Below are positions 1-64,000 of a DNA stretch of 64,000 nucleotides, piece by piece. How positions within the stretch are numbered: position 1 is the first letter of the stretch; each line of letters opens with the position of its first letter. The DNA comes from Bryobacteraceae bacterium. Lineage in GTDB: Bacteria > Acidobacteriota > Terriglobia > Bryobacterales > Bryobacteraceae. Location: NCBI GenBank assembly GCA_025056865.1, contig JANWVO010000015.1:1-64000 (forward strand), in the 5' to 3' direction. The notes under the pieces were generated by a model. The model was not told the origin of the DNA, did not search any database, and saw only the letters and a program-made list of their open reading frames with translations. The translations under genes were made by a program, and so were the position numbers.

Positions 1-14
1 GCGGCCCCTGCGCC

Positions 15-740
15 TCAGATCCGGCCGAACTTCTCCACCGCCTCGCGGATGTTGCGGAATTTCTCGAGGAACGGATACATCCGGTGCTCCGTCTCGTCGA
101 GCTCCTGCGCCCGCTTCAGCACTTCGGCCGCCTTCTCCTTCGGCACCACCGCCACGCCGTCCTCGTCCGCCGTCACGATGTCTCCCGGCCGCACCAGCAC
201 GCCCGCGCACATCACCGGCACGTTGGCCGCCTTGAACCGGTAGTGGTTGATCGACGTCGACGGCACGATCCCGGTGCTGAAGACCGGGAACTGAAGCCGC
301 CGGATCTGCGGCACGTCCCGCACGCCGCCGTCGATCACCGCTCCGGCCAGGCTCCGGTAGCGCATCGCCGTCGCCATCAGCCCGCCGATGCCGGCAATGT
401 CGGCCCCGTCGGGAAGCACCAGCACGTAGACCGAGCCCGGAGGCGCCGAGTCGATCGCGTCCAGCATCCCCTGCGATGCCTTGCTGCCTTCCTTGTGCTC
501 CTCTTTCTCCAGAAGCACCGTCACCGCCGGCCCGGCAAACTTGCACGGGAACAGCGGCCGCATCCGGTGCGACATGTGCGCGCGCTGCCCGTAGAGCTGC
601 TCCATCGCATCGGCCACGCTGGCCACTTCCACCAGCCGGAAGCCTTCGATCAACGGATCCCCGGCCGGAGCCTGCGCCAACAGGAACGCGGCTGCCGCCG
701 CCAGCAGCGCGGCCACGCTGAACAGGACGATTCGCTTCAT
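15..740 (-). CDS. Exported RraA-like protein
   Basis: A 241-residue RraA/HMG-aldolase-fold protein. Residues 1-23 form a hydrophobic signal peptide beginning MKRIVLFSVAALL, so the mature protein is probably periplasmic. The segment GAVIDGGVRDV carries the Gly and Arg-Asp pair that bind substrate in RraA-like aldolases, and GDIVTADEDGVAVVP is the usual C-terminal family motif. The family includes RNase E inhibitors and HMG/CHA aldolases, and the substrate here cannot be told. An ATG 9 bp upstream (749) overlaps a TAGGAT hexamer; I chose 740 because TAGGAT then sits 7 nt before the start and the signal peptide begins cleanly. It lies just after the large gene at 754-4245. An exported RraA homologue is unusual. 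Confidence 0.75.
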   Translation of the reverse strand: MKRIVLFSVAALLAAAAAFLLAQAPAGDPLIEGFRLVEVASVADAMEQLYGQRAHMSHRMRPLFPCKFAGPAVTVLLEKEEHKEGSKASQGMLDAIDSAPPGSVYVLVLPDGADIAGIGGLMATAMRYRSLAGAVIDGGVRDVPQIRRLQFPVFSTGIVPSTSINHYRFKAANVPVMCAGVLVRPGDIVTADEDGVAVVPKEKAAEVLKRAQELDETEHRMYPFLEKFRNIREAVEKFGRI

Positions 741-747
741 GCCGAAC

Positions 748-753
748 ATCCTA
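748..753 (-). promoter_or_regulatory. -10-like TAGGAT, 7 nt before RraA-like start
   Basis: TAGGAT on the minus strand lies 7 nt from the ATG at 740, the spacing expected for a leaderless transcript. It falls next to the stop codon of the upstream gene, so the RraA-like gene may have its own promoter. Confidence 0.45.
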
Positions 754-3700
754 TCAGCCGCCTACGCCGCTATCGGACAGGCAGGCCGGATCGAGGCCGA
801 TCGTCCCCTCCAGGCTCCGCAGATACCCGGGCGAGCGCACCCATTCCAGCTTCGCCCTTGCGGCAGCGATCCGCTCCGGCAGCCGCAGCCCCGAATAAAG
901 CCCTGCCGGATCGGGCTGCCCCGCCGCGGCCTCCAGCGTGCGCACATGCCGCTCCCACAGCGAGGCCTGGCTGGCCTGGTAGGCCCGCAGCCGCTGCCTG
1001 TACCAGTCGCTGGCGAGCAGCGCCTCCCGCGTGAACATCGCGCGGATGGCCGGATCGTCCGCGCCGCGGCCCCCGTGGTGCCCGAAGGCCATGATGTGCA
1101 GCAGCGCGCGCACCGGCGGACACGCCATCCCCACGCTGCCGTCCTCGAAATATTGAAGCGCCACCCGGCGCTGGCTCTCCACGATCGCCTCCACCCCCTG
1201 CACGAACAGCTCCAGCCCCTGCGTCTCCGGCCGGAGCCATTCCTCGGGAAAAACCGCGTCCGGATTTTCGAAAATCCGGCCAAGAAAATGCTCCGCAAAT
1301 TGCCGGGTGATCCGGTAGCCCAGCCGGCTGGCGAGGATTTTCCGCCCCTGGAATTCGAAATCCTCCAGCTTTTCCAGATAGCCGTTTTCGATCAGGAACC
1401 GCGGGTCCCTCTCGCCCACCTTCATCCGGCACCACAGCTCCGGCACCAGCATGCTCAGGTCGTGGTCCACCCGGTAGTGCGGCCCCACGGATCCGGCCAC
1501 GCTCGTGTAGCCTTCATAGCCTGTCAGGATGGCCGACACGAGCGCGTTGTTGACGTCCACCACCGGCGGCAGCGCGTTGAACGGCCCCTTGGTCAGCGCG
1601 CCTTCGCTGCCGAAGCCCGTCGTCGACGGCGACCGCCCCGTGAGGCTGCTGATGAAATCCATGAAAAGCTCCGGCAGTTCCTGGTAGTGGATGGGCCCGT
1701 AAACCGCCAGCGCCGGCAGGCCGATCTCCGGCTGCGGCGGGTTGGCGCGCCGTCCGGGAAGGACCGAATTCACGGGAAAATCGACGGGCCTGCCGGCTTC
1801 CAGCCCGCGGTCAAGCCGCGCGCAGATCTCCGCCAGATACGCCTCGCGCGGATTGGCGAGGTCCGGTCGCGGCTGCTGATAGCGGGGATTCTTGGTCGGC
1901 TTCCCGTCTACGATCCGCGGATTGGCCGAGCAGACGGCATAGCGCGGCTTCTCGCTCCGCAGGAAGTCCAGCAGCCGCCGCTTCATCGGCTCCGTGAAGC
2001 GGTCGAAGTGGACCACGTGATCCACGATCGCCTCCACCTGCTTCCGCGTCAGCGGCTCGAAATTGGACAGAAAAACGCCTGTGGAGGCGATATCGGCCTC
2101 CGCCTGCGGGTCCGCGCCCGGCTCGATGGCGTCGTCCGGGCGCTGGAACAGCAGCCTTTCGCAGTTATGCACCACCTTCACCGACGGGTGCTGCTCGCGG
2201 GGATCAAGCCCGGAGAACGCCCCCCGCGGCAGCGTCACGCTCGCCGTGATGTCATCCTCCACCTGGATCCGGTCCGCCGGGTAAAAATCCGGGCGCAGCT
2301 TGAAAATGCGCCACGATCCGTCCCTGTCGTAGCCCACCCGCAGGTAATTCGCCACCAGTTTCTGGTTGTCGAATTTCAGCTCGTGGCCCAGATGGCCGTT
2401 CACCATGTCGACGGTGAAATGCTCGCGCCAGCGCGGGCCCCACTCCGGCCGCCAGTAGCGCTTCACCGTGAACACAAGCTGGCGGATCGTCTGCGGCAGC
2501 GAGCGCAGCCAGGCGTTGTACTCGTCGGTGTATTCGGCCGAAGGCGTCAGCAGCTTGATCACCGATCCCAGGCTCCGCTCGAGGCTGAGAATCGGCCGCC
2601 GCGCCCGCGCCGGCGGCTGCGGGATCCGGTAAATGTTGGAGAAATCCATGGAAAGGATCTTCTCCACTTCGTCCATATCGGCGTGATAATCGCGGACAAA
2701 GACGGGCCCTTTCAGCAGCATTCCACTGATCGATTTCGAGATTTCGCTCTTGCCCGCGCCGGAAACCGTGCATGGCTTGTGGATCAGCGTCCCGTCGGCC
2801 CGCGTGCCCACCAGCCGCCACATCGAGCCGCTCATCTGCTTCTCCAGCCGCAGCCGGTAGCCTGACGGCAGCACGTAGACGTCGCCCGCGCGCAGCCGGA
2901 TCTTCTGCTCCGCCCCTTCGTGCCGCCAGCGGATCTCTCCAGCGCGCACGTCGAAAACGCTGTCTTCAGGCACGTAGAAGATCGACGGATGGTTCCGGTC
3001 CACTGCGTACCGCTCCGGCCGCACGTCGGCCCGGTCGCCCAGCAGCCGCATCGCCTCTTCGAACACCGCGCGCTTCAGCGGCACCGTCCGGTCTGCGATG
3101 AAGTCCTGTCCGAGAATGTAGGCCGGAAACAGCAGCGCGCCGCCGGCGTGCTCTTCCTCGGCCAGCCCGGTCAGGTTCGCCGAAAAGCTGATCTGCGTCT
3201 TGACTTCCTTCTTGCAGTAGCCGTAGTAGCTGTCGGCGATGATGGTCACCATCACGCCGCGCCGGTCCCGGCAGGTGACCTTGAAAGCGCCGCCGTTGTT
3301 GTAGCGCTCGCCCGGGTCGCGCCAGCACATCCCGTCGCGGCGCTGCCGCTCGGTGGCCTTGTCCCAGTGGGGCAGGCCGAGCTCCTTCTTCGGAATGCCC
3401 GCCAGATGCGGAGCAAGGATGATGCAGCCCGTGTGCCCCGTCCAGTGCAGGCAGTCCAGCGCGGCGTCGTTCTCCGGCAGGAACGGATCTCCCGCGTTGC
3501 CAAAGATGCCCTCGACGAAATCGAGGTTGCTCACCAGGCTGCCTGGCGCGAAGAAACGGATTTCCATGGTCTGCTGCTCGACGCCCGGCGCCTGCGGCAC
3601 CACCACCGGGCGCAGCAGCAGCGAGACCCAGGCATGCGCCTCGCGCTTCTGGCCCGCGGTGAAAGGCAGCCGCAGCACGTCCCGCGGCGGCTGGAAAGCG

Positions 3701-4245
3701 CGCTCGAGCAGCGCCGCGAAGGCCTGTTTCGGCACGGCGATCTTGTCCGCCGGCACGGGCAGCCCGCCTTCGGCGATGTGGAAGATGCCGTGCGTCGTGC
3801 GCCGGTCGCTGCGCGGATTGTGCAGCACGCCCTGCGCCACCCGGTAGGAGTCGAGATACGGTGCCGAAAAATGATCCCCCGTCCGCGGCAGGCTCATCAC
3901 GCGCGCCAGCCCCGCGCGGTCCAGCACGAACGTGTGCGCGGGCAGCCGGGGCGCCCCCTCGGGACGGACGTCGCCCAGATAGCTGTCAAGGAAACTCTGG
4001 ATGCGTTGGTCTGCCGGGCAGTACAGCCCTTCCAGCATCTGGTCGCGCACATGGTAGTTCTCAAGCAGCGGCCGCGCCAGCTCGACGAACGGCTCCCGGG
4101 CGCCTTCTTCGGCCGGGGGCTGCCCCAGCGCGATCAGCTTCAGGTTGATGTAACGGACAAGGTCGCGCTCGCGCTCCGCCTCGGAGACAGGCGCTGCGGC
4201 TTTCTGGGACACTTCCTGCATTGCGGTTCTGGGATGGGATTCCAT
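754..4245 (-). CDS. Very large protein, candidate PPi-type PEP carboxykinase
   Basis: A 1163-residue protein with no signal peptide or membrane segment, so probably cytosolic. A Gly-rich loop around residues 493-503 (VSGAGKSEISKS) resembles the kinase loop of PEP carboxykinases. Other conserved-looking blocks are GHTGCIILAPHLAGIPKK near 270, a YNNGGAFKVT and KKEVKTQISFSANL region near 315-360, and GSEGALTKGPFNALPP near 880. Length and architecture fit the pyrophosphate-dependent PEPCK family (about 1100-1150 residues, known from Entamoeba and Propionibacterium), which interconverts PEP and oxaloacetate using PPi/Pi. This is an inference from size and the loop; I could not align it. It lies downstream of the AI-2E-type permease on the same strand. 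An alternative ATG is at 4221. Confidence 0.5.
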   Translation of the reverse strand: MESHPRTAMQEVSQKAAAPVSEAERERDLVRYINLKLIALGQPPAEEGAREPFVELARPLLENYHVRDQMLEGLYCPADQRIQSFLDSYLGDVRPEGAPRLPAHTFVLDRAGLARVMSLPRTGDHFSAPYLDSYRVAQGVLHNPRSDRRTTHGIFHIAEGGLPVPADKIAVPKQAFAALLERAFQPPRDVLRLPFTAGQKREAHAWVSLLLRPVVVPQAPGVEQQTMEIRFFAPGSLVSNLDFVEGIFGNAGDPFLPENDAALDCLHWTGHTGCIILAPHLAGIPKKELGLPHWDKATERQRRDGMCWRDPGERYNNGGAFKVTCRDRRGVMVTIIADSYYGYCKKEVKTQISFSANLTGLAEEEHAGGALLFPAYILGQDFIADRTVPLKRAVFEEAMRLLGDRADVRPERYAVDRNHPSIFYVPEDSVFDVRAGEIRWRHEGAEQKIRLRAGDVYVLPSGYRLRLEKQMSGSMWRLVGTRADGTLIHKPCTVSGAGKSEISKSISGMLLKGPVFVRDYHADMDEVEKILSMDFSNIYRIPQPPARARRPILSLERSLGSVIKLLTPSAEYTDEYNAWLRSLPQTIRQLVFTVKRYWRPEWGPRWREHFTVDMVNGHLGHELKFDNQKLVANYLRVGYDRDGSWRIFKLRPDFYPADRIQVEDDITASVTLPRGAFSGLDPREQHPSVKVVHNCERLLFQRPDDAIEPGADPQAEADIASTGVFLSNFEPLTRKQVEAIVDHVVHFDRFTEPMKRRLLDFLRSEKPRYAVCSANPRIVDGKPTKNPRYQQPRPDLANPREAYLAEICARLDRGLEAGRPVDFPVNSVLPGRRANPPQPEIGLPALAVYGPIHYQELPELFMDFISSLTGRSPSTTGFGSEGALTKGPFNALPPVVDVNNALVSAILTGYEGYTSVAGSVGPHYRVDHDLSMLVPELWCRMKVGERDPRFLIENGYLEKLEDFEFQGRKILASRLGYRITRQFAEHFLGRIFENPDAVFPEEWLRPETQGLELFVQGVEAIVESQRRVALQYFEDGSVGMACPPVRALLHIMAFGHHGGRGADDPAIRAMFTREALLASDWYRQRLRAYQASQASLWERHVRTLEAAAGQPDPAGLYSGLRLPERIAAARAKLEWVRSPGYLRSLEGTIGLDPACLSDSGVGG

Positions 4246-4320
4246 GCTGATGGGATCAGGCCACGGGTGGCGTCTGGCTCCGCCCGTTTCATTCAGGGTA
4301 ACAGGGCGCGGTGTGGCGCT

Positions 4321-5466
4321 TCAGGTGCCGAGGATCTGTCCATACGGCCTCAGCGAAGGAATGCTGTCGAAGGCCGCCTTTAGCCCCGCCGTGATGGGAA
4401 TCGCCAGAAACAGCCCTGCCGCTCCCCACAGCAGATACCACAGCATCAGCGCGATCGTGACCACCAGCGGGTTCAGGTGCACGCGCGCACCCACCAGCTT
4501 CGGATACAGCAGGTTCAGCGCGATCAGATGGAAGACTGCCGTCGTCGCGCCGATTACCAGATAGGCGGGCAGGGTGTTGTAGATGGGCAGCGCCGCCACC
4601 AGCGGCGGAATCAGCGCCAGCGGCAGCCCCAGGTAGGGCACGAGGCTCAGGAATCCGCTCAGCGGTCCCACGACCTGCCAGTAGGGCAGCTTCACGAACC
4701 AGAAAAAGCTCGCGCTCGCCACCGACAGCAGCACGCCCAGAATGAAATTGCCCACCAGATAGGCCCGGGCGACCTGCGCGATCCCGTTCCAGGCCTGAAG
4801 CATGCTCTGCCGCTCCCGCTCTCCCGGAAGCGCGTTGAGCACTGCCCGCAGGATGTGGTCGCGCCAGCTCAGCATGAAGTAAACGAGGAACGGCACGAAC
4901 GAAGCCATCAGCGCCGCGTCCGTGTACGCAGCCAGCCGCTGATAGATCGCGTTCACCAGTTGCCCTTCTTCCCTCTGGATCCGTACCTCCTGCACCTGCG
5001 CGGGAGGCGGAGCCGCCGGCGCCGCCTTTCTGCGGGCTTTCGGCTGCGCCGGTGCCGGCTCGGTCTGCGGCGGGGCCTCCCTCAGCCGCTTGGGCACGAT
5101 GATCTCCCGCGCCGTCTTCTCCACTTCCTCGATCTGCTGCACCGCGGCGTCCACCAGCTCTGCAATGCGCCGGCTGTAGTTCGGCAGGTCCTCCCACAGC
5201 CCCTGCACCTGAAGCCACAGCCCCAGCCCCAGCAGATAAACGACAGCCAGCATCAGCGCGCAGGCCAGGAAGCTGGCCAGCCCCCGCGGCGCGCGCAGCC
5301 GCATCAGCCCGTTCACCACCGGCTCCAGCAGAAATGCCAGCAGCACCGCGCTCACGAACGTGATAAAAAACACCCGGCCGAAATACAGAATCGCCGTGAT
5401 CAGCAGAAGGGAAGCCAGCACGCTCGCGATGCGCGCCGGACGGTCAGGGGCAGCCGCGCTCTCCAT
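4321..5466 (-). CDS. AI-2E family transporter (PerM/DUF20-like permease)
   Basis: A 381-residue inner-membrane protein of the AI-2E exporter/PerM family. N-terminal helices (residues 12-45 and 60-90), a soluble middle region, and a C-terminal bundle including GPLSGFLSLVPYLGLPLALIP and GAAGLFLAIPITAGLK are typical of the family. Family members export small molecules or ions, and the AI-2 substrate is not established for most. A Pro/Ala/Lys-rich stretch around residues 150-185 enlarges the soluble loop compared with usual homologues. The start codon abuts the stop codon of the upstream methyltransferase gene with no gap, so the two are probably translationally coupled. Confidence 0.85.
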   Translation of the reverse strand: MESAAAPDRPARIASVLASLLLITAILYFGRVFFITFVSAVLLAFLLEPVVNGLMRLRAPRGLASFLACALMLAVVYLLGLGLWLQVQGLWEDLPNYSRRIAELVDAAVQQIEEVEKTAREIIVPKRLREAPPQTEPAPAQPKARRKAAPAAPPPAQVQEVRIQREEGQLVNAIYQRLAAYTDAALMASFVPFLVYFMLSWRDHILRAVLNALPGERERQSMLQAWNGIAQVARAYLVGNFILGVLLSVASASFFWFVKLPYWQVVGPLSGFLSLVPYLGLPLALIPPLVAALPIYNTLPAYLVIGATTAVFHLIALNLLYPKLVGARVHLNPLVVTIALMLWYLLWGAAGLFLAIPITAGLKAAFDSIPSLRPYGQILGT

Positions 5467-6060
5467 CTATCGCCGCACGATCACTTCCTGCAGGTTCTCC
5501 CGCGTGAGGTAGAACTTCAGGGAATCGTACCTCTGGAAAAAACGCTCGATCATCCGTGTCGTGAAAGGTCGCAGCGGGCGCGGCGGTCCCGCGGAGGCCA
5601 GCAGCAGATGCCTTGCATCGGCCACGCGGCAGGAAAGCGGCGAAACCGAGGCCGTCTGTTCCGGATGGAAAAGCGCAAGCAGCAGGCCGCCGGGAGCCAT
5701 CACCCGGTGGATGCGCTCCTGAAGCGCCACGGCAGCCGCCTCCGTCAGGAACTGAAACCGGTCCCAGCAAAGCGTCACGTCCACCGAGGAGGGCGGGAAA
5801 TCCAGGCAGTCGGCGGGCAGCCTTCCATCCTCGGCGCCCTGTCCCAGCGTGTGCAGCACGTCCTCTGCATAGAGCCGATGGCCCAGCCCGGTCACGTACT
5901 CGATCGTGCTCTGGCAGGCGCCGCCCAGGTCGACCACCTGCCCTCCGGTGAAACTGCCCAGATACTCGCTCACCTGTTCCAGGGCGTAGGAACGCCTGCC
6001 CGCTGCGGGGCCGCCGCCCGCAGGGCCGGTGGCCGACCTGGGCAGCGGCTCCGTCTTCAT
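5467..6060 (-). CDS. SAM-dependent methyltransferase-like protein
   Basis: A 197-residue protein resembling class I methyltransferases: GGQVVDLGGAC near residues 39-49 corresponds to motif I, followed by DVTLCWDRFQFL (motif IV region) and HRVMAPGGLLLALFH (motif V/VI). The substrate is unknown. Its start overlaps the stop of the bactofilin gene by 4 bp (ATGA), and its stop directly abuts the permease start, so it sits in the middle of a tight three-gene unit. The C-terminal third (FTTRMIERFFQRYDSLKFYLTRENLQEV) lacks recognisable motifs. A link to the cell envelope is suggested only by context. Confidence 0.65.
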   Translation of the reverse strand: MKTEPLPRSATGPAGGGPAAGRRSYALEQVSEYLGSFTGGQVVDLGGACQSTIEYVTGLGHRLYAEDVLHTLGQGAEDGRLPADCLDFPPSSVDVTLCWDRFQFLTEAAAVALQERIHRVMAPGGLLLALFHPEQTASVSPLSCRVADARHLLLASAGPPRPLRPFTTRMIERFFQRYDSLKFYLTRENLQEVIVRR

Positions 6061-6650
6061 CCCTTGCGGTTCTCCTGCCGGGGCGCCGATCCCTGCGACT
6101 GCGCCGGAGCCGCGGCCGTCTGCGCCGAGGGCTGCGCAGCCGGCTGCGTCGCCGGCGCCGCCTGCGCGGGCTGTGCCGCTGCGGCTGCTGCCTTCGGAGC
6201 TTCCGTGCGGGTCGTCTCCACGTTGCCCTTGAAGTAGGCTTCGTCCTCGATCACCGGCCGCTGCGCCTTCAGGTCTCCCACCACCCGGGCGTTTTTCTTG
6301 ATCTCCACCCGCTCGCTCGCCTCCAGGTTGCCCTGCACCGTGCCATAAACCACGATCTCGCGGGCGCGGATCTTGCCATGCAGGACTCCCGATGGCCCGA
6401 TCGTCAGACGGTGATCCGGCAGTTCAATGTCGCCCTTCATCCTGCCGTCGATCACCAGATCCTCCGCTCCGCGGATCTCTCCAGTGATCTCCAGGCTCTT
6501 GCCAATCAGCGCGCCGGAGCGGACCGTGCCATATTCGGCAGGGCGGGTCGGGTGCGTGGACATGGGAATGGCCTCTTTCTGTTCCTGTTGGAGGGGGGCG
6601 CCTGCTGCTTTGGCTGGCGCTTCTTCTTCTCGCTTGCTTCGGTACCACAT
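6057..6650 (-). CDS. Bactofilin (polymer-forming cytoskeletal protein)
   Basis: A 197-residue bactofilin. The central beta-helix runs from about residue 40 to 150 with the characteristic SLEITGEIRGAEDLVIDGRM, KGDIELPDHRLTIGPSG and GNLEASERVEIKKNARVVGDL repeats. The tail is Ala/Gln/Pro-rich and probably disordered. Bactofilins polymerise without nucleotide at the inner membrane and scaffold cell-wall or stalk enzymes. The MW-start is typical of acidobacterial bactofilins as I recall them. An internal ATG at 6563 has a better Shine-Dalgarno (AAAGAGG) and could be a second start. It is the first gene of the minus-strand unit continuing through the methyltransferase and permease. Confidence 0.88.
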   Translation of the reverse strand: MWYRSKREEEAPAKAAGAPLQQEQKEAIPMSTHPTRPAEYGTVRSGALIGKSLEITGEIRGAEDLVIDGRMKGDIELPDHRLTIGPSGVLHGKIRAREIVVYGTVQGNLEASERVEIKKNARVVGDLKAQRPVIEDEAYFKGNVETTRTEAPKAAAAAAQPAQAAPATQPAAQPSAQTAAAPAQSQGSAPRQENRKG

Positions 6651-6779
6651 GGCTCGTCTTCGTTCTCCTGTCCCCCGGATGCAGTCCTTGACCGCGGGAG
6701 GGCGCAGCCGGTTTGCTCTTTATGGTAGTGGCCGCGGGCGATGCAATGCAATCAATGCGGGCGCCCCGGCCGGCAATGG

Positions 6780-6785
6780 GATAAT
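6780..6785 (+). promoter_or_regulatory. -10-like GATAAT, 6 nt before GAF gene GTG
   Basis: GATAAT matches five of six positions of the TATAAT consensus and lies 6 nt before the GTG at 6792, placing the transcription start on or beside the start codon. Confidence 0.45.
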
Positions 6786-6791
6786 GGCATT

Positions 6792-7415
6792 GTGGCGCGG
6801 CTTCGCGATCTCGAAGAAAGGCTGGAACGGCTGGAGCACCAGCTCGCCGTCTATCAGCGCATCAGCCGGCTGATGGTGCGCGAGCTCAGCCTTGCCGACA
6901 CGCTCCATGCCATTGTCCGGCTCGTGCAGGAATTTACCTCCTGCGACGCCTGCTTCATCTACCTCATCGACGGCGAGGATCTGGTCCTGTGCGCCAGCTC
7001 CCGCCCGCACCCGGCCCAGATTGGCCGCCTCCGCATGCACATCGGCGAAGGCCTCACCGGCTGGGTCGCGCGCGAGCGCAAGCTGCTCGCCATCAGCGCC
7101 GAGGCTTACAAGGATCCCCGCTTCAAGAGCTTCAGCGAGCTTCCCGAAGACTCCTACGAAGCCTTCCTCTCCGCGCCGGTCATCGCTCGCAACCGCGTCG
7201 TCGGCGTCATCAACGTGCAGCACCGCGCGCCCCACCGCCACACCGGCGCCGAAATGGAGCTCCTCACCACCGTCGGCGAACAGGTCGGCTGCCTGCTCGT
7301 CGTCGCCCGCATGCCGCCGCAGATGGTCGAGCAGGCCAATCACGTCGAGCTCGTCCGCTCGCACGGCCACATCGCGCGCATCGACGAAGCCGTCTCCGGC
7401 CGCACCGGCTCCTGA
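6792..7415 (+). CDS. GAF domain protein
   Basis: About 207 residues from the GTG at 6792. A short coiled coil (ARLRDLEERLERLEHQLAVYQRISRLM) is followed by one GAF domain (about residues 30-185) with typical segments CDACFIYLID, GLTGWVARERKLLAI, FLSAPVIARNRVVGVINV and LLTTVGEQVG. GAF domains bind small molecules or mediate signalling. No output domain is present, so it probably acts through a partner. An ATG at 6741 is in frame, but GTG is preferred because it follows a GATAAT hexamer at 6 nt and begins at the coiled coil. The next gene starts 1 bp after its stop, so both are likely co-transcribed. Confidence 0.75.
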   Translation: MARLRDLEERLERLEHQLAVYQRISRLMVRELSLADTLHAIVRLVQEFTSCDACFIYLIDGEDLVLCASSRPHPAQIGRLRMHIGEGLTGWVARERKLLAISAEAYKDPRFKSFSELPEDSYEAFLSAPVIARNRVVGVINVQHRAPHRHTGAEMELLTTVGEQVGCLLVVARMPPQMVEQANHVELVRSHGHIARIDEAVSGRTGS

Positions 7416-7416
7416 C

Positions 7417-8592
7417 ATGCGGCGCCGCGAATTCCTCCCCGCCCTCGCCGCCGCCCCCGCATTCGCGCAGCCGTCCGGCTTCCAGCGCCTGCCGGAAATT
7501 CCGGCCGCGCCGCCCGCTCCGGCCGCAGGGCCGCGGGCCCAGCGCCGCTGGCGCGTTCAGTGGATGTTCGACGAGGACAGGCGCTCGGCCGCGCTCGCTG
7601 ACTTCTGCTGCCCCGCGCCCGGCCGCGCCATCGCCGTGCTGCGCATCGAAGGGGAATTCCGGGACCAGAACGCCGCCGTCCTCACGCGCGACGGCGGCCG
7701 CGCCTGGTCCATGATCCCGCTGCGCGACGCGCCGCTCGCCCTCTGCGCCGCCGGAGAATCCGGCCTCTGGCTGCTCGGCGCGAAATCGCTCTGGTATTCC
7801 GCCGAAAATGGCCTCGAATGGACAAAGAAAAATCTGCCCAAAAGACCGGGAAACCGGCCCGTTTACCGGATCCACTTCCTCGATGACAGCCGCGGATGGG
7901 CCTTCGGGGCCGGCAGGACTTTCTATCAGACCTCCGACGGCGGCGCCACATGGCGGCCCGTGCCCGAGTCCTCCACCATCGGGCTGAAGGACGAGAATAC
8001 CGCCTGGACCTGGATGGCTTTCCTCGATCCGCGCCACGGCCTCATCGCCGGCTTCTCCGCGCCGCGGCGCGACGAAGGCCCCTGGCCGGACTGGATGGCC
8101 CCGGAGCGCGCCCGCCAGCGCCGCCTCCAGCCCACCACGACCATCGCCGGCGAGACCCGCGACGGCGGCCAGACGTGGAAATTCAGCTTCACCTCGGCCT
8201 TCGGCCGCGTCGTGCGCCTCCGCGCCGCCGGCAGCCACGGCCTGGCAATTTCCCATTACGGGGAGAATTTCGATTTTCCCGGCGAGGTGTATCTGCTCGA
8301 TTTCCGCTCCGGCTCCAGCCGCCCCATTTTCCGCCGCCGGGACCTCCGGGTCGACGACGGCGCGCTGCTGCCGGACGGCTCCGCCCTCCTCGCCGCCATC
8401 CAGCCGCCCGGAGCCCTCCGCCAGACGCCTATCCCCGGCCGGCTTCGCATCTTCCACTCGCCGGACCTCCAGCAGTGGAACGAACTGAAGGTCGACTACC
8501 GTGCCGAAGGCGGCGCTGCCTTCCTCGCCGCGCCCTCGCCGGACGAACTCTGGGCCGCCACCGACACCGGCTGCATCCTGCGCCTCGTCTGA
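7417..8592 (+). CDS. Exported Ycf48/BNR-type beta-propeller protein
   Basis: A 391-residue protein starting at the ATG 1 bp after the GAF gene stop. MRRREFLPALAAAPAFAQ is a short twin-arginine-like signal peptide. Asp-box/BNR repeats recur: LTRDGGRAWSMIPL (about residues 88-101), QTSDGGATWRPV (about 170) and ETRDGGQTWKFSF (about 246), with WAFGAG and WAATDTG blade turns, as in Ycf48/Hcf136-like and sialidase-like propellers. These are usually binding scaffolds rather than catalysts. No role can be assigned. It precedes a run of sugar isomerase/epimerase and ThuA genes. Confidence 0.72.
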   Translation: MRRREFLPALAAAPAFAQPSGFQRLPEIPAAPPAPAAGPRAQRRWRVQWMFDEDRRSAALADFCCPAPGRAIAVLRIEGEFRDQNAAVLTRDGGRAWSMIPLRDAPLALCAAGESGLWLLGAKSLWYSAENGLEWTKKNLPKRPGNRPVYRIHFLDDSRGWAFGAGRTFYQTSDGGATWRPVPESSTIGLKDENTAWTWMAFLDPRHGLIAGFSAPRRDEGPWPDWMAPERARQRRLQPTTTIAGETRDGGQTWKFSFTSAFGRVVRLRAAGSHGLAISHYGENFDFPGEVYLLDFRSGSSRPIFRRRDLRVDDGALLPDGSALLAAIQPPGALRQTPIPGRLRIFHSPDLQQWNELKVDYRAEGGAAFLAAPSPDELWAATDTGCILRLV

Positions 8593-8598
8593 CGCAAC

Positions 8599-8604
8599 TA
8601 TGAT
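8599..8604 (+). promoter_or_regulatory. -10-like TATGAT, 9 nt before TIM-barrel gene
   Basis: TATGAT (five of six consensus positions) ends 9 nt before the ATG at 8614. The spacer GGGAGTGCC also contains a possible weak ribosome-binding sequence, so a very short leader is as likely as none. Confidence 0.4.
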
Positions 8605-8613
8605 GGGAGTGCC

Positions 8614-9531
8614 ATGGCACTCTCGCGTCGCTCTCTTCTCCACGCCGCGCCTGCCGCCGCCGCGGCCTTCGCGACCGCTTCCGCACAGCCCCAGAAGCCC
8701 GCCGGGCGCATCCGGCTGGCCGTTTCCACTTACTCCTACTGGCACTTCCGCGGCGAACGGTATCCCATCGAAGACGTCATCGATCACGCTGCCAGGCTCG
8801 GCTTCGAAGGCGTCGAAATCCTGCACCGCCAGATGCGCGACGAGTCCCCCTCCTACATCAATTCGCTCAAGCGCCGCGCCTTCCTCCAGGGCATCAGCTT
8901 CCCCATGCTCTCCATCCACCAGGACTTCGTCTTCCCTGCCGCCGACGAACGCCGCCGCCACATCGAGCACACCCGCCGCTGCCTCGAGCTCGCCGCCCGC
9001 CTCGGCATCCCCTGCGTGCGGCTCAACTCCGGCCGCTGGAAGACCATCCCCTCCTTCGACGACCTGATGAAGGTAAAAGGCAAGGAGCCCCCGCTGCCGG
9101 GCTACACCGACGAGGACGCCATCGGCTGGTGCGTCGGCGCCATCGAGCAGCTCATCCCCTTGTGCGAGCGGCTCGGCGTGATGCTCGCGCTCGAAAATCA
9201 CTGGGGCCTCACTACCGACGTCGACACCCTGCTGCGGATCCACCGCATGGTGAACTCGCCCTGGCTCGGCGTCAACCTCGACACCGGCAACTACCCGGGC
9301 GATCCCTACGAAGGTATCCGCAAGCTCGCGCCTCACGCCAGCATCGTCCAGGCCAAGACCTACTACGGCGGCGGCGAATGGTACACGCTCGACCTCGACT
9401 ACCGCCGCATCGCCGGCATCCTCCGCGAGGCCGGCTTCTCCGGCTGGGTCAGCCTCGAAATGGAGGGCAGGGAAGAGCCCCGCTCGGCCGTGGAGAAGTC
9501 CTACCGCCTGCTGCGCGAGGCCTTCGCCTGA
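8614..9531 (+). CDS. Exported sugar phosphate isomerase/epimerase-like TIM barrel
   Basis: A 305-residue protein of the xylose-isomerase-like TIM barrel family (AP endonuclease family 2). [25 protein letters not shown] is a twin-arginine-like signal peptide. Barrel hallmarks: [74 protein letters not shown] (metal-ligand Glu), [34 protein letters not shown] and [19 protein letters not shown]. Family members isomerise or epimerise sugars or keto-sugars with a divalent metal. The leader suggests periplasmic action. It is followed by a second, leaderless-peptide paralogue at 9579 and a ThuA protein. Confidence 0.82.
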
Positions 9532-9563
9532 CCGCGTCCGTTCCCCCCGGCGCGCGGCTCTGG

Positions 9564-9569
9564 TAGGAT
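9564..9569 (+). promoter_or_regulatory. -10-like TAGGAT, 9 nt before second TIM-barrel gene
   Basis: TAGGAT ends 9 nt before the ATG at 9579 in the 47-bp gap between the two isomerase genes. No Shine-Dalgarno is visible before the ATG. Confidence 0.42.
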
Positions 9570-9578
9570 CGCCTCGCC

Positions 9579-10442
9579 ATGTTGGAGATCGGCTTTCACA
9601 CCGACGCGTTCAACTCCAGCTACTGGAGCTTCGACGACTGCCTCCGGTGGGCGCACCGCCACGGCGTGCGCCGCATCGAGTGCGGCGCCATCGACGGCGT
9701 GAGCTGGATCCACGGCCTCGGCTACCAGCCCCACGTCGCGCTCTGGGAGGACCCGCTGCTTCTGCGCCGGAAAATGGAAAAATACGGCGTCGAATTCTCG
9801 CAGATGGACGCGGCATTTCCACTCTCCCGGCCGGAAGGCGCCACGCTCGGCGTCGAATACATCCTTCACACGGTGCGCTGGGCGAAACTCGCCGGCTGCC
9901 CCTGCGTCGACACCACCGACGACCGCCGCCCGCCCGAAGGCATGACGGAGCGCGAGGCGCTCGATCACATGCGCCGCATCTACCGCCAGATCGTCCCCGT
10001 GGCCGAGGCCTACGGCATCATCATCAATATCGAGCCGCATGGCTGGTTCACCACCAGGCCGGACTTCATGGAGGAGATGCTCGGCTTCTGCGCCTCGCCC
10101 TTCCTCCGCATGAACATGGACACCGGCAACACGTACATCGCCGGCCAGGATCCGGTGGACTTTCTCCGCCGCTTCCTCGGCCGCGTCAGCCATGTCCATA
10201 TCAAGGACGTCAGCCCGTCGCTCGCCGCCGCCGCGCGCGGCGAGCTCACCGGCATCGCCGTCAGCCACTGCGCCATTGGCAGCGGCGTCAATGCGGACAA
10301 CATCCGGCAGTGCGTCCGCCTCCTCGTCGAAAACGGCTACTCGGGCGTGCTGAGCCTCGAGTGCGAAGGCGCCGGCGGGCCGATGATCGAACAGAGCCTT
10401 GCATGGGTGAGGGAACTGCTATGCTCCTTGCAACCGTCCTGA
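9579..10442 (+). CDS. Cytoplasmic sugar phosphate isomerase/epimerase-like TIM barrel
   Basis: A 287-residue TIM barrel of the same family as the preceding gene but with no signal peptide. Key segments are IGFHTDAFNSSYWSFDDCLRWAHRHGVRRIECGAID, GCPCVDTTDDRRPPEGM, IIINIEPHGWFTTRPDFMEEML (Glu ligand), LRMNMDTGNTYIAGQDPVDFLRRFLGRVSHVHIKDV (Asp/His ligands) and SGVLSLECEGAGGPMIEQSL. It probably acts on an imported sugar intermediate. The following ThuA gene begins inside its 3' end (22-bp overlap), so the two are translationally linked. Confidence 0.82.
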   Translation: MLEIGFHTDAFNSSYWSFDDCLRWAHRHGVRRIECGAIDGVSWIHGLGYQPHVALWEDPLLLRRKMEKYGVEFSQMDAAFPLSRPEGATLGVEYILHTVRWAKLAGCPCVDTTDDRRPPEGMTEREALDHMRRIYRQIVPVAEAYGIIINIEPHGWFTTRPDFMEEMLGFCASPFLRMNMDTGNTYIAGQDPVDFLRRFLGRVSHVHIKDVSPSLAAAARGELTGIAVSHCAIGSGVNADNIRQCVRLLVENGYSGVLSLECEGAGGPMIEQSLAWVRELLCSLQPS

Positions 10443-11878
10443 TCCGCGTCCTCCTTGTCACTGGCCAGACCGACCTGCCTTACCACGACTGGCGCGAATC
10501 GGCCCCCTTCCTCCGCGAACGGCTGGAAAAGACGGGCCGCTTCGAAGTGCGCGTGCTCGAAGAGCCGCGCGCGCTCAGCCGTGCCGCGCTGGAAGGCTAC
10601 GGCGCCATCCTCTGGCACTACAACGGCCCAAGGCTGCCGCGCGGGGCCGAACAGGCGGTGGAGGAGTTCGTCGCCTCCGGCGGGGGCTTCGTCTCCTTCC
10701 ACGGCGTCACCTACGGCGCGGCGCATGGCCAGACGCGCCGCCCCGACATGCGCTGGGAGCAGAACGCCCCCGCCTGGCCGGCTTTCCGGAAGCTCGTCGG
10801 CGGAGCCTGGAAGGTCGAAAACATCGGCCACTCGCTGCGGCACGTCTTCCCGGTGAAATTCGTCGACCGCGCGCATCCCGTCGCAGCAGGACTGCCGGAG
10901 ACGTTCCTCGCCAACGACGAGCTCTACCACCGGCTCGATCTCGAGCCGGGCGTCTCCGTCATCGCCCGCGCCTGGAGCGACCCCGCCCTCCAGGGCACCG
11001 GCAGGGAAGAGCCGATGGCATGGACCGCTTCATTCGGCAGGGGGCGCATCGCCCACACGCCCCTCGGCCATGACCTCTCCGCCATGGCACAGCCGGGCTT
11101 CCTTGCGCTGTTGGCCCGCATGCTCGAATGGGCGGCGACAGGCCAGGTGGCCGCCGCCGCGCCGCCCCGGCCGCAGCGGACCCGGACGCTTGTCGTCACC
11201 GGCGGCCACAGCTTCCCCTCCGCCTTCTTCTCCCTCTTCGACGATCCGCGCATCGAATGGACCTGCGCCGGCTCTGGGCCGGAGGCGTTCGGCCAGCGGC
11301 TGGCAGGCCGCTTCGACGTCATCGTATTTCACGACATGGGCGAAACCATCGGAGAAATAGAACAGAAAAATCTCCGCGAATTCGTGGAAAATGGCGGTGG
11401 AATTGTTTCCATCCACCACGCGATTGTCAACTACACGTCCTGGCCCTGGTGGTACGAGGAGGTCATCGGCGGGAAGTTCTTCACCCGGGACCGGCCGGAG
11501 CGGCCCAGATCGCTGTGGAAAGACGATGTCGAAATGGTCGCGGTGGCCGTCAGCGGCGCCGAACGCCATCCGGTCCTGCGCGGCGTCCCGCCCCTGCCGG
11601 TCAGGGACGAGGCCTACCGCAACATGTGGCACTCCCCGCGCATCCAGGTGCTGATGGAGGTGCGGCATCCGGACAACGACCGTCCTGTCGTCTACATCGG
11701 GCCCCACCCGAAGGCCCGCAGCGTGTACATCCAGCTCGGCCACAGCGCGGAGACCATCCGCTACCCCGGCTACCAGCGGCTGGTGCGCAACGCGGTCCTC
11801 TGGGCTGCGCGCGGGGGGCCGGACGATCCGGCAGGCGCGAAGCGGATCCCGGAGACAGTCCGCGGCGAAACGCGGTAG
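10421..11878 (+). CDS. Tandem ThuA-domain protein
   Basis: A 485-residue protein made of two ThuA-like (type 1 glutamine amidotransferase-fold) domains. The first spans residues 5-235 (RVLLVTGQTDLPYHDW, GYGAILWHYNGPRLP, FVASGGGFVSFHGVTYG, PMAWTASFGRGRIAHTPLGHD). The second spans 250-470 (TLVVTGGHSFPSAFFSLFDD, DVIVFHDMGETIGE, FVENGGGIVSIHHAIVNYTSWPWWYEEVIGGKF, RPVVYIGPHPKARSVYIQLGHSAE). ThuA proteins are linked to trehalose/3-keto-disaccharide use. Most homologues have a single domain. A weak hydrophobic start (MLLATVLIRVLLVTG) is more likely strand 1 than a signal peptide. The start overlaps the preceding isomerase gene. Confidence 0.75.
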   Translation: MLLATVLIRVLLVTGQTDLPYHDWRESAPFLRERLEKTGRFEVRVLEEPRALSRAALEGYGAILWHYNGPRLPRGAEQAVEEFVASGGGFVSFHGVTYGAAHGQTRRPDMRWEQNAPAWPAFRKLVGGAWKVENIGHSLRHVFPVKFVDRAHPVAAGLPETFLANDELYHRLDLEPGVSVIARAWSDPALQGTGREEPMAWTASFGRGRIAHTPLGHDLSAMAQPGFLALLARMLEWAATGQVAAAAPPRPQRTRTLVVTGGHSFPSAFFSLFDDPRIEWTCAGSGPEAFGQRLAGRFDVIVFHDMGETIGEIEQKNLREFVENGGGIVSIHHAIVNYTSWPWWYEEVIGGKFFTRDRPERPRSLWKDDVEMVAVAVSGAERHPVLRGVPPLPVRDEAYRNMWHSPRIQVLMEVRHPDNDRPVVYIGPHPKARSVYIQLGHSAETIRYPGYQRLVRNAVLWAARGGPDDPAGAKRIPETVRGETR

Positions 11879-11909
11879 CCGCCCGGAGTTTCGCGCTGCC
11901 GCAAACAAA

Positions 11910-11922
11910 CCCCGGACCGGGG
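11910..11922. terminator. Short GC hairpin between convergent genes
   Basis: CCCCGGACCGGGG, a 5-bp stem with a GAC loop, lies between the ThuA gene and the convergent dehydratase gene. It has no T-tract, so it is only a weak bidirectional terminator candidate. Confidence 0.3.
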
Positions 11923-11955
11923 CTGCGTCCCTGCCGTGTCCGTCGCGCCGGGATT

Positions 11956-13221
11956 CTATGCAGCGGGCGCCTGAATCCGGAAGGCCTCGCGCTTTTCCAC
12001 CTTCGCCGGATCGATCTCGATGCCGAACCCCGGCGCGTCCGGCAGCTCGATCCTCCCGCGTACAGGCACAGGCGGGCGCTTCTCGAAGTGGTAATACGAC
12101 CGCATCTTCAGGATCAGGTACTCCACCATCGGGCAGACAGCGGGCGATTGTGCCGCCACCACATGAAGCGCCGCATGCAGGGAATGTCCGTGCGGAATCA
12201 CCTGCACGCCCGCGGCGGAGGCCAGATGGCAGATCTTCAGCAGCTCGCTCACGCCGCCGCACCATTCCGGATCCGCCTGCACGACGTTGAGGGCCTGCGC
12301 GTCCAGATAGCGCTTCACCTCCCAGCGGTTGTAAAGGTGCTCGCCGGCAGCGACAGGGATGGAGGTGGCGCGCCGCAGCGCGGCGAACGAGTCGAGTTGA
12401 TCGGGGGGGAATGCCTCTTCGATCCAGCGCGGGTTGTACTGCTCCGACCGTTTCGCCCACGCGATGGCAAAGTCCAGCGTCCAGCCCATGTAGGCGTCGA
12501 ACATCAGGTCGACATCCTGCCCGGCGGCCAGCCGCAGCGCGAACACGAGGTCCACTGCGCGGCGCAGGCCCTCCGGCCCGTCGCCGGGGCCGTGCGCGAA
12601 GAACCACTTCTGGCAGCGGAAGCCCTGTTCCTTGAGCTCGGCGGCACGCCGCGCCGCGGCGTCCGGCTCCACGGGATAGCCGAGCGCGGACCCGTACGCC
12701 TCGATCTCGTTCCGTGTCGGTCCGCCGAGCAGCCGGTACACGGGCGCGCCCAGAACGCGTCCCCGCAGGTCCCACAGGCAGTTGTCGATGGCCGAGATGG
12801 CCATCATTGGGTGCGAGCTGCGGAAGTGGCGGTTGGAGCGGTACAGCACGTCCCACACCGTCTCCACCGCGAAGGCGTCCCGCCCCAGAACGAGATGCCT
12901 GAATTGCGTTTCAATCAGGATCGCGGCTTCCTGGTCGATCGGCCCATAGAGCCCCTCGCCGCCCCGGTCTGTCCGGATCGAGAGATAAATGGCCGACACC
13001 GGCGCTTCCCGCGGCGCCTGCGGCTGCTCGCGGTATGGCTGGGGGCGGAACTCCGGGTAGATGTGCAGCGGCTGCACCTGATACTGCCCCTCGACGCCCG
13101 GCGTCACCGTCCGCCTTCCGTGCAGCCGCACGAGCTCCACTGCCGTGATCCGGTGCGGCGCCGGCGGCGCAGCGAACACGGGCAGGGATGCCAGCGTCTT
13201 CAGGAACGATCGTCGCAGCAT
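11956..13221 (-). CDS. Exported enolase-superfamily dehydratase (rhamnonate-dehydratase-like)
   Basis: About 421 residues from the ATG at 13221 (another ATG is at 13239). MLRRSFLKTLASLPVFAA is a twin-arginine-like signal peptide. The enolase-superfamily barrel shows QKWFFAHGPGDGPEG, DLMFDAYMGW (first metal Asp), RWIEEAFPPDQ (Glu), PVAAGEHLYNRW (Glu) and IPHGHS (catalytic His), all close to L-rhamnonate dehydratase. Such enzymes dehydrate acid sugars to 2-keto-3-deoxy acids. Export is unusual because the family is normally cytoplasmic. The 5' end overlaps the 3' end of prmA, suggesting co-transcription. The substrate is inferred, not shown. Confidence 0.75.
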   Translation of the reverse strand: MLRRSFLKTLASLPVFAAPPAPHRITAVELVRLHGRRTVTPGVEGQYQVQPLHIYPEFRPQPYREQPQAPREAPVSAIYLSIRTDRGGEGLYGPIDQEAAILIETQFRHLVLGRDAFAVETVWDVLYRSNRHFRSSHPMMAISAIDNCLWDLRGRVLGAPVYRLLGGPTRNEIEAYGSALGYPVEPDAAARRAAELKEQGFRCQKWFFAHGPGDGPEGLRRAVDLVFALRLAAGQDVDLMFDAYMGWTLDFAIAWAKRSEQYNPRWIEEAFPPDQLDSFAALRRATSIPVAAGEHLYNRWEVKRYLDAQALNVVQADPEWCGGVSELLKICHLASAAGVQVIPHGHSLHAALHVVAAQSPAVCPMVEYLILKMRSYYHFEKRPPVPVRGRIELPDAPGFGIEIDPAKVEKREAFRIQAPAA

Positions 13222-14009
13222 AGCACCAGGCACCTCCACTCCTCCCGTCCCAGCGTCTCCAGCAGGCGGAAGCCGCGGGCGCGCAGCACGCGCTCCACCG
13301 CAGCCGCCTCGCGCTCCGGAAATCCGCCCGCCACCAGCAGCCTCGGCCGGATCCGCCCGTACTCCCCCGCCAGATGCTCGTGCGTCACCGCGTTGATGTT
13401 GGCGACGATGACATCCACGGTGCCCGCGCGCACCGCGCGCGCCGAGCCGCAGAACAGGTGCGCCGGCGTGCCGTCAGACCGCAGATTGGTTCGCGCTGAT
13501 TCGAGCGCGCCGAACTCCACGTCGCAGCCCGCCGCGAAACGCGCCCCCAGCAGACAGGCGGCCGACACCAGGATGCCCGAGCCGGTGCCGACATCCAGCA
13601 CCCGCTCTCCGGGCCGCAGATGCGCGTCCAGCGCCTCCAGGCAGAGCTGTGTCGCCGGATGCGCGCCCGTGCCCAGCGCCTGCCCCGGATGTACCACCAG
13701 ACGCAGCCTGCCTGCCGGGGTCGGGTTCTCGTCCCACTCCGGCGCCAGATACAGGCGCCGGCCCAGCGGAAACGCCGGCCACGCCTGCCGCGAAACGGCC
13801 TCCCAGTCGGTCTCGGGCACCTCCTCCACGCGCCGGTCGAACGCGGCGAACGCCTCGGCCAATCCTTCCGGGCTTTCGAAATACGCCCTCAGCTCACAGC
13901 GGCCGCCGGGCAACGTGATCTCTTCGATTCCCTGCGCGCCGCGCTCCCAAAGCTCGGCCGAGAGGAATTCCGCCTCCTCCCCGGCGCAGGTCAAAACAAG
14001 TGCGTACAT
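13200..14009 (-). CDS. prmA: Ribosomal protein L11 methyltransferase-like PrmA
   Basis: A 269-residue methyltransferase. HPGQALGTGAHPATQLCLEAL matches the PrmA signature (FGTGxHxTT region) and is followed by VLDVGTGSGILVSAACLLGA (SAM motif I) and DVIVANINAVTHEHLAGEY (motif IV). PrmA trimethylates ribosomal protein L11 in the cytoplasm. I chose the ATG at 14009, preceded by GAGAGAGCC, over the upstream in-frame ATG at 14066, because PrmA homologues begin directly with the MYALVLTCAGEEAEF-type strand. The dehydratase gene starts inside its 3' end. Confidence 0.85.
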   Translation of the reverse strand: MYALVLTCAGEEAEFLSAELWERGAQGIEEITLPGGRCELRAYFESPEGLAEAFAAFDRRVEEVPETDWEAVSRQAWPAFPLGRRLYLAPEWDENPTPAGRLRLVVHPGQALGTGAHPATQLCLEALDAHLRPGERVLDVGTGSGILVSAACLLGARFAAGCDVEFGALESARTNLRSDGTPAHLFCGSARAVRAGTVDVIVANINAVTHEHLAGEYGRIRPRLLVAGGFPEREAAAVERVLRARGFRLLETLGREEWRCLVLCCDDRS

Positions 14010-14088
14010 GGCTCTCTCAGGCGGTGGTTCGCGTCCCGGTCTATCAAACAGGCGGCCGCTGCGCAAGAGCCCTGCCGGAGGGCGTGCA

Positions 14089-14253
14089 TCAGTAGAAATC
14101 GGCGCAGCTCATGGAGTAGCCGCAGTCGGGGCAAAAGAGCTTGCACTTCCTCTGTTCCAGCCGCCGGGAACAGACCGGACACCACAGCATCGGCTCTGTC
14201 TCCCCCGGCTCGCCTCCGCCGGACTGCGGCGCGACAACCGGTTCCTCTTGCAT
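14089..14253 (-). CDS. Small zinc-ribbon protein (54 aa)
   Basis: A 54-residue protein. An acidic N-terminal half leads to MLWCPVCSRRLEQRKC and then LFCPDCGYSMSCADFY at the C terminus. The paired CPxC and CPDCG knuckles would bind one zinc ion, and the terminal SCADFY is a distinctive end I associate with a conserved small acidobacterial protein of unknown function. The ATG is preceded by TATACT at 6 nt. It lies between lexA and prmA on the same strand, with its own promoter signal. No function is assigned. Confidence 0.7.
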   Translation of the reverse strand: MQEEPVVAPQSGGGEPGETEPMLWCPVCSRRLEQRKCKLFCPDCGYSMSCADFY

Positions 14254-14259
14254 GCCCTG

Positions 14260-14265
14260 AGTATA
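14260..14265 (-). promoter_or_regulatory. -10-like TATACT, 6 nt before small zinc protein
   Basis: TATACT (four to five consensus matches) on the minus strand is separated from the ATG at 14253 by exactly 6 nt (CAGGGC), the leaderless spacing seen elsewhere in the window. Confidence 0.5.
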
Positions 14266-14280
14266 ATCCGGCCGCGCCCC

Positions 14281-14901
14281 TCAGCCGAGCCGCCGGATCA
14301 CCGTGCGCACGACGCCCTGAATCACCAGATCGGCGCGCGGGTGCAGCTCCGGATACGCCGGGTTCTCCGCCTTCAGATACCACGCGCCGCGCACCTTCAC
14401 CAGCCGCTTCAGCGTCGACTCGCCGTCGATCAGCGCCACGACGATCTGACCGGCCCGCGGCTCCGGGTTCGGCTCCACCAGCACCAGATCGCCGTCCAGG
14501 ATTCCGGCATCCTTCATCGAGTCGCCCCGCACCCGCAGCACGAACGACCCGGGCTTCGGCCGGAAGCCGAGCAGCGCCTCGTCCAGCCATGCTTCCACTC
14601 CTGTCTCTGCGCCATGCACCGGCTGCGGCGGCCCGGCGGGAACGGCGCCGTACAGCGGCAGCGCCAGCACGCGCGCCGGCAGGGCCTCGTTCTCCGCAGG
14701 CACGTCGATCCGGCGCGACCCCCGGTTGGACAGTCGGATGACTCCCTTCGCCTCCAGTGCCCGCAGGTGCCCGGCCACGCCATTCGGGCTGCGGATCCCG
14801 AAACGGCGCTGGATTTCCGGGATCGACGGCGAACAGCCGTTCTCGCGCCGGTAGGCGAGGATGAAGTCGTAGATCTCCCGCTGCCGCGCCGTCAGTTCCA
14901 T
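14281..14901 (-). CDS. lexA: LexA repressor
   Basis: A 206-residue LexA. The N-terminal winged helix (residues 1-65) begins MELTARQREIYDFILAYRRENGCSPS. YGAVPAGPPQ contains the Ala-Gly self-cleavage site. RVRGDSMKDAGI carries the catalytic Ser, and ALIDGESTLKRL the catalytic Lys. It represses DNA-repair genes and self-cleaves when stimulated by RecA filaments. The start is fixed by homology and by the promoter directly in front. A palindrome covering its -10 element probably mediates autorepression. The DUF72 gene diverges from the same 80-bp region. Confidence 0.93.
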   Translation of the reverse strand: MELTARQREIYDFILAYRRENGCSPSIPEIQRRFGIRSPNGVAGHLRALEAKGVIRLSNRGSRRIDVPAENEALPARVLALPLYGAVPAGPPQPVHGAETGVEAWLDEALLGFRPKPGSFVLRVRGDSMKDAGILDGDLVLVEPNPEPRAGQIVVALIDGESTLKRLVKVRGAWYLKAENPAYPELHPRADLVIQGVVRTVIRRLG

Positions 14902-14903
14902 AC

Positions 14904-14917
14904 TGTAATTATTTACA
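14904..14917. promoter_or_regulatory. Perfect palindrome over lexA -10, possible LexA operator
   Basis: TGTAATTATTTACA has perfect 5-bp arms (TGTAA/TTACA) around a 4-bp centre, ends 2 bp before the lexA ATG and covers its -10 hexamer. LexA is normally autoregulated, so this is a plausible operator, although it is not the CTGT-N8-ACAG box of Escherichia coli. Confidence 0.5.
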
Positions 14918-14936
14918 CTTCGCGCCCCGCAGTCAA
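14908..14936 (-). promoter_or_regulatory. lexA promoter, sigma70-like, leaderless geometry
   Basis: On the minus strand, TTGACT (14936-14931) is followed after 17 bp by AATAAT (14913-14908) and then 6 nt to the ATG at 14901. This predicts transcription starting at the A of the start codon. Confidence 0.6.
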
Positions 14937-14981
14937 TCCCTTTGCCCGCCGCGCGACAATAGGGAGCGAAAGGGGCGTTGT

Positions 14982-15953
14982 TTGGAGACTCTTCCGCTGT
15001 TTGCCGGGCCCTTGTCACCCCGCGAAAAACTGGCCGCGCGGCTGCGCGCGCTGGCCTCCGAAGGAGTCTACTTCGGGACGAGCTCGTGGAAATACGAGGG
15101 CTGGATCGGCCAGATTTACACGCGGGAGCGCTACATGACGCGCGGGCGCTTCTCGCAGAAGAAGTTTGCCGACGAATGCCTGGCAGAATATGCGGAAGTG
15201 TTTCCCGCCGTGGGGGGAGATTTCTCCTTTTATCAGTTCCCGTCAAAGTCTTATTGGAAACGGCTCTTCTCCGTCGCGCCGCGCCACCTGAAATTCGGGC
15301 TGAAAGTGCCGGAAACGATCACCGTGAAGGAGTGGCCCGGCCATGCCCGCTACGGGGAGCGCGGAGGCAGGCCCAACGAGCATTACCTCGACGCGGCTCT
15401 TTTCCAGAAGGCTTTTCTCGAGCCGCTCGAGGAAGACGCGGACCGCATCGGCGTGCTCATCTTTGAGTTCGGCATGATGGGCAGGCGCCACTATGAGAAC
15501 CCCGCCCGGTTTGCCAGCGACTTGAGCCGGTTCCTCCGGCAGCTTCCCGCCGGCTGGCGCTATGCCGTCGAGGTGCGCAACAAGGAGTATCTTGACGAGC
15601 CCTATTTCGAGGCGCTGCGCGGGAGCGGTGTGGCGCACGTCTTCAATGCCTGGACGCGCATGCCGCCGCTCGACGAACAGGCGTGCATCGATGCCGCCTA
15701 CACGGCGGATTTCCTGGTGGCGCGCGCGCTGCTGCGTCACGGCCGCACCTACGAGCAGGCGGTGGCGATGTTCGAGCCGTACGACCGTCTTCAGGAGGTG
15801 AACGAAGGCGCGCGCCGCGGCCTGCGGATGCTCGCCGAAAGGGCCCGCGGACGCCGTCAGATGGCTTTCCTCTTCGTCAACAACCGGCTCGAAGGCAACG
15901 CGCCCGCCACCATTCAGGCGGTGGTCGACGGGCTGCCGCCGGACTCCCAGTGA
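14982..15953 (+). CDS. DUF72 family protein
   Basis: A 323-residue DUF72 protein, a TIM-barrel family of unknown function. VYFGTSSWKYEGWIGQIY near residue 29 is the family start motif, followed by FYQFPSKSYWKRL, KFGLKVPETITVKEW, GVLIFEFGM, YAVEVRNKEYLDEPYFEAL and AFLFVNNRLEGNAPATIQAV. The start is a TTG preceded by a purine-rich AGGGAGCGAAAGGGG. It diverges from lexA, so LexA control is possible but unproven. Its 3' end overlaps the convergent SDR gene by 40 bp. Confidence 0.82.
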   Translation: METLPLFAGPLSPREKLAARLRALASEGVYFGTSSWKYEGWIGQIYTRERYMTRGRFSQKKFADECLAEYAEVFPAVGGDFSFYQFPSKSYWKRLFSVAPRHLKFGLKVPETITVKEWPGHARYGERGGRPNEHYLDAALFQKAFLEPLEEDADRIGVLIFEFGMMGRRHYENPARFASDLSRFLRQLPAGWRYAVEVRNKEYLDEPYFEALRGSGVAHVFNAWTRMPPLDEQACIDAAYTADFLVARALLRHGRTYEQAVAMFEPYDRLQEVNEGARRGLRMLAERARGRRQMAFLFVNNRLEGNAPATIQAVVDGLPPDSQ

Positions 15954-16684
15954 TCGCCGGCAAAGCGCCCCATCCGCTCGTCCCAGATGCCGAACTTGGC
16001 CGCCATCTGTCCGCCGTCCACCAGCAGCGCCGCGCCGGTAATGTAGGAAGCCAGCGGCGAAGCCAGGAACACAATGGCCGCCGCCACCTCCTCGGGCGTC
16101 CCGCCCCGGCCCAGCGGAATGTGGCGGAAGTACTCCTTGAGCAGTTCCGGCTGGGCGAAGTGGCCGGCGGTGAGGTCCGTGCGGATCAGCCCCGGGCACA
16201 CCGCGTTAACGCGGATGCCGAACGGCCCCAGCTCGTTGGCCGCCGTGCGCATCAGGCCCAGCAGGCCGGCTTTGGTGGCGTTGTAAGCCGTGAGATCCGC
16301 TTCGCCGTCGAAGGAGTTCGTGCTCGCCGTCAGCACGATGGCGCCGCGCCGCCGCGGCTTCATCCGGAGGGCGGCCAGCCGCACCGTATGGAAGGCGCCC
16401 GTCAGGTTGATGTCCACCAGCCGCCGCCACTCCGCGTCGCTGGTTTCTTCCAGCCGCCGGAAGATGGCCGTGCCGGCGTTGGCGATGACGATGTCCAGCT
16501 CCCCCGCCTGTTCGAAGGCGCGCTCGAGGGCTACAGTGTCGGCGACGTCCACGGGCGGGTCGCCCTTCAGGTCGGCGATCGCCACCTCGGCGCCGCAGGC
16601 CCGTAACGCTGCGGCCGCAGCCGCGCCAATGCCGCGCGCCCCGCCCGTCACCAGCGCCCGCTGCCCGCTCAGATCGATCCGCAT
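15914..16684 (-). CDS. Short-chain dehydrogenase/reductase
   Basis: A 256-residue classical SDR. VTGGARGIG (residues 10-18) is the NAD(P)-binding glycine motif, IVIANAG the structural NAG, and STNSFDGEADLTAYNATKAG holds the catalytic Ser and the YxxxK pair. NAVCPGLIRTDLTA and the C-terminal ITGAALLVDGGQ are typical. The substrate is unknown. An ATG at 16693 is in frame, but 16684 is preferred because TAGAAT lies 7 nt before it and the protein then begins at the first strand. It is convergent with the DUF72 gene and overlaps its end. Confidence 0.87.
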   Translation of the reverse strand: MRIDLSGQRALVTGGARGIGAAAAAALRACGAEVAIADLKGDPPVDVADTVALERAFEQAGELDIVIANAGTAIFRRLEETSDAEWRRLVDINLTGAFHTVRLAALRMKPRRRGAIVLTASTNSFDGEADLTAYNATKAGLLGLMRTAANELGPFGIRVNAVCPGLIRTDLTAGHFAQPELLKEYFRHIPLGRGGTPEEVAAAIVFLASPLASYITGAALLVDGGQMAAKFGIWDERMGRFAGDHWESGGSPSTTA

Positions 16685-16691
16685 GAGCCGC

Positions 16692-16697
16692 ATTCTA
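16692..16697 (-). promoter_or_regulatory. -10-like TAGAAT, 7 nt before SDR start
   Basis: TAGAAT (five of six consensus matches) on the minus strand is 7 nt from the ATG at 16684. The upstream in-frame ATG overlaps this hexamer and is therefore unlikely to be used. Confidence 0.48.
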
Positions 16698-16740
16698 TCG
16701 CCGGCGACGGTGTGCGGCTGTGGCAAACTGAAAGGTTTGT

Positions 16741-17451
16741 ATGGGAGACGTGAAGATTGAACTGGCCAGCCAGCGGAAAATCCGCACCCGCAACAAGCTT
16801 TACTACCGCTTCAATCACTGGCCCATCTGGATCTTCGTCTTCTTCCTCATCCCCGGTCCGATGGTCTTCCGCCTCTTCGAAGAGGGCTTCGGCGGCAAAA
16901 TGACCTGGTGGCTGGCGGCGGTGATGATCGGCACAGGCATCGCCGGGCTGCGCGGCAGGCTCCCCGGCTGCGAACCCGCGCCCTATATCATCCGCTTCAC
17001 CGAAGACAAGCCGAATCCGCTCTACCGCCGCATCTGTTACACCTTCGCCTGGGGCGCGGCGGTGACTTACGCGCTGCTGAATCTCGTGGGGCTGGTCGTG
17101 GCGGTGATCACCGGCCGATGGATGCTCAAGCAGATCTATTACTACGGCTACTTCCCCGTGGTCATCCCCATCTGGATCCTCGGCCTGCTCGGGAAGCTGC
17201 CCCGGGTGAAGGCCTCCACCGCAGGCGAAGGCGACGAACGGCGCTATTTCTACGGCACCGTGTGGGCCGTCTGCATCGCCCAGCCCGTGCTCTGGATCCT
17301 CTGGAAGACGCTGCCCATCAACCGCACGACCGACGTGCTCAAGCTGCTGGTCTTCACCGGGATTCTCGCCTTCGTCGGCTACCTCAGCTACCGCGGATAC
17401 CTGCCCCGCACGCGCAAGATCGTGCCGGGCGAAATCGCCGCGCTCGACTGA
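16741..17451 (+). CDS. Multi-spanning membrane protein of unknown function
   Basis: A 236-residue protein with six predicted membrane segments: WPIWIFVFFLIPGPMVF (about 28-48), MTWWLAAVMIGTGIAGL (55-71), CYTFAWGAAVTYALLNLVGLVVAV (96-121), FPVVIPIWILGLLG (135-150), VWAVCIAQPVLWILW (175-190) and LKLLVFTGILAFVGYLSY (200-218). I do not recognise a family, and no catalytic motif is visible. The basic N terminus (about 25 residues) should face the cytoplasm. Its end lies 4 bp from the end of the convergent pgm gene. Confidence 0.65.
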   Translation: MGDVKIELASQRKIRTRNKLYYRFNHWPIWIFVFFLIPGPMVFRLFEEGFGGKMTWWLAAVMIGTGIAGLRGRLPGCEPAPYIIRFTEDKPNPLYRRICYTFAWGAAVTYALLNLVGLVVAVITGRWMLKQIYYYGYFPVVIPIWILGLLGKLPRVKASTAGEGDERRYFYGTVWAVCIAQPVLWILWKTLPINRTTDVLKLLVFTGILAFVGYLSYRGYLPRTRKIVPGEIAALD

Positions 17452-17455
17452 ACGG

Positions 17456-19093
17456 TCAGCCGAGCGCCCGCGCCACCAGCGCCCGCGCTTCCTCGACGAT
17501 CTGCCCAAGATGCTCGCTGCTGCGGAAACTCTCTGCGTACAGCTTGTAGATGTTCTCCGTGCCCGACGGCCGGGCCGCGAACCAGCCGCCCGCGGTCACC
17601 ACTTTCAGCCCCCCAATGGGCGCGCCGTTGCCTGGCGCCGTCGTGAGCTTGGCGAGAATCGCGTCGCCGGCGAGGCTTGAATCGCTCACCAGCCCCGCAT
17701 CCAGCTTCGCCAGCTTCGCCTTCTGCTCCGGCGTGGCGGGCGTGTCGATCCGTGTGTAGTAGGACCGGCCCAGCTGCTCCTCGATCTCGCCGTAGTGCAG
17801 GGCAGGATCCCGCCCCGTCACCGCCGTGATCTCGCACGCCAGCAGCCCCAGCAGGATGCCGTCCTTGTCCGTCGTCCACACCGCGCCGTCCCGCCGCACA
17901 AAGCTCGCGCCCGCGCTTTCCTCGCCGCCGAAGCACAGCGAGCCGTCATACAGCCCGGGCGCGAACCACTTGAACCCCACGGGCACCTCGCACACTTCCC
18001 GGCCCGCGGCGGCTGCCACGCGGTCGATGATGCCGCTCGAGACCAGCGTCTTGCCGATGCGCGCGCCCGGGCTCCATGCCTTCCGGTGAGCACATAGATA
18101 GCGGATGGCCGCGCACAGGTAATGGTTCGGATTCATCAGCCCGCCCGAGCGCGTGACGATGCCGTGGCGGTCGGCGTCCGGGTCGTTGCCAAAGGCGATG
18201 TCAAACCGGTCCTTCAGGTTCACGAGCCCCGCCATCGCATACGGGCTCGAGCAGTCCATGCGGATCCTGCCGTCATGGTCCAGCGTCATGAATCCGAACG
18301 CGGGGTCGACGCCCGGGTTCACCACCGTGAGATTCAGCCCATATCTCTCCGAGATCCGCGCCCAGTAATCCACTGCCGCGCCGCCCAATGGATCCACGCC
18401 GATTCGCAGTCCGGAGGCGCGGATCGCGTCCATGTCAATCGCCTCGCCAAGCTGTGCGATGTAGTCTCCCGCGAAATCCAGCTTCCGGACCTGCCCGGAC
18501 CGCATCGCTTCCTCGTAAGGGAGGCGCCGCACCTCCCGGTTGCCTGCCGCCAGCAGCTCGTTGGCGCGGCGTTCGATCCATCCAGTCACGTCCGATCCCG
18601 CCGGTCCGCCATCCGGCGGGTTGTACTTGAAGCCGCCATCGGAAGGCGGATTGTGGCTCGGCGTGATGACCACGCCGTCGGAAATGGCGTCGCCGCGGCG
18701 GTTGGCTGCGAGAATCGCATGCGAGATCACCGGCGTCGGCGTGAACGCGCTGAACGACGGCAGTGCCACCGTGACTCCATTGGCCGCGAAGACTTCAATG
18801 GCCGTGCGCTCGGCGGGCGCCGACAATGCGTGCGTGTCCTTGCCCACGAACAACAGGCCTGCGTAGCCGCGCTCGCGCCGGTAATCGCAGATTGCCTGCG
18901 CGATGGCCAGGATGTGCGCTTCGGTGAAAGTGGCGTCCAGAGACGAGCCCCGGTGCCCGCTCGTGCCGAAGGCCACCCGCTGATGCGGGTCTGCCGGGTC
19001 CGGGCGGTTTTCATAATAGGCGGCCACGAGCTGTTCGGGATCGGCCAGCGACTCGCGCGGCGCCGGCTTGCCGGCAAGCGGATGCAGTGCCAT
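17456..19093 (-). CDS. pgm: Phosphoglucomutase
   Basis: A 545-residue alpha-D-phosphohexomutase, the same length class as E. coli Pgm. [13 protein letters not shown] is the N-terminal substrate motif. [14 protein letters not shown] carries the phosphorylated active-site Ser, [11 protein letters not shown] is the metal-binding loop, [11 protein letters not shown] the sugar-binding loop, and [15 protein letters not shown] the phosphate-binding loop. It interconverts glucose-1- and glucose-6-phosphate in the cytoplasm. The ATG at 19093 is preferred over 19105 because TATGCT, which overlaps the upstream ATG, sits 7 nt before it. Confidence 0.92.
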
Positions 19094-19100
19094 ACCTGAC

Positions 19101-19106
19101 AGCATA
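19101..19106 (-). promoter_or_regulatory. -10-like TATGCT, 7 nt before pgm
   Basis: TATGCT on the minus strand lies 7 nt from the pgm ATG. It fits TANNNT but matches TATAAT at only four positions. Confidence 0.38.
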
Positions 19107-19115
19107 CCCGCGCCC

Positions 19116-19144
19116 TTGACTCGGCGGTCCCGGTAACATACAAA
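19116..19144 (+). promoter_or_regulatory. Sigma70-like promoter for aldo-keto-like gene
   Basis: TTGACT (19116-19121), a 17-bp spacer and TACAAA (19139-19144) precede a leader of about 27 nt containing AGGAG. This is a conventional leadered arrangement, in contrast to the short-spaced promoters nearby. Confidence 0.5.
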
Positions 19145-19177
19145 CAGGACTTGGATATCGGATTCCAGGAGCCAGCC

Positions 19178-20080
19178 ATGCCCGCCTCCCGCCGCGAATT
19201 CCTCCTCAGCGCAGCCGCCGCGCCCGCTGCTGCGCAGCCTTCCGTGCAGCCCGCCCCGCTGCCGAAGGTCAACTTCGGCGGCCGCCACGAAATCTCGCGC
19301 CTCGTGCTCGGCACCAACCCGCTGATGGGCTACTCGCACTTCAACCGCATCCTCGACCAGTGCATGCGCGAGTGGATGACGCCCGAAAGGCGTATCGAAA
19401 CGGTGCTCGCGGCGGAGCGCGCCGGCATCACCGCGTGGCAGCTCCACTATCAGAAAGAAACCATCGAAACGCTGCGCGGCGTGCGCGAGCGCGGCTCGAA
19501 AATCAGCGTTTTCCTCCTGAGCGACTTCGAGCTCCAGAAGGATTTCTCGATGATCCCGGAAATGGCCCGCCTCGGCTTCCTCGGCATGGCGCACCACGGC
19601 AACCGCACCGACGAGGCCTTCCGGGAAGGGAAGATGGACCGCGTCCTCGAATTCGTCCAGCGCGTGCGCGACACCGGACTGATGGCGGGCGTTTCCACGC
19701 ACAACCCGGCGGTCGTCGAATGGATCGAGGAGAAAGGCTGGCCCGTCGATTACTACATGACCTGCTTCTACCACGTGACGCGCACGCCGGAGCAGGTGCG
19801 CGCGATGCTCAACGGCGAGCGCCCGCTCGGCGAGCCCTTCCTCGAGAAAGATCCCGAGCGCATGGCGCGAGTCATCCGCCAGACCAGAAAGCCCTGCCTC
19901 GCCTTCAAGATCCTCGGCGCGGGGCGCGCCGGCGGCAGCCGCGAACAGATCGAAGCCGCCTTCCGTTTCGCCTTCGCCAATATCAAGCCGGGCGACGCGG
20001 TCATCGTCGGAATGTGGCCGAAATTCAAGGACGAAATCGCGGAAAACTGCGACATCGTCCGCCGCCTCCACGCCACCTAG
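19178..20080 (+). CDS. Exported aldo-keto-reductase-like TIM barrel protein
   Basis: About 300 residues from the ATG at 19178, which has AGGAG 6 nt upstream; an in-frame start at 19151 lacks this. [20 protein letters not shown] is a twin-arginine-like signal peptide. [21 protein letters not shown] resembles strand 1 of aldo-keto reductases, and [39 protein letters not shown] and [19 protein letters not shown] fit later strands. The usual AKR catalytic Tyr/Lys context is not clear, so redox activity is doubtful. It is followed by an exported xylanase. Confidence 0.65.
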
Positions 20081-20112
20081 CGCCGCCCGCTGCCCGCTGC
20101 CAGAATATCTCC

Positions 20113-21324
20113 ATGACCCTGCTTCGCCACGCCGCCGCCCTCGCCGTGTTCCTGCTCCCGGGCGCGCTGCCCGCCGCCGACTGGCGGACAGCCGCCGAAG
20201 CCCGCATCGACCGCATCCGCAAGGGCGAGCTCGCCGTGCATGTGGAGGACCGCGAAGGCAGGCCCGTGCCGGGCGTCCGTGTCGAGGTCCGCATGCTCCG
20301 CCATGCCTTCGGCTGGGGCACCGCGGTGGCGGCGCGCATGCTGCTTGCCGAAGGCGGGGATGCTGAACGCTACCGCCGCGCGATCCTCGAGAACTTCAAC
20401 ATGGCGGTGCTCGAAAACGACCTCAAGTGGCCGCAGTGGGAGCGCGACCGCCAGCCGGCGCTCGACGCGCTGCGCTGGCTGCACGCCAACGGCATCACCC
20501 GTGTCCGCGGCCACACGCTGGTTTGGCCCGGCTGGCGCTGGCTGCCTGCGGACCTCAGACAGAAGGCGGACGACCCTGAGGCGCTGCGGAGCCGCGTCCT
20601 CGACCACATCCGCGACGAGGTCTCGGCCACGCGCGGAATGCTCGAGGACTGGGACGTCGTCAACGAGCCGTACACGAACCACGACCTGCTCGACATCGTC
20701 GGCCGCGAGGAGATGGTCCGCTGGTACCACGCGGCGAAGGAGTTCGATCCGAAGCCCGTCCTGTACCTGAACGACTTCAACATCATCGAGGCAGGGGGCC
20801 GCGACGAAAAGCACCGCCAGCACTTCTACGAGACCATCCGCTTCCTGCTCGACCGCGGCGCGCCGCTCGGCGGCATCGGCATCCAGGGCCACTTCCACGA
20901 GCCGACTCCGCCGGAAAAGATCCTGGAAATTCTCGATCTTTTCTCGGAATTCAACCTGCCCATCCGGATTACCGAGTTTGATTTCGAAACGAAAGACGAG
21001 CAGTTGCAGGCGCAATTCACCCGCGACTTCCTCACCATCTGCTTCAGCCACCCCCGCGTGGATGCGTTCCTGATGTGGGGCTTCTGGGAGGGGCGGCACT
21101 GGCGGCCGGACGGAGCCATGCTGCGCAGGGACTGGTCGGAGAAGCCCGCCTTCCGCGTCTGGCGCGAGCTGGTTCACGGCCGCTGGCGTACAGAAGCCGA
21201 GGGAGCCACCGGCGCCGATGGCAGCTTCCGCCTCCGCGCCTTCCGCGGCGAATACGAGATCCGCGCCGGCGGCAGGACGCTGCGCGCCGTTTGCCCTTCG
21301 GCCGTCCGCGTCCGCCTGGATTGA
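20113..21324 (+). CDS. Secreted GH10 endo-1,4-beta-xylanase-like hydrolase
   Basis: A 403-residue glycoside hydrolase family 10 protein with a signal peptide ([22 protein letters not shown]). A short beta-rich N-terminal segment ([20 protein letters not shown], residues 38-57) precedes the barrel. [11 protein letters not shown] is a GH10 signature. The acid/base Glu is in [10 protein letters not shown] (about residue 186) and the nucleophile Glu in [10 protein letters not shown] (about 289). [19 protein letters not shown] closes the barrel. It should cleave beta-1,4-xylan or a related plant polysaccharide outside the cytoplasm. The C-terminal 45 residues look like a small beta-sandwich rather than a carbohydrate-binding module. 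Confidence 0.85.
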
Positions 21325-21382
21325 GGCGTGCTGCTTGAAGCAGGCGGCCACGATCCGCTATCCTCAAAGTTCCCGCCGCACA

Positions 21383-22390
21383 ATGGATGTATTCTCATTG
21401 ACCCGTTCGCTGGTGGACATTGAATCCATCACTGGCAACGAGGAACAGATCGGCGACTACCTTCATGCGCTCCTCGGCGGGCTCGCGGCGCGCTTTGGCG
21501 GCACTGTCGAGAAAATGGAGGTGGAGCCGCGGCGGAACAACATCCTGGCCTGCTTCGGCCAGCCTGTCGTGACGCTCTCCACGCATCTGGACACCGTGCC
21601 CCCTTTCATCCCCTCGCGCGAGGACGATGAGTTCATCTGGGGGCGCGGCGCCTGCGACGTCAAAGGCATCATTGCGGCGATGATCTGCGCCGCCGGGAGG
21701 CTGCTGGAAGGCGGCGTGCGCAACTTCGCCCTTCTGTTCGTGGTCGGAGAAGAGAAGAACAGCGCCGGCGCCTTCCACGCCGCGCGGCATCCGCGCGGCA
21801 GCCGCTTCCTGATCAACGGGGAGCCGACCGAAAATCGCCTCGCCGTCGGCAGCAAGGGAGCGCTGCGCTACGAGATCCGCGCCACCGGGCGGATGGCGCA
21901 TTCGGCCTATCCCGAGCTCGGCGAATCGGCCATCGAGAAGCTCCTGGATGCGCTGGCCCGCATCCGCGCCATCCCGCTGCCGGAAGATCCCGTGCTCGGC
22001 CGCTCCACGCTGAACATCGGCCAGATCTCCGGCGGCCGCGCCCCCAACGTCATCCCCGATTTCGCCGAAGCCGCCCTCATGTTCCGCCTGGTCGGCGATC
22101 CCGCGCCGCTGCGCGAGGCCGTCGCGCGCGCCGTCGAAGGGTTGGCCGAGGCCCGCGAGATCCTGTGCATCCCCGCGCTGAAACTCGGCGCGATGGATGG
22201 CTTTGAGACCACGGTGGTGGCGTTCACCACCGACATTCCGGCTTTCGGCGGCGCCTGGGGCGAGCCATACCTCATCGGTCCAGGCTCGATCCACGTGGCT
22301 CACACCAGCGAGGAACGTGTCCCCAAGGCGCATCTGGTCGAGGCGATCTCCATCTACGAGACCATGGTGAAGCGCCTGCTGACCGCATGA
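21383..22390 (+). CDS. dapE: M20 family deacylase, probable succinyl-diaminopimelate desuccinylase
   Basis: A 335-residue M20 metallopeptidase-fold enzyme. Zinc ligands are visible: LSTHLDTVPP (His, Asp), GRGACDVKG (bridging Asp), VVGEEKNSAG (catalytic Glu pair), INGEPTEN (Glu) and VAHTSEERV (His). The dimerisation domain occupies about residues 155-260. M20 enzymes include DapE, ArgE and LysK. DapE is preferred because the gene leads a run containing asd, lysC, dapB, dapA and succinyltransferase dapD, of which DapE would be the missing deacylase. It is shorter than E. coli DapE (375 residues). It acts in the cytoplasm. Confidence 0.72.
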   Translation: MDVFSLTRSLVDIESITGNEEQIGDYLHALLGGLAARFGGTVEKMEVEPRRNNILACFGQPVVTLSTHLDTVPPFIPSREDDEFIWGRGACDVKGIIAAMICAAGRLLEGGVRNFALLFVVGEEKNSAGAFHAARHPRGSRFLINGEPTENRLAVGSKGALRYEIRATGRMAHSAYPELGESAIEKLLDALARIRAIPLPEDPVLGRSTLNIGQISGGRAPNVIPDFAEAALMFRLVGDPAPLREAVARAVEGLAEAREILCIPALKLGAMDGFETTVVAFTTDIPAFGGAWGEPYLIGPGSIHVAHTSEERVPKAHLVEAISIYETMVKRLLTA

Positions 22391-22474
22391 GGCCGGGGCA
22401 GACTACCTCCGGCGCGGCGGCGGACCCGCAAAGCCCGTACCGGCCCGCCGGAGCCGAAAAGCAGTGAGGCAGTC

Positions 22475-23521
22475 ATGAAAAAGATCGAAGTCGGCGTGCT
22501 TGGCGCCACCGGAATGGTGGGCCAGAATTTCATCCGTTTCCTCGAAGGCCATCCCTGGTTCGAACTGGCCTGGGTCGGCGCCAGCGACCGCTCCGCTGGA
22601 AAGCCTTACGCCGAGGCCACCGCGTGGCGGCTCGACGGCCCCATGCCGGAGACCGTGGCGAAGCTTGTCGTGCAGGAGTGCCGGCCAGAGACAAAAGCCC
22701 CGAAACTTGTTTTTTCGGCGATGGATGCCAGCGTCGCCACCGAAATCGAGCGCGCCTTCGCCGAGGCGGGCCACTACGTCGTCTCCAACTCCCGCAACCA
22801 CCGCATGGAGCCTGACGTCCCGCTGCTGGTGCCCGAGATCAACCCGGATCACCTCGGCCTCGTCGCGCACCAGCACCGCCGCGGCTGGAAGGGAGCCATT
22901 GTCACCAATCCCAACTGCTCCACCGTCGCCCTTACGATGGGCCTCGTTCCGCTGAAGCCGTTCGGCATCGAGAAGGTCGTCGCCACCACCATGCAGGCCG
23001 TTTCCGGCGCGGGATACCCCGGAGTCGCCTCCTTCGACATCGTCGGCAACGTCATCCCCTTCATCAGCGGCGAGGAGGGGAAAATGGAGACGGAAACGCT
23101 GAAAATTCTCGGCGAATTCGCGGGCGATCACGTCGAATTCCTTCCGGCGAAAGTGAGCGCCCACTGCAACCGCGTCCCCGTTCTCGACGGCCACACCGTC
23201 GCCGTCAGCGTGGCCCTGCGGGACAAGCCGCACCTGAAGGACCTGATCCACGCTTACGAGACCTTCACCGCGCTGCCCCAGAAACTGAAGCTGCCCAGCG
23301 CGCCGCCGAAGCCCGTGCTCTACCTGCACGAAGAGAACCGCCCGCAGCCGCGTCGCGACGCGGGCCGGGGCAACGGCATGACGGTGACCGTCGGCCGTCT
23401 TCGCACCTGCCCGGTGCTCGACTACAAGTTCGTCTGCCTGGCCCACAACACCATCCGCGGCGCTGCCGGCGCGGCCGTGCTCAATGCGGAGCTGATGTAC
23501 GCCCAGGGTCTGCTGAAATAG
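22475..23521 (+). CDS. asd: Aspartate-semialdehyde dehydrogenase
   Basis: A 348-residue dehydrogenase that reduces aspartyl phosphate to aspartate semialdehyde with NADPH. VGVLGATGMVGQNFIRFL is the nucleotide loop, IVTNPNCSTVAL carries the catalytic Cys, and VSGAGYPGV plus VSAHCNRVPVLDGHT are substrate-binding segments. The NPNCST form and overall pattern are of the archaeal/fungal type rather than the E. coli type. It lies 9 bp before lysC, with GAGGC as its ribosome-binding site, inside the lysine operon. Confidence 0.92.
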   Translation: MKKIEVGVLGATGMVGQNFIRFLEGHPWFELAWVGASDRSAGKPYAEATAWRLDGPMPETVAKLVVQECRPETKAPKLVFSAMDASVATEIERAFAEAGHYVVSNSRNHRMEPDVPLLVPEINPDHLGLVAHQHRRGWKGAIVTNPNCSTVALTMGLVPLKPFGIEKVVATTMQAVSGAGYPGVASFDIVGNVIPFISGEEGKMETETLKILGEFAGDHVEFLPAKVSAHCNRVPVLDGHTVAVSVALRDKPHLKDLIHAYETFTALPQKLKLPSAPPKPVLYLHEENRPQPRRDAGRGNGMTVTVGRLRTCPVLDYKFVCLAHNTIRGAAGAAVLNAELMYAQGLLK

Positions 23522-23530
23522 CAGGTAGCC

Positions 23531-24901
23531 ATGATCGTCATGAAATTCGGCGGCACCTCGGTGGAGAGCGCTGCCGCCATTGAACGCGTCGCCGGCATTG
23601 TTCGCTCGCGCCTCGGCTTGCGCCCGCTGGTCGTCGTCTCCGCGATGGGCAGGACCACCAACCGCCTGCTGGCGGCCGCCGACAAGGCGGCCGCCGGCAA
23701 CCTCGGCGACGCCCTGCGCGATGCCGAGGATCTGCTTGCCTACCACCGCCGCGAAGCCGGCCGGCTCGTCCCCGCCGAAAGCCGCGCGCGCATGGAGGCG
23801 CTGCTCGAGCAGCACTTCACGGAACTCGAAGCCACACTCGAACGCATCGCCGCCGCCGGCCAGGTCACGCCCGCCCTCTGGGACGAAACGGCCAGCTACG
23901 GCGAGCGCCTCTCCTCGGCCCTCATCGCGCTCATCTTCCCGGCGTTCGGCATTCCCGCCGTGCATGTCGACGCGCGCGCCGTGCTCGTCACCGACTCGCG
24001 CCACACGCAGGCGCTGCCGCTTTACAGCCGCACCTACGCGCGCTTCAAGGAGCAGGTGGCGCCGCTGCTTGCCGAAAAGGTGGCCGTCATGGGCGGATTC
24101 ATCGGCGCCACGGCCTCCGGCGAGACCACCACGCTCGGCCGCGGCGGCAGCGACTTCTCTGCCGCCATCGCCGGCGCGGGCATCGGCGCCGCGGAGATCC
24201 AGATCTGGACCGACGTCGACGGCATGCTCACCTGCGATCCGCGCGTGCTGCCCGGCGGACGGCTCGTGAAGCGCATCTCCTTCGCCGAGGCTGCCGAGCT
24301 CGCCTACTTCGGCGCCAAGGTGCTGCACCCGGCCACCGTCCAGCCTGCCATCGAAAAAAACATCCCGGTGCGCATTCTCAATTCGCGCCGCCCCGACGTC
24401 TGCGGCACCCTCATCGTGGCCGACACGGTGAGCTGCCGCAACCCCGTCAAGTCAATCGCCTGCAAGCGCGGCATCACCGTCGTCGAGATCCGCAGCCTCC
24501 GGATGCTCATGGCGCACGGCTTCCTGCGCCGCATCTTCGAAGTGTTCGACCGCTACCAGACCCCGGTGGACCTGGTCACCACTTCGGAAGTCTGCGTCGC
24601 CGTCACCATCGATCAGCCCCGCTACATTGGGGAAATCGAGCGGGAGCTGGCGCGCATCTCCGATGTGAACGTGATCCCCGACCAGTCCATCATCTGCCTC
24701 GTCGGCGACGCGCTGCGCGAAACCCCCGGCATCGGCGCGCGCATCTTCACGGCGCTGCGCGAGATCAACGTCCGCATGATCAGCCAGGGGGCGAGCTTCA
24801 ACAATGTCAGCCTCGTGGTCCGCGACGAAGACCTCGTGCCGGCCGTCTCGGCGCTCCACGAGGAATTCTTCCGCGAGGTGGATCCGGAGGTGTTCGAGTG
24901 A
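23531..24901 (+). CDS. lysC: Aspartokinase
   Basis: A 456-residue monofunctional aspartokinase. VMKFGGTSVESAAAIERV is the N-terminal kinase signature. LGRGGSDFSAAIAGAGIGAAEIQIWTDVDGMLTCDPR is the substrate and nucleotide region, and VLHPATVQPAIEKNIPVRILNS follows. Two C-terminal ACT domains (from about residue 310, ITVVEIRSLRMLMAHGFL, and later VNVRMISQGASFNNVSLVV) would give feedback control by lysine and/or threonine. It phosphorylates aspartate, the first step of the pathway. Its TGA overlaps the GTG start of dapB. Confidence 0.93.
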   Translation: MIVMKFGGTSVESAAAIERVAGIVRSRLGLRPLVVVSAMGRTTNRLLAAADKAAAGNLGDALRDAEDLLAYHRREAGRLVPAESRARMEALLEQHFTELEATLERIAAAGQVTPALWDETASYGERLSSALIALIFPAFGIPAVHVDARAVLVTDSRHTQALPLYSRTYARFKEQVAPLLAEKVAVMGGFIGATASGETTTLGRGGSDFSAAIAGAGIGAAEIQIWTDVDGMLTCDPRVLPGGRLVKRISFAEAAELAYFGAKVLHPATVQPAIEKNIPVRILNSRRPDVCGTLIVADTVSCRNPVKSIACKRGITVVEIRSLRMLMAHGFLRRIFEVFDRYQTPVDLVTTSEVCVAVTIDQPRYIGEIERELARISDVNVIPDQSIICLVGDALRETPGIGARIFTALREINVRMISQGASFNNVSLVVRDEDLVPAVSALHEEFFREVDPEVFE

Positions 24902-25599
24902 AACTCGCCATCGTCGGATACGGCAGGATGGGGCGGCTGATCGAACAGCTTGCTCCTCAATACGGCTTCGAGCCCGCCCTGATTCTCGACGTGCACAACA
25001 ACGCGGACGGAGCGGGCCTCACGGAGGAGAATTTCCGCGGCATCCGCGCCGCCATCGAGTTCACCGGCCCGGAGTCGGCTGCGGACAATCTGCTCCGGCT
25101 CGCGGCGCTTGGCGTGCCCTCGGTCTGTGGAGCCACGGGCTGGTACGCCCGCCTCGGGGAAGTGAAAGAGGCCTTCGAAAAGACCGGAACGGGCTTTATT
25201 TACGGGCCGAATTTCTCCATTGGCGTGAATATTTTCGAGCGCATTGTCGCCGAAGCGGCACGGCTTTTCAGCAACCAGCCCGACTACGAGGCCTGGGCCT
25301 GGGAGATCCATCACAGCGCCAAGAAGGACGCGCCCTCCGGCACGCTGCTCAAGCTCGTGGACGCCATGCGGCGCTCCGGTTACCAGGCGCGCATCGACAC
25401 GGCCAGCAACCGCGCCGGCTCGGTTCCCGGCACCCACGAAATCGGCTTCGACTCCGCCGCCGACACGGTCACCCTCCGCCACACGGCCCGCAGCCGCGAG
25501 GGCTTCGCCCGCGGCGCGCTGTGGGCGGCGCAGCGGCTGGCCGAGGGCCTCCGGGGATGCCACGAATTCAGCGAAGTGCTGTTCGGCGCTGCCCGCTAG
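24898..25599 (+). CDS. dapB: 4-hydroxy-tetrahydrodipicolinate reductase
   Basis: A 233-residue DapB reading from a GTG that overlaps the lysC stop (GTGA). LAIVGYGRMGRLIEQL is the NAD(P)H loop, YGPNFSIGVNIFERI and EIHHSAKKDAPSGTLLKL are the DapB signatures, the latter with the catalytic His and Lys, and GTHEIGFDSAADTVTLRHTARSREGFA closes the fold. It reduces HTPA to tetrahydrodipicolinate. It is shorter than E. coli DapB (273 residues), and the usual GTTG loop is replaced by CGATGWY, a known kind of variation in compact DapB proteins. Confidence 0.9.
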   Translation: MKLAIVGYGRMGRLIEQLAPQYGFEPALILDVHNNADGAGLTEENFRGIRAAIEFTGPESAADNLLRLAALGVPSVCGATGWYARLGEVKEAFEKTGTGFIYGPNFSIGVNIFERIVAEAARLFSNQPDYEAWAWEIHHSAKKDAPSGTLLKLVDAMRRSGYQARIDTASNRAGSVPGTHEIGFDSAADTVTLRHTARSREGFARGALWAAQRLAEGLRGCHEFSEVLFGAAR

Positions 25600-25623
25600 G
25601 ATGGGGATAGGCAGGAGGTAGGC

Positions 25624-26505
25624 ATGAGCCAGTTCACCGGATGCGGAACCGCGCTGGTCACTCCGTTCCGCAAGGACCTGTCGCTCGATGAAGACGCGCT
25701 GCGGCGGCTGGTCCGGCGCCAGATCGAGGCGGGCATCCACTTCCTGGTGCCCTGCGGCACCACCGGAGAAAGCCCGACGCTGACCCGCCAGGAGCATCTG
25801 CGCGTCGTCGAGATCACGCTGGAAGAGGCGAAGGGCAGATGCCCCGTGCTGGCCGGATGCGGCGGCTACAACACGGCCGAAGTCATCGGGCTGGCCCGCG
25901 AGCTGGAGGCCATGGGCGTCGACGGGCTGCTCTCCGTCACGCCTTACTACAACAAGCCGACGCAGGAAGGGCTGTACCAGCACTACCGGGCCATCGCTTC
26001 GGCCACGCGCCTGCCCATCATCCTTTACAGCGTGGCCGGCCGCACCGGCGTGAACATCGAGCCCGCCACGGTCCGGCGGCTCGCCGAAATTGGCAACATC
26101 GTCGGCATCAAGGAAGCCAGCGGCAACATCGCGCAGATGGCCCAGATCTGCGCCACCGTGCCGGAGGGCTTCGACGTTCTCAGCGGCGACGACTCCGTCA
26201 CCCTCGCCCTCGCCGCGCTCGGCGGCCGCGGCGTCATCAGCGTCGCCTCGAACGAAATCCCCGGCCCCATGCGCGACCTCGCGCAGGCGTGCCTCGACGG
26301 CGATTTCGCCGCGGCGCGCCGGCTTCAGAAACAGTGGCTCGCGCTGATGGAGGTCAATTTCGTCGAGTCCAACCCGATCCCCGTCAAGGCCGCCATGGCC
26401 CGCATGGGGCTGCTGGAGCCCGTGTGGCGGCTGCCCCTCGTGCCGCCCTCGCCGGCCAGCATGGCCCGCATCGAGAAGGTACTTTCCGAGGCAGGTCTCA
26501 TCTGA
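25624..26505 (+). CDS. dapA: 4-hydroxy-tetrahydrodipicolinate synthase
   Basis: A 293-residue DapA of the pyruvate-dependent aldolase family. LVPCGTTGESPTLTRQEH is the pyruvate-binding loop, LSVTPYYNKPTQEGLYQHY contains the catalytic Tyr, and IVGIKEASGNIAQM holds the Schiff-base Lys (about residue 161). It condenses pyruvate with aspartate semialdehyde. AGGAGGT at 25613-25619 is the strongest ribosome-binding site noticed in the window. Its stop overlaps the dapD start by one base (TGATG). Confidence 0.94.
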   Translation: MSQFTGCGTALVTPFRKDLSLDEDALRRLVRRQIEAGIHFLVPCGTTGESPTLTRQEHLRVVEITLEEAKGRCPVLAGCGGYNTAEVIGLARELEAMGVDGLLSVTPYYNKPTQEGLYQHYRAIASATRLPIILYSVAGRTGVNIEPATVRRLAEIGNIVGIKEASGNIAQMAQICATVPEGFDVLSGDDSVTLALAALGGRGVISVASNEIPGPMRDLAQACLDGDFAAARRLQKQWLALMEVNFVESNPIPVKAAMARMGLLEPVWRLPLVPPSPASMARIEKVLSEAGLI

Positions 26506-27350
26506 TGCAGCCGATGCAGGAGCAGATCGAAGCGCTTTTCGACAACCCGCCGGAGCAGTATCAGCCGGATCACTTCGCCCTGTTCGCTTCTTTCCGGGAT
26601 GCGCTCAACAGGGGGCTCGTCCGCGCAGCGGAGCCCGATGCCGCGGCTCCGTCCGGATGGCGCGTCAATGCGTGGGTCAAGAAGGGCATCCTGCTCGGCT
26701 TCCGCATGGGGACGCTCGTCGATATGTCGATCGATGCCTCGCGGCAGCCATGGTTCGACCGCTCCACGTGGCCCGTGCGGCGCCTGTCGCCTGCCGACGG
26801 CGTCCGCATCGTGCCCGGCGGCTCCTCCATCCGCGACGGCGTCTATCTCGGCCGCGGCGTCACCTGCATGCCGCCCATGTACATCAACACCGGCGCGTGG
26901 GTCGACGAAGGCACCATGGTCGACTCGCACGCCCTCGTGGGCTCCTGCGCGCAGGTGGGCAAACGCTGCCACATCTCTGCGGCGGCGCAGATCGGCGGCG
27001 TGCTCGAGCCGGTCGGAGCCCTGCCGGTCATCATCGAAGACGAAGTGCTCGTCGGCGGCAACTGCGGCGTGTATGAAGGCACTGTCGTCAAGCGCCGCGC
27101 GGTGCTCGGCGCAGGCGTCATTCTCACCCGCTCCACGCCGGTCTACGACCTCGTGCGCGGCGTGATTCACTCCGCCACGGAGGATCAGCCGCTCGTCATT
27201 CCCGAGGAAGCGGTCGTCGTGGCCGGTTCTCGGGCTGTCTCCCGGGGCGTGGGCAAAGACTGGGGCATCTCTCTCTACACGCCCGTCATCGTCAAGTACC
27301 GGGACTCGAAGACCGACGCCCGGCTTCAGCTCGAAGACTTCCTGCGGTAG
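26505..27350 (+). CDS. dapD: Tetrahydrodipicolinate N-succinyltransferase
   Basis: A 281-residue DapD. The N-terminal domain includes WRVNAWVKKGILLGFRMG, and the left-handed beta-helix follows: GVYLGRGVTCMPPMYINTGAWVDEGTMVDSHALVGSCAQVGKRCHISAAAQIGGVLEP, then LVGGNCGVYEGTVVKRRAVLGAGVILT. It succinylates tetrahydrodipicolinate with succinyl-CoA, committing the cell to the succinylase branch of diaminopimelate synthesis. It starts within the dapA stop codon, and its 3' end overlaps the convergent glycosyltransferase gene by 25 bp. Confidence 0.93.
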   Translation: MQPMQEQIEALFDNPPEQYQPDHFALFASFRDALNRGLVRAAEPDAAAPSGWRVNAWVKKGILLGFRMGTLVDMSIDASRQPWFDRSTWPVRRLSPADGVRIVPGGSSIRDGVYLGRGVTCMPPMYINTGAWVDEGTMVDSHALVGSCAQVGKRCHISAAAQIGGVLEPVGALPVIIEDEVLVGGNCGVYEGTVVKRRAVLGAGVILTRSTPVYDLVRGVIHSATEDQPLVIPEEAVVVAGSRAVSRGVGKDWGISLYTPVIVKYRDSKTDARLQLEDFLR

Positions 27351-28396
27351 GCGTCTTCGAGCACGGCCAGAGTCTTCTGCGCGGTCCGCTCCCATGTGAA
27401 CTGCCGCGCCCGCTCCGGGCCGCCTGAAGGCGCCTCTCCGCGCAGCAGCCGCCGCAACGCCCGCAGGATGTCGTCCTCGTCGCGGGGATGGAACAGCAGT
27501 GCGCAGCCGCCTGTCAGCTCCTCGAGCGGTTCGATGGCGCTGCATGCCACCGGAACCCCCGCGGCCATCGCTTCCAGCACCGGCATCCCGAACCCCTCGA
27601 ACAGCGACGGATACACGAAGCCGCGTGCACGGCGGTACAGCTCTAGCAGCTCCTCGCGCGGCGTCCACCCGCGGCACTCGACGGCCTGTTCCAGCCCAAG
27701 CCCGCCGATGGCCTGCCGCACGCGCGCGTCCGCGAATCCGCGCACGCCCGTCAGCACCAGCCGCAGGCCGGGCCATTCCTCCCGCAGCTTCGCGAACACG
27801 CGCAGCAGCCGCTCGTGATTCTTGTGCGGATGCGTGGTGGAAGGATACAGCAGGAAGTCGCCCGGCTCGCGGCGCTGCGCCAGCGCGAAGAATGCGTCCT
27901 CTACGCCGTGCGGCACCACCGCCGCGTCCCTGCCGTAGTAGCGGATCAGATCCCGGCGCGTTGCCTCGCTCACCGCGATCAGCCGCTGTGACCGCATCGC
28001 CGAGGCCCGCAGCAGCAGCCGCCAGAACGGCAGGTCGAACCAGCGGAAGAACTCCGGATGCCGCTTGTGTTGCAGATCATGAAAAACCGTCACCTGCGGC
28101 GCGTCCGCCAGCAGGGGCGCCGTGAAGCCGGGATTCAGAACCACATCGATGCCGTGCCGCCGCAGAACCGCCGGCAGCGCCATCTGCTCGTACAGGATGC
28201 GCCACGGCCGGATGCGCGCCCGCACCGGCTGCACTTCAGCCTGCCGGCCCAGCGCGCCCGTCTCGCGGTTCGTGAAAACGACGATTTCGTGGCCGTGCGG
28301 CAGCCGTTCCAGCGCCGCAACAAGACATCGCAGATATGTTTCCGTGCCTCCCACCCCGCCGGGAATCAGATACAGCGCGTTGATGCCGATGCGCAT
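27326..28396 (-). CDS. Family 4 glycosyltransferase
   Basis: A 356-residue GT-B glycosyltransferase. MRIGINALYLIPGGVGGTETYLRCLVAAL is the N-terminal Gly-rich loop. LLYPSTTHPHKNHERLLRVF and FVYPSLFEGFGMPVLEAMAAGVPVACS (the E-x7-E motif) mark the nucleotide-sugar domain. It transfers a sugar to a surface glycan or lipid precursor on the cytoplasmic side. It is the last gene of a minus-strand cluster with a TPR membrane protein, a DUF2304 protein and two GT2 enzymes. The acceptor is unknown. Confidence 0.88.
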   Translation of the reverse strand: MRIGINALYLIPGGVGGTETYLRCLVAALERLPHGHEIVVFTNRETGALGRQAEVQPVRARIRPWRILYEQMALPAVLRRHGIDVVLNPGFTAPLLADAPQVTVFHDLQHKRHPEFFRWFDLPFWRLLLRASAMRSQRLIAVSEATRRDLIRYYGRDAAVVPHGVEDAFFALAQRREPGDFLLYPSTTHPHKNHERLLRVFAKLREEWPGLRLVLTGVRGFADARVRQAIGGLGLEQAVECRGWTPREELLELYRRARGFVYPSLFEGFGMPVLEAMAAGVPVACSAIEPLEELTGGCALLFHPRDEDDILRALRRLLRGEAPSGGPERARQFTWERTAQKTLAVLEDAYRRKSSS

Positions 28397-28400
28397 GACT

Positions 28401-30131
28401 TCAGCGGGCGCGGCCCAGCGCGGCCAGCGCCGCCTGCCGGCCCTTCATGGCGGCCGTATCGTCCGGCCGGATCCGCAGCGCCTGCTCGTAATCGGCCAGC
28501 GCCGCGGCGGGGTCTCCCCGCAGCAGGTGCACGTTCCCGCGGTACGCCAGGGCGTCGGCATTGTCCGGAGCCAGGCGCAGCGCCTCGTTCAGCGCCTCCA
28601 GCGCCTCTGCAAGGTTGCCCTTCCGCGCCAGGATGCGGCCCAGCGAAACCCAGGCCAGTGGCTGCCGATATTTCTGCGCCGCCTTCAGCTTTTCCACCGC
28701 CTCCTCGGCACGGCCGGCGCATTCCAGCGCATTCGCCCAGTTGACCAGAAGCCGGAAGTCCTGCGGTCCGTACTCGCCCGCCTTCTGATACGCGCTCGCC
28801 GCCTCCGCGCAGCGGCCGTTCTCGTAATACGCGAAAGCAAGCTGGAACCAGGCGCGGCCGTTGCGCGGATTGGCCCGCACGGAGTCCTCCCACATCGCAA
28901 CCGCGCTCGTATACAGCCCCGCGCGCCGCGCGGTCAGCCCTGCCAACAGCGCCAGCGCAAGGGCGATCGCTGCGCCAGCCTTCCAGGAAGGCCGGAGCCG
29001 GCGGAGAAACTCCGCGGCGATCATCGCCAGGCCGGGAAAGCCCAGGTAGAGCCGGCGCTCCGCCATCGCATCCTGAATGGGCACGATCGACGACGTCGGG
29101 GCCAGCAGAACCATCGCAAACACAAATCCGCGCAGCGCAAGCGGCCAGCGGTCCCTCATCCGCCACAGAAGCGCCGCGGTCCCGGCCAGCCCCAGCAGCG
29201 ACAGCCACGTCAGCACGCCCCCGGGCGCTTTCACCACAGGGTACGCATGGTCGAGATTCTGTCCCCACGGCGCGATCACCAGCCTGACGTAGTGCCAGAC
29301 GACCTCGAACTGCGTCAGGAGATAATCCGCCGGCCTGTGCGCCGCCGTGGCGCCGGCCGTGCCCTCCCGCGACAGCGTCAGGAACAGCTTCGCGCCCACT
29401 GCCGTCGCCGCGGCCAGCATGGGAGCGTATAGCCGCCACCGCTTGTACAGCGGCCGCAGGCTCGGCCGGTCGCCCGAAATCACGTCGAACAGAAGGAAGA
29501 CGCCCGCCATGGCCACGCCGGGCTCCTTGCTGAGCGCGCTGAGTCCCACGAGCGCCGTGGCCGCCAGCGCGCGGCCCCATCCGGCCGGCTCCTCCGGCGC
29601 GCACCGCAGGAACACCAGAAACGCTGCATAGGCGAACAGCGCGCACAACACCTCGGAGCGGCTCGAAATGTAGGCGACCGCCTCGGTTTGCAGCGGGTGG
29701 AGAAGGAAAAAACCGGCCCCGGCCAGCGCTGCCATACGGTCTCCGGGGAAGGATCGCCCGTATCGGGCCAGCAGCTCCTCGAGGATCCTCCAGACAAGGA
29801 AGCCGTTGAGCAGGTGGATCAGGACGTTGGTCAGGTGGAAGCTCTGCGGGTTCAGCCCCGCCAGCCGGCTTTCCGCAATCAGGCTGGCCGTCGTGACAAT
29901 GCGCGCCAGCCGGTTCAGCAGAACGCTCCAGTCCGGCTGCGACTGGAGAAAAAAACCCAGATCGAGATCATCAAACAGCAACGGGCCGCCGGCGGCTGGC
30001 AGGTACGCGAGAAAACAGGCCGCGCAGGCAGCCGCGAACATCCAGCGCCACGCGGCCGTGCGCGGCTGCACGGACGCCCCTGCCGCGCTTCCGGAAACCT
30101 GCGCCGCAGGCCGGCTCTTACGCCTTTTCAT
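28401..30131 (-). CDS. TMTC-like membrane protein with TPR repeats
   Basis: A 576-residue protein with about ten membrane helices (residues 30-410) followed by tetratricopeptide repeats (about 430-570: RAWFQLAFAYYENGRCAEAASAYQKAGEYGP, WVSLGRILARKGNLAEALEALNEAL, ADALAYRGNVHLLRGDPAAALADYEQAL). LLFDDLDLGFF and APTSSIVPIQDAMAERRLYLGFPGLAM resemble TMTC/DUF1736 polyprenyl-phosphate-mannose-dependent O-mannosyltransferase-like proteins, with the acidic pair after TM1 expected of a GT-C active site. It may glycosylate exported proteins using a lipid-linked sugar made by the adjacent DPM1-like enzyme. Activity is inferred. Confidence 0.72.
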   Translation of the reverse strand: MKRRKSRPAAQVSGSAAGASVQPRTAAWRWMFAAACAACFLAYLPAAGGPLLFDDLDLGFFLQSQPDWSVLLNRLARIVTTASLIAESRLAGLNPQSFHLTNVLIHLLNGFLVWRILEELLARYGRSFPGDRMAALAGAGFFLLHPLQTEAVAYISSRSEVLCALFAYAAFLVFLRCAPEEPAGWGRALAATALVGLSALSKEPGVAMAGVFLLFDVISGDRPSLRPLYKRWRLYAPMLAAATAVGAKLFLTLSREGTAGATAAHRPADYLLTQFEVVWHYVRLVIAPWGQNLDHAYPVVKAPGGVLTWLSLLGLAGTAALLWRMRDRWPLALRGFVFAMVLLAPTSSIVPIQDAMAERRLYLGFPGLAMIAAEFLRRLRPSWKAGAAIALALALLAGLTARRAGLYTSAVAMWEDSVRANPRNGRAWFQLAFAYYENGRCAEAASAYQKAGEYGPQDFRLLVNWANALECAGRAEEAVEKLKAAQKYRQPLAWVSLGRILARKGNLAEALEALNEALRLAPDNADALAYRGNVHLLRGDPAAALADYEQALRIRPDDTAAMKGRQAALAALGRAR

Positions 30132-30468
30132 CCCTCTCCCTCAGCAGGAATTCCAGAATCGCAACGCGTTGCGTCAGCGTGATATTCATTTCCTTCAGTT
30201 CCGAAACGATCCGGGAAAACCGGTAAAAAACGCCCAGAAATACGATGAGAATCAGCGCCAGCAGCACCAGCGCCGGATCCTGCACGCCCAGGGCGGCGGC
30301 GGCGCGCTCCAGCACCGCGCCGCTGCGCGAGAGCGCCAGCAGCGCCAGGGCCGCTGCCAGCCAGCTCACTGAATACTCCACGCGGATGTGCTCCCGCCGG
30401 ATGGCCCGCAGCACCACCAGCAGCAGCAGGACGCTCAGCAGGGCGAGCAGATCAGGAAGTTGCACCAT
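30118..30468 (-). CDS. DUF2304 family membrane protein
   Basis: About 116 residues from the ATG at 30468, which follows GGAGG at 9 nt. Three hydrophobic segments (LLALLSVLLLLVVLRAI, SVSWLAAALALLALS, ALVLLALILIVFLGVFYRF) precede a short coiled-coil tail (SRIVSELKEMNITLTQRVAILEFLLRERDE). DUF2304 proteins commonly sit beside dolichol-phosphate-mannose-synthase-like GT2 enzymes, as here, and may anchor or regulate them. The start overlaps the end of the GT2 gene, and the stop overlaps the TPR gene start. Confidence 0.75.
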   Translation of the reverse strand: MVQLPDLLALLSVLLLLVVLRAIRREHIRVEYSVSWLAAALALLALSRSGAVLERAAAALGVQDPALVLLALILIVFLGVFYRFSRIVSELKEMNITLTQRVAILEFLLRERDEKA

Positions 30469-31207
30469 CGGGAGGAACCTCCAGCGCGCGCGCCGCCCGG
30501 CGCGCATCGATGCGAAGAATGTTGACGAAGACTCCCAGCAGGACGTGGATGACGTAATACAGCGACCGCAGCGGCGTGATCGTGCTGCGTCCGGCCAGGC
30601 GCGGCCTCACCAGGTAGGGCACTTCGACAAACCGGAACCGGCGGCGCTGCAATACCACCAGCGTTTCGATCTCCGGGTATTCCAGCGGGAAGCTCCGGGC
30701 GAAAACCTCCAGCGCCCGCCGGTTCACCGCCACGAACCCGGACGTCGGGTCCGAAACCGGACGGCCCAGAATGGGGCGCAGAAGCAGCCGGAAGCACTCG
30801 ATCCCCAGCCGCCGCAGAACCGTCGTGTTGTAGCCTCCGGGCGCCCCCTTGCGAACGCCGATCGCCATCTCGCAGCCCGACGCGCGTAATGCCTCCAGCA
30901 GCGCCGGAATGTAGCGCGGATCATGCTGCCCGTCCCCGTCGATGCGCACCACCTCTTCGTAGCCCAGCTCAAAGGCAAGCCGGTAGCCCGCCTGCACGCA
31001 CCCGCCCAGTCCAAGATGGCACGGGAGGCTGAGCACGCGCGCCCCCGCAGCCCGCGCCTGCCACACCGTTCCATCGCTCGAGCCGTCGTCCACCACCAGC
31101 ACGCGGATCCCCGGCAATGTCTGCCGCACCTCGCGCACCACGGCGCCGATGGCCGCTTCTTCATTGAACGCCGGTATCAGCACCAGCGTCCTCTCGGTGC
31201 TCACCAT
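30452..31207 (-). CDS. DPM1-like GT2 glycosyltransferase
   Basis: A 251-residue GT-A glycosyltransferase resembling dolichyl/polyprenyl-phosphate mannose or glucose synthases. LVLIPAFNEEAAIGAVVREV starts the fold, VLVVDDGSSDGTVWQA and VRIDGDGQHDPRYIPALL (DxD) bind the nucleotide sugar and metal, and RRFRFVEVPYLVRPRLAGRSTITPLRSLYYVIHVL is the usual basic C-terminal segment. It probably loads a sugar onto undecaprenyl phosphate at the inner membrane for the adjacent TMTC-like protein. It overlaps its neighbours on both sides. Confidence 0.87.
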   Translation of the reverse strand: MVSTERTLVLIPAFNEEAAIGAVVREVRQTLPGIRVLVVDDGSSDGTVWQARAAGARVLSLPCHLGLGGCVQAGYRLAFELGYEEVVRIDGDGQHDPRYIPALLEALRASGCEMAIGVRKGAPGGYNTTVLRRLGIECFRLLLRPILGRPVSDPTSGFVAVNRRALEVFARSFPLEYPEIETLVVLQRRRFRFVEVPYLVRPRLAGRSTITPLRSLYYVIHVLLGVFVNILRIDARRAARALEVPPDGATS

Positions 31208-32211
31208 GACGCCACCTGCCGCACCGGCATCGAAAACCGCCGCAGGATGGAACGGAACTCGCGGGCTGTGATGCGGCGCTTCCCGGCGATCTCGCGCCGC
31301 TGCCGCAACAGGTCAGGCAGCGACGCCAGCAGGCTCGCATGCGCCTTCAGCACCAGCCACGGCAGCAGCCAGGCGCGCCCGTCCCGGCGCCGGAACTCGG
31401 CGGCCTTGCCGTGTCCGCTTGCCAGATCCACCAGATGCCAGAAGTAGCGTGCCGCCGCCCACAGGAAGCTCGCCGGAATCATTGATGCAGGAAAGACCCG
31501 CATCACCAGCCGCAGGCGGTTTCTCTCCACCAGCCACGCTTTCAGCGCCGACGCCGCTCCCGCGCTGGCCGAATACCGGTGCATCACTCTCGCTTCCGGA
31601 ACAAACACGCATTTCCAGCCCGCCCACTGCCCGCGCAGCCCCAGGTCCGTGTCTTCGCAATAAAGAAAAAAATCCTCGGCGAAAAGTCCAATCTCCCTGA
31701 GCATCGTACCCCGGTACATCGCCGCGCACCCGCTCGGCAGCAGCACCTCGCAGGACTCATGGTGGAAGTGCTCCGGCTCTCCGTGTCCCCGCTGACGGCT
31801 GCTCCCGTCCCAGGCGATGTTCATGCCCGCCGAGTCCAGCCGGTCGGTGCCCGCCAGCAGGATCTTCGGCGCCGCCATGCCCGCCCCCGGCTCCCGCTCC
31901 AGCGCCTCTGCCAGCCTCCGGATGCAGCCCTCTGCGGCAAAGGCGTCGTCATTGATGGCGAAGTAATAATCGGCGGCGCATTCGCGGATGCCCCGGTTGA
32001 TGGCCGCGCCAAAGCCGGCGTTGCACGGCATGCAGACCACGCGAAGACGCGGGTGCGGCGCCAGAAGCTCGCGCGCCTTCCCGCTCCCGCTGTTGTCAAC
32101 CACCACGATGGCGAGATTCTCCCAGTCCTGCTCGAGCAATGACGCGACGCAGTCCTTCAGGTTGGCATCGCAGGCCAGAGACGGAACCACGACGGTGACG
32201 CTGGGCTGCAA
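31201..32211 (-). CDS. GT2 rhamnosyltransferase-like glycosyltransferase
   Basis: About 336 residues. PSVTVVVPSLACDANLKDCV opens the GT-A fold. LAIVVVDNSGSGKARELLA and YYFAINDDAFAAEGCI hold the nucleotide-sugar and acidic metal-binding residues, and FAEDFFLYCEDTDLGLRGQWAGW is a strong GT2 rhamnosyltransferase-type motif. The TTG at 32211 is proposed as the start because TAGAAT lies 6 nt upstream of it; a GTG at 32217 would directly abut that hexamer. It is the first gene of the minus-strand glycosylation cluster. Confidence 0.83.
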   Translation of the reverse strand: MQPSVTVVVPSLACDANLKDCVASLLEQDWENLAIVVVDNSGSGKARELLAPHPRLRVVCMPCNAGFGAAINRGIRECAADYYFAINDDAFAAEGCIRRLAEALEREPGAGMAAPKILLAGTDRLDSAGMNIAWDGSSRQRGHGEPEHFHHESCEVLLPSGCAAMYRGTMLREIGLFAEDFFLYCEDTDLGLRGQWAGWKCVFVPEARVMHRYSASAGAASALKAWLVERNRLRLVMRVFPASMIPASFLWAAARYFWHLVDLASGHGKAAEFRRRDGRAWLLPWLVLKAHASLLASLPDLLRQRREIAGKRRITAREFRSILRRFSMPVRQVASW

Positions 32212-32217
32212 ACCCAC

Positions 32218-32223
32218 ATTCTA
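32218..32223 (-). promoter_or_regulatory. -10-like TAGAAT, 6 nt before GT2 gene
   Basis: TAGAAT on the minus strand is followed by GTGGGT and the TTG at 32211. It would drive the glycosylation cluster and lies back to back with a second TAGAAT serving the divergent gene. Confidence 0.42.
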
Positions 32224-32250
32224 GCGAACATGGTTTCCGCCGCGTTCCAG

Positions 32251-32256
32251 TAGAAT
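32251..32256 (+). promoter_or_regulatory. -10-like TAGAAT, 7 nt before MetE-like gene
   Basis: TAGAAT is followed by 7 nt and the ATG at 32264. The upstream in-frame ATG (32255) overlaps the hexamer. Confidence 0.48.
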
Positions 32257-32263
32257 GGCCGCT

Positions 32264-33262
32264 ATGCCCATCCTGACAACGGTCGTTGGAAGCTACCCGG
32301 TTCCCCACTGGCTGCTGGGCGACTCCTCCCGCACAACCCTCCGGGACGCGGTCATGGTCGTGTTGAAGACCCAGGAGCTCGCTGGCATCGACGTCGTCGC
32401 TGACGGAGAGTTGAACCGCTTCGATCCATCGCATCCCGAGACCAACGGGATGATCGATTACTTCATCTCCCGCATGGATGGCATCCGCACGCGCTTCTCC
32501 CTGGAGGACATCGAAGAGTTCCGCCGCGACTCGGGCCTGGCCTACCGCGCCGATCCCGCAGGCATCGTCATCGGCCCAGTCGGGCCGGGCATCCTCAATC
32601 TGCCGCGGGATTTCGAATTCACGCGCCGCCTCACCGGAAAGCCGCTCAAGTTCACCTGCACCGGGCCGCACATGCTCGCCAGGGTTCTCACAGACCGCTT
32701 CTACGGCTCGCGCCCGGATCTGGCAATGGCCATCGCCGACGTGCTGGCCCGCCAGCTCTCGCTCGTCCACGCCGACGTCATCCAGCTTGACGAGGCCAAC
32801 ATCAGCGGCCACCCGGAAGATGCCGAGTGGGCCCTGCCCGCGCTGAACCGCGTGCTCGACGCCATCCAGGTCACCCGCGCCCTGCACATCTGCTTTGGCA
32901 ACTACGGCGGCCAGACCATCCAGAAAGGCTTCTGGAAGGATCTGATCCCGTTCCTCAACGGGCTTCACGTGGATCACCTCGTGCTTGAATTCGCCCGCCG
33001 CGGCTACGGCGAACTGGAGGCGTTCCGCGACCTGAACCCGGCCATCGGCCTCGGCATCGGCGTCGTCGACATCAAGGACAACGAAGTCGAGTCCCCCTCG
33101 CTCATCGCCCGGCGCATGGAAGAGGCAGCGCGCATCCTCGGCCCGGATCGCATCCATTACGTCCACCCCGACTGCGGATTCTGGATGTTGCAGCGCAGCG
33201 TCGCCGACCGCAAGATGCGCGCCCTCGTCGAGGGGCGCAACCTCTTCGAGGGCCGCGTCTGA
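32264..33262 (+). CDS. MetE C-terminal-like methyltransferase, cobalamin-independent
   Basis: A 332-residue protein equivalent to the C-terminal zinc domain of cobalamin-independent methionine synthase. The zinc ligands are recognisable: RALHICFGNYGG (His-x-Cys), VLEFARRG (Glu) and YVHPDCGFWML (Cys). TTVVGSYPVPHW is the typical start and VIQLDEANISG the homocysteine/substrate segment. Stand-alone domains transfer methyl groups from other donors in some bacteria and archaea, so the donor is uncertain. The ATG at 32264 follows a TAGAAT hexamer at 7 nt; an ATG at 32255 overlaps it. Confidence 0.78.
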   Translation: MPILTTVVGSYPVPHWLLGDSSRTTLRDAVMVVLKTQELAGIDVVADGELNRFDPSHPETNGMIDYFISRMDGIRTRFSLEDIEEFRRDSGLAYRADPAGIVIGPVGPGILNLPRDFEFTRRLTGKPLKFTCTGPHMLARVLTDRFYGSRPDLAMAIADVLARQLSLVHADVIQLDEANISGHPEDAEWALPALNRVLDAIQVTRALHICFGNYGGQTIQKGFWKDLIPFLNGLHVDHLVLEFARRGYGELEAFRDLNPAIGLGIGVVDIKDNEVESPSLIARRMEEAARILGPDRIHYVHPDCGFWMLQRSVADRKMRALVEGRNLFEGRV

Positions 33263-33294
33263 CGCTACACTGAAATCATCCAGCCTGGGGAACC

Positions 33295-34314
33295 ATGCTC
33301 CGCAACATTCTTCTGTCTCTCTGGATTTGCCTCGCCGCCGGCGCCCAGCAACGCCCGGAAGGACGCCATCTGGCGAACCTGAAGAAGCTGACCGATGGGG
33401 GTCAGAACGCCGAAGCCTACTGGTCGCCCGACGGGCGGCGGCTCATCTTCCAGTCCACGCGCCCTCCCTACCAGTGCGATCAGATCTTCATCATGAATGC
33501 GGATGGCTCGGATCAGCGCCTGGTCTCGACAGGGAAGGGAAGAACCACCTGCGGCTACTTCCTGCCGGACAACCGCCACATCGTTTACGCCTCCACGCAC
33601 GAGGACTCGCCCGCCTGTCCGCCTCCGCCGGACCGCAGCAAGGGCTATGTGTGGGGCGTCTTTCCCGGTTACGACATCTACCTGGCGGATGACGCCGGAA
33701 AAATCATCCGCAAATTGACCAATACTCCGGGATATGACGCGGAAGCCACCGTGAATTTCCGCACAAAGACCATCGTCTATACATCGCTCGCCTCTGGCGA
33801 CCTCGAACTGTGGACGATGAAGACCGATGGCTCCGGCAAGAGACAGATCACCCGGCGGGAAGGCTACGACGGCGGAGCCGTCTTCTCGCGGGACGGGAAG
33901 AAGATTGTCTGGCGCGCCACTGCTCCCGACAACGCCCAGGCCATGCAGCGCTACCGAGAACTGCTGAAGGAGAACCTCACCGAGCCGATGCGGATGGAGC
34001 TGTTCATCGCCGATGCCGACGGGCGCAATGTGCGCCAGCTCACGCGCACCGGCTGCGCTGCTTTCGCGCCCACCTTCACGCCGGACGGCCGGCGCGTCAT
34101 CTTTTCTTCCAACCTCCACAACTGCGACGGGCGGAAATTCGAGCTCTACATGATCAACATCGACGGCACGGGCCTGGAGCGCCTGACATTTTTCGACGGT
34201 TTTGTTTCCTTCCCCGAGTTCTCGCCCGACGGCCGGAAGCTCGTGTTCTCCTCGGACTGGCAGGCGAAGAGCCGCTACGAATTCAACATCTGGGTGGCGG
34301 ACTGGGTCGATTGA
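33295..34314 (+). CDS. Exported TolB-like WD40/PD40 beta-propeller protein
   Basis: A 339-residue protein with a signal peptide (MLRNILLSLWICLAAGAQ) and PD40 repeats: GGQNAEAYWSPDGRRLIFQS, FIMNADGSDQRLVST, GYDGGAVFSRDGKKIVWRA, FIADADGRNVRQLTRTGCAAFAPTFTPDGRRVIFSSN and FPEFSPDGRKLVFSSDW. These are TolB-type propeller blades, probably periplasmic, with a binding rather than catalytic role. A TACACT hexamer (33266-33271) and GGGGA before the ATG suggest a short leader. It heads a set of exported sugar-metabolism genes. Confidence 0.8.
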   Translation: MLRNILLSLWICLAAGAQQRPEGRHLANLKKLTDGGQNAEAYWSPDGRRLIFQSTRPPYQCDQIFIMNADGSDQRLVSTGKGRTTCGYFLPDNRHIVYASTHEDSPACPPPPDRSKGYVWGVFPGYDIYLADDAGKIIRKLTNTPGYDAEATVNFRTKTIVYTSLASGDLELWTMKTDGSGKRQITRREGYDGGAVFSRDGKKIVWRATAPDNAQAMQRYRELLKENLTEPMRMELFIADADGRNVRQLTRTGCAAFAPTFTPDGRRVIFSSNLHNCDGRKFELYMINIDGTGLERLTFFDGFVSFPEFSPDGRKLVFSSDWQAKSRYEFNIWVADWVD

Positions 34315-34351
34315 CCGCCGCGCTCTGATAGACTCGGTAGCGCAATCCGCC

Positions 34352-35185
34352 ATGGACAGACGAATCTTTCTTGGCGCCGCGGCGGCCGCATCCGCCGCTG
34401 CCCGGCAACAGCAGCAGAAACCCGGCTGGCGCACCGCGCCGCTCGGCTACTCCGACACGCCCGTCCTTCCCGGCCAGCGCTGGAAGGTTCACGACATCGA
34501 GCGCCCTCGCCCCCCGGTGGTGACGCCCGGCGCGCGCCCCGGCGATCCGCCCTCGGACGCCATCGTGCTGTTCGACGGGCGGGATCTCTCGAAGTGGTAC
34601 CACCTGGGACGCGGCGCCGACCGGGGCAGGGAGCTGCCCGCGCGCTGGAAGGTGGAAAACGGCTATGTCGAATGCGTCGGCGGCACGGGCGATCTCATCA
34701 GCCGCGAGAAGTTCGGCGATGCGCAGTTCCACATCGAATGGGCATCGCCCACGGAAATCGACGGCGACTCGCAGTGGCGCGGCAACTCGGGCATCGTCAT
34801 CATGGGCCGCTACGAAATCCAGGTGCTCGACTCGTGGGAGAACCCCACTTACGCCGACGGCCAGGCCGGAGCCATCTACGGCCAGTGGCCTCCCATGGTC
34901 AACCCTTGCCGCAGGCCCGGCGAGTGGAACGTCTACGACATCTTCTTCGAAGCCCCGCGCTTCGAAAACGGCAGGCTCGCCAGGCCCGCCTTTGTCACCG
35001 TCGTCTTCAACGGCGTGCTCGTCCACCACCACCAGGAGATCATCGGCCAGATGGCCCACCGCACCATCCGGCCCTATGAGCCGCACGGCCCGGAGGAGCC
35101 CCTCGTCTTGCAGGACCATGACACCAAGGTGCGTTACCGCAACATCTGGGCGCGCCGCATCCGCGGCTACGACGTGAAATCCTGA
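34352..35185 (+). CDS. Exported DUF1080 (3-keto-disaccharide hydrolase family) protein
   Basis: A 277-residue protein with a short twin-arginine-like leader (MDRRIFLGAAAAASAAA). The DUF1080 lectin-like fold shows DAIVLFDGRDLSKWYHL (about residues 70-86), RWKVENGYVECVGGTGDLIS, FHIEWASP, GNSGIVIMGRYEIQVLDSWENPTYADGQAGAIYGQ, PGEWNVYDIFFEAPRF and FVTVVFNGVLVHHHQEI. Family members hydrolyse 3-keto-glycosides or bind glycans. Being beside a Gfo/Idh/MocA oxidoreductase supports a role after 3-oxidation of a sugar. Confidence 0.82.
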   Translation: MDRRIFLGAAAAASAAARQQQQKPGWRTAPLGYSDTPVLPGQRWKVHDIERPRPPVVTPGARPGDPPSDAIVLFDGRDLSKWYHLGRGADRGRELPARWKVENGYVECVGGTGDLISREKFGDAQFHIEWASPTEIDGDSQWRGNSGIVIMGRYEIQVLDSWENPTYADGQAGAIYGQWPPMVNPCRRPGEWNVYDIFFEAPRFENGRLARPAFVTVVFNGVLVHHHQEIIGQMAHRTIRPYEPHGPEEPLVLQDHDTKVRYRNIWARRIRGYDVKS

Positions 35186-35205
35186 CGCTGTTCCGCCGCC
35201 GGTGT

Positions 35206-35211
35206 TAGACT
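35206..35211 (+). promoter_or_regulatory. -10-like TAGACT, 8 nt before oxidoreductase gene
   Basis: TAGACT is followed by 8 nt and the ATG at 35220, in the 34-bp gap after the DUF1080 gene. An in-frame GTG (35202) lies just before the hexamer. Confidence 0.38.
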
Positions 35212-35219
35212 CTCCGGAT

Positions 35220-36578
35220 ATGTCAGAGAGCCGGAGAGCGTTCCTGGGAGCGATGACCGCAGCCTCCTGGAGCCGCGTGGCCGGCGCCAACGGCCGCGTC
35301 GGCCTCGGCTTCATCGGCTGCGGACTCATCGGGCTGAGGCACATCGAAGACTTCCGCCGGCTTGCCGACGCGCGCATCGCCGCCGTCTGCGACGTCTATG
35401 CGCCGCGCGTCGAGCAGGCGCGCGCCATGTGCAATGGCGACCCGCGCGGCTACGCCGACTTCCGCAGGCTGCTCGAAGACCGCGAGGTCGACGCCGTCGT
35501 CATCTCCACCCCCGACCACTGGCACGCCTTGCAGACCATCATGGCCTGCGCGGCGGGCAAGGACGTCTACGTCGAAAAGCCGATGACGCTGTTCGTCCGC
35601 GAAGGCCGCTGGATGACCAATGCCGCGCGCCGCCACCGGCGCATCGTCTGCGTCGGCACGCAGGGCCGCAGCGGATCGCACATCCCCGAGGCGAAAGCGC
35701 TGATCCAGTCCGGCGCCGTCGGCCGCATCCACTCCGTCCGCTTCAGCGCCTACCGCAACATCATGCCCGGCTTCGGCCGCCCGGCCGACACCGCGCCGCC
35801 GCCGGGCCTGGACTACGACCTTTGGCTCGGCCCCGCGCCCCTGCGGCCCTACAACCCGAACCGCTGCCTCTATCATTTCCGCTGGTTCTGGGACTATTCC
35901 GGCGGCCAGATGACCAACCTCGGCGCGCATGACATCGACCTTGCGCATTACCTGCTCGGCCTGCGCGCTCCGCGCAGCGCATTTTCCGCCGGCGGCCGAT
36001 TCGCCCTTGAAGACAACGGCGAAACACCGGACACGCAGGACGCCATCTGGGAATACGAAGGCCTCATCATGGAAGGCTCTTTTCGCGAAGCCGGCGGCGC
36101 CCGGCGCGCCGCCACGGGCACCGCTTCCAGCTTGGCCGGCGTGCAGTTCGTCGGCACGCAGGGCCAGCTCATCGTCTCCCGCGGAGCCTTCGAGTTCGTG
36201 CCGGATCTCCGCATTGTTCCCGAAAGCGCCATCCCGCCGTGGTCCAATCCCGCCGGGCATCCGCAGGCGGCGAAGAGCGAGCCGCGGCCTTACGGCGAGC
36301 CCCGCTCCGGCAAGGGTCTCTCGCCCGAGCCGATCGACCAGCATGCGCGCCACTTCCTCGACTGCGTGAAGGACCGCCGGCGCCCCGTCTCCGACGTGGA
36401 GGACGGACACGAAGTCTCCGTCGCCTGCCACCTTGCCAACATTTCCATGAAGCTCGGCCGCCGGCTCGCATGGGATCCGGAGAAGGAGGAAGTGATCGGA
36501 GACCGCGAGGCCAACGCAATGCTGGAACGGCCCTACCGCAAGCCCTGGGACGCCGTGCTGAGGAGCCTGCTCGCATGA
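35220..36578 (+). CDS. Exported Gfo/Idh/MocA oxidoreductase
   Basis: A 452-residue oxidoreductase. MSESRRAFLGAMTAASWSRVAGA is a twin-arginine-like signal, consistent with folding around a nicotinamide cofactor before export. LGFIGCGLIGLRHIEDF is the Rossmann loop, DAVVISTPDHWHALQTIMACAAGKDVYVEKPMTLF contains the family EKP motif, and FSGGQMTNLGAHDIDLAHYLLG-type residues follow in the catalytic domain. Members oxidise or reduce sugars, often at C3. The ATG at 35220 was chosen with TAGACT 8 nt upstream. The next gene overlaps its stop (ATGA). Confidence 0.87.
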   Translation: MSESRRAFLGAMTAASWSRVAGANGRVGLGFIGCGLIGLRHIEDFRRLADARIAAVCDVYAPRVEQARAMCNGDPRGYADFRRLLEDREVDAVVISTPDHWHALQTIMACAAGKDVYVEKPMTLFVREGRWMTNAARRHRRIVCVGTQGRSGSHIPEAKALIQSGAVGRIHSVRFSAYRNIMPGFGRPADTAPPPGLDYDLWLGPAPLRPYNPNRCLYHFRWFWDYSGGQMTNLGAHDIDLAHYLLGLRAPRSAFSAGGRFALEDNGETPDTQDAIWEYEGLIMEGSFREAGGARRAATGTASSLAGVQFVGTQGQLIVSRGAFEFVPDLRIVPESAIPPWSNPAGHPQAAKSEPRPYGEPRSGKGLSPEPIDQHARHFLDCVKDRRRPVSDVEDGHEVSVACHLANISMKLGRRLAWDPEKEEVIGDREANAMLERPYRKPWDAVLRSLLA

Positions 36579-37579
36579 ACCGCCGCAGTTTCCTCGCCGT
36601 TGCCGCGGCTGCCGCGCAGGTGCCGCCCGAACCGCGGACGACGCTCGGTGTGTCGCCGGATTCTTTTGCCGTGCGCCGCCCGGCCCGCACGGCGCTCGAA
36701 TTCCTCCAGTTCGCGCATACGCGCGGCTTCGGCGGCGTTCAGGCCGCGCTGCCGCCCGACGCCGGCGCCGGCTACCTGAAAGCGGTCCGGGATTACTGCG
36801 AACGCAACGGTCTCTATTGGGAGCTGCTTGCGCCGCTCCCCGAAGATGACCCCGGCCCCTTCGACCAGGCCGTGCGCCAGGCCAAAGAGGCCGGCGCTCT
36901 CTGCATCCGCTCCGTCTGCCTCGCCGGCCGCCGCTATGAGACGTTCCGGTCGATGGATGAATGGAAGGAGTTTGTCCGCCGCTCCCACCGCCGGCTCGCC
37001 CTCGCCGTTCCCGTCGCGGAAAAGCACCGCCTGCCACTCGGAATTGAAAACCATAAAGACTGGACCGCCGCGGAAATGCCAGAGATTTTTCGCAAATATT
37101 CCAGTGAATACCTCGGCGCCTGCATCGATTTCGGCAACAATCTGGCGCTGCTCGACGAGCCGATGGAGCTGATCACCGCTCTGGCGCCGTGGGTCATCAA
37201 CACGCACGTCAAGGACATGGGCGTGGAGGAGTATTCCGACGGGTTCCTGCTCTCCGAGGTGCCGCTCGGCAAAGGCGTGGTCGGCCTGAAGGCTGCCATC
37301 GCCCTCCTGCGCGCCAGGCGCCCGGGCGTGCGTTTCACCATGGACACGCTGGTGCGCGACCCGCTGAGGATCCCCTGCCTGACGGACCTGTATTGGGCCA
37401 CCTTCGAGCAGCCGGACGCGAGGCGGCTGGCGCGCATCCTCCGGTTCGTGCGCGCGAACCCGCCCCGCGAGCCCTTGCCGCGCGTCTCCGGTCTCTCCCG
37501 CGAGCAGGCCCTCGCGCTCGAGGACCGCATCCTCGACGAGTGCCGCCGTTACGCCGCTACGGAACTCGGACTCGCCTGA
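36575..37579 (+). CDS. Exported sugar phosphate isomerase/epimerase-like TIM barrel
   Basis: A 334-residue xylose-isomerase-like barrel with a twin-arginine-like leader (MNRRSFLAVAAAAAQ). TLGVSPDSFAVRRPART begins the barrel, LPLGIENHKDWTAAEMPEIF and LGACIDFGNNLALLDEP provide the expected Glu and Asp ligands, and WVINTHVKDMGVEEYSDGFLLSEVPLGKGVVGL adds the His. It probably works on the product of the Gfo/Idh/MocA enzyme, whose stop codon overlaps its start. The last 40 residues extend beyond the barrel and are Arg/Glu-rich. Confidence 0.8.
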   Translation: MNRRSFLAVAAAAAQVPPEPRTTLGVSPDSFAVRRPARTALEFLQFAHTRGFGGVQAALPPDAGAGYLKAVRDYCERNGLYWELLAPLPEDDPGPFDQAVRQAKEAGALCIRSVCLAGRRYETFRSMDEWKEFVRRSHRRLALAVPVAEKHRLPLGIENHKDWTAAEMPEIFRKYSSEYLGACIDFGNNLALLDEPMELITALAPWVINTHVKDMGVEEYSDGFLLSEVPLGKGVVGLKAAIALLRARRPGVRFTMDTLVRDPLRIPCLTDLYWATFEQPDARRLARILRFVRANPPREPLPRVSGLSREQALALEDRILDECRRYAATELGLA

Positions 37580-37619
37580 CCGGCCCCGCGATCGCCCGCG
37601 CAGTCCCGCCGCCCGCGTT

Positions 37620-39035
37620 TCATGCCAGCTCGAACGAGTCGCCGCGGGACGGAATCACCGCCTCCAGGCCGTAGCGGTCGCGGATGGCCCGCTGCAACGC
37701 CTGAGCCTGCGCCGGCTCGCCGTGCACGAGGAAAACGCCCTTCAGCGACCGCGCCAGCGGCTTCATCCACTCCAGCAGTTCGCGCTGATCCGCATGGCCT
37801 GAGAGCTCGTTCAGCTTCACCACTTCCGCGCGCAGCCGCACGGGCTCGCCGAAGATAGGCACTTCCGGCCATTTTTCCACGATCTTGCGGCCCAGCGTGT
37901 TCTCGGCCATGAAGCCGGTGATGAGCACCATGTTGCGCGGGTCTTCAATGTTGTTGCGAAGATGGTGCAGGATCCGGCCCGCTTCGCACATGCCGGAGGC
38001 GGAAATGATCAGCGCCGGCCCGCGCAGCTCGTTCAGCGCCTTCGACTCGCTCACGTCGCGCACGTAGCGCAGCATGCGGAATCCGAACGGATCTTCCGCA
38101 TTGCGCAGGAAGCGGCTCGTTTCCTCGTCGAAAAGGTAGGTATGGCGGCGGAAGACTTCGGTGACATCCACGGCCAGCGGGCTGTCGACGAAGACGGGGA
38201 TCTGCGGAATCTGCTTTTCCTGAACCAGCTCGTGCAGCAGCAGGACCAGTTGCTGCGTGCGGCCGACGGCGAAGGCTGGAGCGATGATCTTGCCGCCGCG
38301 GCCCGCCGCGCGCCGCACCGCGTCGGCCAGCTTGGCCTTCACCGCGTCGAGGTCCTTGTGCAGGCGGTCGCCGTAGGTGGACTCCATGATGAGGTAGTCG
38401 GCTTCCGGCAGCGGCTGCGGGTCGCGGATGATCGGCAGATTCGGCCGTCCGACGTCGCCTGAATAGGCCACGCGCAGCTTCCGCCCGTTGCTGCGCACCT
38501 CCAGCAACAGCGAGGTGGAACCGAGCATGTGCCCCGCCTCGAAACCCGTGAAGGTCACGCTATCGGCCACTTCTTTCGGGTCGCCGTCCAGCACGGACAC
38601 GAACTGCTTCAGCGACCGTTCGGCGTCCTCTGTCGAATACAGCGGCTCGACGATCTCGATCTCGTCCTCGACGCCAAGCAGCTTGCGGCGATGCTTGCGC
38701 TTGGCGAGGAAAAGGGCGTCTTTCTCCTGAAGGTGCGCCGAGTCCGGCAGCATCGAGTGGCACAGATCCACGGTGGCCGGCGTGGCGTATACCGGCCCTT
38801 CGAACCCGCTCTTGACCAGCGTCGGAATGTTGCCGGAGTGGTCGATGTGGGCGTGCGACAGCAGCACCGCATCGATGCGCGAGGCGGGGAATGGGAAGTT
38901 GGCGTTGCGCTCCCGGGCCTCCTTGCGGCGGCCCTGATAAAGGCCGCAGTCCAGCAGCAGCCTCGCGCCCCCGGCGCGCACTTCGTGCATCGAGCCGGTC
39001 ACCGTCTGTGCGGCGCCGTGGAAAGTCAGCTTCAT
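37620..39035 (-). CDS. Metallo-beta-lactamase-fold beta-CASP nuclease
   Basis: About 471 residues from MKLTFHGAAQTVTGSMH, with a second ATG directly before. LLDCGLYQGRRKEAR and VLLSHAHIDHSGNIPTLV (HxHxDH zinc motif, about residues 58-65) belong to the beta-lactamase core, as do YSGDVGRP and DYLIMESTYGDR. The beta-CASP insert follows, with IIAPAFAVGRTQQLVLLLHEL, LIISASGMCEAGRILHHL and LNELSGHADQRELLEW. Family members (CPSF73/YSH1-like, bacterial YhfI/RNase J relatives) cut or trim RNA. It is probably cytoplasmic, with RNA as the likely substrate. Confidence 0.87.
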   Translation of the reverse strand: MKLTFHGAAQTVTGSMHEVRAGGARLLLDCGLYQGRRKEARERNANFPFPASRIDAVLLSHAHIDHSGNIPTLVKSGFEGPVYATPATVDLCHSMLPDSAHLQEKDALFLAKRKHRRKLLGVEDEIEIVEPLYSTEDAERSLKQFVSVLDGDPKEVADSVTFTGFEAGHMLGSTSLLLEVRSNGRKLRVAYSGDVGRPNLPIIRDPQPLPEADYLIMESTYGDRLHKDLDAVKAKLADAVRRAAGRGGKIIAPAFAVGRTQQLVLLLHELVQEKQIPQIPVFVDSPLAVDVTEVFRRHTYLFDEETSRFLRNAEDPFGFRMLRYVRDVSESKALNELRGPALIISASGMCEAGRILHHLRNNIEDPRNMVLITGFMAENTLGRKIVEKWPEVPIFGEPVRLRAEVVKLNELSGHADQRELLEWMKPLARSLKGVFLVHGEPAQAQALQRAIRDRYGLEAVIPSRGDSFELA

Positions 39036-39048
39036 CATCGTCAGAATC

Positions 39049-39603
39049 TCACATCCCCCGCCACGCGAGCTTCAGCAGCAGGAATCCGTACACGGCTGCG
39101 AAGCCGTAGAGCGCCCGCTGCTCGCGGTTTCGGAGGTAAAGACGCAGGGAGAACGATCCGGGCTGCGCCCGCGCAGGCAGCGTGGGCAGAAAGGCGCGCA
39201 CGCGCCGCGCGTACTCGTCGAAGCCGGGAAACAATTCCCGCAGATGTTGTTCTTCCTGCTCGACCACGGGGAGATAGACAAGCAGAAAGTACGCTCCGGC
39301 CAGCAGCGCCAGCTCGGCCCGGCCGGCGGCGATCACGCACCCCAGCGCCGCGGTCAGGGAACCCAGATAGAGCGGATTGCGGACGAAGGCATAGGGGCCG
39401 GTCGTGGTGAGCGTCTCGTCCTTGCGCAGGTGCCCCGCGGCCCACGCGCGCAGGGCCAGCCCGAGTAGACAGAACGGCAGGCCCAGCAGCAGCGTGGGCG
39501 GCACCGGGTCGGCCAGCAGGACGAATGCGGCCGCCAGCGCGATGCCGCTCGGAACGCGCCACCGCTGCACCGCATCGGCGTAGCGCTTTGGAAACAGCGG
39601 CAT
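39049..39603 (-). CDS. Isoprenylcysteine carboxyl methyltransferase-like membrane protein
   Basis: A 184-residue integral membrane protein of the ICMT/PEMT family. Hydrophobic segments occupy about residues 18-35, 38-58 and 85-115. GPYAFVRNPLYLGSLTAALG and EQEEQHLRELFPGFDEYARRVRAFLP are the conserved SAM- and lipid-binding motifs. The substrate is not predictable; bacterial homologues methylate isoprenoid or thiol groups, or are uncharacterised. Its ATG overlaps the stop of the upstream heptosyltransferase gene by one base (TGATG), placing it in the LPS unit. Confidence 0.82.
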   Translation of the reverse strand: MPLFPKRYADAVQRWRVPSGIALAAAFVLLADPVPPTLLLGLPFCLLGLALRAWAAGHLRKDETLTTTGPYAFVRNPLYLGSLTAALGCVIAAGRAELALLAGAYFLLVYLPVVEQEEQHLRELFPGFDEYARRVRAFLPTLPARAQPGSFSLRLYLRNREQRALYGFAAVYGFLLLKLAWRGM

Positions 39604-40538
39604 CAGAGCACCTCCCGCAGCGCTTCCAGCACCTGCCGGGGCGTCACGGCTCTCATCGATGCGTCCGGCTCGGTGCCGCGCGCGTAGGATGTCCGCGCGT
39701 CCGGGCTGCGCAACACGCGGATGCGCTGCGAATACGGGCCATTTCTTGCCGGATCCGTGGGGCCGTAGATGGCGACGCCCGGCCGGTCCAGCGCCGCCGC
39801 CAGATGCAGCGGGCCGCTGTCGACTCCCACCACCGCAGCCGCGCGCCGCGTCGCGTCAATCAGCCCGGCGATCGAAGAGACATGCACGCGGGCGCCCTGC
39901 TGCGACAGCGTGCCGGCCTGCGCCGGGCTGACGTTGAAGACCAGCGGAAGGCCGGCTTCCCGTTCCAGCAGCGCTGCGAGCTCGAAGTAATGCCCCAGCG
40001 GCCACTGCTTTGCGCCCCAGCCCGCGAACGGCGAGGCCAGCACGAACGCGCCCTGCGGCAGCTCGCCCTCGGCGCGGCCCTCGGGCAGCGGGAACTGCAC
40101 CACCCTTGCGGCAGCGCCGGCAGCGAGGGCCAGGTCCAGATTGCGGTCGACAACGTGGGCGGCCTCCGTCACCACGCGCTCATCATAAAACAGCGCCGCG
40201 GCAGGCTCGCGCAGCAGATGGCGCTCGAAGCCCCACACGCGCCGCGCCCCGGAAACGCGGGCAAGAATCGCCGATTGCAGCAGCCCCTGAAAATCGATGG
40301 CGGCATCGAATCTCCGCAGCCGCAACGACCGCACCGCAGCGAGCAGCTCGCGCGGGCCCTTGCGGCGGATTTCCAGGATCTCGTCCGCCACGCCGCCGCC
40401 TTCCAGCAGTTCGCGGAACTGCGGCTTCACCGCCCATGAAATGAAAACGCCTCCGCCGGCGCGCAGCGAGGCTGCGCCGGGCATCGCGTGGAGAATGTCT
40501 CCCATCGCGCCGAGCCGGACCACCAGCAGCCGCCTCAT
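39603..40538 (-). CDS. Family 9 glycosyltransferase (heptosyltransferase-like)
   Basis: A 311-residue GT9 enzyme. MRRLLVVRLGAMGDILHAMPGAASLR is the heptosyltransferase I-like N terminus. AIDFQGLLQSAILARVSGARRVWGF, FVLASPFAGWGAKQWPLGHYFELAALL and VVGVDSGPLHLAAALDRPGVAIYGPTDPARNGPY are conserved acceptor and nucleotide-sugar segments. It probably adds a heptose to the LPS inner core on the cytoplasmic side. Its start overlaps the degenerate nucleotidyltransferase gene by 4 bp, and its end overlaps the ICMT-like gene. Confidence 0.85.
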   Translation of the reverse strand: MRRLLVVRLGAMGDILHAMPGAASLRAGGGVFISWAVKPQFRELLEGGGVADEILEIRRKGPRELLAAVRSLRLRRFDAAIDFQGLLQSAILARVSGARRVWGFERHLLREPAAALFYDERVVTEAAHVVDRNLDLALAAGAAARVVQFPLPEGRAEGELPQGAFVLASPFAGWGAKQWPLGHYFELAALLEREAGLPLVFNVSPAQAGTLSQQGARVHVSSIAGLIDATRRAAAVVGVDSGPLHLAAALDRPGVAIYGPTDPARNGPYSQRIRVLRSPDARTSYARGTEPDASMRAVTPRQVLEALREVL

Positions 40539-40915
40539 CCTTCACCTGACGCCCGGTCCTGCGCCGGCTCGCAGCGTTCCGCGGCGCTGCGCACGCGTTC
40601 AAGAAACGCCGCGCGCCAGGCCAGGTGCGGCGCGCGCACATCCACCGCGTCCGGCGGCAGCAGCGACGGATCGAGGACCACGGCGTCCACGCAGCGCAAC
40701 CCCGCCACCAGCTCCGCGCGCGCCTCCTGCGGCAGGATCGCATCCTCGCCGCTGTCGATGCAGACCACCAGCGTGGCCGCATCGCCCTTCATCGCCTCCA
40801 GTTGCGCCGCGTGCGCTGCCAGCAGAGGGTCGAACAGGCCGATCACCGAAACGGCGCCCGCCGGCGCGCGCCAGCCGGCGGCGTTGCGGACGATCTTTCG
40901 GCGCGTGTCCATCAT
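40535..40915 (-). CDS. Degenerate RfaE2/HldE-like nucleotidyltransferase
   Basis: A 126-residue protein resembling the C-terminal cytidylyltransferase-fold domain of HldE/RfaE, which makes ADP-heptose. SVIGLFDPLLAAHAAQLEAMKGD aligns with the GxFDxLHxGHxxxLxxAK nucleotide loop, and ARAELVAGLRCVDAVVLDPSLLPPDAVD aligns with the ERxxxLxxLxxVDxVV segment. The first catalytic His of HxGH is Leu here (LLAAH), and the C-terminal ISSTxI motif is absent, so catalysis is doubtful. It lies between two heptosyltransferase genes with a 4-bp overlap and a 7-bp gap. It may be a structural or regulatory remnant. Confidence 0.6.
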   Translation of the reverse strand: MMDTRRKIVRNAAGWRAPAGAVSVIGLFDPLLAAHAAQLEAMKGDAATLVVCIDSGEDAILPQEARAELVAGLRCVDAVVLDPSLLPPDAVDVRAPHLAWRAAFLERVRSAAERCEPAQDRASGEG

Positions 40916-40922
40916 CCTTCTT

Positions 40923-41951
40923 TTAGCATCCGCGCCTCGCGGATTCCCAGCATTCCACCAGCTCGAGCGCTGCGGCGGCGACGCGGTCCGCCGCGACGCG
41001 CCTCATGCAGCGGTGGTCGATGGGGCATTCGCGCAGCAGGCACGGGCTGCATTCGACCGGCTCGCGGACGATGCGCGTCCAGGAGCCCAGCGGCGCCGTC
41101 GCCTCCGGATCCGTGGAGCCGAACACGGCCACCGTCGGCACGCCAAGCACGGCGGCGATGTGCATCGCCCCGGAGTCGTTGGTCAGAAACACGCGGCACT
41201 GCGCAGCCCGGCGGATGAACTCCGCCAGCGTCGTCTCGCCCGCGCGGTTGCGCGCCGCCACGCCGCGGGCGCGCACGGCTTCAGCCACCTGCTCGCAGAG
41301 TCCCCGCTCGGCGCCGCTGCCGAACACTTCGACTTCCGCTTCGAGACGCGCCGCCACCGTGGCGGCAGCTTCCGCAAAGCGCTCCGGCAGCCACCGCTTG
41401 GCGGATCCGAACGCAGCGCCCGGGCTGACGCCAACCAGCGGCTGCGGATCGTACCCCACTCCTCGCAGGCGCGCATCGGCACGTGCCGGAAGATGCTCGA
41501 TCCACCCGATCCGGCGCAGCAGCTCGAGATAGTAAAAACTCTCGTGCCGCGGAATCTCGCCCCTCCCCGGAACCGGCACGGCATCGGTGAGCAGCAGCCG
41601 CCGCGCGTCGCGCGCATAGCCGATGCGGCGGGGAATGCCGGCGAGCCAGGCGAGCAGCGCCGCATCGAAGGCGTTCTGCAACAGCAGCGCGCAATCGAAG
41701 CCGCGCTGCCGGAGCATCCGCGCCACCCGCAGGCGTTCCTTCAGTCCGCCGATGCCCGGCTTCTTCTCATACAGCAGGATCTCGTCGGCGAAATCGCCGA
41801 AACGGTAGATGTCGGCGACCCACGGCCGGGCAAGAATCGCAATCTGTGCCTGCGGCCAGCGCCTGCGGACCGCTTCGACGGCGGGCAGGCTGAGAATGGC
41901 GTCGCCTACCCAGTTGGTGGCCCGCACCAGGATGCGGCGGAACTGCTCCAC
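40923..41951 (-). CDS. waaF: ADP-heptose:LPS heptosyltransferase II-like
   Basis: A 342-residue GT9 protein starting at the GTG at 41951. RRILVRATNWVGDAILSLPAVEAVRRRWP is the WaaF N-terminal signature, and VGVSPGAAFGSAKRWLPERFAEAA, VFLTNDSGAMHIAAVLGVPTVAVFGSTDPEATAPLG and CLLRECPIDHRCMRRV are family blocks. It transfers the second heptose of the LPS inner core. Reading further upstream would add about 60 residues with no homology. The GTG has TACAGT 6 nt before it. It heads the unit running to the ICMT-like gene. Confidence 0.87.
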   Translation of the reverse strand: MEQFRRILVRATNWVGDAILSLPAVEAVRRRWPQAQIAILARPWVADIYRFGDFADEILLYEKKPGIGGLKERLRVARMLRQRGFDCALLLQNAFDAALLAWLAGIPRRIGYARDARRLLLTDAVPVPGRGEIPRHESFYYLELLRRIGWIEHLPARADARLRGVGYDPQPLVGVSPGAAFGSAKRWLPERFAEAAATVAARLEAEVEVFGSGAERGLCEQVAEAVRARGVAARNRAGETTLAEFIRRAAQCRVFLTNDSGAMHIAAVLGVPTVAVFGSTDPEATAPLGSWTRIVREPVECSPCLLRECPIDHRCMRRVAADRVAAAALELVECWESARRGC

Positions 41952-41957
41952 GATTCC

Positions 41958-41963
41958 ACTGTA
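41958..41963 (-). promoter_or_regulatory. -10-like TACAGT, 6 nt before waaF GTG
   Basis: TACAGT, then GGAATC, then the GTG at 41951 on the minus strand. The 6-nt spacing matches the other short-spaced promoters. Confidence 0.42.
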
Positions 41964-42022
41964 GCGGGCCTGCGCCTGCCGGCGGAGATGGCCGCTTCCG
42001 TTGCGCGGCGCTGGCTGCAAAA

Positions 42023-42047
42023 CCAGAACCCATCCTTTTTGTTCTGG
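42023..42047. other. Inverted repeat CCAGAAC/GTTCTGG
   Basis: A 7-bp perfect inverted repeat with an 11-nt T-rich loop lies in the 250-bp gap between waaF and the divergent metalloprotease gene. It could be a protein-binding site or a weak hairpin; nothing else in this gap is recognisable except the next hairpin. Confidence 0.3.
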
Positions 42048-42161
42048 CCCTGCCCCTTCTCCCGGCCCGCAACCGGAGTGGCACGGAGCCTCGCGCCGGA
42101 AGCCTCCGGCCCCTGCCGGCGCCCTGCGGTCCGGCACGCGGGTGCAGGACCGCGGCCGGCC

Positions 42162-42178
42162 GGCTCACTCGGTGAGCC
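42162..42178 (+). promoter_or_regulatory. Hairpin in probable 5' leader of M48-like gene
   Basis: GGCTCAC-TCG-GTGAGCC is a perfect 7-bp stem with a 3-nt loop, ending 23 nt before the ATG at 42202. It may lie in the 5' untranslated region. Confidence 0.35.
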
Positions 42179-42201
42179 ACTGCCCGGGCGAAAACGTCTG
42201 C

Positions 42202-43671
42202 ATGAGGTTTGTATCTTGCTTGCAGGTTCGTCTCCCTCTTCTTTTTCTTCTTCTGGCGCCGGGCGCGGCTTACGCGCAGCCGCAGCCTGCTTCCGCGCAT
42301 GTCAACCTTTACTTCGCGCAGATCGCCGAAGGCCAGTTCGATGGCGGGCGCTGGCAGACGGCGCTCACTCTTGTCAATTCCAACCCGTACGACGTTGCCG
42401 CCACCATCCGCCTCTACGGCAGCGATGGCAGCGGCCTCAACGTCGACTTCGGCGCCGGCCTTCAGTCCCGGCACTCCGTCCGCGTTCCCGCCAACGGTTC
42501 GGTGACCCTCGCCAGCAAACCCTCTTCGCTGCCAGTGCGCAGCGGCTGGGCGTTCGTCGATGCCAGCGGTCCGCTCATGGGCAGCGCGTCCTTCCGCCTG
42601 TGGCTGGGCGGGCGCGCCGCGCAGGAGGTCACGGCGCCGCCCACCCTGCCGGTCGTCGAGTATGTCTCTTATGCCAACCGCGATCTCGGCGTCGCCGTGG
42701 CCAACCCCAACAACAGGACGCTTCGCGTGCAGGCCTATCTGTACAGGAGCGGCGGGACCGAGCTGGGGCCCTCGCTCATTACGCTCCCGCCATACGGCCA
42801 CACGGCGTTCAATGTGAAAGACCGCTTCCCGCAGGCGGATCTTTCCGATTCCATGCTGCTTCTCACGGCGGCCGATCCGCCGGCCGATGAGTTCCTCGCG
42901 TGGACGATGAATGCCGATCCGGGCGGCACCTTCTCCAGCCTTCCGCCCGGAGGCGTGACCCCGCCCATCTCTCACTGGGACCGCATCTGGAATGTGTATC
43001 TGCGGGTTCTCGGCTCTGCCCGCCACTATGGCTTCCTGACCGGCTCCTCGCCGCGGCTCCTCATCCGCTACGACAGGCAGGTCAACGCCTACGCAAAGGG
43101 CGGATCAGAAATCGGCATCTATATGGGGCTGTCCGAGCTCCTCGGGGACAGCGACAGCGAACTCGCCTTCGTCGTCGGCCATGAGCTCGGCCACATCCTC
43201 CAGCAGCGCGCGGGCGATCTCCGTGTCTGGCATCCTTCCAACGCCGAGTTCGATGCCGACATCTGGGGAGTGCTGTTCGCCATGACCGCAGGCTACGACG
43301 CCTACGCCATCGCCGGCGCGCTTTCCAAGCTGGCGATGGCCACTGGCAGCGCCGGCCTCATGACCCAGATGTTCGAGGACTCGCTGCCGGTGCCCGACGC
43401 CCACCGGTCGTTCAATACGCGGATGGATGTGGCCTACGACTTCCTGACGCTTCTTTGCGCAACCGACGTCGGCAGGCCCTTCTGCCAGGAATACAAGCGC
43501 ATCATGCATCCGCACCTGCCAGACTCGGCGCCCTTGCAGGCAGACGGGCTGGAAAGGCTCGGCTTCCGCAAGCCATCCGAAGCCGCTTCGATGGCTGCGG
43601 CGCTCCGGGCCCGCCTTGCCTCTGCGGAGGAAACGGAGCAGGCGCCGCCCGACAAGCAGGCGCAGCAGTGA
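42202..43671 (+). CDS. Secreted M48-like zinc metalloprotease with N-terminal beta domain
   Basis: A 489-residue protein. Residues 1-30 are a signal peptide ending GAAYAQ. Residues 35-270 form a beta-rich region (VNLYFAQIAEGQFDGGRWQTALTLVNSNPYDVAATIRLY and similar repeats) common in acidobacterial secreted proteins and resembling an immunoglobulin-like or stalk domain. The protease domain has AFVVGHELGHILQQRAGD (HExxH zinc motif, about residue 330) and NAEFDADIWGVLFAM (third ligand Glu), fitting family M48. It is probably periplasmic or surface-exposed and may act in envelope protein turnover. A 12-bp terminator-like hairpin follows. Confidence 0.75.
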   Translation: MRFVSCLQVRLPLLFLLLAPGAAYAQPQPASAHVNLYFAQIAEGQFDGGRWQTALTLVNSNPYDVAATIRLYGSDGSGLNVDFGAGLQSRHSVRVPANGSVTLASKPSSLPVRSGWAFVDASGPLMGSASFRLWLGGRAAQEVTAPPTLPVVEYVSYANRDLGVAVANPNNRTLRVQAYLYRSGGTELGPSLITLPPYGHTAFNVKDRFPQADLSDSMLLLTAADPPADEFLAWTMNADPGGTFSSLPPGGVTPPISHWDRIWNVYLRVLGSARHYGFLTGSSPRLLIRYDRQVNAYAKGGSEIGIYMGLSELLGDSDSELAFVVGHELGHILQQRAGDLRVWHPSNAEFDADIWGVLFAMTAGYDAYAIAGALSKLAMATGSAGLMTQMFEDSLPVPDAHRSFNTRMDVAYDFLTLLCATDVGRPFCQEYKRIMHPHLPDSAPLQADGLERLGFRKPSEAASMAAALRARLASAEETEQAPPDKQAQQ

Positions 43672-43682
43672 AACGCGCGGCT

Positions 43683-43708
43683 CCGGGGCGGGCGCACGCC
43701 CGCCCCGG
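43683..43708. terminator. Bidirectional GC hairpin between convergent genes
   Basis: CCGGGGCGGGCG-CA-CGCCCGCCCCGG is a perfect 12-bp inverted repeat filling the 38-bp gap between the M48-like gene and the convergent dehydratase gene. It lacks a T-tract, but its placement argues for a shared terminator. Confidence 0.6.
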
Positions 43709-43709
43709 T

Positions 43710-45044
43710 TCATTGCTTGATGATGGTCCCGTCCCGCCGCCGCACTTCGCCCCAGCCGCCATTCAGCCGCTCCCGCTCGCCCTTCTCGCCATAGCCGTAC
43801 GGATATTTCTTCGCCGCCGCCTCGTTCACTTCAATGCCCCATCCGGGCGCTTCATTGGCGTAGAAATACCCGTTCTTCAGCACCGGGCAGCCCTGGAAGA
43901 CTTCGCGCACGGCATCCGGGAAGAAGACGCTCTCCTGAATGCCGAAGTTGTAGCAGGCCAGGTCCAGCGTGATGTTGGCCATGTGCCCGACAGGCGAAAC
44001 ATCGCCCGGCCCATGCCATGCCGTCTTCACGCCCATCAGCTCCGCCATCGCCGCAATCTTGCGGCACGGCGTCAGCCCGCCTGCCTGCGACACATGGATG
44101 CGGATGTAGTCGATCAGGCGGTCGCGGATCAGCGGCGTCCACTCATGCGGGCTGTTGAACAGCTCCCCCATCGCGATCGGCGTCGAGCACTGCTGCCGGA
44201 TGATGCGGAACCATTCGATGTCTTCGGGCGAGAGCGGGTCCTCTAGGAAGAACAGCCGGAACCGTTCGCACTCCTTGCAGAAGCGCACTGCCTGGATCGG
44301 CGAGATCCGCTCGTGCACATCGTGCAGCAGTTCCACCTCGTCGCCCAGCTCCCTGCGCGCCGTCTCCAGCAGCTTCAGCGCGCGCCTCAGGTAATCCTCC
44401 GGCTCGAAGACCGGCGCATCGTGCAACTTCTCCACCTGCGCCGCGCCGCCGCCCGCTCCGTAGCCCGCCTGCCCCGGCACCCCCACCTGCACGCGGATGT
44501 GCCGGAAGCCCTGCGCCATCAGCCTCCGGGCGCTGTCGATCACTTCGGGAATCTCGCGCCCGCTGGCGTGCGCGTAGCAGTCGGCCGCTTCGCGGCACTT
44601 GCCGCCCAGAAGCTGGTAGACGGCCATTCCCGCCATGCGGCCCTTGATGTCCCACAGCGCCTGGTCCACGCCGCTGATGGCGTTGTTCAGCACCGGCCCG
44701 TTGCGCCAGTAGGACGAGTTGTACATCGCCTGCCAGAGATCGTCGATGCGGTCCACCGGCTTGCCGGTGACGAACGGCCGCAGGTATTTCTCCACCGCAG
44801 CGACGACGAGATCGGCGCGCTGCGTGAAGGTGGCGCAGCCGTAGCCGTACAGCCCGTCCTGATCGGTCAGGATCTTCACCACCGTCAGCCGCAGCCCCTG
44901 CGGCGCGGTAGCGATCACCTGCACGTCGCGGATCCGCGGAGCCGGCATGCCGCGCATGGCCCGCGCGGCGGCTTCCTGCGCCTTCGCCTCGCGCGCGGCG
45001 AACGGAGCCGCTGCCAGCGCCCCCACGAGATGCCTGCGCTGCAC
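43710..45044 (-). CDS. Exported mannonate-dehydratase-like enolase-superfamily protein
   Basis: A 444-residue protein with a GTG start preceded by GGAGGT and a leader MQRRHLVGALAAAPFAAREAKAQ. It follows the D-mannonate dehydratase (ManD) pattern: GCATFTQRADLVVAAVEKYLRPF, YWRNGPVLNNAISGVDQALWDIKGRMAG, YQLLGGKCR, LLHDVHERISPIQA (Asp ligand), FFLEDPLSPED (Glu), AMGELFNSPHEW (Glu) and KTAWHGPGDVSPVGH (catalytic His). Members dehydrate mannonate or gluconate to 2-keto-3-deoxy-gluconate. The leader and the position 4 bp after ccmD in the cytochrome c operon are unexpected. Confidence 0.78.
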   Translation of the reverse strand: MQRRHLVGALAAAPFAAREAKAQEAAARAMRGMPAPRIRDVQVIATAPQGLRLTVVKILTDQDGLYGYGCATFTQRADLVVAAVEKYLRPFVTGKPVDRIDDLWQAMYNSSYWRNGPVLNNAISGVDQALWDIKGRMAGMAVYQLLGGKCREAADCYAHASGREIPEVIDSARRLMAQGFRHIRVQVGVPGQAGYGAGGGAAQVEKLHDAPVFEPEDYLRRALKLLETARRELGDEVELLHDVHERISPIQAVRFCKECERFRLFFLEDPLSPEDIEWFRIIRQQCSTPIAMGELFNSPHEWTPLIRDRLIDYIRIHVSQAGGLTPCRKIAAMAELMGVKTAWHGPGDVSPVGHMANITLDLACYNFGIQESVFFPDAVREVFQGCPVLKNGYFYANEAPGWGIEVNEAAAKKYPYGYGEKGERERLNGGWGEVRRRDGTIIKQ

Positions 45045-45048
45045 GGCG

Positions 45049-45213
45049 TCACCTCCCTCCGCGGTCTTCGAGTATCCGCTTCAGGCTTTCGATCTCCCGC
45101 TGGATCTTCCTCTCCCGGCTGACCAGCGTGAGCACGTACGCCGCCAGAATGGCCCAGACGGCGATCAGCCCGTAGGCCAGAAACTGGAAATTCCTTGCCG
45201 CAGCGTCTCCCAT
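45049..45213 (-). CDS. ccmD: CcmD-like small membrane protein
   Basis: A 54-residue protein from the ATG at 45213. One membrane helix (FLAYGLIAVWAILAAYVLTLVS) is followed by a basic, coiled tail (RERKIQREIESLKRILEDRGGR), the CcmD pattern. CcmD helps release the CcmE-heme adduct from the CcmABC complex. It lies between ccmC and the ManD-like gene. Identification rests on size, topology and position. Confidence 0.78.
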   Translation of the reverse strand: MGDAAARNFQFLAYGLIAVWAILAAYVLTLVSRERKIQREIESLKRILEDRGGR

Positions 45214-45226
45214 GGCTTCCTCCCGC

Positions 45227-45904
45227 TCAGATCGAATGCGCCTCCCGCCGGAGCGCATCCAGCTCGCGCCGGCGGTTCTCCTGTCCAATCCTGATCGCGA
45301 TCAGCACCGCCGCCAGCATCAGCAGCGGAACCCAGTTCAGATACAGCATCGCCCGGTAGGCCGCGTCCATCTTCCCCTCGCCGTAGAGCACCGGCTGCGG
45401 GTGCTGCGTGCGGAACCACTTGATGGAGAAGAACACGAACGGCACCACCGCGAAGCTGAGAATGGAAAGCACGGCCGACAGCCGCGCCCGCTGCGCCGGC
45501 TCCTCCACCGCCCTCCGCAGCACCAGGTAGCCGGCGTAGAGCAGCCAGCAGACCAGCATCGACGTCAGCCGCCAGTCCCACGTCCACCAGATGCCCCAGA
45601 TGATCCGCGCCCAGATCATCCCGCTGACGAGGTTCGCCGCGCCGAACGCCAGGCCCGCCTCGGTCGCGGAAACCGCCAGCGAATCCCACTGCATTTTCCC
45701 GGATTTCAGGTAGGAAATCGAGGCCACCAGCGCGACGAAAAAGCACAGAAAGCAGGTAAACGCGGCCGGAACATGGAAGAAAATGATCCGGAAAATCGCC
45801 CCCTGGAAGGCCTCGTCCGGCAGCCCGGTGAGCATTACCCAGATGTTGCGCGCCAGCAGCAGCGCCGCCAGCGCGCCCAAGGCATAAAGGATCTTTTCTC
45901 TCAT
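45227..45904 (-). CDS. ccmC: Heme-handling protein CcmC
   Basis: About 225 residues from the ATG at 45904; a TTG at 45916 would overlap ccmB. Six membrane helices are predicted. WGIWWTWDWRLTSMLVCWLLYAGYL (about residues 100-125) is the tryptophan-rich WWD heme-binding motif, flanked by candidate axial His residues in the preceding and following loops. CcmC loads heme onto CcmE at the periplasmic face. It stands immediately after ccmB (4-bp gap) and before ccmD. Confidence 0.9.
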   Translation of the reverse strand: MREKILYALGALAALLLARNIWVMLTGLPDEAFQGAIFRIIFFHVPAAFTCFLCFFVALVASISYLKSGKMQWDSLAVSATEAGLAFGAANLVSGMIWARIIWGIWWTWDWRLTSMLVCWLLYAGYLVLRRAVEEPAQRARLSAVLSILSFAVVPFVFFSIKWFRTQHPQPVLYGEGKMDAAYRAMLYLNWVPLLMLAAVLIAIRIGQENRRRELDALRREAHSI

Positions 45905-45908
45905 CCGT

Positions 45909-46589
45909 TCACCCAATGAGCACCGTTTCCACCAGCGCCACCGAAAGCGCAGTGAAGATGATATCGAACCCTACGAGCATCCGCACCCAGGCGAGCTGAT
46001 CGCCCGATGGCGCCTGCCCGGCCATCAGCGCCGTCGTCAACTGCATCGCCGCCATCAGGCACGGGATCAGCATCGGGTAGACGAGCATCGGCAGCATCAG
46101 CTCCCGCAGCCGCAGGTTCACCGTCAGCGCGGAAAACATCGTCCCGATGATGGTGATGCCCCAGGTGGCCAGCAGGATCACGATCGCCAGCCACGCCGGC
46201 TGCCGCGTCCAGTCCGCGTTGTAAAAGACGCCGAACACCGGCAGGCACACCGCCTCGATGCCCAGCAGCAGGATGTAATTCGCCAGCGCCTTGCCCAGAA
46301 ACAGCGCCGCCGCGGGCACCGGCGACACCACCAGCACATCCAGGCAGTCGTTTTCCAGCTCCCGCGCAAAGCTCCGGTTCAGCAGCAGCGCGCCCGCGAA
46401 GGCGAACACCAGCCACAGCAGCCCGCCGCTGATTTCCCGCGTCATCTCCGCCGTCGGGTCGAAGGCGAAGCTGAACAGCAGCAGGATCACCAGCGCGAAG
46501 GACAGCGACGCGTTCAATGCCTCTTTCGTGCGGAACTCGCTGCGGAGGTCCTTCTGCGCGACGGTCCATGCCTGCCGCAGGAACAGCAT
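45909..46589 (-). CDS. ccmB: Heme exporter membrane subunit CcmB
   Basis: A 226-residue membrane protein. FLRQAWTVAQKDLRSEFRTKEALNASLSFALVILLLFSFAFDP opens with the CcmB N-terminal pattern, SFARELENDCLDVLVVSPVPAAALFLGKALANYILLL is the coupling-helix region, and six helices follow. It is the permease partner of CcmA in the ABC complex that releases holo-CcmE. Its ATG shares one base with the ccmA stop (TGATG). Confidence 0.91.
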   Translation of the reverse strand: MLFLRQAWTVAQKDLRSEFRTKEALNASLSFALVILLLFSFAFDPTAEMTREISGGLLWLVFAFAGALLLNRSFARELENDCLDVLVVSPVPAAALFLGKALANYILLLGIEAVCLPVFGVFYNADWTRQPAWLAIVILLATWGITIIGTMFSALTVNLRLRELMLPMLVYPMLIPCLMAAMQLTTALMAGQAPSGDQLAWVRMLVGFDIIFTALSVALVETVLIG

Positions 46590-47287
46590 CACGCCTCCCC
46601 GTAGGTCCGGTACAGCCAGCCCGGATCTTCCAGCATTTCCGCCGTGCGCTCGCCCGCGTGCGCCAGCCTGCCCTTCACGATCAGCGCCACGTGGGTGGCC
46701 AGCTCGAGCGCCTCCCGCAACTGATGCGTCGACATCACCACCGTCGCCCCGCCGGCCAGCGATTCCTTCAGCAGCCCCTGCAACAGGGCGATCGCGCGGT
46801 CGTCCAGCGCCGTGAACGGCTCGTCCAGCAGGAGCAGGGAAGGGCGGTGCAGGAACGCCCGCGCCACCGCCAGCCGCTGCCGCATGCCGCGGGAAAACTC
46901 GCGCACCAGCCCGTCGCGCACCCGCTCCAGCCCCGTCCTTTCCAGCCACTCCATCGCCGCCCGGCGCGGATCCTTGACGCCATAAAGCGCCGCGAACAGG
47001 CGCAGGTTCTCGTAGGCGGACAGTTCGTCGTAGATGCCGATGCCATGCCCGATCAGCCCCGTCTGCCGGCGCACCTCCGCATCCAGGCAGTCCCTGCCGA
47101 AAACGCGCACGCTGCCCCGCGTGGGCCGCGACAGTCCCGCCAGGATCCTCAGCAGCGTCGTCTTGCCCGCGCCGTTGCGCCCCAGCAGCGCCACGCAGGC
47201 GCCCTGCCTCGCCTCGAAGGAAATGCCCCGCAGCGCCGGAAAATCGCCGTAATATTTCCAGACATTTTCGACGGAAAGGGCGGTCAT
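46589..47287 (-). CDS. ccmA: Heme exporter ATPase CcmA
   Basis: A 232-residue ABC ATPase from MTALSVENVWKYYGDFPALRG. LLGRNGAGKTTLLRILAGL is the Walker A region, FSRGMRQRLAVARAF the signature, LLLLDEPFTALD the Walker B and VVMSTHQLREAL the switch His. It powers the CcmABCD complex. The start overlaps the stop of the upstream exported-protein gene by 4 bp (ATGA). It could be any small ABC ATPase on sequence alone; the ccmBCD neighbours make it CcmA. Confidence 0.9.
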   Translation of the reverse strand: MTALSVENVWKYYGDFPALRGISFEARQGACVALLGRNGAGKTTLLRILAGLSRPTRGSVRVFGRDCLDAEVRRQTGLIGHGIGIYDELSAYENLRLFAALYGVKDPRRAAMEWLERTGLERVRDGLVREFSRGMRQRLAVARAFLHRPSLLLLDEPFTALDDRAIALLQGLLKESLAGGATVVMSTHQLREALELATHVALIVKGRLAHAGERTAEMLEDPGWLYRTYGEA

Positions 47288-48261
47288 CGGGCGGACTTGT
47301 CCCCGGCGGAGGCCGACTTCAGCCACTGCGCCCAGAAGCTCAGCGCAAGAAATGCGGCCGCCAGCGCCAGCGCCGCCTTCCACCAGCGCTCATAACCCGG
47401 CGGCAGGATCCTCTCGATGCGCGGCCCGTCCTCCTCCTGCTCGGTGGCCGGAGCCGACTGGAGCGCGCCCGTGCCGGCAAGCCGCAGCTCGTATTCCGGC
47501 GTCGTGACGTCGTAAATCATCGCGCGCGTTCCCGGCTCCCGCCCCAGCTCCTTCAGCGAGGCGCTTTCCACCCGGATGCCCTCCGGCACCACCAGCCGTA
47601 CCGGCCCGGGCGGATGCAGAATGCGCCCCCGGATCACCATCGGGTCCTTCGCCGGCAGCTTGTAGCTGATGTCGAACCGCGTCTCGCCTCCGGGCTTCAC
47701 CGGAAAGTCCAGCGCGTATTCGCCCGCGCGCACGCGCCGCGGCTCCCGCTCCACTGGCACGCTCGCCGGCGACGTCGCCCGCACGCGCACGTTCCCGCCC
47801 GCCTCTGGCGGTGCCGTGAACCGCAGCGTGCCGCGCTCGGGGTCGCTCCACGTCAGCGTGGAAGAGTTCTCGAACAGGATGGTTTCGTTCACCACCCATT
47901 CCTTGCCGTCTCCTTCCACGAGCATCATGTGCTGTGTGACGCGCACCTCGGGCACCTTGGCCGAAGACTCGAAAACGTCCACTTCCAGCGGCCCGGTGCC
48001 CTGCACGGCGCGCGAGTACAGCACGCCCTTGTAGATCGCCTGCACCAGCATTGGCCCGGAGCTGCCGCCCCGGATGGTGAAGCGGCCTTCGGCGTCCGTG
48101 CGCGCGCTGCCGGCCGGGGCCATGCCTCCCTGGCCCATCGACGTCAGCGACACCACGACGCCCGCCTGCGGCTTGCCCGTCGTCCGGTTCACCACCACGC
48201 CGCTGACGTCCGCCCACGCGGGCAGCAGCGCAAACCATGCCAGAACCCACCAGCGGCTCAT
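47284..48261 (-). CDS. Exported membrane-anchored protein in ccm operon
   Basis: A 325-residue protein. MSRWWVLAWFALLPAWA is a signal peptide. Residues 18-90 are a carboxypeptidase-regulatory-like beta domain (DVSGVVVNRTTGKPQAGVVVSL, GSARTDAEGRFTIRGG). A second beta-rich region follows, then a disordered ATEQEEDGP stretch and a C-terminal helix (WWKAALALAAAFLALSFWAQWL). The bulk should face the periplasm. I do not know the function. Overlaps with both neighbours (4 bp each) place it firmly in the cytochrome c maturation operon, so it may be an auxiliary factor. Confidence 0.68.
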   Translation of the reverse strand: MSRWWVLAWFALLPAWADVSGVVVNRTTGKPQAGVVVSLTSMGQGGMAPAGSARTDAEGRFTIRGGSSGPMLVQAIYKGVLYSRAVQGTGPLEVDVFESSAKVPEVRVTQHMMLVEGDGKEWVVNETILFENSSTLTWSDPERGTLRFTAPPEAGGNVRVRATSPASVPVEREPRRVRAGEYALDFPVKPGGETRFDISYKLPAKDPMVIRGRILHPPGPVRLVVPEGIRVESASLKELGREPGTRAMIYDVTTPEYELRLAGTGALQSAPATEQEEDGPRIERILPPGYERWWKAALALAAAFLALSFWAQWLKSASAGDKSAR

Positions 48262-48683
48262 GATGCGCCTCCCGCCATCGGCCTGCCGCATTCGCCGCAG
48301 AACTTCAGCGGCCGGTCGAACTTCGCCCCGCAGTGCGGGCACGCTGTCCCGGCCCCGGCCTCCGATGCGGGCTTCTGCGCCGGCACGGCGCGGACCGCCT
48401 TGCCGCTCGCGCCCGCCTGCGCCAGCACGCGCTCCAGCTCGGCCTGCACCCGCTCCAGCTCGGCCTGCAACGTGGCCTTCGCCTTTGCGTAGTCCTCGTC
48501 GGAGAGCTTGCCCGTACTGTATTCGAAGTTCAGGTCCCGAAGATTGTCGTAGAGGATGGCCTTGCGCTCTTCCAGATGCGCGCCCGGCGGCGGAGGCTCT
48601 TCCGGCGGCAGGTCCTGCGGCCTGACGAGGAAAACGAACGCAAGAACTCCTGCCGTCAGCGCCACTGCGATCGCAAATATCAT
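48258..48683 (-). CDS. CcmI-like N-terminal protein with zinc ribbon
   Basis: A 141-residue protein with an N-terminal helix (MIFAIAVALTAGVLAFVFLV), a coiled segment LEERKAILYDNLRDLNFEYSTGKLSDEDYAKAKATLQ that resembles the N-terminal region of CcmI, and a C-terminal zinc ribbon CPHCGAKF-x6-CGECGRPM. The ribbon should be cytoplasmic if the helix is a simple anchor with N-out topology. CcmI is an apocytochrome chaperone in classical Ccm systems; whether this protein has that role is unknown. It sits between ccmF and the exported protein gene. Confidence 0.65.
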   Translation of the reverse strand: MIFAIAVALTAGVLAFVFLVRPQDLPPEEPPPPGAHLEERKAILYDNLRDLNFEYSTGKLSDEDYAKAKATLQAELERVQAELERVLAQAGASGKAVRAVPAQKPASEAGAGTACPHCGAKFDRPLKFCGECGRPMAGGAS

Positions 48684-48776
48684 GATGGCTCAAACCGTCT
48701 TTCCAGCCGGCGTGCGCAGCACGGCCCCTGCCCGCGCCGCCGCCGCACGGCGAATCAAGCCGCTTCTCCCGCGCCA

Positions 48777-50792
48777 TTATGGCACGGGCTCGGGCTCGCG
48801 TTCATACACGCCCACCACCTGCGTCTTCGCGTAGGCGTACTTCACCTTGCTCGGGATCAGGCACACGATCGTGCCGAACAGCAGCACGTAGAAGCCGATC
48901 CAGATCCAGCTCACCAGCGGAAACACGTAGGCCTGGATCACCGCCGCCTGCGGGTCGCTCTGGCTCATGCTGGCGAAGTTGAGATACAGGTCCTCGTTCA
49001 GCCGCCGGCGGATCGCCACTTCGGAGGTGGGCTGCTGAGAGGCCATGTAGACGCGCCGTTCCGGGCGAAGGTCGCCCAGGTACTGCCCGTTGCGGTAGAC
49101 GCCGATCACCGCCCGCTGCCACGCGTAATTCGGATTCGACCCGTCGGTCACTTCCTTCACGTGCAGCTCGTAGGCGCCGATGCGGAAGTGCGTGCCGATC
49201 TTCACCTCCTCGGTCGTGTCCTTGTTGAACGCCGACCCGGTGTAGCCGATGAACATCAGCACGATCCCCATGTGCACCAGATAGCCGCCGTAGCGGCGCG
49301 TGTTGCGGTGCGTCAGCTCCACCGTGGCGCGGAGGAAATTCATCCGGTTCTTGGCCGCAATCGCCCGCGCGCCCTTGTAGAACTCCATCACCACCGTCAC
49401 CGCCACGAAGGCGCACAGCCCGAAGCTCATCAGCGCATAGAAATGCCGCACGCCGAACGCCAGCAGCACGGCCATCGTCAGCGCCATGCCGAGCACCGGC
49501 CAGCGGAAGGCGCGCTTGAGGCTCTCCCACGAGCTCCGCCGCCACGCGATCAGCGGCCCCACGCCCGTCAGGAACAGCAGCGCCAGCCCGATGGGGATGT
49601 TCACCTTGTTGAAGAAGGGCGGCCCGACCGTGATCTTCTCCCCCATCAGCCACTCCGTCAGCACCGGGAACAGCGTGCCCCACAGCACCGCGAAGCAGCT
49701 CGCCAGCAGCAGCAGGTTGTTGAACAGGAAGCTCGACTCGCGGCTCAGCACGCTTTCCAGCGGAGCCTCGCTCTTCAGGTAGTCCAGCCGCCGCAGGATC
49801 AGGAACGTCGTGATCGAAATCCCGATCGCCAGGAAGCCTACGAACCATGCCCCCAGCGACGACTGCGCGAATGCGTGCACGCTCGACACCACGCCGCTGC
49901 GGGTCAGGAACGTGCCGAAGATGCACAGGAAGAAGGTGGCGGAAACCAGCACCATGTTCCAGACCTTCATCATCCCCTTCTTCTCCTGCATCATCACCGA
50001 GTGCAGGAAAGCCGTCGCCGTGATCCACGGCAGCAGCGAGGCGTTCTCCACCGGGTCCCACGCCCAGTAGCCGCCCCAGCCGAGCACTGCGTAGGCCCAG
50101 CCCTGGCCGAGCATGATGCCAATCGAGAGGAATCCCCACGTGATCAGCGACCACCGCCTCGTCGTCGCGATCCATGCCTCGCCAGGCTGCTTCGTCAGCA
50201 GCGAGGCGAACGCGAACGCAAAGGGAACCACGAATCCGACAAAGCCCAGATACAGCGCCGGCGGATGCAGCGCCATCAGCCAGTACTGAAGAAGCGGATT
50301 CAGCCCGTTGCCATCCGCGACGCTCGTGACGCCCCGCCCGACCGCCAGCATCTGGAACGGCGGCTCCACGAAGACGTTCAGGATGCAGAAGAACGTCTGC
50401 GTGAACATCAGCACCGCCATTACCCACGGCATCAGCGTGCGGTGCTTCGTCCGGTTCGTCCACACGACGATCGCCGAATACAGCGACAGCATCCAGCTCC
50501 ACAAAAGCAGCGAGCCTTCCTGCCCGCCCCACCATGCGGCGAACTTGTACAGCGCGGGCATGGCCCGGTTGGACCGCTCCGCCACGTAGGCGTAACGGAA
50601 ATCGCTGGCCAGCAGCGCCGAAACAAGGATCGCCGACGCGGCTGTCAGCAGGAGGAACACCCCATAGACGGCGCGCCGCGCGCTCTCCACAAGAAACGGT
50701 TTCTTCTTCCATCCGCCGATGACGGACGCAAGGAAGGCATAGGCTGCCAGCGACAGGGCCAGCAGCAGGCTGAATGCGCCAAGGGTTTCCAT
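48777..50792 (-). CDS. ccmF: Cytochrome c heme lyase subunit CcmF
   Basis: A 671-residue polytopic protein with about 15 membrane helices. WGGYWAWDPVENASLLPWITATAFLHSVMMQEKKG (about residues 235-270) is the WWD heme-binding motif with its following conserved His. FGTFLTRSGVVSSVHAFAQSSLG is another strong CcmF block. The long periplasmic domain near the C terminus (about 520-640) is typical. It joins heme from holo-CcmE to apocytochrome. It follows ccmE by 31 bp. Confidence 0.94.
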   Translation of the reverse strand: METLGAFSLLLALSLAAYAFLASVIGGWKKKPFLVESARRAVYGVFLLLTAASAILVSALLASDFRYAYVAERSNRAMPALYKFAAWWGGQEGSLLLWSWMLSLYSAIVVWTNRTKHRTLMPWVMAVLMFTQTFFCILNVFVEPPFQMLAVGRGVTSVADGNGLNPLLQYWLMALHPPALYLGFVGFVVPFAFAFASLLTKQPGEAWIATTRRWSLITWGFLSIGIMLGQGWAYAVLGWGGYWAWDPVENASLLPWITATAFLHSVMMQEKKGMMKVWNMVLVSATFFLCIFGTFLTRSGVVSSVHAFAQSSLGAWFVGFLAIGISITTFLILRRLDYLKSEAPLESVLSRESSFLFNNLLLLASCFAVLWGTLFPVLTEWLMGEKITVGPPFFNKVNIPIGLALLFLTGVGPLIAWRRSSWESLKRAFRWPVLGMALTMAVLLAFGVRHFYALMSFGLCAFVAVTVVMEFYKGARAIAAKNRMNFLRATVELTHRNTRRYGGYLVHMGIVLMFIGYTGSAFNKDTTEEVKIGTHFRIGAYELHVKEVTDGSNPNYAWQRAVIGVYRNGQYLGDLRPERRVYMASQQPTSEVAIRRRLNEDLYLNFASMSQSDPQAAVIQAYVFPLVSWIWIGFYVLLFGTIVCLIPSKVKYAYAKTQVVGVYEREPEPVP

Positions 50793-50823
50793 GGTTTCGC
50801 TCCGCAGTTGGAGTCTGGACTGC

Positions 50824-51270
50824 TTACAGCGAAGAACGCGACGGCGCGGGGTTCAACGGCTGCGGAGCGGCCTTGCCCGGCGCAGCTTCATACTTGGACG
50901 GGCATTTGGCGGCGATCGAGCTCGCATGGAACGTGCCGTCCGGCCCCATCTTGCCGTCTGCCATCGCCTGCGCCTCGTCGCGGAAGGTGTCCGGCAGCGG
51001 ATCCTTGCCCGTGTACACCACGTTCAGTGTCACGCCCCGGTCCTTCTCGCAGATCTGGAAGCGGACCGCGCCGCCCTCGCGGCGAATCGAGCCCGGCACC
51101 ACATCGCCCGTCACCCGCACGCGCTTGCCCGCTTCCGAGGGCGGCATCGATTTCAGCTCTGAGATCGTCCTGTAGTAGGTCTTCGACTCCCGGATGCCGC
51201 TCGCCGCCAGCCATGCCAGCGTCCCAAGGATCGCTGTCACGAGTAATCCGAAACGGATGTAGGTCTTCAT
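50824..51270 (-). CDS. ccmE: CcmE heme chaperone, CxxxY variant
   Basis: A 148-residue CcmE: N-terminal anchor (FGLLVTAILGTLAWLAASG), then an OB-fold with AGKRVRVTGDVVPGSIRREGGAVRFQICEKDRGVTLNVVYTGKDPLPDTFRDEAQAMADGKMGPDGTFHASSIAAKCPSKYEAAP. The usual heme-binding His of the HxxxY motif is replaced by Cys (CPSKY). Such CxxxY-type CcmE proteins are known from Desulfovibrio and archaea, whose Ccm systems lack CcmG and CcmH, as this locus does. It acts as a heme shuttle in the periplasm. Confidence 0.9.
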   Translation of the reverse strand: MKTYIRFGLLVTAILGTLAWLAASGIRESKTYYRTISELKSMPPSEAGKRVRVTGDVVPGSIRREGGAVRFQICEKDRGVTLNVVYTGKDPLPDTFRDEAQAMADGKMGPDGTFHASSIAAKCPSKYEAAPGKAAPQPLNPAPSRSSL

Positions 51271-51287
51271 GTCGGGCCCTCGCCTCC

Positions 51288-51293
51288 AGTATA
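51288..51293 (-). promoter_or_regulatory. -10-like TATACT upstream of ccmE
   Basis: TATACT on the minus strand lies 17 nt before the ccmE ATG, with GGAGG and GAGGG between. It suggests a promoter with a very short leader for the ccm genes, separate from the upstream M23 gene. Confidence 0.35.
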
Positions 51294-51307
51294 TCCCCTC
51301 GGGCCGA

Positions 51308-52726
51308 TCATGGACGCTCAGGTGTGATTTCCGGCTCCAGCCAGAACGCCGATCCCCCTTTCACGTTCTGCACTGATACCCGCCACAGCCCCGGCTCCGG
51401 CCGCGGCACGGCCAGCTCCCGGCCTTCCGCCCGGAACCACTCGCCCCGCGGAGACACCAGATACAGGTCGAATTCCGAGCCGCGGTCCTCCCAGCCCAGC
51501 CGCACTGCCAGGCGCCGCGTGCCTTTCGGCACCTTCAGCAGCCGGGACCACCATTGCGAAAAGCCCGCCTCACCTTCCCACCGCAACGGCTCCGCTGGCC
51601 CTCCGCCTGCCGCCGACAGCTCCACGGCGCGCGCCGGCTCCGCCGCGTCAAAAGCAAACGGCACGCTCGGCGCGCTGATCGACGGGTCGCGCGTCACATG
51701 CACATGCACGTGCCGCCCGAAGGAATACCCGCTGTTGCCCGCCTCGGCCAGCACCTGCCCGGCTTCCACCCGCTGCCCCGTGCGTACCCGGAATGTGCCC
51801 GACTTCAGATGCGCGTAATGCGAATAGGTGCCGTCCTCGTGGCGGATCGTGATGTAGTTGCCGAACAGCCGACGGTCCAGGGTCTGCCCCAGCCCCAGGT
51901 CGCGCGCCACCACCGTCCCGCCGCGCATCGCCGCGACGTACTTCCCCTCCACGGGCGCGAAATCCCAGGCATGCGCGGCGCGGCCATAGTGGGAAAACGA
52001 GCCATACGGGCCCTGCGTCATCCGCCACGTCTCGCCTTCGGGAAACGGTTTCCGGTACCCCTGCCGGCTCCGGATGACGAACCGCGCCGGCAGGCTCTCG
52101 CTGCCATCGGGGTTGCGCAGGATCACCAGATACTCCCCCGGCTCCAGCCGCCCCGGCTGCGCCCACATCCGCCCGCCCTCCCGCCGCGAAGGCAGCATCA
52201 CGGCCACATACTCCCAGCCCCCGCGCTCGCGGTAGCGCGCGATGTTCACCGTCACGTCCGCTTCCGCCCCCCACGTGTCCAGAACCAGCCCTGCTTCGTC
52301 CGCCTCCGCCACCCGCACTGCCACCCGCGCCGGTCGGCCGCGGATCTCGAATTCGCGCTCGCCGAGCAGCCGCCCTCCGCTCAGCACGCGGACCCGCCAG
52401 CGGCCAGGCTGCGTCCCCGGAGCGAACCCGCCCACCTGCAACGCGTTCAGCACGCACACGGTTCTGCCAGCAGGCAAATCAGCATATTCTGCCGATTCTG
52501 CCACCTCCCCGCCAGGGTTCAACCACTCCACCCGGACGCCTTCGCCCGGTGCCAGCCCCCTCAGCACAAAATGCACATACACCTGCGCCGCGGCTGCCTC
52601 AATCACGGAAGCGCGCCGCGCCAGCGCGCACCGCGCGTCCGCCAACGCCGTGCCCGTCTCCAGGCGGCTGATCTCGGCTCCTGCCGCCAACGCCGCCCAC
52701 AGCGGCAGGCACACTGCGACCCGCAC
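51308..52726 (-). CDS. Secreted M23 (LytM) family protein
   Basis: About 472 residues from the GTG at 52726, which begins a signal peptide VRVAVCLPLWAALAAGA. A beta-rich N-terminal half precedes the M23 domain (about residues 250-370): YGRAAHAWDFAPVEGKYVAAMRGGTVV, YITIRHEDGTYSHYAHLKSGTFRVRTGQRVEAGQVLAEAGNSGYSFGRHVHVHV. The His and Asp of HxxxD and the HxHxH pair are visible, so zinc binding and peptidoglycan endopeptidase activity are possible. A final beta-sandwich (about 385-470) resembles a bacterial pre-peptidase domain. It lies upstream of ccmE on the same strand. Confidence 0.8.
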   Translation of the reverse strand: MRVAVCLPLWAALAAGAEISRLETGTALADARCALARRASVIEAAAAQVYVHFVLRGLAPGEGVRVEWLNPGGEVAESAEYADLPAGRTVCVLNALQVGGFAPGTQPGRWRVRVLSGGRLLGEREFEIRGRPARVAVRVAEADEAGLVLDTWGAEADVTVNIARYRERGGWEYVAVMLPSRREGGRMWAQPGRLEPGEYLVILRNPDGSESLPARFVIRSRQGYRKPFPEGETWRMTQGPYGSFSHYGRAAHAWDFAPVEGKYVAAMRGGTVVARDLGLGQTLDRRLFGNYITIRHEDGTYSHYAHLKSGTFRVRTGQRVEAGQVLAEAGNSGYSFGRHVHVHVTRDPSISAPSVPFAFDAAEPARAVELSAAGGGPAEPLRWEGEAGFSQWWSRLLKVPKGTRRLAVRLGWEDRGSEFDLYLVSPRGEWFRAEGRELAVPRPEPGLWRVSVQNVKGGSAFWLEPEITPERP

Positions 52727-52820
52727 GCCTTTCCCATCGGCGGATCCACGCCCCTTCTGTAGAAGCCTCCCCTCATGCCGGCCGGCCCACCCGCCGATAT
52801 CCTCTCTGGAGACCCAACGG

Positions 52821-53390
52821 ATGAGCGGTTCCATCTCCGCAGGAAAATTCCAGGATCATTACGCCGTTCTCGGCGTCGGCCGCAAGGCCACTACCGACGA
52901 GATTCACCGCGCCTATTCGGCGCTTGCGCAGAAGTTCAACCCGCGCAACGGCTCCGATCCGGACCGGGAAAAATACGATGCCATCACCCTCGCCTACGAA
53001 ACCCTCTCCAACCCCGCCACCCGGCAGGCGTTCGACGCCCTCCTTCCCAAAGAGGACGAGGGGCCGCCCACCTTTGCGACCGGCCCGTTTTTTGAAGCAC
53101 TCGCCGGAGAGGCGGACCGCCGCATGGCCATCCTCTGCATCCTCTACGACCGCCGCCGGCAGAACCCCGGCTCCCCCGGCATGCCCGTGCGCCTGATTGA
53201 AGCGATGGTGAATTTCCCCGCCGAACCGATGTTCTTCGCCCTCTGGTACCTGAAACAGCGCGGTTGGGTCGCCCTCGACGACAAAAGCTGCCCGATGATT
53301 ACCGCCGATGGCATGGACGTCGTCGAGCGCAACTTGCCCGCACCAGAGCGGGTACGGGCCCTGATCAAGCCGGAGTGCCTGGCGGACTGA
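52821..53390 (+). CDS. J-domain-like protein without HPD motif
   Basis: A 189-residue protein. Residues 10-72 match a J-domain (DHYAVLGVGRKATTDEIHRAYSALAQKF, then REKYDAITLAYETLSNPATRQAFDALL), but the catalytic HPD between helices II and III is NPR (KFNPRNGSDP). Without HPD it should not stimulate DnaK ATPase. The C-terminal part (about 85-189) has FALWYLKQRGWVALDDKSCPMITADGMDVVE, which resembles a winged helix. Its function may be regulatory or scaffolding. GGAGA before the ATG is the ribosome-binding site. It diverges from the M23 gene. Confidence 0.75.
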   Translation: MSGSISAGKFQDHYAVLGVGRKATTDEIHRAYSALAQKFNPRNGSDPDREKYDAITLAYETLSNPATRQAFDALLPKEDEGPPTFATGPFFEALAGEADRRMAILCILYDRRRQNPGSPGMPVRLIEAMVNFPAEPMFFALWYLKQRGWVALDDKSCPMITADGMDVVERNLPAPERVRALIKPECLAD

Positions 53391-53533
53391 AGCCGGGCGG
53401 CCGGCCTCGACGATGCCTGCGGCCGCGCGCCTGCGTGCCGCCCTCTACCGGCTCAAGGCAGCCGGAGGCGCGGAACCCCCCTGCGCCCTTGCGCCACTCC
53501 CGCCGCCCGTGTCGGCATGGGCCTGATTCGGAA

Positions 53534-53548
53534 CCCGGCCCTGCCGGG
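53534..53548 (-). terminator. Short GC hairpin after the sigma-factor operon
   Basis: CCCGGC-CCT-GCCGGG is a perfect 6-bp stem located 5 bp beyond the stop of the small protein gene (minus strand). There is no clear T-tract, so termination is only plausible. Confidence 0.35.
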
Positions 53549-53553
53549 GACCC

Positions 53554-53775
53554 CTACCCCTGAAACAGCACGAACTCGAAGTCGCGCGGATCCAGACCCC
53601 GCTTCTCCAGTTGCTCGATGCAGGAGGGCACGTCCGGACCCACCGCCTCGATCCTCTTCAGCGGCTGCGTCTGTGGCGTGTAAACCTCGAACGCCAGCCA
53701 GTGGCCCGTCAGCCGGCTGCGTTCCTCGAGCGTCAGCCGCTCCGGCGCGCGTCCGATCACTTTCGCGAAATCCAT
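53554..53775 (-). CDS. Small conserved protein of unknown function (73 aa)
   Basis: A 73-residue acidic protein: MDFAKVIGRAPERLTLEER at the start, then WLAFEVYTPQTQPLKRIEA, and IEQLEKRGLDPRDFEFVLF at the end. It looks like a compact alpha/beta domain, and I recall similar short proteins in acidobacterial genomes without an assigned role. The start was chosen as the first ATG giving a compact protein; the reading frame upstream is Ala/Gly-rich noise. It is the last gene of the sigma/anti-sigma unit (11 bp after the previous stop). Confidence 0.55.
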   Translation of the reverse strand: MDFAKVIGRAPERLTLEERSRLTGHWLAFEVYTPQTQPLKRIEAVGPDVPSCIEQLEKRGLDPRDFEFVLFQG

Positions 53776-53786
53776 CGCTCCTGATC

Positions 53787-54893
53787 TTAGCGCATCGGAC
53801 GAATCTGCTGGATCACCGCCTCCAGCCCCCTGCGGCGGTACAGCTCGGCCAGCCGCAGCATCTCGCCCGACGCCGGCAGTGCCTCCCGCAGCCCCGGCTG
53901 CCGCCATGCGCTCGCTGGCGGCACCCAGACCTCGCCGTTCTCATACTCCACCAGCGCGGGATACACCGTCAGCGACTCTACCGGACGCGCGAACCGCACC
54001 CGCCCGTCCTGCCGCACCGTGGAGCGCTGCCCCGGCGGCAGGTGGATCTCCGCCGGCAGCGTCCCGGCGGGCAGCAGCCGCCCTCCCGGCTCCGCCACCA
54101 GCCAGCCGATCTCCACAAACCGCACCGGAATCCGCCCGCGGTTGGCTACCTCGATCCGCGCCGTCCGCGCCTCCTGCCCGGCCAGCACCGCCTCCCCCCC
54201 CATCAACTCCACCGGCGACTCGGGCAGCCGCAGCGCCGCCAGTTGCACCATCCGCCCCGGCTCCACGTTCGTCGCCGGCAGCGCCCCCCGCACCACCTGC
54301 ACCGGCATCATCCCCCCTGCCGGGTTCCGCGCCAGCACCTCCAGCAGCCGGGCGCGCAACGCCTCCTCCCCCTGCGACTCCAGCAGCGCGGCCAGCATCT
54401 GCCGGTCCCGCCGCGCTTCCAGCTCCCAGGCCAGCATCGTCCGGCGCGCGTTCATGCGGTTCGGACCGTAAAAGGTCAGGTCGTCGAACAGCACCCCGTC
54501 CAGCGCCACCTCCACCAGCGTGCCCGCCTGCGGCGCCAGCGGGCGCATCAGCCGCAGATCCAGCCGCACCGCAAACGCCTCCCCGGGTGCCACATCCAGC
54601 CCGGGACGCGTCACCGATCCTCTGCCGCCGGGAGCCACCTCCTGCGCCACCACGCGCAGCGACACCGCCCGGATCCGCCTCGGAGACACGTTCCGCAATT
54701 GCAGGTTCGCATGCAGCTCCACCAGCAGCGCCCCGCCCCTTGGTGTCGCCGTGGAATCCCCCCAGTCGGCCTGCACCAGCGCCACCGGCCCTCCCGCCGG
54801 CAGATCCACGCGGAACGGCCCCGTCTGCGCCGCCGCCGGAACGCCCGCCAGCAGCGCAAGCAGCCACCCTCCCATGCTATTGCGCCGCCACAT
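53787..54893 (-). CDS. Exported protein of unknown function in ECF operon
   Basis: A 368-residue protein with a signal peptide (MWRRNSMGGWLLALLAGVPAAAQ); an internal ATG at 54875 is also possible. The mature part is beta-rich with repeated phrases such as LLVELHANLQLRNVSPRRIRAVSLRVV and ARTARIEVANRGRIPVRFVEIGWLV, suggesting two immunoglobulin-like domains separated by a helical segment (about residues 150-200). No catalytic motif is visible. It follows the anti-sigma gene with an overlap of 17 bp (or 1 bp gap), so it is probably produced with it. Confidence 0.6.
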   Translation of the reverse strand: MWRRNSMGGWLLALLAGVPAAAQTGPFRVDLPAGGPVALVQADWGDSTATPRGGALLVELHANLQLRNVSPRRIRAVSLRVVAQEVAPGGRGSVTRPGLDVAPGEAFAVRLDLRLMRPLAPQAGTLVEVALDGVLFDDLTFYGPNRMNARRTMLAWELEARRDRQMLAALLESQGEEALRARLLEVLARNPAGGMMPVQVVRGALPATNVEPGRMVQLAALRLPESPVELMGGEAVLAGQEARTARIEVANRGRIPVRFVEIGWLVAEPGGRLLPAGTLPAEIHLPPGQRSTVRQDGRVRFARPVESLTVYPALVEYENGEVWVPPASAWRQPGLREALPASGEMLRLAELYRRRGLEAVIQQIRPMR

Positions 54894-55455
54894 TGTAAAT
54901 CGTCACCTGTCCGGTCTCGTCATCCAGAAACGGAGCCCGCGCGCTCCCGTCCCAGTTCACCGCCGCCGCCACCGGAGTCCGGCCTGCTCCGAACACCGCC
55001 GCTTCATTCGAACTCCACTCCACCGCCAGCCCTTCCGGCGTCGACCGCAGCACCACTTCGCCGCCAGGCCCCGCCGCCGGAGCCGGCATCCGGCTCCGCT
55101 CCAGCATCCAGCCCGCCGCCATCACCACCGCCAGCGTCGCCGTCACCACGAAAGCCGGCTTCCACGGCGGCTCCCAGCTCCGCGCCCGTCTTGGCCTGCC
55201 GCCCACAATCGCCCCCGCCGCCACCCCCAGCCGGATGTTGGCCCTCATCTCCGCTTCCAGCGCCCCCCAGTCCAGCCCCGGAGGCAACGCCGCCGCCTCC
55301 TCCCGGAAAGCCTGCCTCGCCCGCAAAAAACGCCCGGCCTCCTCCCGGCAATGCGCGCAGAACCGCAGGTGCAGGGCGAGGGCGACGCGCTCCGCCAGCG
55401 GCAGGTCCCCTCCCGCATATAGCGCCAGCTTCTCCGCCTTCGGATGCCGCCTCAT
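54877..55455 (-). CDS. Zinc-finger anti-sigma factor-like membrane protein
   Basis: A 192-residue protein starting at the ATG that overlaps the sigma factor stop (ATGA). HLRFCAHCREEAGRFL (about residues 29-44) is the HxxxCxxC zinc-binding motif of ZAS-type anti-sigma factors. A single membrane helix (AFVVTATLAVVMAAGWML, about 105-122) separates the cytoplasmic sigma-binding part from a short periplasmic domain. It should sequester the adjacent ECF sigma factor until a signal is received. Confidence 0.82.
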   Translation of the reverse strand: MRRHPKAEKLALYAGGDLPLAERVALALHLRFCAHCREEAGRFLRARQAFREEAAALPPGLDWGALEAEMRANIRLGVAAGAIVGGRPRRARSWEPPWKPAFVVTATLAVVMAAGWMLERSRMPAPAAGPGGEVVLRSTPEGLAVEWSSNEAAVFGAGRTPVAAAVNWDGSARAPFLDDETGQVTIYNVAAQ

Positions 55456-56069
55456 TTCAGCCGCCTTTCCCAGTACCTGCGGAACTTGATCCGCGCATTG
55501 GCGATGTGCGACCGCACGGTCGCCTTGCTGCACCGCAGCCGCAACGCGACTTCCTCGGCCGGAAGATCCTCCAGGTCGCGCAGCACCAGCGCCGCCCGCT
55601 CCCGCGCCGTCAGCCGGCTCAGGCCCGCCTCCAGCAGCCGCTCCCGCTCCGCACGCAGCAGCCTGTCCTCCGGACTCTCTTCGTCGGGAGCCGCCGGCGG
55701 AGCCGCCAGCGCTTCCAGCTCCGTCTCCACGCTCCGGCCCCGCCTGCGCAGAAAATCCAGCGCCGTGTTCGTCGCAATCCGCGACAGCCAGTGCGCCGCC
55801 TTCTCCGCGTCCCGAAGCTGATCCTGCCGCTGCAAGGCCTTGATGAAAGCTTCCTGCGTCAGGTCCTGCGCGTCGGCCACGTTGCCCACCAACCGGTAGA
55901 TCAGCAGGAAGATCCTTCTCAGGTGCGCCTGAACGAACTCCTCCTGCTGCGCCTGCCAGGCTTGCTCGGCCTGCCACGCCGATGGCCCGCCGGGTTCATT
56001 CACGGCCACGGCCTCCCGCACGGTCAGCCCTGCCGCATCCCCGCGCGGCGATTCCCGACAACGCTTCAT
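55452..56069 (-). CDS. ECF RNA polymerase sigma factor
   Basis: A 205-residue ECF sigma factor. Region 2 includes HLRRIFLLIYRLVGNVADAQDLTQEAFIKAL (about residues 49-79) and HWLSRIATNTALDFLRRRGR. Region 4 includes RLTARERAALVLRDLEDLPAEEVALRLRCSKATVRSHIANARIKFRRYW. It directs RNA polymerase to an unknown regulon and is probably held inactive by the adjacent anti-sigma factor. The ATG at 56069 gives an N-terminal extension of about 40 residues. An upstream sigma70-like promoter is described separately. Confidence 0.9.
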   Translation of the reverse strand: MKRCRESPRGDAAGLTVREAVAVNEPGGPSAWQAEQAWQAQQEEFVQAHLRRIFLLIYRLVGNVADAQDLTQEAFIKALQRQDQLRDAEKAAHWLSRIATNTALDFLRRRGRSVETELEALAAPPAAPDEESPEDRLLRAERERLLEAGLSRLTARERAALVLRDLEDLPAEEVALRLRCSKATVRSHIANARIKFRRYWERRLK

Positions 56070-56134
56070 CCCTGCTATCCATGACGCGCCCCACCCCCGG
56101 AACGTGCACTTCCGTCCGTTGGCGTTATGCTCAA

Positions 56135-56163
56135 ATTGTAGGAGAGGCGTCCGCCGGAGCCAA
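56135..56163 (-). promoter_or_regulatory. Sigma70-like promoter for ECF sigma gene
   Basis: On the minus strand, TTGGCT (56163-56158), 17 bp, TACAAT (56140-56135). The predicted leader is about 60 nt. It lies in the 159-bp region shared with the divergent aminotransferase gene. Confidence 0.5.
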
Positions 56164-56228
56164 GCCGTCAGGCGCCTGTGGGCTGCCACGATGCGCCCCG
56201 CCACTTTCCGCGACGAAAGGAAACAACC

Positions 56229-57422
56229 ATGCAGTTGAACCCAGCCATGCGCCGCATCGGCACGGAAACCGCCTTCGAGGTCCTTGTCCGCGCCCGCCAG
56301 CTCGAAGCCCAGGGCAAGAGCGTCATCCACCTCGAAATCGGCGAACCCGACTTCGACACCCCCCGCCACATCATCGACGCCGCCAAGCAGGCTCTCGACC
56401 AGGGCTGGACCCACTACGGCCCCACACAGGGGCTGCCCGAGCTGCGCGAAGCCATTGCCGCCTCCGTCAGCCGCTCCCACGGCGTCAATGTCGGCGCGGA
56501 CCGCGTCTGCGTCGTGCCCGGCGGCAAGCCCATCATTTTCTTCTCCATGCTCGCCCTGCTCGAGCCCGGCGACGAGGTCATCTATCCCAACCCCTCCTTT
56601 CCCATCTACGAATCCATGATCCGCTACTGCGGCGCCACTCCCGTCCCCATCCCCCTCGTCGAGTCCCGCGGCTTCGCCTTCGACCTCGACCTCTTCCGCG
56701 ACCGGCTCTCCCCAAAGACCAAAATGGTCGTCCTCAATTCGCCCGCCAACCCCACCGGCGGGGTCCTCAGCCGCGAAGATTTGACGAATATCGCAGAGAT
56801 GGTCCGCGACCGCGATCTCGTCGTCCTCTCCGACGAAATCTACAGCCGCATCTGGTACGACCAGCCGCCCTTCTCCATCGCCTCGCTGCCGGGCATGCTC
56901 GACAAAACCATCATCCTCGACGGCTTCTCCAAGACCTACGCGATGACCGGTTGGCGCATCGGATACGGCGTCATGCCCCCGGGTCTTGTCGATGCGGTCA
57001 ACAAGCTCATGGTCAACTCCAACTCCTGCACCGCTTCTTTCACCCAGCGCGCCGCTCTCGCCGCCATCACCGGCGATCAGGCTCCCGTCAATCAGATGGT
57101 CGCCGAATTCCGTCGCCGCCGGGATGCTTTCGTGGAAAAGCTCAACGAAATTCCAGGTTTCCGCTGCTCGATGCCTTCCGGCGCATTCTATGCCTTTCCC
57201 AACATCGAGCAGACGGGTTGGAAATCGAAGCCGCTGGCGGACGCCTTGCTGGAAGAAGCCGGGGTTGCATGCCTCAGTGGCACCGCCTTCGGCAGCTTTG
57301 GCGAGGGTTACCTCCGCTTCAGCTACGCGAATTCCTTCGACAATCTCATGGAAGCCGTCCGCCGCATCCGCTCGTTCTTGATCCAGATGGGCGAAAGAAA
57401 GCGCATTTACGCGAACTTTTAA
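56229..57422 (+). CDS. Class I pyridoxal-phosphate aminotransferase
   Basis: A 397-residue fold-type I aminotransferase. VIHLEIGEPDFDTPRHI and HYGPTQGLPELREAIA are substrate and cofactor segments, VVLNSPANPTGGVLSREDL and VVLSDEIYSRIWYD bind PLP, and IILDGFSKTYAMTGWRIGYGVMP contains the Schiff-base Lys. It resembles aspartate/aromatic aminotransferases and could also supply the DapC step missing from the dap operon; this is speculation. AAAGGA precedes the ATG. An in-frame start at 56178 is not supported. Confidence 0.87.
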   Translation: MQLNPAMRRIGTETAFEVLVRARQLEAQGKSVIHLEIGEPDFDTPRHIIDAAKQALDQGWTHYGPTQGLPELREAIAASVSRSHGVNVGADRVCVVPGGKPIIFFSMLALLEPGDEVIYPNPSFPIYESMIRYCGATPVPIPLVESRGFAFDLDLFRDRLSPKTKMVVLNSPANPTGGVLSREDLTNIAEMVRDRDLVVLSDEIYSRIWYDQPPFSIASLPGMLDKTIILDGFSKTYAMTGWRIGYGVMPPGLVDAVNKLMVNSNSCTASFTQRAALAAITGDQAPVNQMVAEFRRRRDAFVEKLNEIPGFRCSMPSGAFYAFPNIEQTGWKSKPLADALLEEAGVACLSGTAFGSFGEGYLRFSYANSFDNLMEAVRRIRSFLIQMGERKRIYANF

Positions 57423-57455
57423 CGGGTTAAATCCGAACTTGCCGCAGCTCCCTGC

Positions 57456-57461
57456 TAGCAT
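57456..57461 (+). promoter_or_regulatory. -10-like TAGCAT, 6 nt before LuxR-type gene
   Basis: TAGCAT, then CGGAGC, then the ATG at 57468. This is the same 6-nt spacing as at lexA and waaF. Confidence 0.45.
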
Positions 57462-57467
57462 CGGAGC

Positions 57468-57980
57468 ATGGAACTTGCTGCGGCAATCCTGCTTCGGGAC
57501 GGACTCGATCCCGTTGCCGCGAGTCCTGTCGGTCAGGTTCTGCTCAACTCGGAGGATTGGAGCCCCTTGGCGGCAGCCGCGCGGCTCAGCATCTCACGGA
57601 ATCTTTGCCCGGGCATCCTTTCCGTTCCAAGATCAGGCACTCCCGCCTCTTGGCTCGTCTGGCTGATCCCGATGCTCGATGCGGCCTCGGGATCCAACGG
57701 CGCTCATCTTCTCCTTGTTTTCGACCCAGAACAGCACCCCGGATTGCCGATACCCGCCCTCCGGGCGGCTTTTCATCTGACCAACGCGGAAGCTCGCCTC
57801 GTCGAGCAGTTGCTGATGGGGAAAACCCCTGCCGAGGCTGCGGTGTCGCTCGGCGTCAGCATCCACACCGTCCGTACCTATCTCAAGAGGCTTTACCTGA
57901 AACTGGGTGTGAAGTCCCAGGCGCTGCTCATGCGGAAGCTCCTTCAGGTGGCCACCTTTTCGATCCGGCCCGCCGCCTGA
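57468..57980 (+). CDS. LuxR-type HTH transcriptional regulator
   Basis: A 170-residue protein. The C-terminal LuxR/GerE helix-turn-helix occupies about residues 100-160 (HLTNAEARLVEQLLMGKTPAEAAVSLGVSIHTVRTYLKRLYLKLGVKSQALLM). The N-terminal 95 residues are hydrophobic and PAS-like in layout (VGQVLLNSEDW, ASWLVWLIPM, HLLLVFDPEQHPG) but are not a receiver domain. Targets are unknown. It is a single gene with its own TAGCAT hexamer, followed by a strong GC hairpin at 58026. Confidence 0.82.
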   Translation: MELAAAILLRDGLDPVAASPVGQVLLNSEDWSPLAAAARLSISRNLCPGILSVPRSGTPASWLVWLIPMLDAASGSNGAHLLLVFDPEQHPGLPIPALRAAFHLTNAEARLVEQLLMGKTPAEAAVSLGVSIHTVRTYLKRLYLKLGVKSQALLMRKLLQVATFSIRPAA

Positions 57981-58025
57981 GTTTCCCTGGCGGATCCTGA
58001 AAGTTGCCAAATCGGAGGATGTGGC

Positions 58026-58054
58026 GGGGGCGGGACCATTCAGGTCCCGCCCCC
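58026..58054 (+). terminator. 12-bp GC hairpin after LuxR-type gene
   Basis: GGGGGCGGGACC-ATTCA-GGTCCCGCCCCC is a perfect 12-bp stem with a 5-nt loop, 46 bp after the LuxR-type stop. It lacks a T-tract; it is probably an unusual intrinsic terminator or a transcript-stabilising hairpin. The rest of 57981-58399 holds no recognisable gene. Confidence 0.5.
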
Positions 58055-58399
58055 GTCGGCAGTTTCCCGCGCCAGGCCCCGGGTCGGAGGCAGCGGCCAG
58101 CACGATGTGGGCCGGCAAACGGTGCCCAGGCAGGATCGCCGCTTCCCGGGCGTTTCCGGCACCATCGGCACCGGCGATGCCTCCCAGCCCGCGCAACACG
58201 TGCCGCGTCTTCACCCTGCTGAAGACCCCCCGGCGCGCCGCCGCCCGTGTCTTCGCCTGCGTTTCTCCGTGACAGACCTCACGCCGCCCGGCTCCCCCGT
58301 GCAGTCGGCTTCTGTTTCCTGCGCATCCGCGCGTGGCGCGGCGCGTCCTGCCGCCGTGTGCCGCCTGCCATGACCGCGGTGCCGCCGCCCGCCGGGCGC

Positions 58400-60271
58400 T
58401 CACTCCTGCATCGGCCCGGCCACGTCCGGCAGCCGGCAGATCGGATCCGGCCTCCAGGATCGGCCCGCTCCATGCCCCGGCAAAGCCCGGGGCTTGCCGT
58501 TCCGCCCGGGCGTCGTCTTCGGCAGCCATTCCACCCTCTCCCCGCCCGCCGAACCGTGCCGCAGATCCGGAGCCGTCGATCCCCGCAGCTCGCCCAACGG
58601 GCTTCCCGCCCCATCCCCGGCCCCCGCCAGCTCCAGTCCGCCGTCGCGGCCCCCCGCCGCGGCCGCGCCAGTCCGGTCGGCCACGGGGCGGGGCAGCGCC
58701 CGCGCCGTCTCCGCCAGCGGCTCGCCCGCGCCGCAGCCTGTCAACTCCCGCCAGACGCCCGGCGGCAGGCCGACACAATCCTCGGCTGCCGCTTCGCCGC
58801 ACTCCCACGGCTCGGCCCCCTCCCGCAGACCCGCCAGTCCCCCAACCCCCGCAGCCGCCGCAAACGCAAAGGCCTGCGGCTGCGGGCGAAGACTCTCCAG
58901 CGACGGATAGTAGTGTTCCGTCTTCAGCCACCGCAACGGCTCCCCCGTCCACTTCGACCGCAGGTACTGCCACGCCGCGCCCAGCGAAGCCGCTGCGTTG
59001 ATTGCATTGCCCCACACCATCCGCACCGGCACGCCCAGCGCGAACATCCACCCGTAGATCCGCGCCGAACACCACATCCTCGCTGCCATGCGCTCCGCAA
59101 ACAGCGCCAGATTGCAGGCCAGCAGCGCCGCCAGCCAGGGCTCTGCGCCCAGCACCGCGCCAGCCCGCCATTCCGTGCCCGTCAGCCGCGCCACCGCCCA
59201 CTCCGCGGCACAGGCCAGAAACAGCAGGTTGCTCGCCAGCCCGATCCAGCTCCCCCACAGCCCTTTCCGGTCCCTCCAGAAAAACCACGCCTGTACGGCC
59301 CGCCGCGGCAGCCCGCGCCCCCACCCATGCCGCTCCCAGGCCTGAAGGCCGTTGCCCGTCATCCACCGCGTGCGCTGCCGCACGGCGGCGCGCCACCGCC
59401 GTGGAAAATACTCCCGCGTCGCCGTCGCCTCCATCCCCGCGCCCTCCACCGGCAGCACCATCTGTCGGCAGCCCAGCCGATAGAGCCGCAGCCCGTTGTC
59501 GTAGTCCTCGGTCAGGCACAGCGGGTCGAAGATGCGGTTCGACTCGCTCTCCGCCAGCCGGTCCAGCTCCTCGCGCCGGAATGCCGTCCCCACCCCGCAG
59601 CCCGGCAGAAACCCGCCCAGCCATACGCGCGCCGGCAGGTCCTTCGTCTGGCTCTCGGCGAAATCGTCGCAGTAGACGCCGTGCGTCAGCTCCCCCGGCG
59701 GCGTCGGCAGCGCCAGCACCGGCTCCTGCACCATGCCCGCCGCCTCCGTCCAGCGGTTGTAGCGGGCCAACGAGTCCGGATGAATCACGTCCTCGGCGTC
59801 ATGGACGGCGATGATCTCGGCGCGCTGCCCCGTTTGCAGCTCGTGCTCGATCACCCTCTGGTACACCCAGTTCAGGCAGTCGGCCTTCGACGTCGGCCCT
59901 TCGTGCGGCACCTCCGCCACATGCACCCGCCCGTCGCGCTCCGCCACCCGCCGCACCGCCTCCACCGTATCCTCGTCGTTCGGATACACCCCCACGAAGA
60001 ACTCGTAATTGCGGTAGCGGATCGACTCCAGGTTGTACTCCAGCATCCGCTCGATCACGGCCGCTTCCCGCCACAGCGGCACGAGCACCGCAATCCGCTT
60101 CTCCCGCGCCGGCTCCGGCGGCGCCTGCTTCTGCCTCCTCCGCAGCACCAGCCACGCCGCGTCCAGCGCGAGGTCGTCCAGCCCGCTGATCAGTATGTAC
60201 ACTGCCAGCGCCCCAGCCACCGCAACCCCGTACGCCGCCAGCCACTCCTGCCACAGCCTCAACACGTCCAC
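58400..60271 (-). CDS. Membrane-bound GT2 glycosyltransferase (cellulose-synthase/NfrB-like)
   Basis: About 623 residues from the GTG at 60271 (start uncertain; in-frame ATG at 60349). A helix (YGVAVAGALAVYILISGL) precedes the GT-A domain: IAVLVPLWREAAVIERMLEYNL, AEIIAVHDAEDVIHPDSL (acidic metal site), LPGCGVGTAFRREEL, FDPLCLTEDYDNGLRLYRLG (TED) and AAVRQRTRWMTGNGLQAW (RxxRW). Several helices follow to about residue 470. The last 120 residues are Gly/Ala/Arg-rich and probably disordered. WLKTEHYYPSLESL resembles NfrB-type proteins. It probably polymerises or secretes an exopolysaccharide. Confidence 0.78.
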   Translation of the reverse strand: MDVLRLWQEWLAAYGVAVAGALAVYILISGLDDLALDAAWLVLRRRQKQAPPEPAREKRIAVLVPLWREAAVIERMLEYNLESIRYRNYEFFVGVYPNDEDTVEAVRRVAERDGRVHVAEVPHEGPTSKADCLNWVYQRVIEHELQTGQRAEIIAVHDAEDVIHPDSLARYNRWTEAAGMVQEPVLALPTPPGELTHGVYCDDFAESQTKDLPARVWLGGFLPGCGVGTAFRREELDRLAESESNRIFDPLCLTEDYDNGLRLYRLGCRQMVLPVEGAGMEATATREYFPRRWRAAVRQRTRWMTGNGLQAWERHGWGRGLPRRAVQAWFFWRDRKGLWGSWIGLASNLLFLACAAEWAVARLTGTEWRAGAVLGAEPWLAALLACNLALFAERMAARMWCSARIYGWMFALGVPVRMVWGNAINAAASLGAAWQYLRSKWTGEPLRWLKTEHYYPSLESLRPQPQAFAFAAAAGVGGLAGLREGAEPWECGEAAAEDCVGLPPGVWRELTGCGAGEPLAETARALPRPVADRTGAAAAGGRDGGLELAGAGDGAGSPLGELRGSTAPDLRHGSAGGERVEWLPKTTPGRNGKPRALPGHGAGRSWRPDPICRLPDVAGPMQE

Positions 60272-60319
60272 GAAAATTGGTAGCCGCCGCGCGCCGAATC
60301 TCTCACCCCCCTCTGCGTT

Positions 60320-60349
60320 TTGCCTTTTCCCTCTGCGCCGTGCTATCAT
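60320..60349 (+). promoter_or_regulatory. his operon promoter, short leader
   Basis: TTGCCT (60320-60325), an 18-bp gap, TATCAT (60344-60349). The ATG of the leader peptide lies 9 nt further on, so the leader peptide is read from a nearly leaderless transcript. Confidence 0.5.
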
Positions 60350-60358
60350 CACGGTTTC

Positions 60359-60436
60359 ATGGCAACGGCCGCGAACGGCTTCCCTGTCGCCCGCCACCAC
60401 CATCACCACCCGATGGGCGGGCGCAGCCTGTTCTGA
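60359..60436 (+). CDS. hisL: Histidine leader peptide (25 aa)
   Basis: A 25-codon frame encoding MATAANGFPVAR, five consecutive His codons (60395-60409), PMGGRSLF and TGA. It precedes a terminator hairpin and hisI. Five tandem His codons before the his genes is the hallmark of ribosome-mediated transcription attenuation. When charged His-tRNA is scarce, the ribosome stalls at the run and allows the antiterminator to form. The peptide itself needs no further function. Confidence 0.88.
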   Translation: MATAANGFPVARHHHHHPMGGRSLF

Positions 60437-60471
60437 GCCGTGAGCCGGAACCGGTTCTACTGACGCCCGCC
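60416..60471 (+). promoter_or_regulatory. his antiterminator pairing
   Basis: GGCGGGCG (60416-60423) is complementary over 8 bp to CGCCCGCC (60464-60471), the 5' arm of the terminator. A ribosome stalled on the His codons leaves the first segment free; one that reaches the stop codon (60434-60436) covers it. Confidence 0.75.
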
Positions 60472-60500
60472 GGCAGCGCCGGCGGGCTGTTGCTTTTTCT
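60465..60500 (+). terminator. his attenuator terminator
   Basis: GCCCGCCGGC-AGC-GCCGGCGGGC is a perfect 10-bp stem with a 3-nt loop, followed by a T-rich tract (TGTTGCTTTTTCT). It lies between the leader peptide and hisI and is the intrinsic terminator of the attenuator. Confidence 0.85.
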
Positions 60501-60531
60501 GACGGTGCATTCTCGGGAGGCAGGTCACAGC

Positions 60532-60900
60532 ATGGATCTCGATTTCGGCAAGTCCGGCGGGCTGCTGCCCGCCATCGTCCAGGATTGGCGCGATGGCCGC
60601 GTCCTCATGGTCGGCTTCATGAATGACGAGGCCTTCCGCAGGACCGTCGACACCGGCTTCGTCACCTTCTTCAGCCGCAGCCGCAACCGCCTCTGGACCA
60701 AAGGCGAGTCCAGCGGCCACCGCCTTGTCGTCAAGGCCATCCAGACCGACTGCGACCAGGACGCCATCCTCCTTCAGGTCGAGGCCCTTGGCCCCGGCGT
60801 CTGCCACAACGGCTACCGGTCCTGCTTCTACCGCACCCTCGACAACGGCGCCTGGCGCGTCACCGAACCGCAGACCTACGACCCCGGAGAAGTGTACTGA
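60532..60900 (+). CDS. hisI: Phosphoribosyl-AMP cyclohydrolase
   Basis: A 122-residue enzyme. [60 protein letters not shown] (metal-binding Cys/Asp) and [13 protein letters not shown] (second Cys/His site) are HisI signatures. It opens the purine ring of phosphoribosyl-AMP in histidine synthesis. It is the separate cyclohydrolase, with no HisE domain. GGGAGG lies upstream of the ATG. It is the first structural gene behind the attenuator. Confidence 0.93.
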
Positions 60901-60905
60901 TCCCC

Positions 60906-61775
60906 ATGAAGCTCAAGCTCGGCATCCCCAAAGGCTCGCTCGAAAACGCCACCATCGATCTGTTCCGCCGCGCCGGCTTCCAGATCACCGCCTCGTCCCG
61001 TTCCTACTTTCCCTCCATCGACGATCCCGAAATCGAGTGCATGATGATCCGCGCCCAGGAGATGGCCCGCTACGTCGAGGACGGCTTCCTCGACGCCGGC
61101 CTCACCGGCCGCGATTGGGTCCTCGAGAACGAAGCCGACGTCGTCACCGTCGCCGACCTCATCTACGCCCGCCAGAGCTTCGGCAAGGTCCGCTGGGTGC
61201 TTGCCGTCCCCGAGTCCTCCCCCGTCCAGAGCGTGAAGGATCTGGAAGGCAGGATCATCGCTACCGAGCTGGTCGGCGCCACCCGCCGCTACCTGGCGCA
61301 GCACGGCGTCACCGCCAAGGTCGAATTCAGTTGGGGCGCCACCGAGGTCAAGCCGCCCCACCTCGCCGACGCCATCGTCGAGGTCACCGAAACAGGCTCC
61401 TCCCTGCGCGCCAACAAGCTCCGCATCGTCGACGTCGTCATGGAGTCCAACACGCAGCTCATCGCCAACCGCCAGGCGTGGGCCGATCCGTGGAAGCGCC
61501 GCAAGCTCGAAGACATCCGCCTGCTGCTCGAAGGAGCCATCAACGCCCTCGGCAAGGTCGGCCTCATGCTCAACGTCCACCGCGACAACCTCCCCGCCGT
61601 CCTCGCCGTCCTGCCGGCGCTGAAAAACCCCACCGTCAGCCCCCTGAGCGACGGTGAATGGCTCGCCGTCAACACCATCCTCGACGAGTCCACCGTCCGC
61701 CAGATCATCCCGCGCCTCAAGGAAGCCGGCGCCCAGGGCATCGTCGAATATCCCCTCAACAAGATCGTGATGTGA
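60906..61775 (+). CDS. hisG: ATP phosphoribosyltransferase, long form
   Basis: A 289-residue HisG of the long type, which carries its own C-terminal regulatory domain and needs no His[25 protein letters not shown] begins the catalytic domain, [18 protein letters not shown] and [19 protein letters not shown] bind PRPP/ATP, and [21 protein letters not shown] is the HisG signature (EVTETGSSL). Residues about 215-289 form the ferredoxin-like histidine-sensing domain. It catalyses the first step of the pathway. Confidence 0.94.
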
Positions 61776-61777
61776 CC

Positions 61778-63028
61778 ATGATCCGCATCCTCTCCGCCAA
61801 AGACGCCCCGCGCCTGCTCCGCCGCCGCGCCGCCCGTCTCGAAGAGGCCGAAGCCGTCGTCCGCCCCATCCTCGACGATGTCCGCCGCCGCGGCGACGCT
61901 GCCCTGCTCGAATACGCCCGCCGCTTCGACGGCTTCAACGGCCGCTCCGTCCTCGTGTCCCCCGCGGCGCTCGACAGCGCCGCCCGCCAGCTCAGCCCCG
62001 CCTTCCGCGCTGCCCTGCGCGTGAGCGGGAAAAACGTCGCTGCCTTCGCCCGCCTTCAGTTGCCCCGTCCCGGCCGCATCCAGCCCATGCCCGGCCTGCG
62101 CCTCGCCACCATCGTCCGCCCTCTGGATGCCGCCGCCGCCTACATCCCTTCCGGCCGCTATCCGCTGCCCTCCACCGTGGTGATGACCGTCGTGCCCGCG
62201 CGCGTCGCCGGCGTCGCCACCATCATGGTGTGCTCGCCCCGTCCCGTGCCGGAGATCTTCGGCGCGGCCCGGCTGCTTGGAGCCACCCACGTCTTCCAGA
62301 TGGGCGGAGCCCATGCCATCGCCGCCTTCGCTTACGGAACCAGAACCGTGCCGCGCGCCGACCGCATCGTCGGCCCCGGCAACATTTACGTCGCCGCCGC
62401 CAAGAAAATCCTCGCCGGCGAGACCGGCATCGACTTCATCGCCGGTCCCAGCGAAATCCTCCTCATCGCCGCCGACGGCGACCCGCGCCTGCTCGCCGCC
62501 GACATGCTCGCCCAGGCCGAGCATGACGACGACGCCAGCGCCATCCTCCTCACCCCCAGCCGCCCGCTTGCCGAGGCCGTCGCCGCCGAAATCCGCCGCC
62601 AGCTTGCCACGCTGCCCACCGCCGCCACCGCCCGCGTCTCGTTGCGCCGCAACTCGGCCATCCTGCTCGTCTCCAGCCTTGACGAAGCCGTCGAGCTCTC
62701 CAACCGCTTCGCCCCGGAGCATCTCTCCCTGCCGGACGACTCGCTTCTTGGGCGCGTCCGCCACGCCGGCAGCGTCTTCATCGGCCCGTGGAGCCCGGAA
62801 GCCGCCGGCGACTACGCCTCCGGCACCAACCACGTCCTGCCCACCGCCGGGGCCGCGCGGCTCCGCGGCGGCCTCTCCGCGGCGGACTTCGTCAAGGTCA
62901 TCAGCGTGCAGCACCTCAGCCGCGCCGCCCTGCGCCGCCTCGCTCCGGCCATCGCCACCCTCGCCCGCGCCGAAGGCCTCGAGGCCCACGCCCGCAGCGT
63001 CGAGGCGCGTTTCGGAAAGGAGCGCTGA
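61778..63028 (+). CDS. hisD: Histidinol dehydrogenase
   Basis: A 416-residue HisD, starting 2 bp after the hisG stop. AAYIPSGRYPLPSTVVMTVVPARVAGV, HVFQMGGAHAIAAFAYGTRTVPRADRIVGPGNIYVAAAKKILAG, DFIAGPSEILLIAADGD, AQAEHDDDASAILLTPS (zinc-binding His/Asp) and NRFAPEHLSL (catalytic Glu/His) are the HisD signatures. It oxidises histidinol to histidine with NAD. A natural length, with no truncation. Confidence 0.95.
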   Translation: MIRILSAKDAPRLLRRRAARLEEAEAVVRPILDDVRRRGDAALLEYARRFDGFNGRSVLVSPAALDSAARQLSPAFRAALRVSGKNVAAFARLQLPRPGRIQPMPGLRLATIVRPLDAAAAYIPSGRYPLPSTVVMTVVPARVAGVATIMVCSPRPVPEIFGAARLLGATHVFQMGGAHAIAAFAYGTRTVPRADRIVGPGNIYVAAAKKILAGETGIDFIAGPSEILLIAADGDPRLLAADMLAQAEHDDDASAILLTPSRPLAEAVAAEIRRQLATLPTAATARVSLRRNSAILLVSSLDEAVELSNRFAPEHLSLPDDSLLGRVRHAGSVFIGPWSPEAAGDYASGTNHVLPTAGAARLRGGLSAADFVKVISVQHLSRAALRRLAPAIATLARAEGLEAHARSVEARFGKER

Positions 63029-63034
63029 AGGCCC

Positions 63035-64000
63035 ATGCTCCGCCCCCGCCGCGCCATCCTCGAAATGGCCCCTTATTCGCCGCCCAGCTCGGGCAGGGAA
63101 GGGAAAATCCGCCTCGATTTCAACGAAAATACCCTCGGCTGTTCTCCCCGTGTTCTCGCCTTTCTCAGGGAAAAACTCAGCGAAGAACGGCTGTCCATTT
63201 ACCCCGAATACGAAGAGACCCGCCGCGCTTTAGGCCGGTATTTCTCCCTCCCCGAATCGCACTTCACCATCTGCAACGGCACCGACGAGGCCATCCAGGT
63301 CCTCGTCCACACCTATGTCGGCGAAGGCGACCGCGTCCTCGTCCTCCATCCCTCCTATGCGATGTACCGCTTCTACGCCCAGGTGGCCGGCGCCCGCGTC
63401 GCGGAGATCCCCTACCGCCCCGGCGACCTCGCCTTTCCGCTCGAAGAGCTTCTCGCCGCCATCGGCCCCGATGTCCGCGCCATCCTCGTCTCCAACCCCA
63501 ACAACCCCACCGGCTCCGCCATCGGGCTCGCCGAGATCGTCCGCATCCTCGAGGCCGCTCCCGCCGCCGCGGTGCTCATCGACGAGGCCTATTACGACTT
63601 CTATGGCGTCACCGCCCTCGGCCTCATCGAAAAATTCCCCAACCTTTTCGTCAGCCGCACCTTCTCCAAGGCCCATGGCCTTGCCGCGCTCCGCGTCGGC
63701 GTGCTCTTTTCCCGGGAGGAAAATGTCGCGTTTCTGCGCAAAGGGCAGTCGCCCTATTCGGTAAATGCGCTCGCCGCTCTCGCCGTCCGCGCTGCCGTCG
63801 AGGACCGCGAATATCTTGAAAATTACGTCCGCCAGGCGCTCGCCGCCCGCGGGCTGCTCTACGAAGGGTTCCGCCGCCGCGGCATCCGCTATTGGCCCTC
63901 GCAGGGCAACTTCGTGCTGTTCGAGGCCGGAGCCCGCGCCATCGAAATCCGCGACGCCCTGCGCGCCCGCGGCGTTCTCGTCCGCGACCGCTCCTACGAG
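63035..64000 (+). CDS. hisC: Histidinol-phosphate aminotransferase (runs off window)
   Basis: The first 322 codons of a PLP aminotransferase; the window ends before the stop. IRLDFNENTLGCSPRVLAFL and ERLSIYPEYEETRRALGRYF are HisC N-terminal motifs. ICNGTDEAIQVLVHTY, AILVSNPNNPTGSAIGLAEI and AVLIDEAYYDFYG bind PLP, and FVSRTFSKAHGLAALRVGVLF contains the Schiff-base Lys. It transfers an amino group to imidazole-acetol phosphate. It follows hisD by 6 bp in the his operon. GGAAAGGAG ends about 12 nt before the ATG. Confidence 0.92.
   Translation, partial: MLRPRRAILEMAPYSPPSSGREGKIRLDFNENTLGCSPRVLAFLREKLSEERLSIYPEYEETRRALGRYFSLPESHFTICNGTDEAIQVLVHTYVGEGDRVLVLHPSYAMYRFYAQVAGARVAEIPYRPGDLAFPLEELLAAIGPDVRAILVSNPNNPTGSAIGLAEIVRILEAAPAAAVLIDEAYYDFYGVTALGLIEKFPNLFVSRTFSKAHGLAALRVGVLFSREENVAFLRKGQSPYSVNALAALAVRAAVEDREYLENYVRQALAARGLLYEGFRRRGIRYWPSQGNFVLFEAGARAIEIRDALRARGVLVRDRSYE

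Follow-up and report, generated by a model that had tools for sequence, protein, structure and literature searches.

Is the his operon of this acidobacterium controlled by a leader peptide, and how would a ribosome reach a leader start codon that lies exactly 9 nt downstream of the -10 hexamer TATCAT? The enterobacterial his attenuator works on the same principle, and a leader of this kind had been proposed upstream of hisI in a first-pass annotation of the 64,000-nt stretch of Bryobacteraceae DNA analysed here (the window). From sequence comparison and folding models we conclude with considerable confidence that the his leader acts as a ribosome-mediated transcription attenuator whose leader peptide is very probably translated from a leaderless mRNA.

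A short ORF that carries several successive codons for the end product of the operon is located directly before the his genes, and an intrinsic terminator lies between this ORF and hisI, as is found in attenuators (Table 1). The annotated leader ORF of 25 codons with its five consecutive His codons can be read directly from the sequence, and the proposed antiterminator is a perfect 8-bp complement. The terminator stem proposed there is also perfect over its 10 bp, but the T-tract sits 6 nt away from this perfect stem rather than next to it; the predicted fold lengthens the stem by GAC/GUU toward the U-tract. Between positions 59800 and 61000, two terminator-like sites were counted against 0.3 expected, and one promoter-like site against 0.1 expected. 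Moreover, the 145-nt leader as a whole folded with a z-score of -3.98, and 0 of 200 shuffled sequences were as stable.

Table 1. Elements of the his leader and his genes in the window (window coordinates; empty cell, no entry)
Feature	Coordinates	Strand	Basis and remarks
Extended -10 promoter element TGC-TATCAT	60341..60349	+	Sequence; TG at 60341-60342, TATCAT at 60344-60349
Predicted transcription start	60356..60359	+	From -10 position: 7-10 nt past -10, 0-3 nt ahead of leader AUG
Leader-peptide ORF, predicted leaderless, 25 codons, MATAANGFPVARHHHHHPMGGRSLF	60359..60436	+	Sequence; stop codon 60434-60436
Run of five consecutive His codons in leader ORF	60395-60409	+	Sequence
Segment 1 (CGCCCGCC)	60388..60395	+	Complementary to segment 2; same eight letters as segment 3
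Segment 2 (GGCGGGCG)	60416..60423	+	Partner is segment 1 or segment 3
Segment 3 (CGCCCGCC), antiterminator partner of segment 2	60464..60471	+	Overlaps 5' arm of terminator
Terminator hairpin, 10 pairs, all G-C, 3-nt loop	60465..60487	+	Arms 60465-60474 / 60478-60487 (segment 4 is 60478-60487)
Terminator U-tract, five T	60494..60498	+	Sequence
Shine-Dalgarno-like GGGAGG of hisI	60515..60520	+	Sequence
hisI, phosphoribosyl-AMP cyclohydrolase	60532..60900	+	Pfam, NCBIfam
hisG, ATP phosphoribosyltransferase	60906..61775	+	Pfam, NCBIfam
hisD, histidinol dehydrogenase	61778..63028	+	Pfam, NCBIfam; start codon is our choice, longest ORF from 61658
hisC, histidinol-phosphate transaminase	63035..64000	+	NCBIfam; continues beyond window to contig position 64084

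The order hisI-hisG-hisD-hisC was borne out, the first three genes by both Pfam and NCBIfam, while hisC scored 272.9 bits against NCBIfam TIGR01141, slightly below the cut-off of 276.55, with that family nevertheless its best match. Downstream of hisC follow, in order, genes for a HAD hydrolase, hisB, hisH, hisF, hisA and a 3'-5' exonuclease; hisA is below its NCBIfam cut-off and its best match is still the hisA family, and no hisE was seen in the his operon stretch. The HAD-type hydrolase gene between hisC and hisB (contig position 63892-64761) has as its best NCBIfam match, below cut-off, a HAD family without known function, and the product may have histidinol-phosphate phosphatase activity. 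On the other side of the leader, a glycosyltransferase family 2 gene (58400-60283, minus strand) is divergent from it; with a start at 60283 it would begin 76 nt from the leader ATG, which would place its promoter back to back with that of the leader, and longer starts, up to 60409, are possible for this gene.

The annotated leader comprised two pairings, 2:3 and 3:4, both of which are present, but a third strand, segment 1, had been overlooked. In the predicted folds, segment 1 completes the textbook choice between 1:2, 2:3 and 3:4. In folds of the window sequence, the 1:2 hairpin that attenuators carry had an energy of -23.1 kcal/mol (z = -3.70) and the 3:4 hairpin one of -25.1 (z = -3.53), and the stretch with the 2:3 pairing reached -32.9 (z = -2.17, with 8 of 200 shuffles as stable). 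Segment 1 overlaps the first His codon; the His run thus overlaps segment 1 and then continues past it. That a 2:3 antiterminator excludes the 3:4 terminator is indicated by these folds and by covariation in a second family, and weakly by covariation in the own family of this genome.

The distance between promoter and start codon was then considered across relatives. Among 118 leaders of the own family, 113 have a -10 element, and their alignment reads TnTGnTATACT, five variable bases, TTT(C) and ATG. The spacing from -10 to ATG is 8, 9 or 10 nt in 61, 34 and 10 leaders, together 105 of 113; our choice of the best -10 favoured 9 nt in ties, and the count over all matches peaks alike (63, 34 and 10), while shuffled sequences gave about one -10 match per spacing. 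The extended -10 TG is found in 100 of the 113, and GGAG, GAGG or AGGA occurs at -18 to -4 of the leader ATG in 5 of the 118. The -35 box is not conserved in the family, and the -35-like TTGCCT of the window is weak. Outside the own family, 35 of 45 leaders have TTGAC at 35-40 nt upstream of their ATG (1.6% in shuffles), and 41 of 45 have TANNNT at 6-10 nt upstream, a count made without a shuffle control. Transcription is thus predicted to start at the leader AUG or at most about 3 nt from it in both groups, which leaves no room for a ribosome-binding site. As judged by promoter position only, the leader has the marks of a leaderless mRNA, that is, a start codon at or near the predicted transcription start and no Shine-Dalgarno sequence. 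Because of these -10-to-ATG and TTGAC-to-ATG spacings, the leader is very probably translated from a leaderless mRNA, and the earlier remark that the mRNA would be 'almost leaderless' gains strong support from promoter position (105/113 family leaders; 35/45 outside the family). An in-frame TTG at 60320 is upstream of the -10 element, so that a transcript made from this promoter would not contain it.

This genome seems to have many leaderless genes. An extended -10 is followed by an ATG at a distance of 7-9 nt at 21 sites (loci L212-L232), compared with 1 for the reversed pattern, and 17 of the 21 open ORFs of at least 68 aa. Zheng et al. 2011 gave 9.7-19.4% leaderless genes for three acidobacterial genomes, according to the available text (PMC3160421).

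Segments 1 to 4, together with the placement of the His run and of the stop codon, provide the geometry required for attenuation, and the working geometry outlined in the first-pass annotation holds. As the promoter position suggests, RNA polymerase would start no more than about 3 nt from the leader AUG, and a ribosome would presumably load straight onto the 5' end and trail the polymerase. When His-tRNA is ample, the ribosome would pass the His codons to the stop codon and cover segment 2, the 3:4 terminator would form, and transcription would end ahead of hisI. When His-tRNA is short, the ribosome would stall at the His codons and cover segment 1, leaving segment 2 free to pair with segment 3, so that the terminator would be blocked and the his operon transcribed. 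If the ribosome is absent, 1:2 and then 3:4 would form, and the default state would be off.

Conservation was measured in the own family, where hisI was matched in 140 of 150 sampled genomes. A first batch of 130 of these and a later 8 (one with only 171 nt) were counted, and G127 and G084, in which hisI is at the contig edge, were left out. A leader was defined as an ATG ORF of 8-50 codons with at least 4 His in eight codons. By this rule leaders precede hisI in 118 of 130 genomes of the first batch and 6 of the later 8, thus 124 of 138, and ORFs with three or more His codons in a row do so in 102 of 130. Applied to Ala, the next residue, the leader rule gave 16 of 130; for His it gave 0 of 130 when the reverse strand was read, and 2 of 2600 in shuffles. 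Failure of the His run or the pairing to be conserved in relatives had been named beforehand as the ground on which to give up the attenuator; the leaders in 124 of 138 family genomes, and those in other families described below, speak for keeping it.

No leader was found by the 4-His rule in 14 of the 138 genomes. Of the 12 such cases in the first batch, 7 keep an extended -10, with unchanged spacing, ahead of an ORF whose His codons are fewer or more dispersed (one such ORF opens with GTG), and in the other 5 no such arrangement of extended -10 and His ORF was seen. Two loci, L009 (G046) and L142 (G081), have an intact promoter and leaderless start before ORFs with only 2 and 1 His codons, and are possibly decayed attenuators.

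Promoters and terminators were counted in the 118 leaders of the first batch. A terminator-like hairpin follows the leader in 99 of 118, compared with 34 of 590 shuffles, with a T-rich tail past the stem in 99 of 118; by the hairpin rule used, 19 of 118 leaders have no terminator. GCCCGCC occurs past the leader stop in 108 of 118.

The same hairpin could act on translation instead, by blocking ribosome loading on hisI until stalling in the His leader relieves the block. The hairpin ends 15-19 nt upstream of hisI in 44 of 86 counted cases, a distance at which it could hinder initiation, and GGAG, GAGG or AGGA precedes hisI in only 25 of 118 (102 had a confirmed hisI start codon where one was expected). 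The T-rich tails in 99 of 118, however, are a mark of termination, and the Shine-Dalgarno-like stretch of the window starts 28 nt past the stem end, outside the terminator stem, although the full-leader fold places it in a separate hairpin. We therefore regard translational control in place of termination as unlikely, while the family hairpin near hisI might affect translation too.

It is less likely still, and indeed very improbable, that the upstream ORF mainly feeds reinitiating ribosomes to hisI, its amino-acid content being incidental. Leader genes have been proposed to raise expression of the next gene, and a peak in leader-gene distance has been reported in Acidobacteria among others, both according to the available text of PMC4833913, and many hisI genes have no clear Shine-Dalgarno sequence; but the codon bias is specific to His (118/130, against 16/130 for the next residue), and a terminator-like hairpin stands between ORF and hisI in 99 of 118. 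A function of the His-rich peptide itself, for instance in metal binding or in trans (a trans role is what the available text of PMC7298713 reports for the Sinorhizobium leader peptide peTrpL), is hardly credible, since the peptides, compared only upstream of his genes, diverge widely outside the His cluster and the RNA-pairing stretches. Ribosome-mediated transcription attenuation remains the reading we prefer.

The annotation had suggested covariation as a check of the pairings. In the second family (f2; family labels are anonymous), 27 leaders were aligned with the antiterminator written as 12 pairs, and 91.7% of the cells were paired, compared with 26.8-50.0% when one strand was slid by 1-3 columns. 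Three adjacent pairs alternate as UA/UG/CG, CG/UG/UA and GU/GC/AU. Eight cells changed on both sides, a number that 3 of 500 shuffles reached; the +1 slide has 7 such cells, and the covariation score was 0.172 versus 0.146 (6 of 500 shuffles). Pairs with a double change (2; 191/500 shuffles) and further pair types (10; 419/500 shuffles) were not beyond shuffles for this antiterminator. In the f2 terminator, 97.7% of cells were paired and 18 were double-changed (0/500 shuffles).

Within the own family, alignment A1 comprised 14 close leaders and A3 89 of the 118, the 29 left out being mostly more distant or longer. Here 79.1% of the 2:3 cells were paired and one central pair was mismatched in 54 of 89. 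The 2:3 pairing surpassed shuffled segment-2 regions at p <= 0.05 in 37 of 99 leaders and was stronger than an upstream control in 82 of 98; when set against segment 2 of other genomes, the own partner ranked within the top 5% for just 8 of 99, and in the 1:2 comparison for 24 of 99. Own-family covariation of 2:3 is weak because segment 3 is nearly invariant. Hence antiterminator and terminator covary in f2, but inside the own family the check has little power and lends 2:3 weak support. The attenuator structures are supported by prediction and covariation, and from them we infer regulation by histidine.

The leader is not confined to the own family. A hisI match was present in 162 of 247 genomes of the phylum, from which 60 loci of up to 20 kb were chosen to spread over 38 families, besides 31 shorter stretches (20 + 11), two of which, L371 and L372, were outside the analysis; these sets are samples, and related genomes in them are not independent. 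A locus was counted when a His-rich ATG ORF lay no more than 250 nt ahead of a match to hisI, hisG or hisD and in the same orientation, which was the case in 25 of 60 loci. Leaders were thereby confirmed in relatives beyond the own family, 13 of the 38 families sampled (f27 excluded) having such an ORF close to his genes. In f2, which belongs to the same class, a leader precedes hisI in 10 of 10 loci and in 17 of 17 shorter stretches, which makes 27 of 27 where hisI was matched; in one further f2 genome it was not. It also precedes hisI in loci of f14, f23, f32, f42, f44, f56, f60 and f72, hisG in f16, f20 and f65, and hisD in f4, and shorter stretches carried it in 3 of 3 for f23, 5 of 5 for f44 and 1 of 1 for f42. 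In f24 a His-rich ORF lies farther off, 972 nt upstream. No His-rich ORF was seen near the his genes in 34 of the 60 loci; in most of them another his gene comes before hisI, but hisI is ahead of hisG in L274, in L278 and in L275, the last of which is near a contig end. At locus L299 (G366, f27; 3348-5970), hisI is 68% identical to that of the window and the leader resembles those of the window family, and 0 of 3 other f27 stretches have a leader; L299 is possibly a misbinned contig.

A second candidate was found upstream of ilvB in the same genome (L343 1185-1400, G000:C15), where a GTG opens a 38-codon ORF containing SILVIVGIIRIGVAV. A promoter-like pair, TTGCAT and TACCCT separated by 17 nt, ends 6 nt before the GTG, and a strong terminator-like hairpin with TTTT lies past the stop codon. 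In 30 family loci, taken from the 61 matches listed (58 genomes), an ORF with at least 7 Ile, Leu or Val in 10 codons was present within 500 nt of ilvB in 22, whereas the reverse strand gave 0 of 30 and shuffling 31 of 600. In 16 of these 22, an in-frame start has TANNNT 6-9 nt ahead of it (19% in shuffles), and a terminator-like hairpin past the leader was found in only 6 of 22 (8/220 in shuffles). The ORF is thus a candidate for a second leaderless attenuator responding to Ile, Leu and Val. Nothing convincing as a leader peptide was seen before trpE, two leuA-like genes, pheA and hisS of the same genome.

The ilvB candidate slightly raises the odds of a broader proposal, which we advance tentatively and rate at somewhat below an even chance, namely that leaderless attenuation is a standard acidobacterial design, phylum-wide for his and at least in the own family for ilv, in which the transcript would begin with the start codon of the leader peptide, and the loading of 70S ribosomes on this codon at the nascent 5' end would set the timing between ribosome and polymerase. 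If so, promoter, start codon and sensor would form one compact unit, and the promoter-to-start spacing would be kept even where an extended -10 replaces the -35 box.

Rfam RF00514 (His_leader) had no match at gathering in the window, and in a search up to E 10 at 60200-60600 only two unrelated, chance-level Rfam matches appeared. His_leader matched in 0 of 41 genomes (this one and relatives), while the control search gave matches in E. coli and C. glutamicum, above cut-off in one of them. A T-box riboswitch or other Rfam element upstream of the his operon was set aside, since neither search gave a T-box match or any other Rfam match above chance level. The element could serve as the seed of a covariance model that is absent from Rfam. 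In the open-licence literature we found no published His attenuator in Acidobacteria; older comparative surveys may hold one. Each feature of the leader has a precedent, and it is their combination, with conservation across the phylum, that appears new.

The statement that such attenuators are best known from Proteobacteria omits the predicted His leader attenuators of Firmicutes, which the available text of PMC9413887 places in the Bacillus cereus group, Eubacteriales and Erysipelotrichales. These resemble the present leader in having an unbroken run of three to five His codons directly ahead of candidate attenuator structures that precede the his operon, and differ in belonging to another phylum; the word 'leaderless' is absent from the main text of that paper. 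For histidine operons of Actinobacteria, no conserved RNA element was found upstream, according to the available text of PMC1262725, and a later search for His leader peptides in that phylum is cited by PMC4833913. The leaderless start has its closest parallel in Sinorhizobium meliloti trpL, described in the available text of PMC7298713 as a classical attenuator whose transcript begins with the leader-peptide ATG, although it concerns tryptophan and an alphaproteobacterium. Amino-acid-rich leader peptides are likewise known from Streptomyces lividans, whose leuL, trpL and ilvL are described as transcribed leaderless (PMC8079986), and from the Cys-rich upstream ORFs of mycobacteria (PMC4633059); in the available text of these sources they concern other amino acids and another phylum, and some have no clear intrinsic terminator. 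With the E. coli and Salmonella his attenuator, as set out in the available text of PMC9413887, the present leader shares a leader peptide with His codons, a choice between antiterminator and terminator hairpins, and a his operon downstream. It differs from that attenuator in being an acidobacterial element without a match to Rfam His_leader, with a plain 1:2/2:3/3:4 layout, a predicted leaderless start, and hisI as the first gene of the operon.
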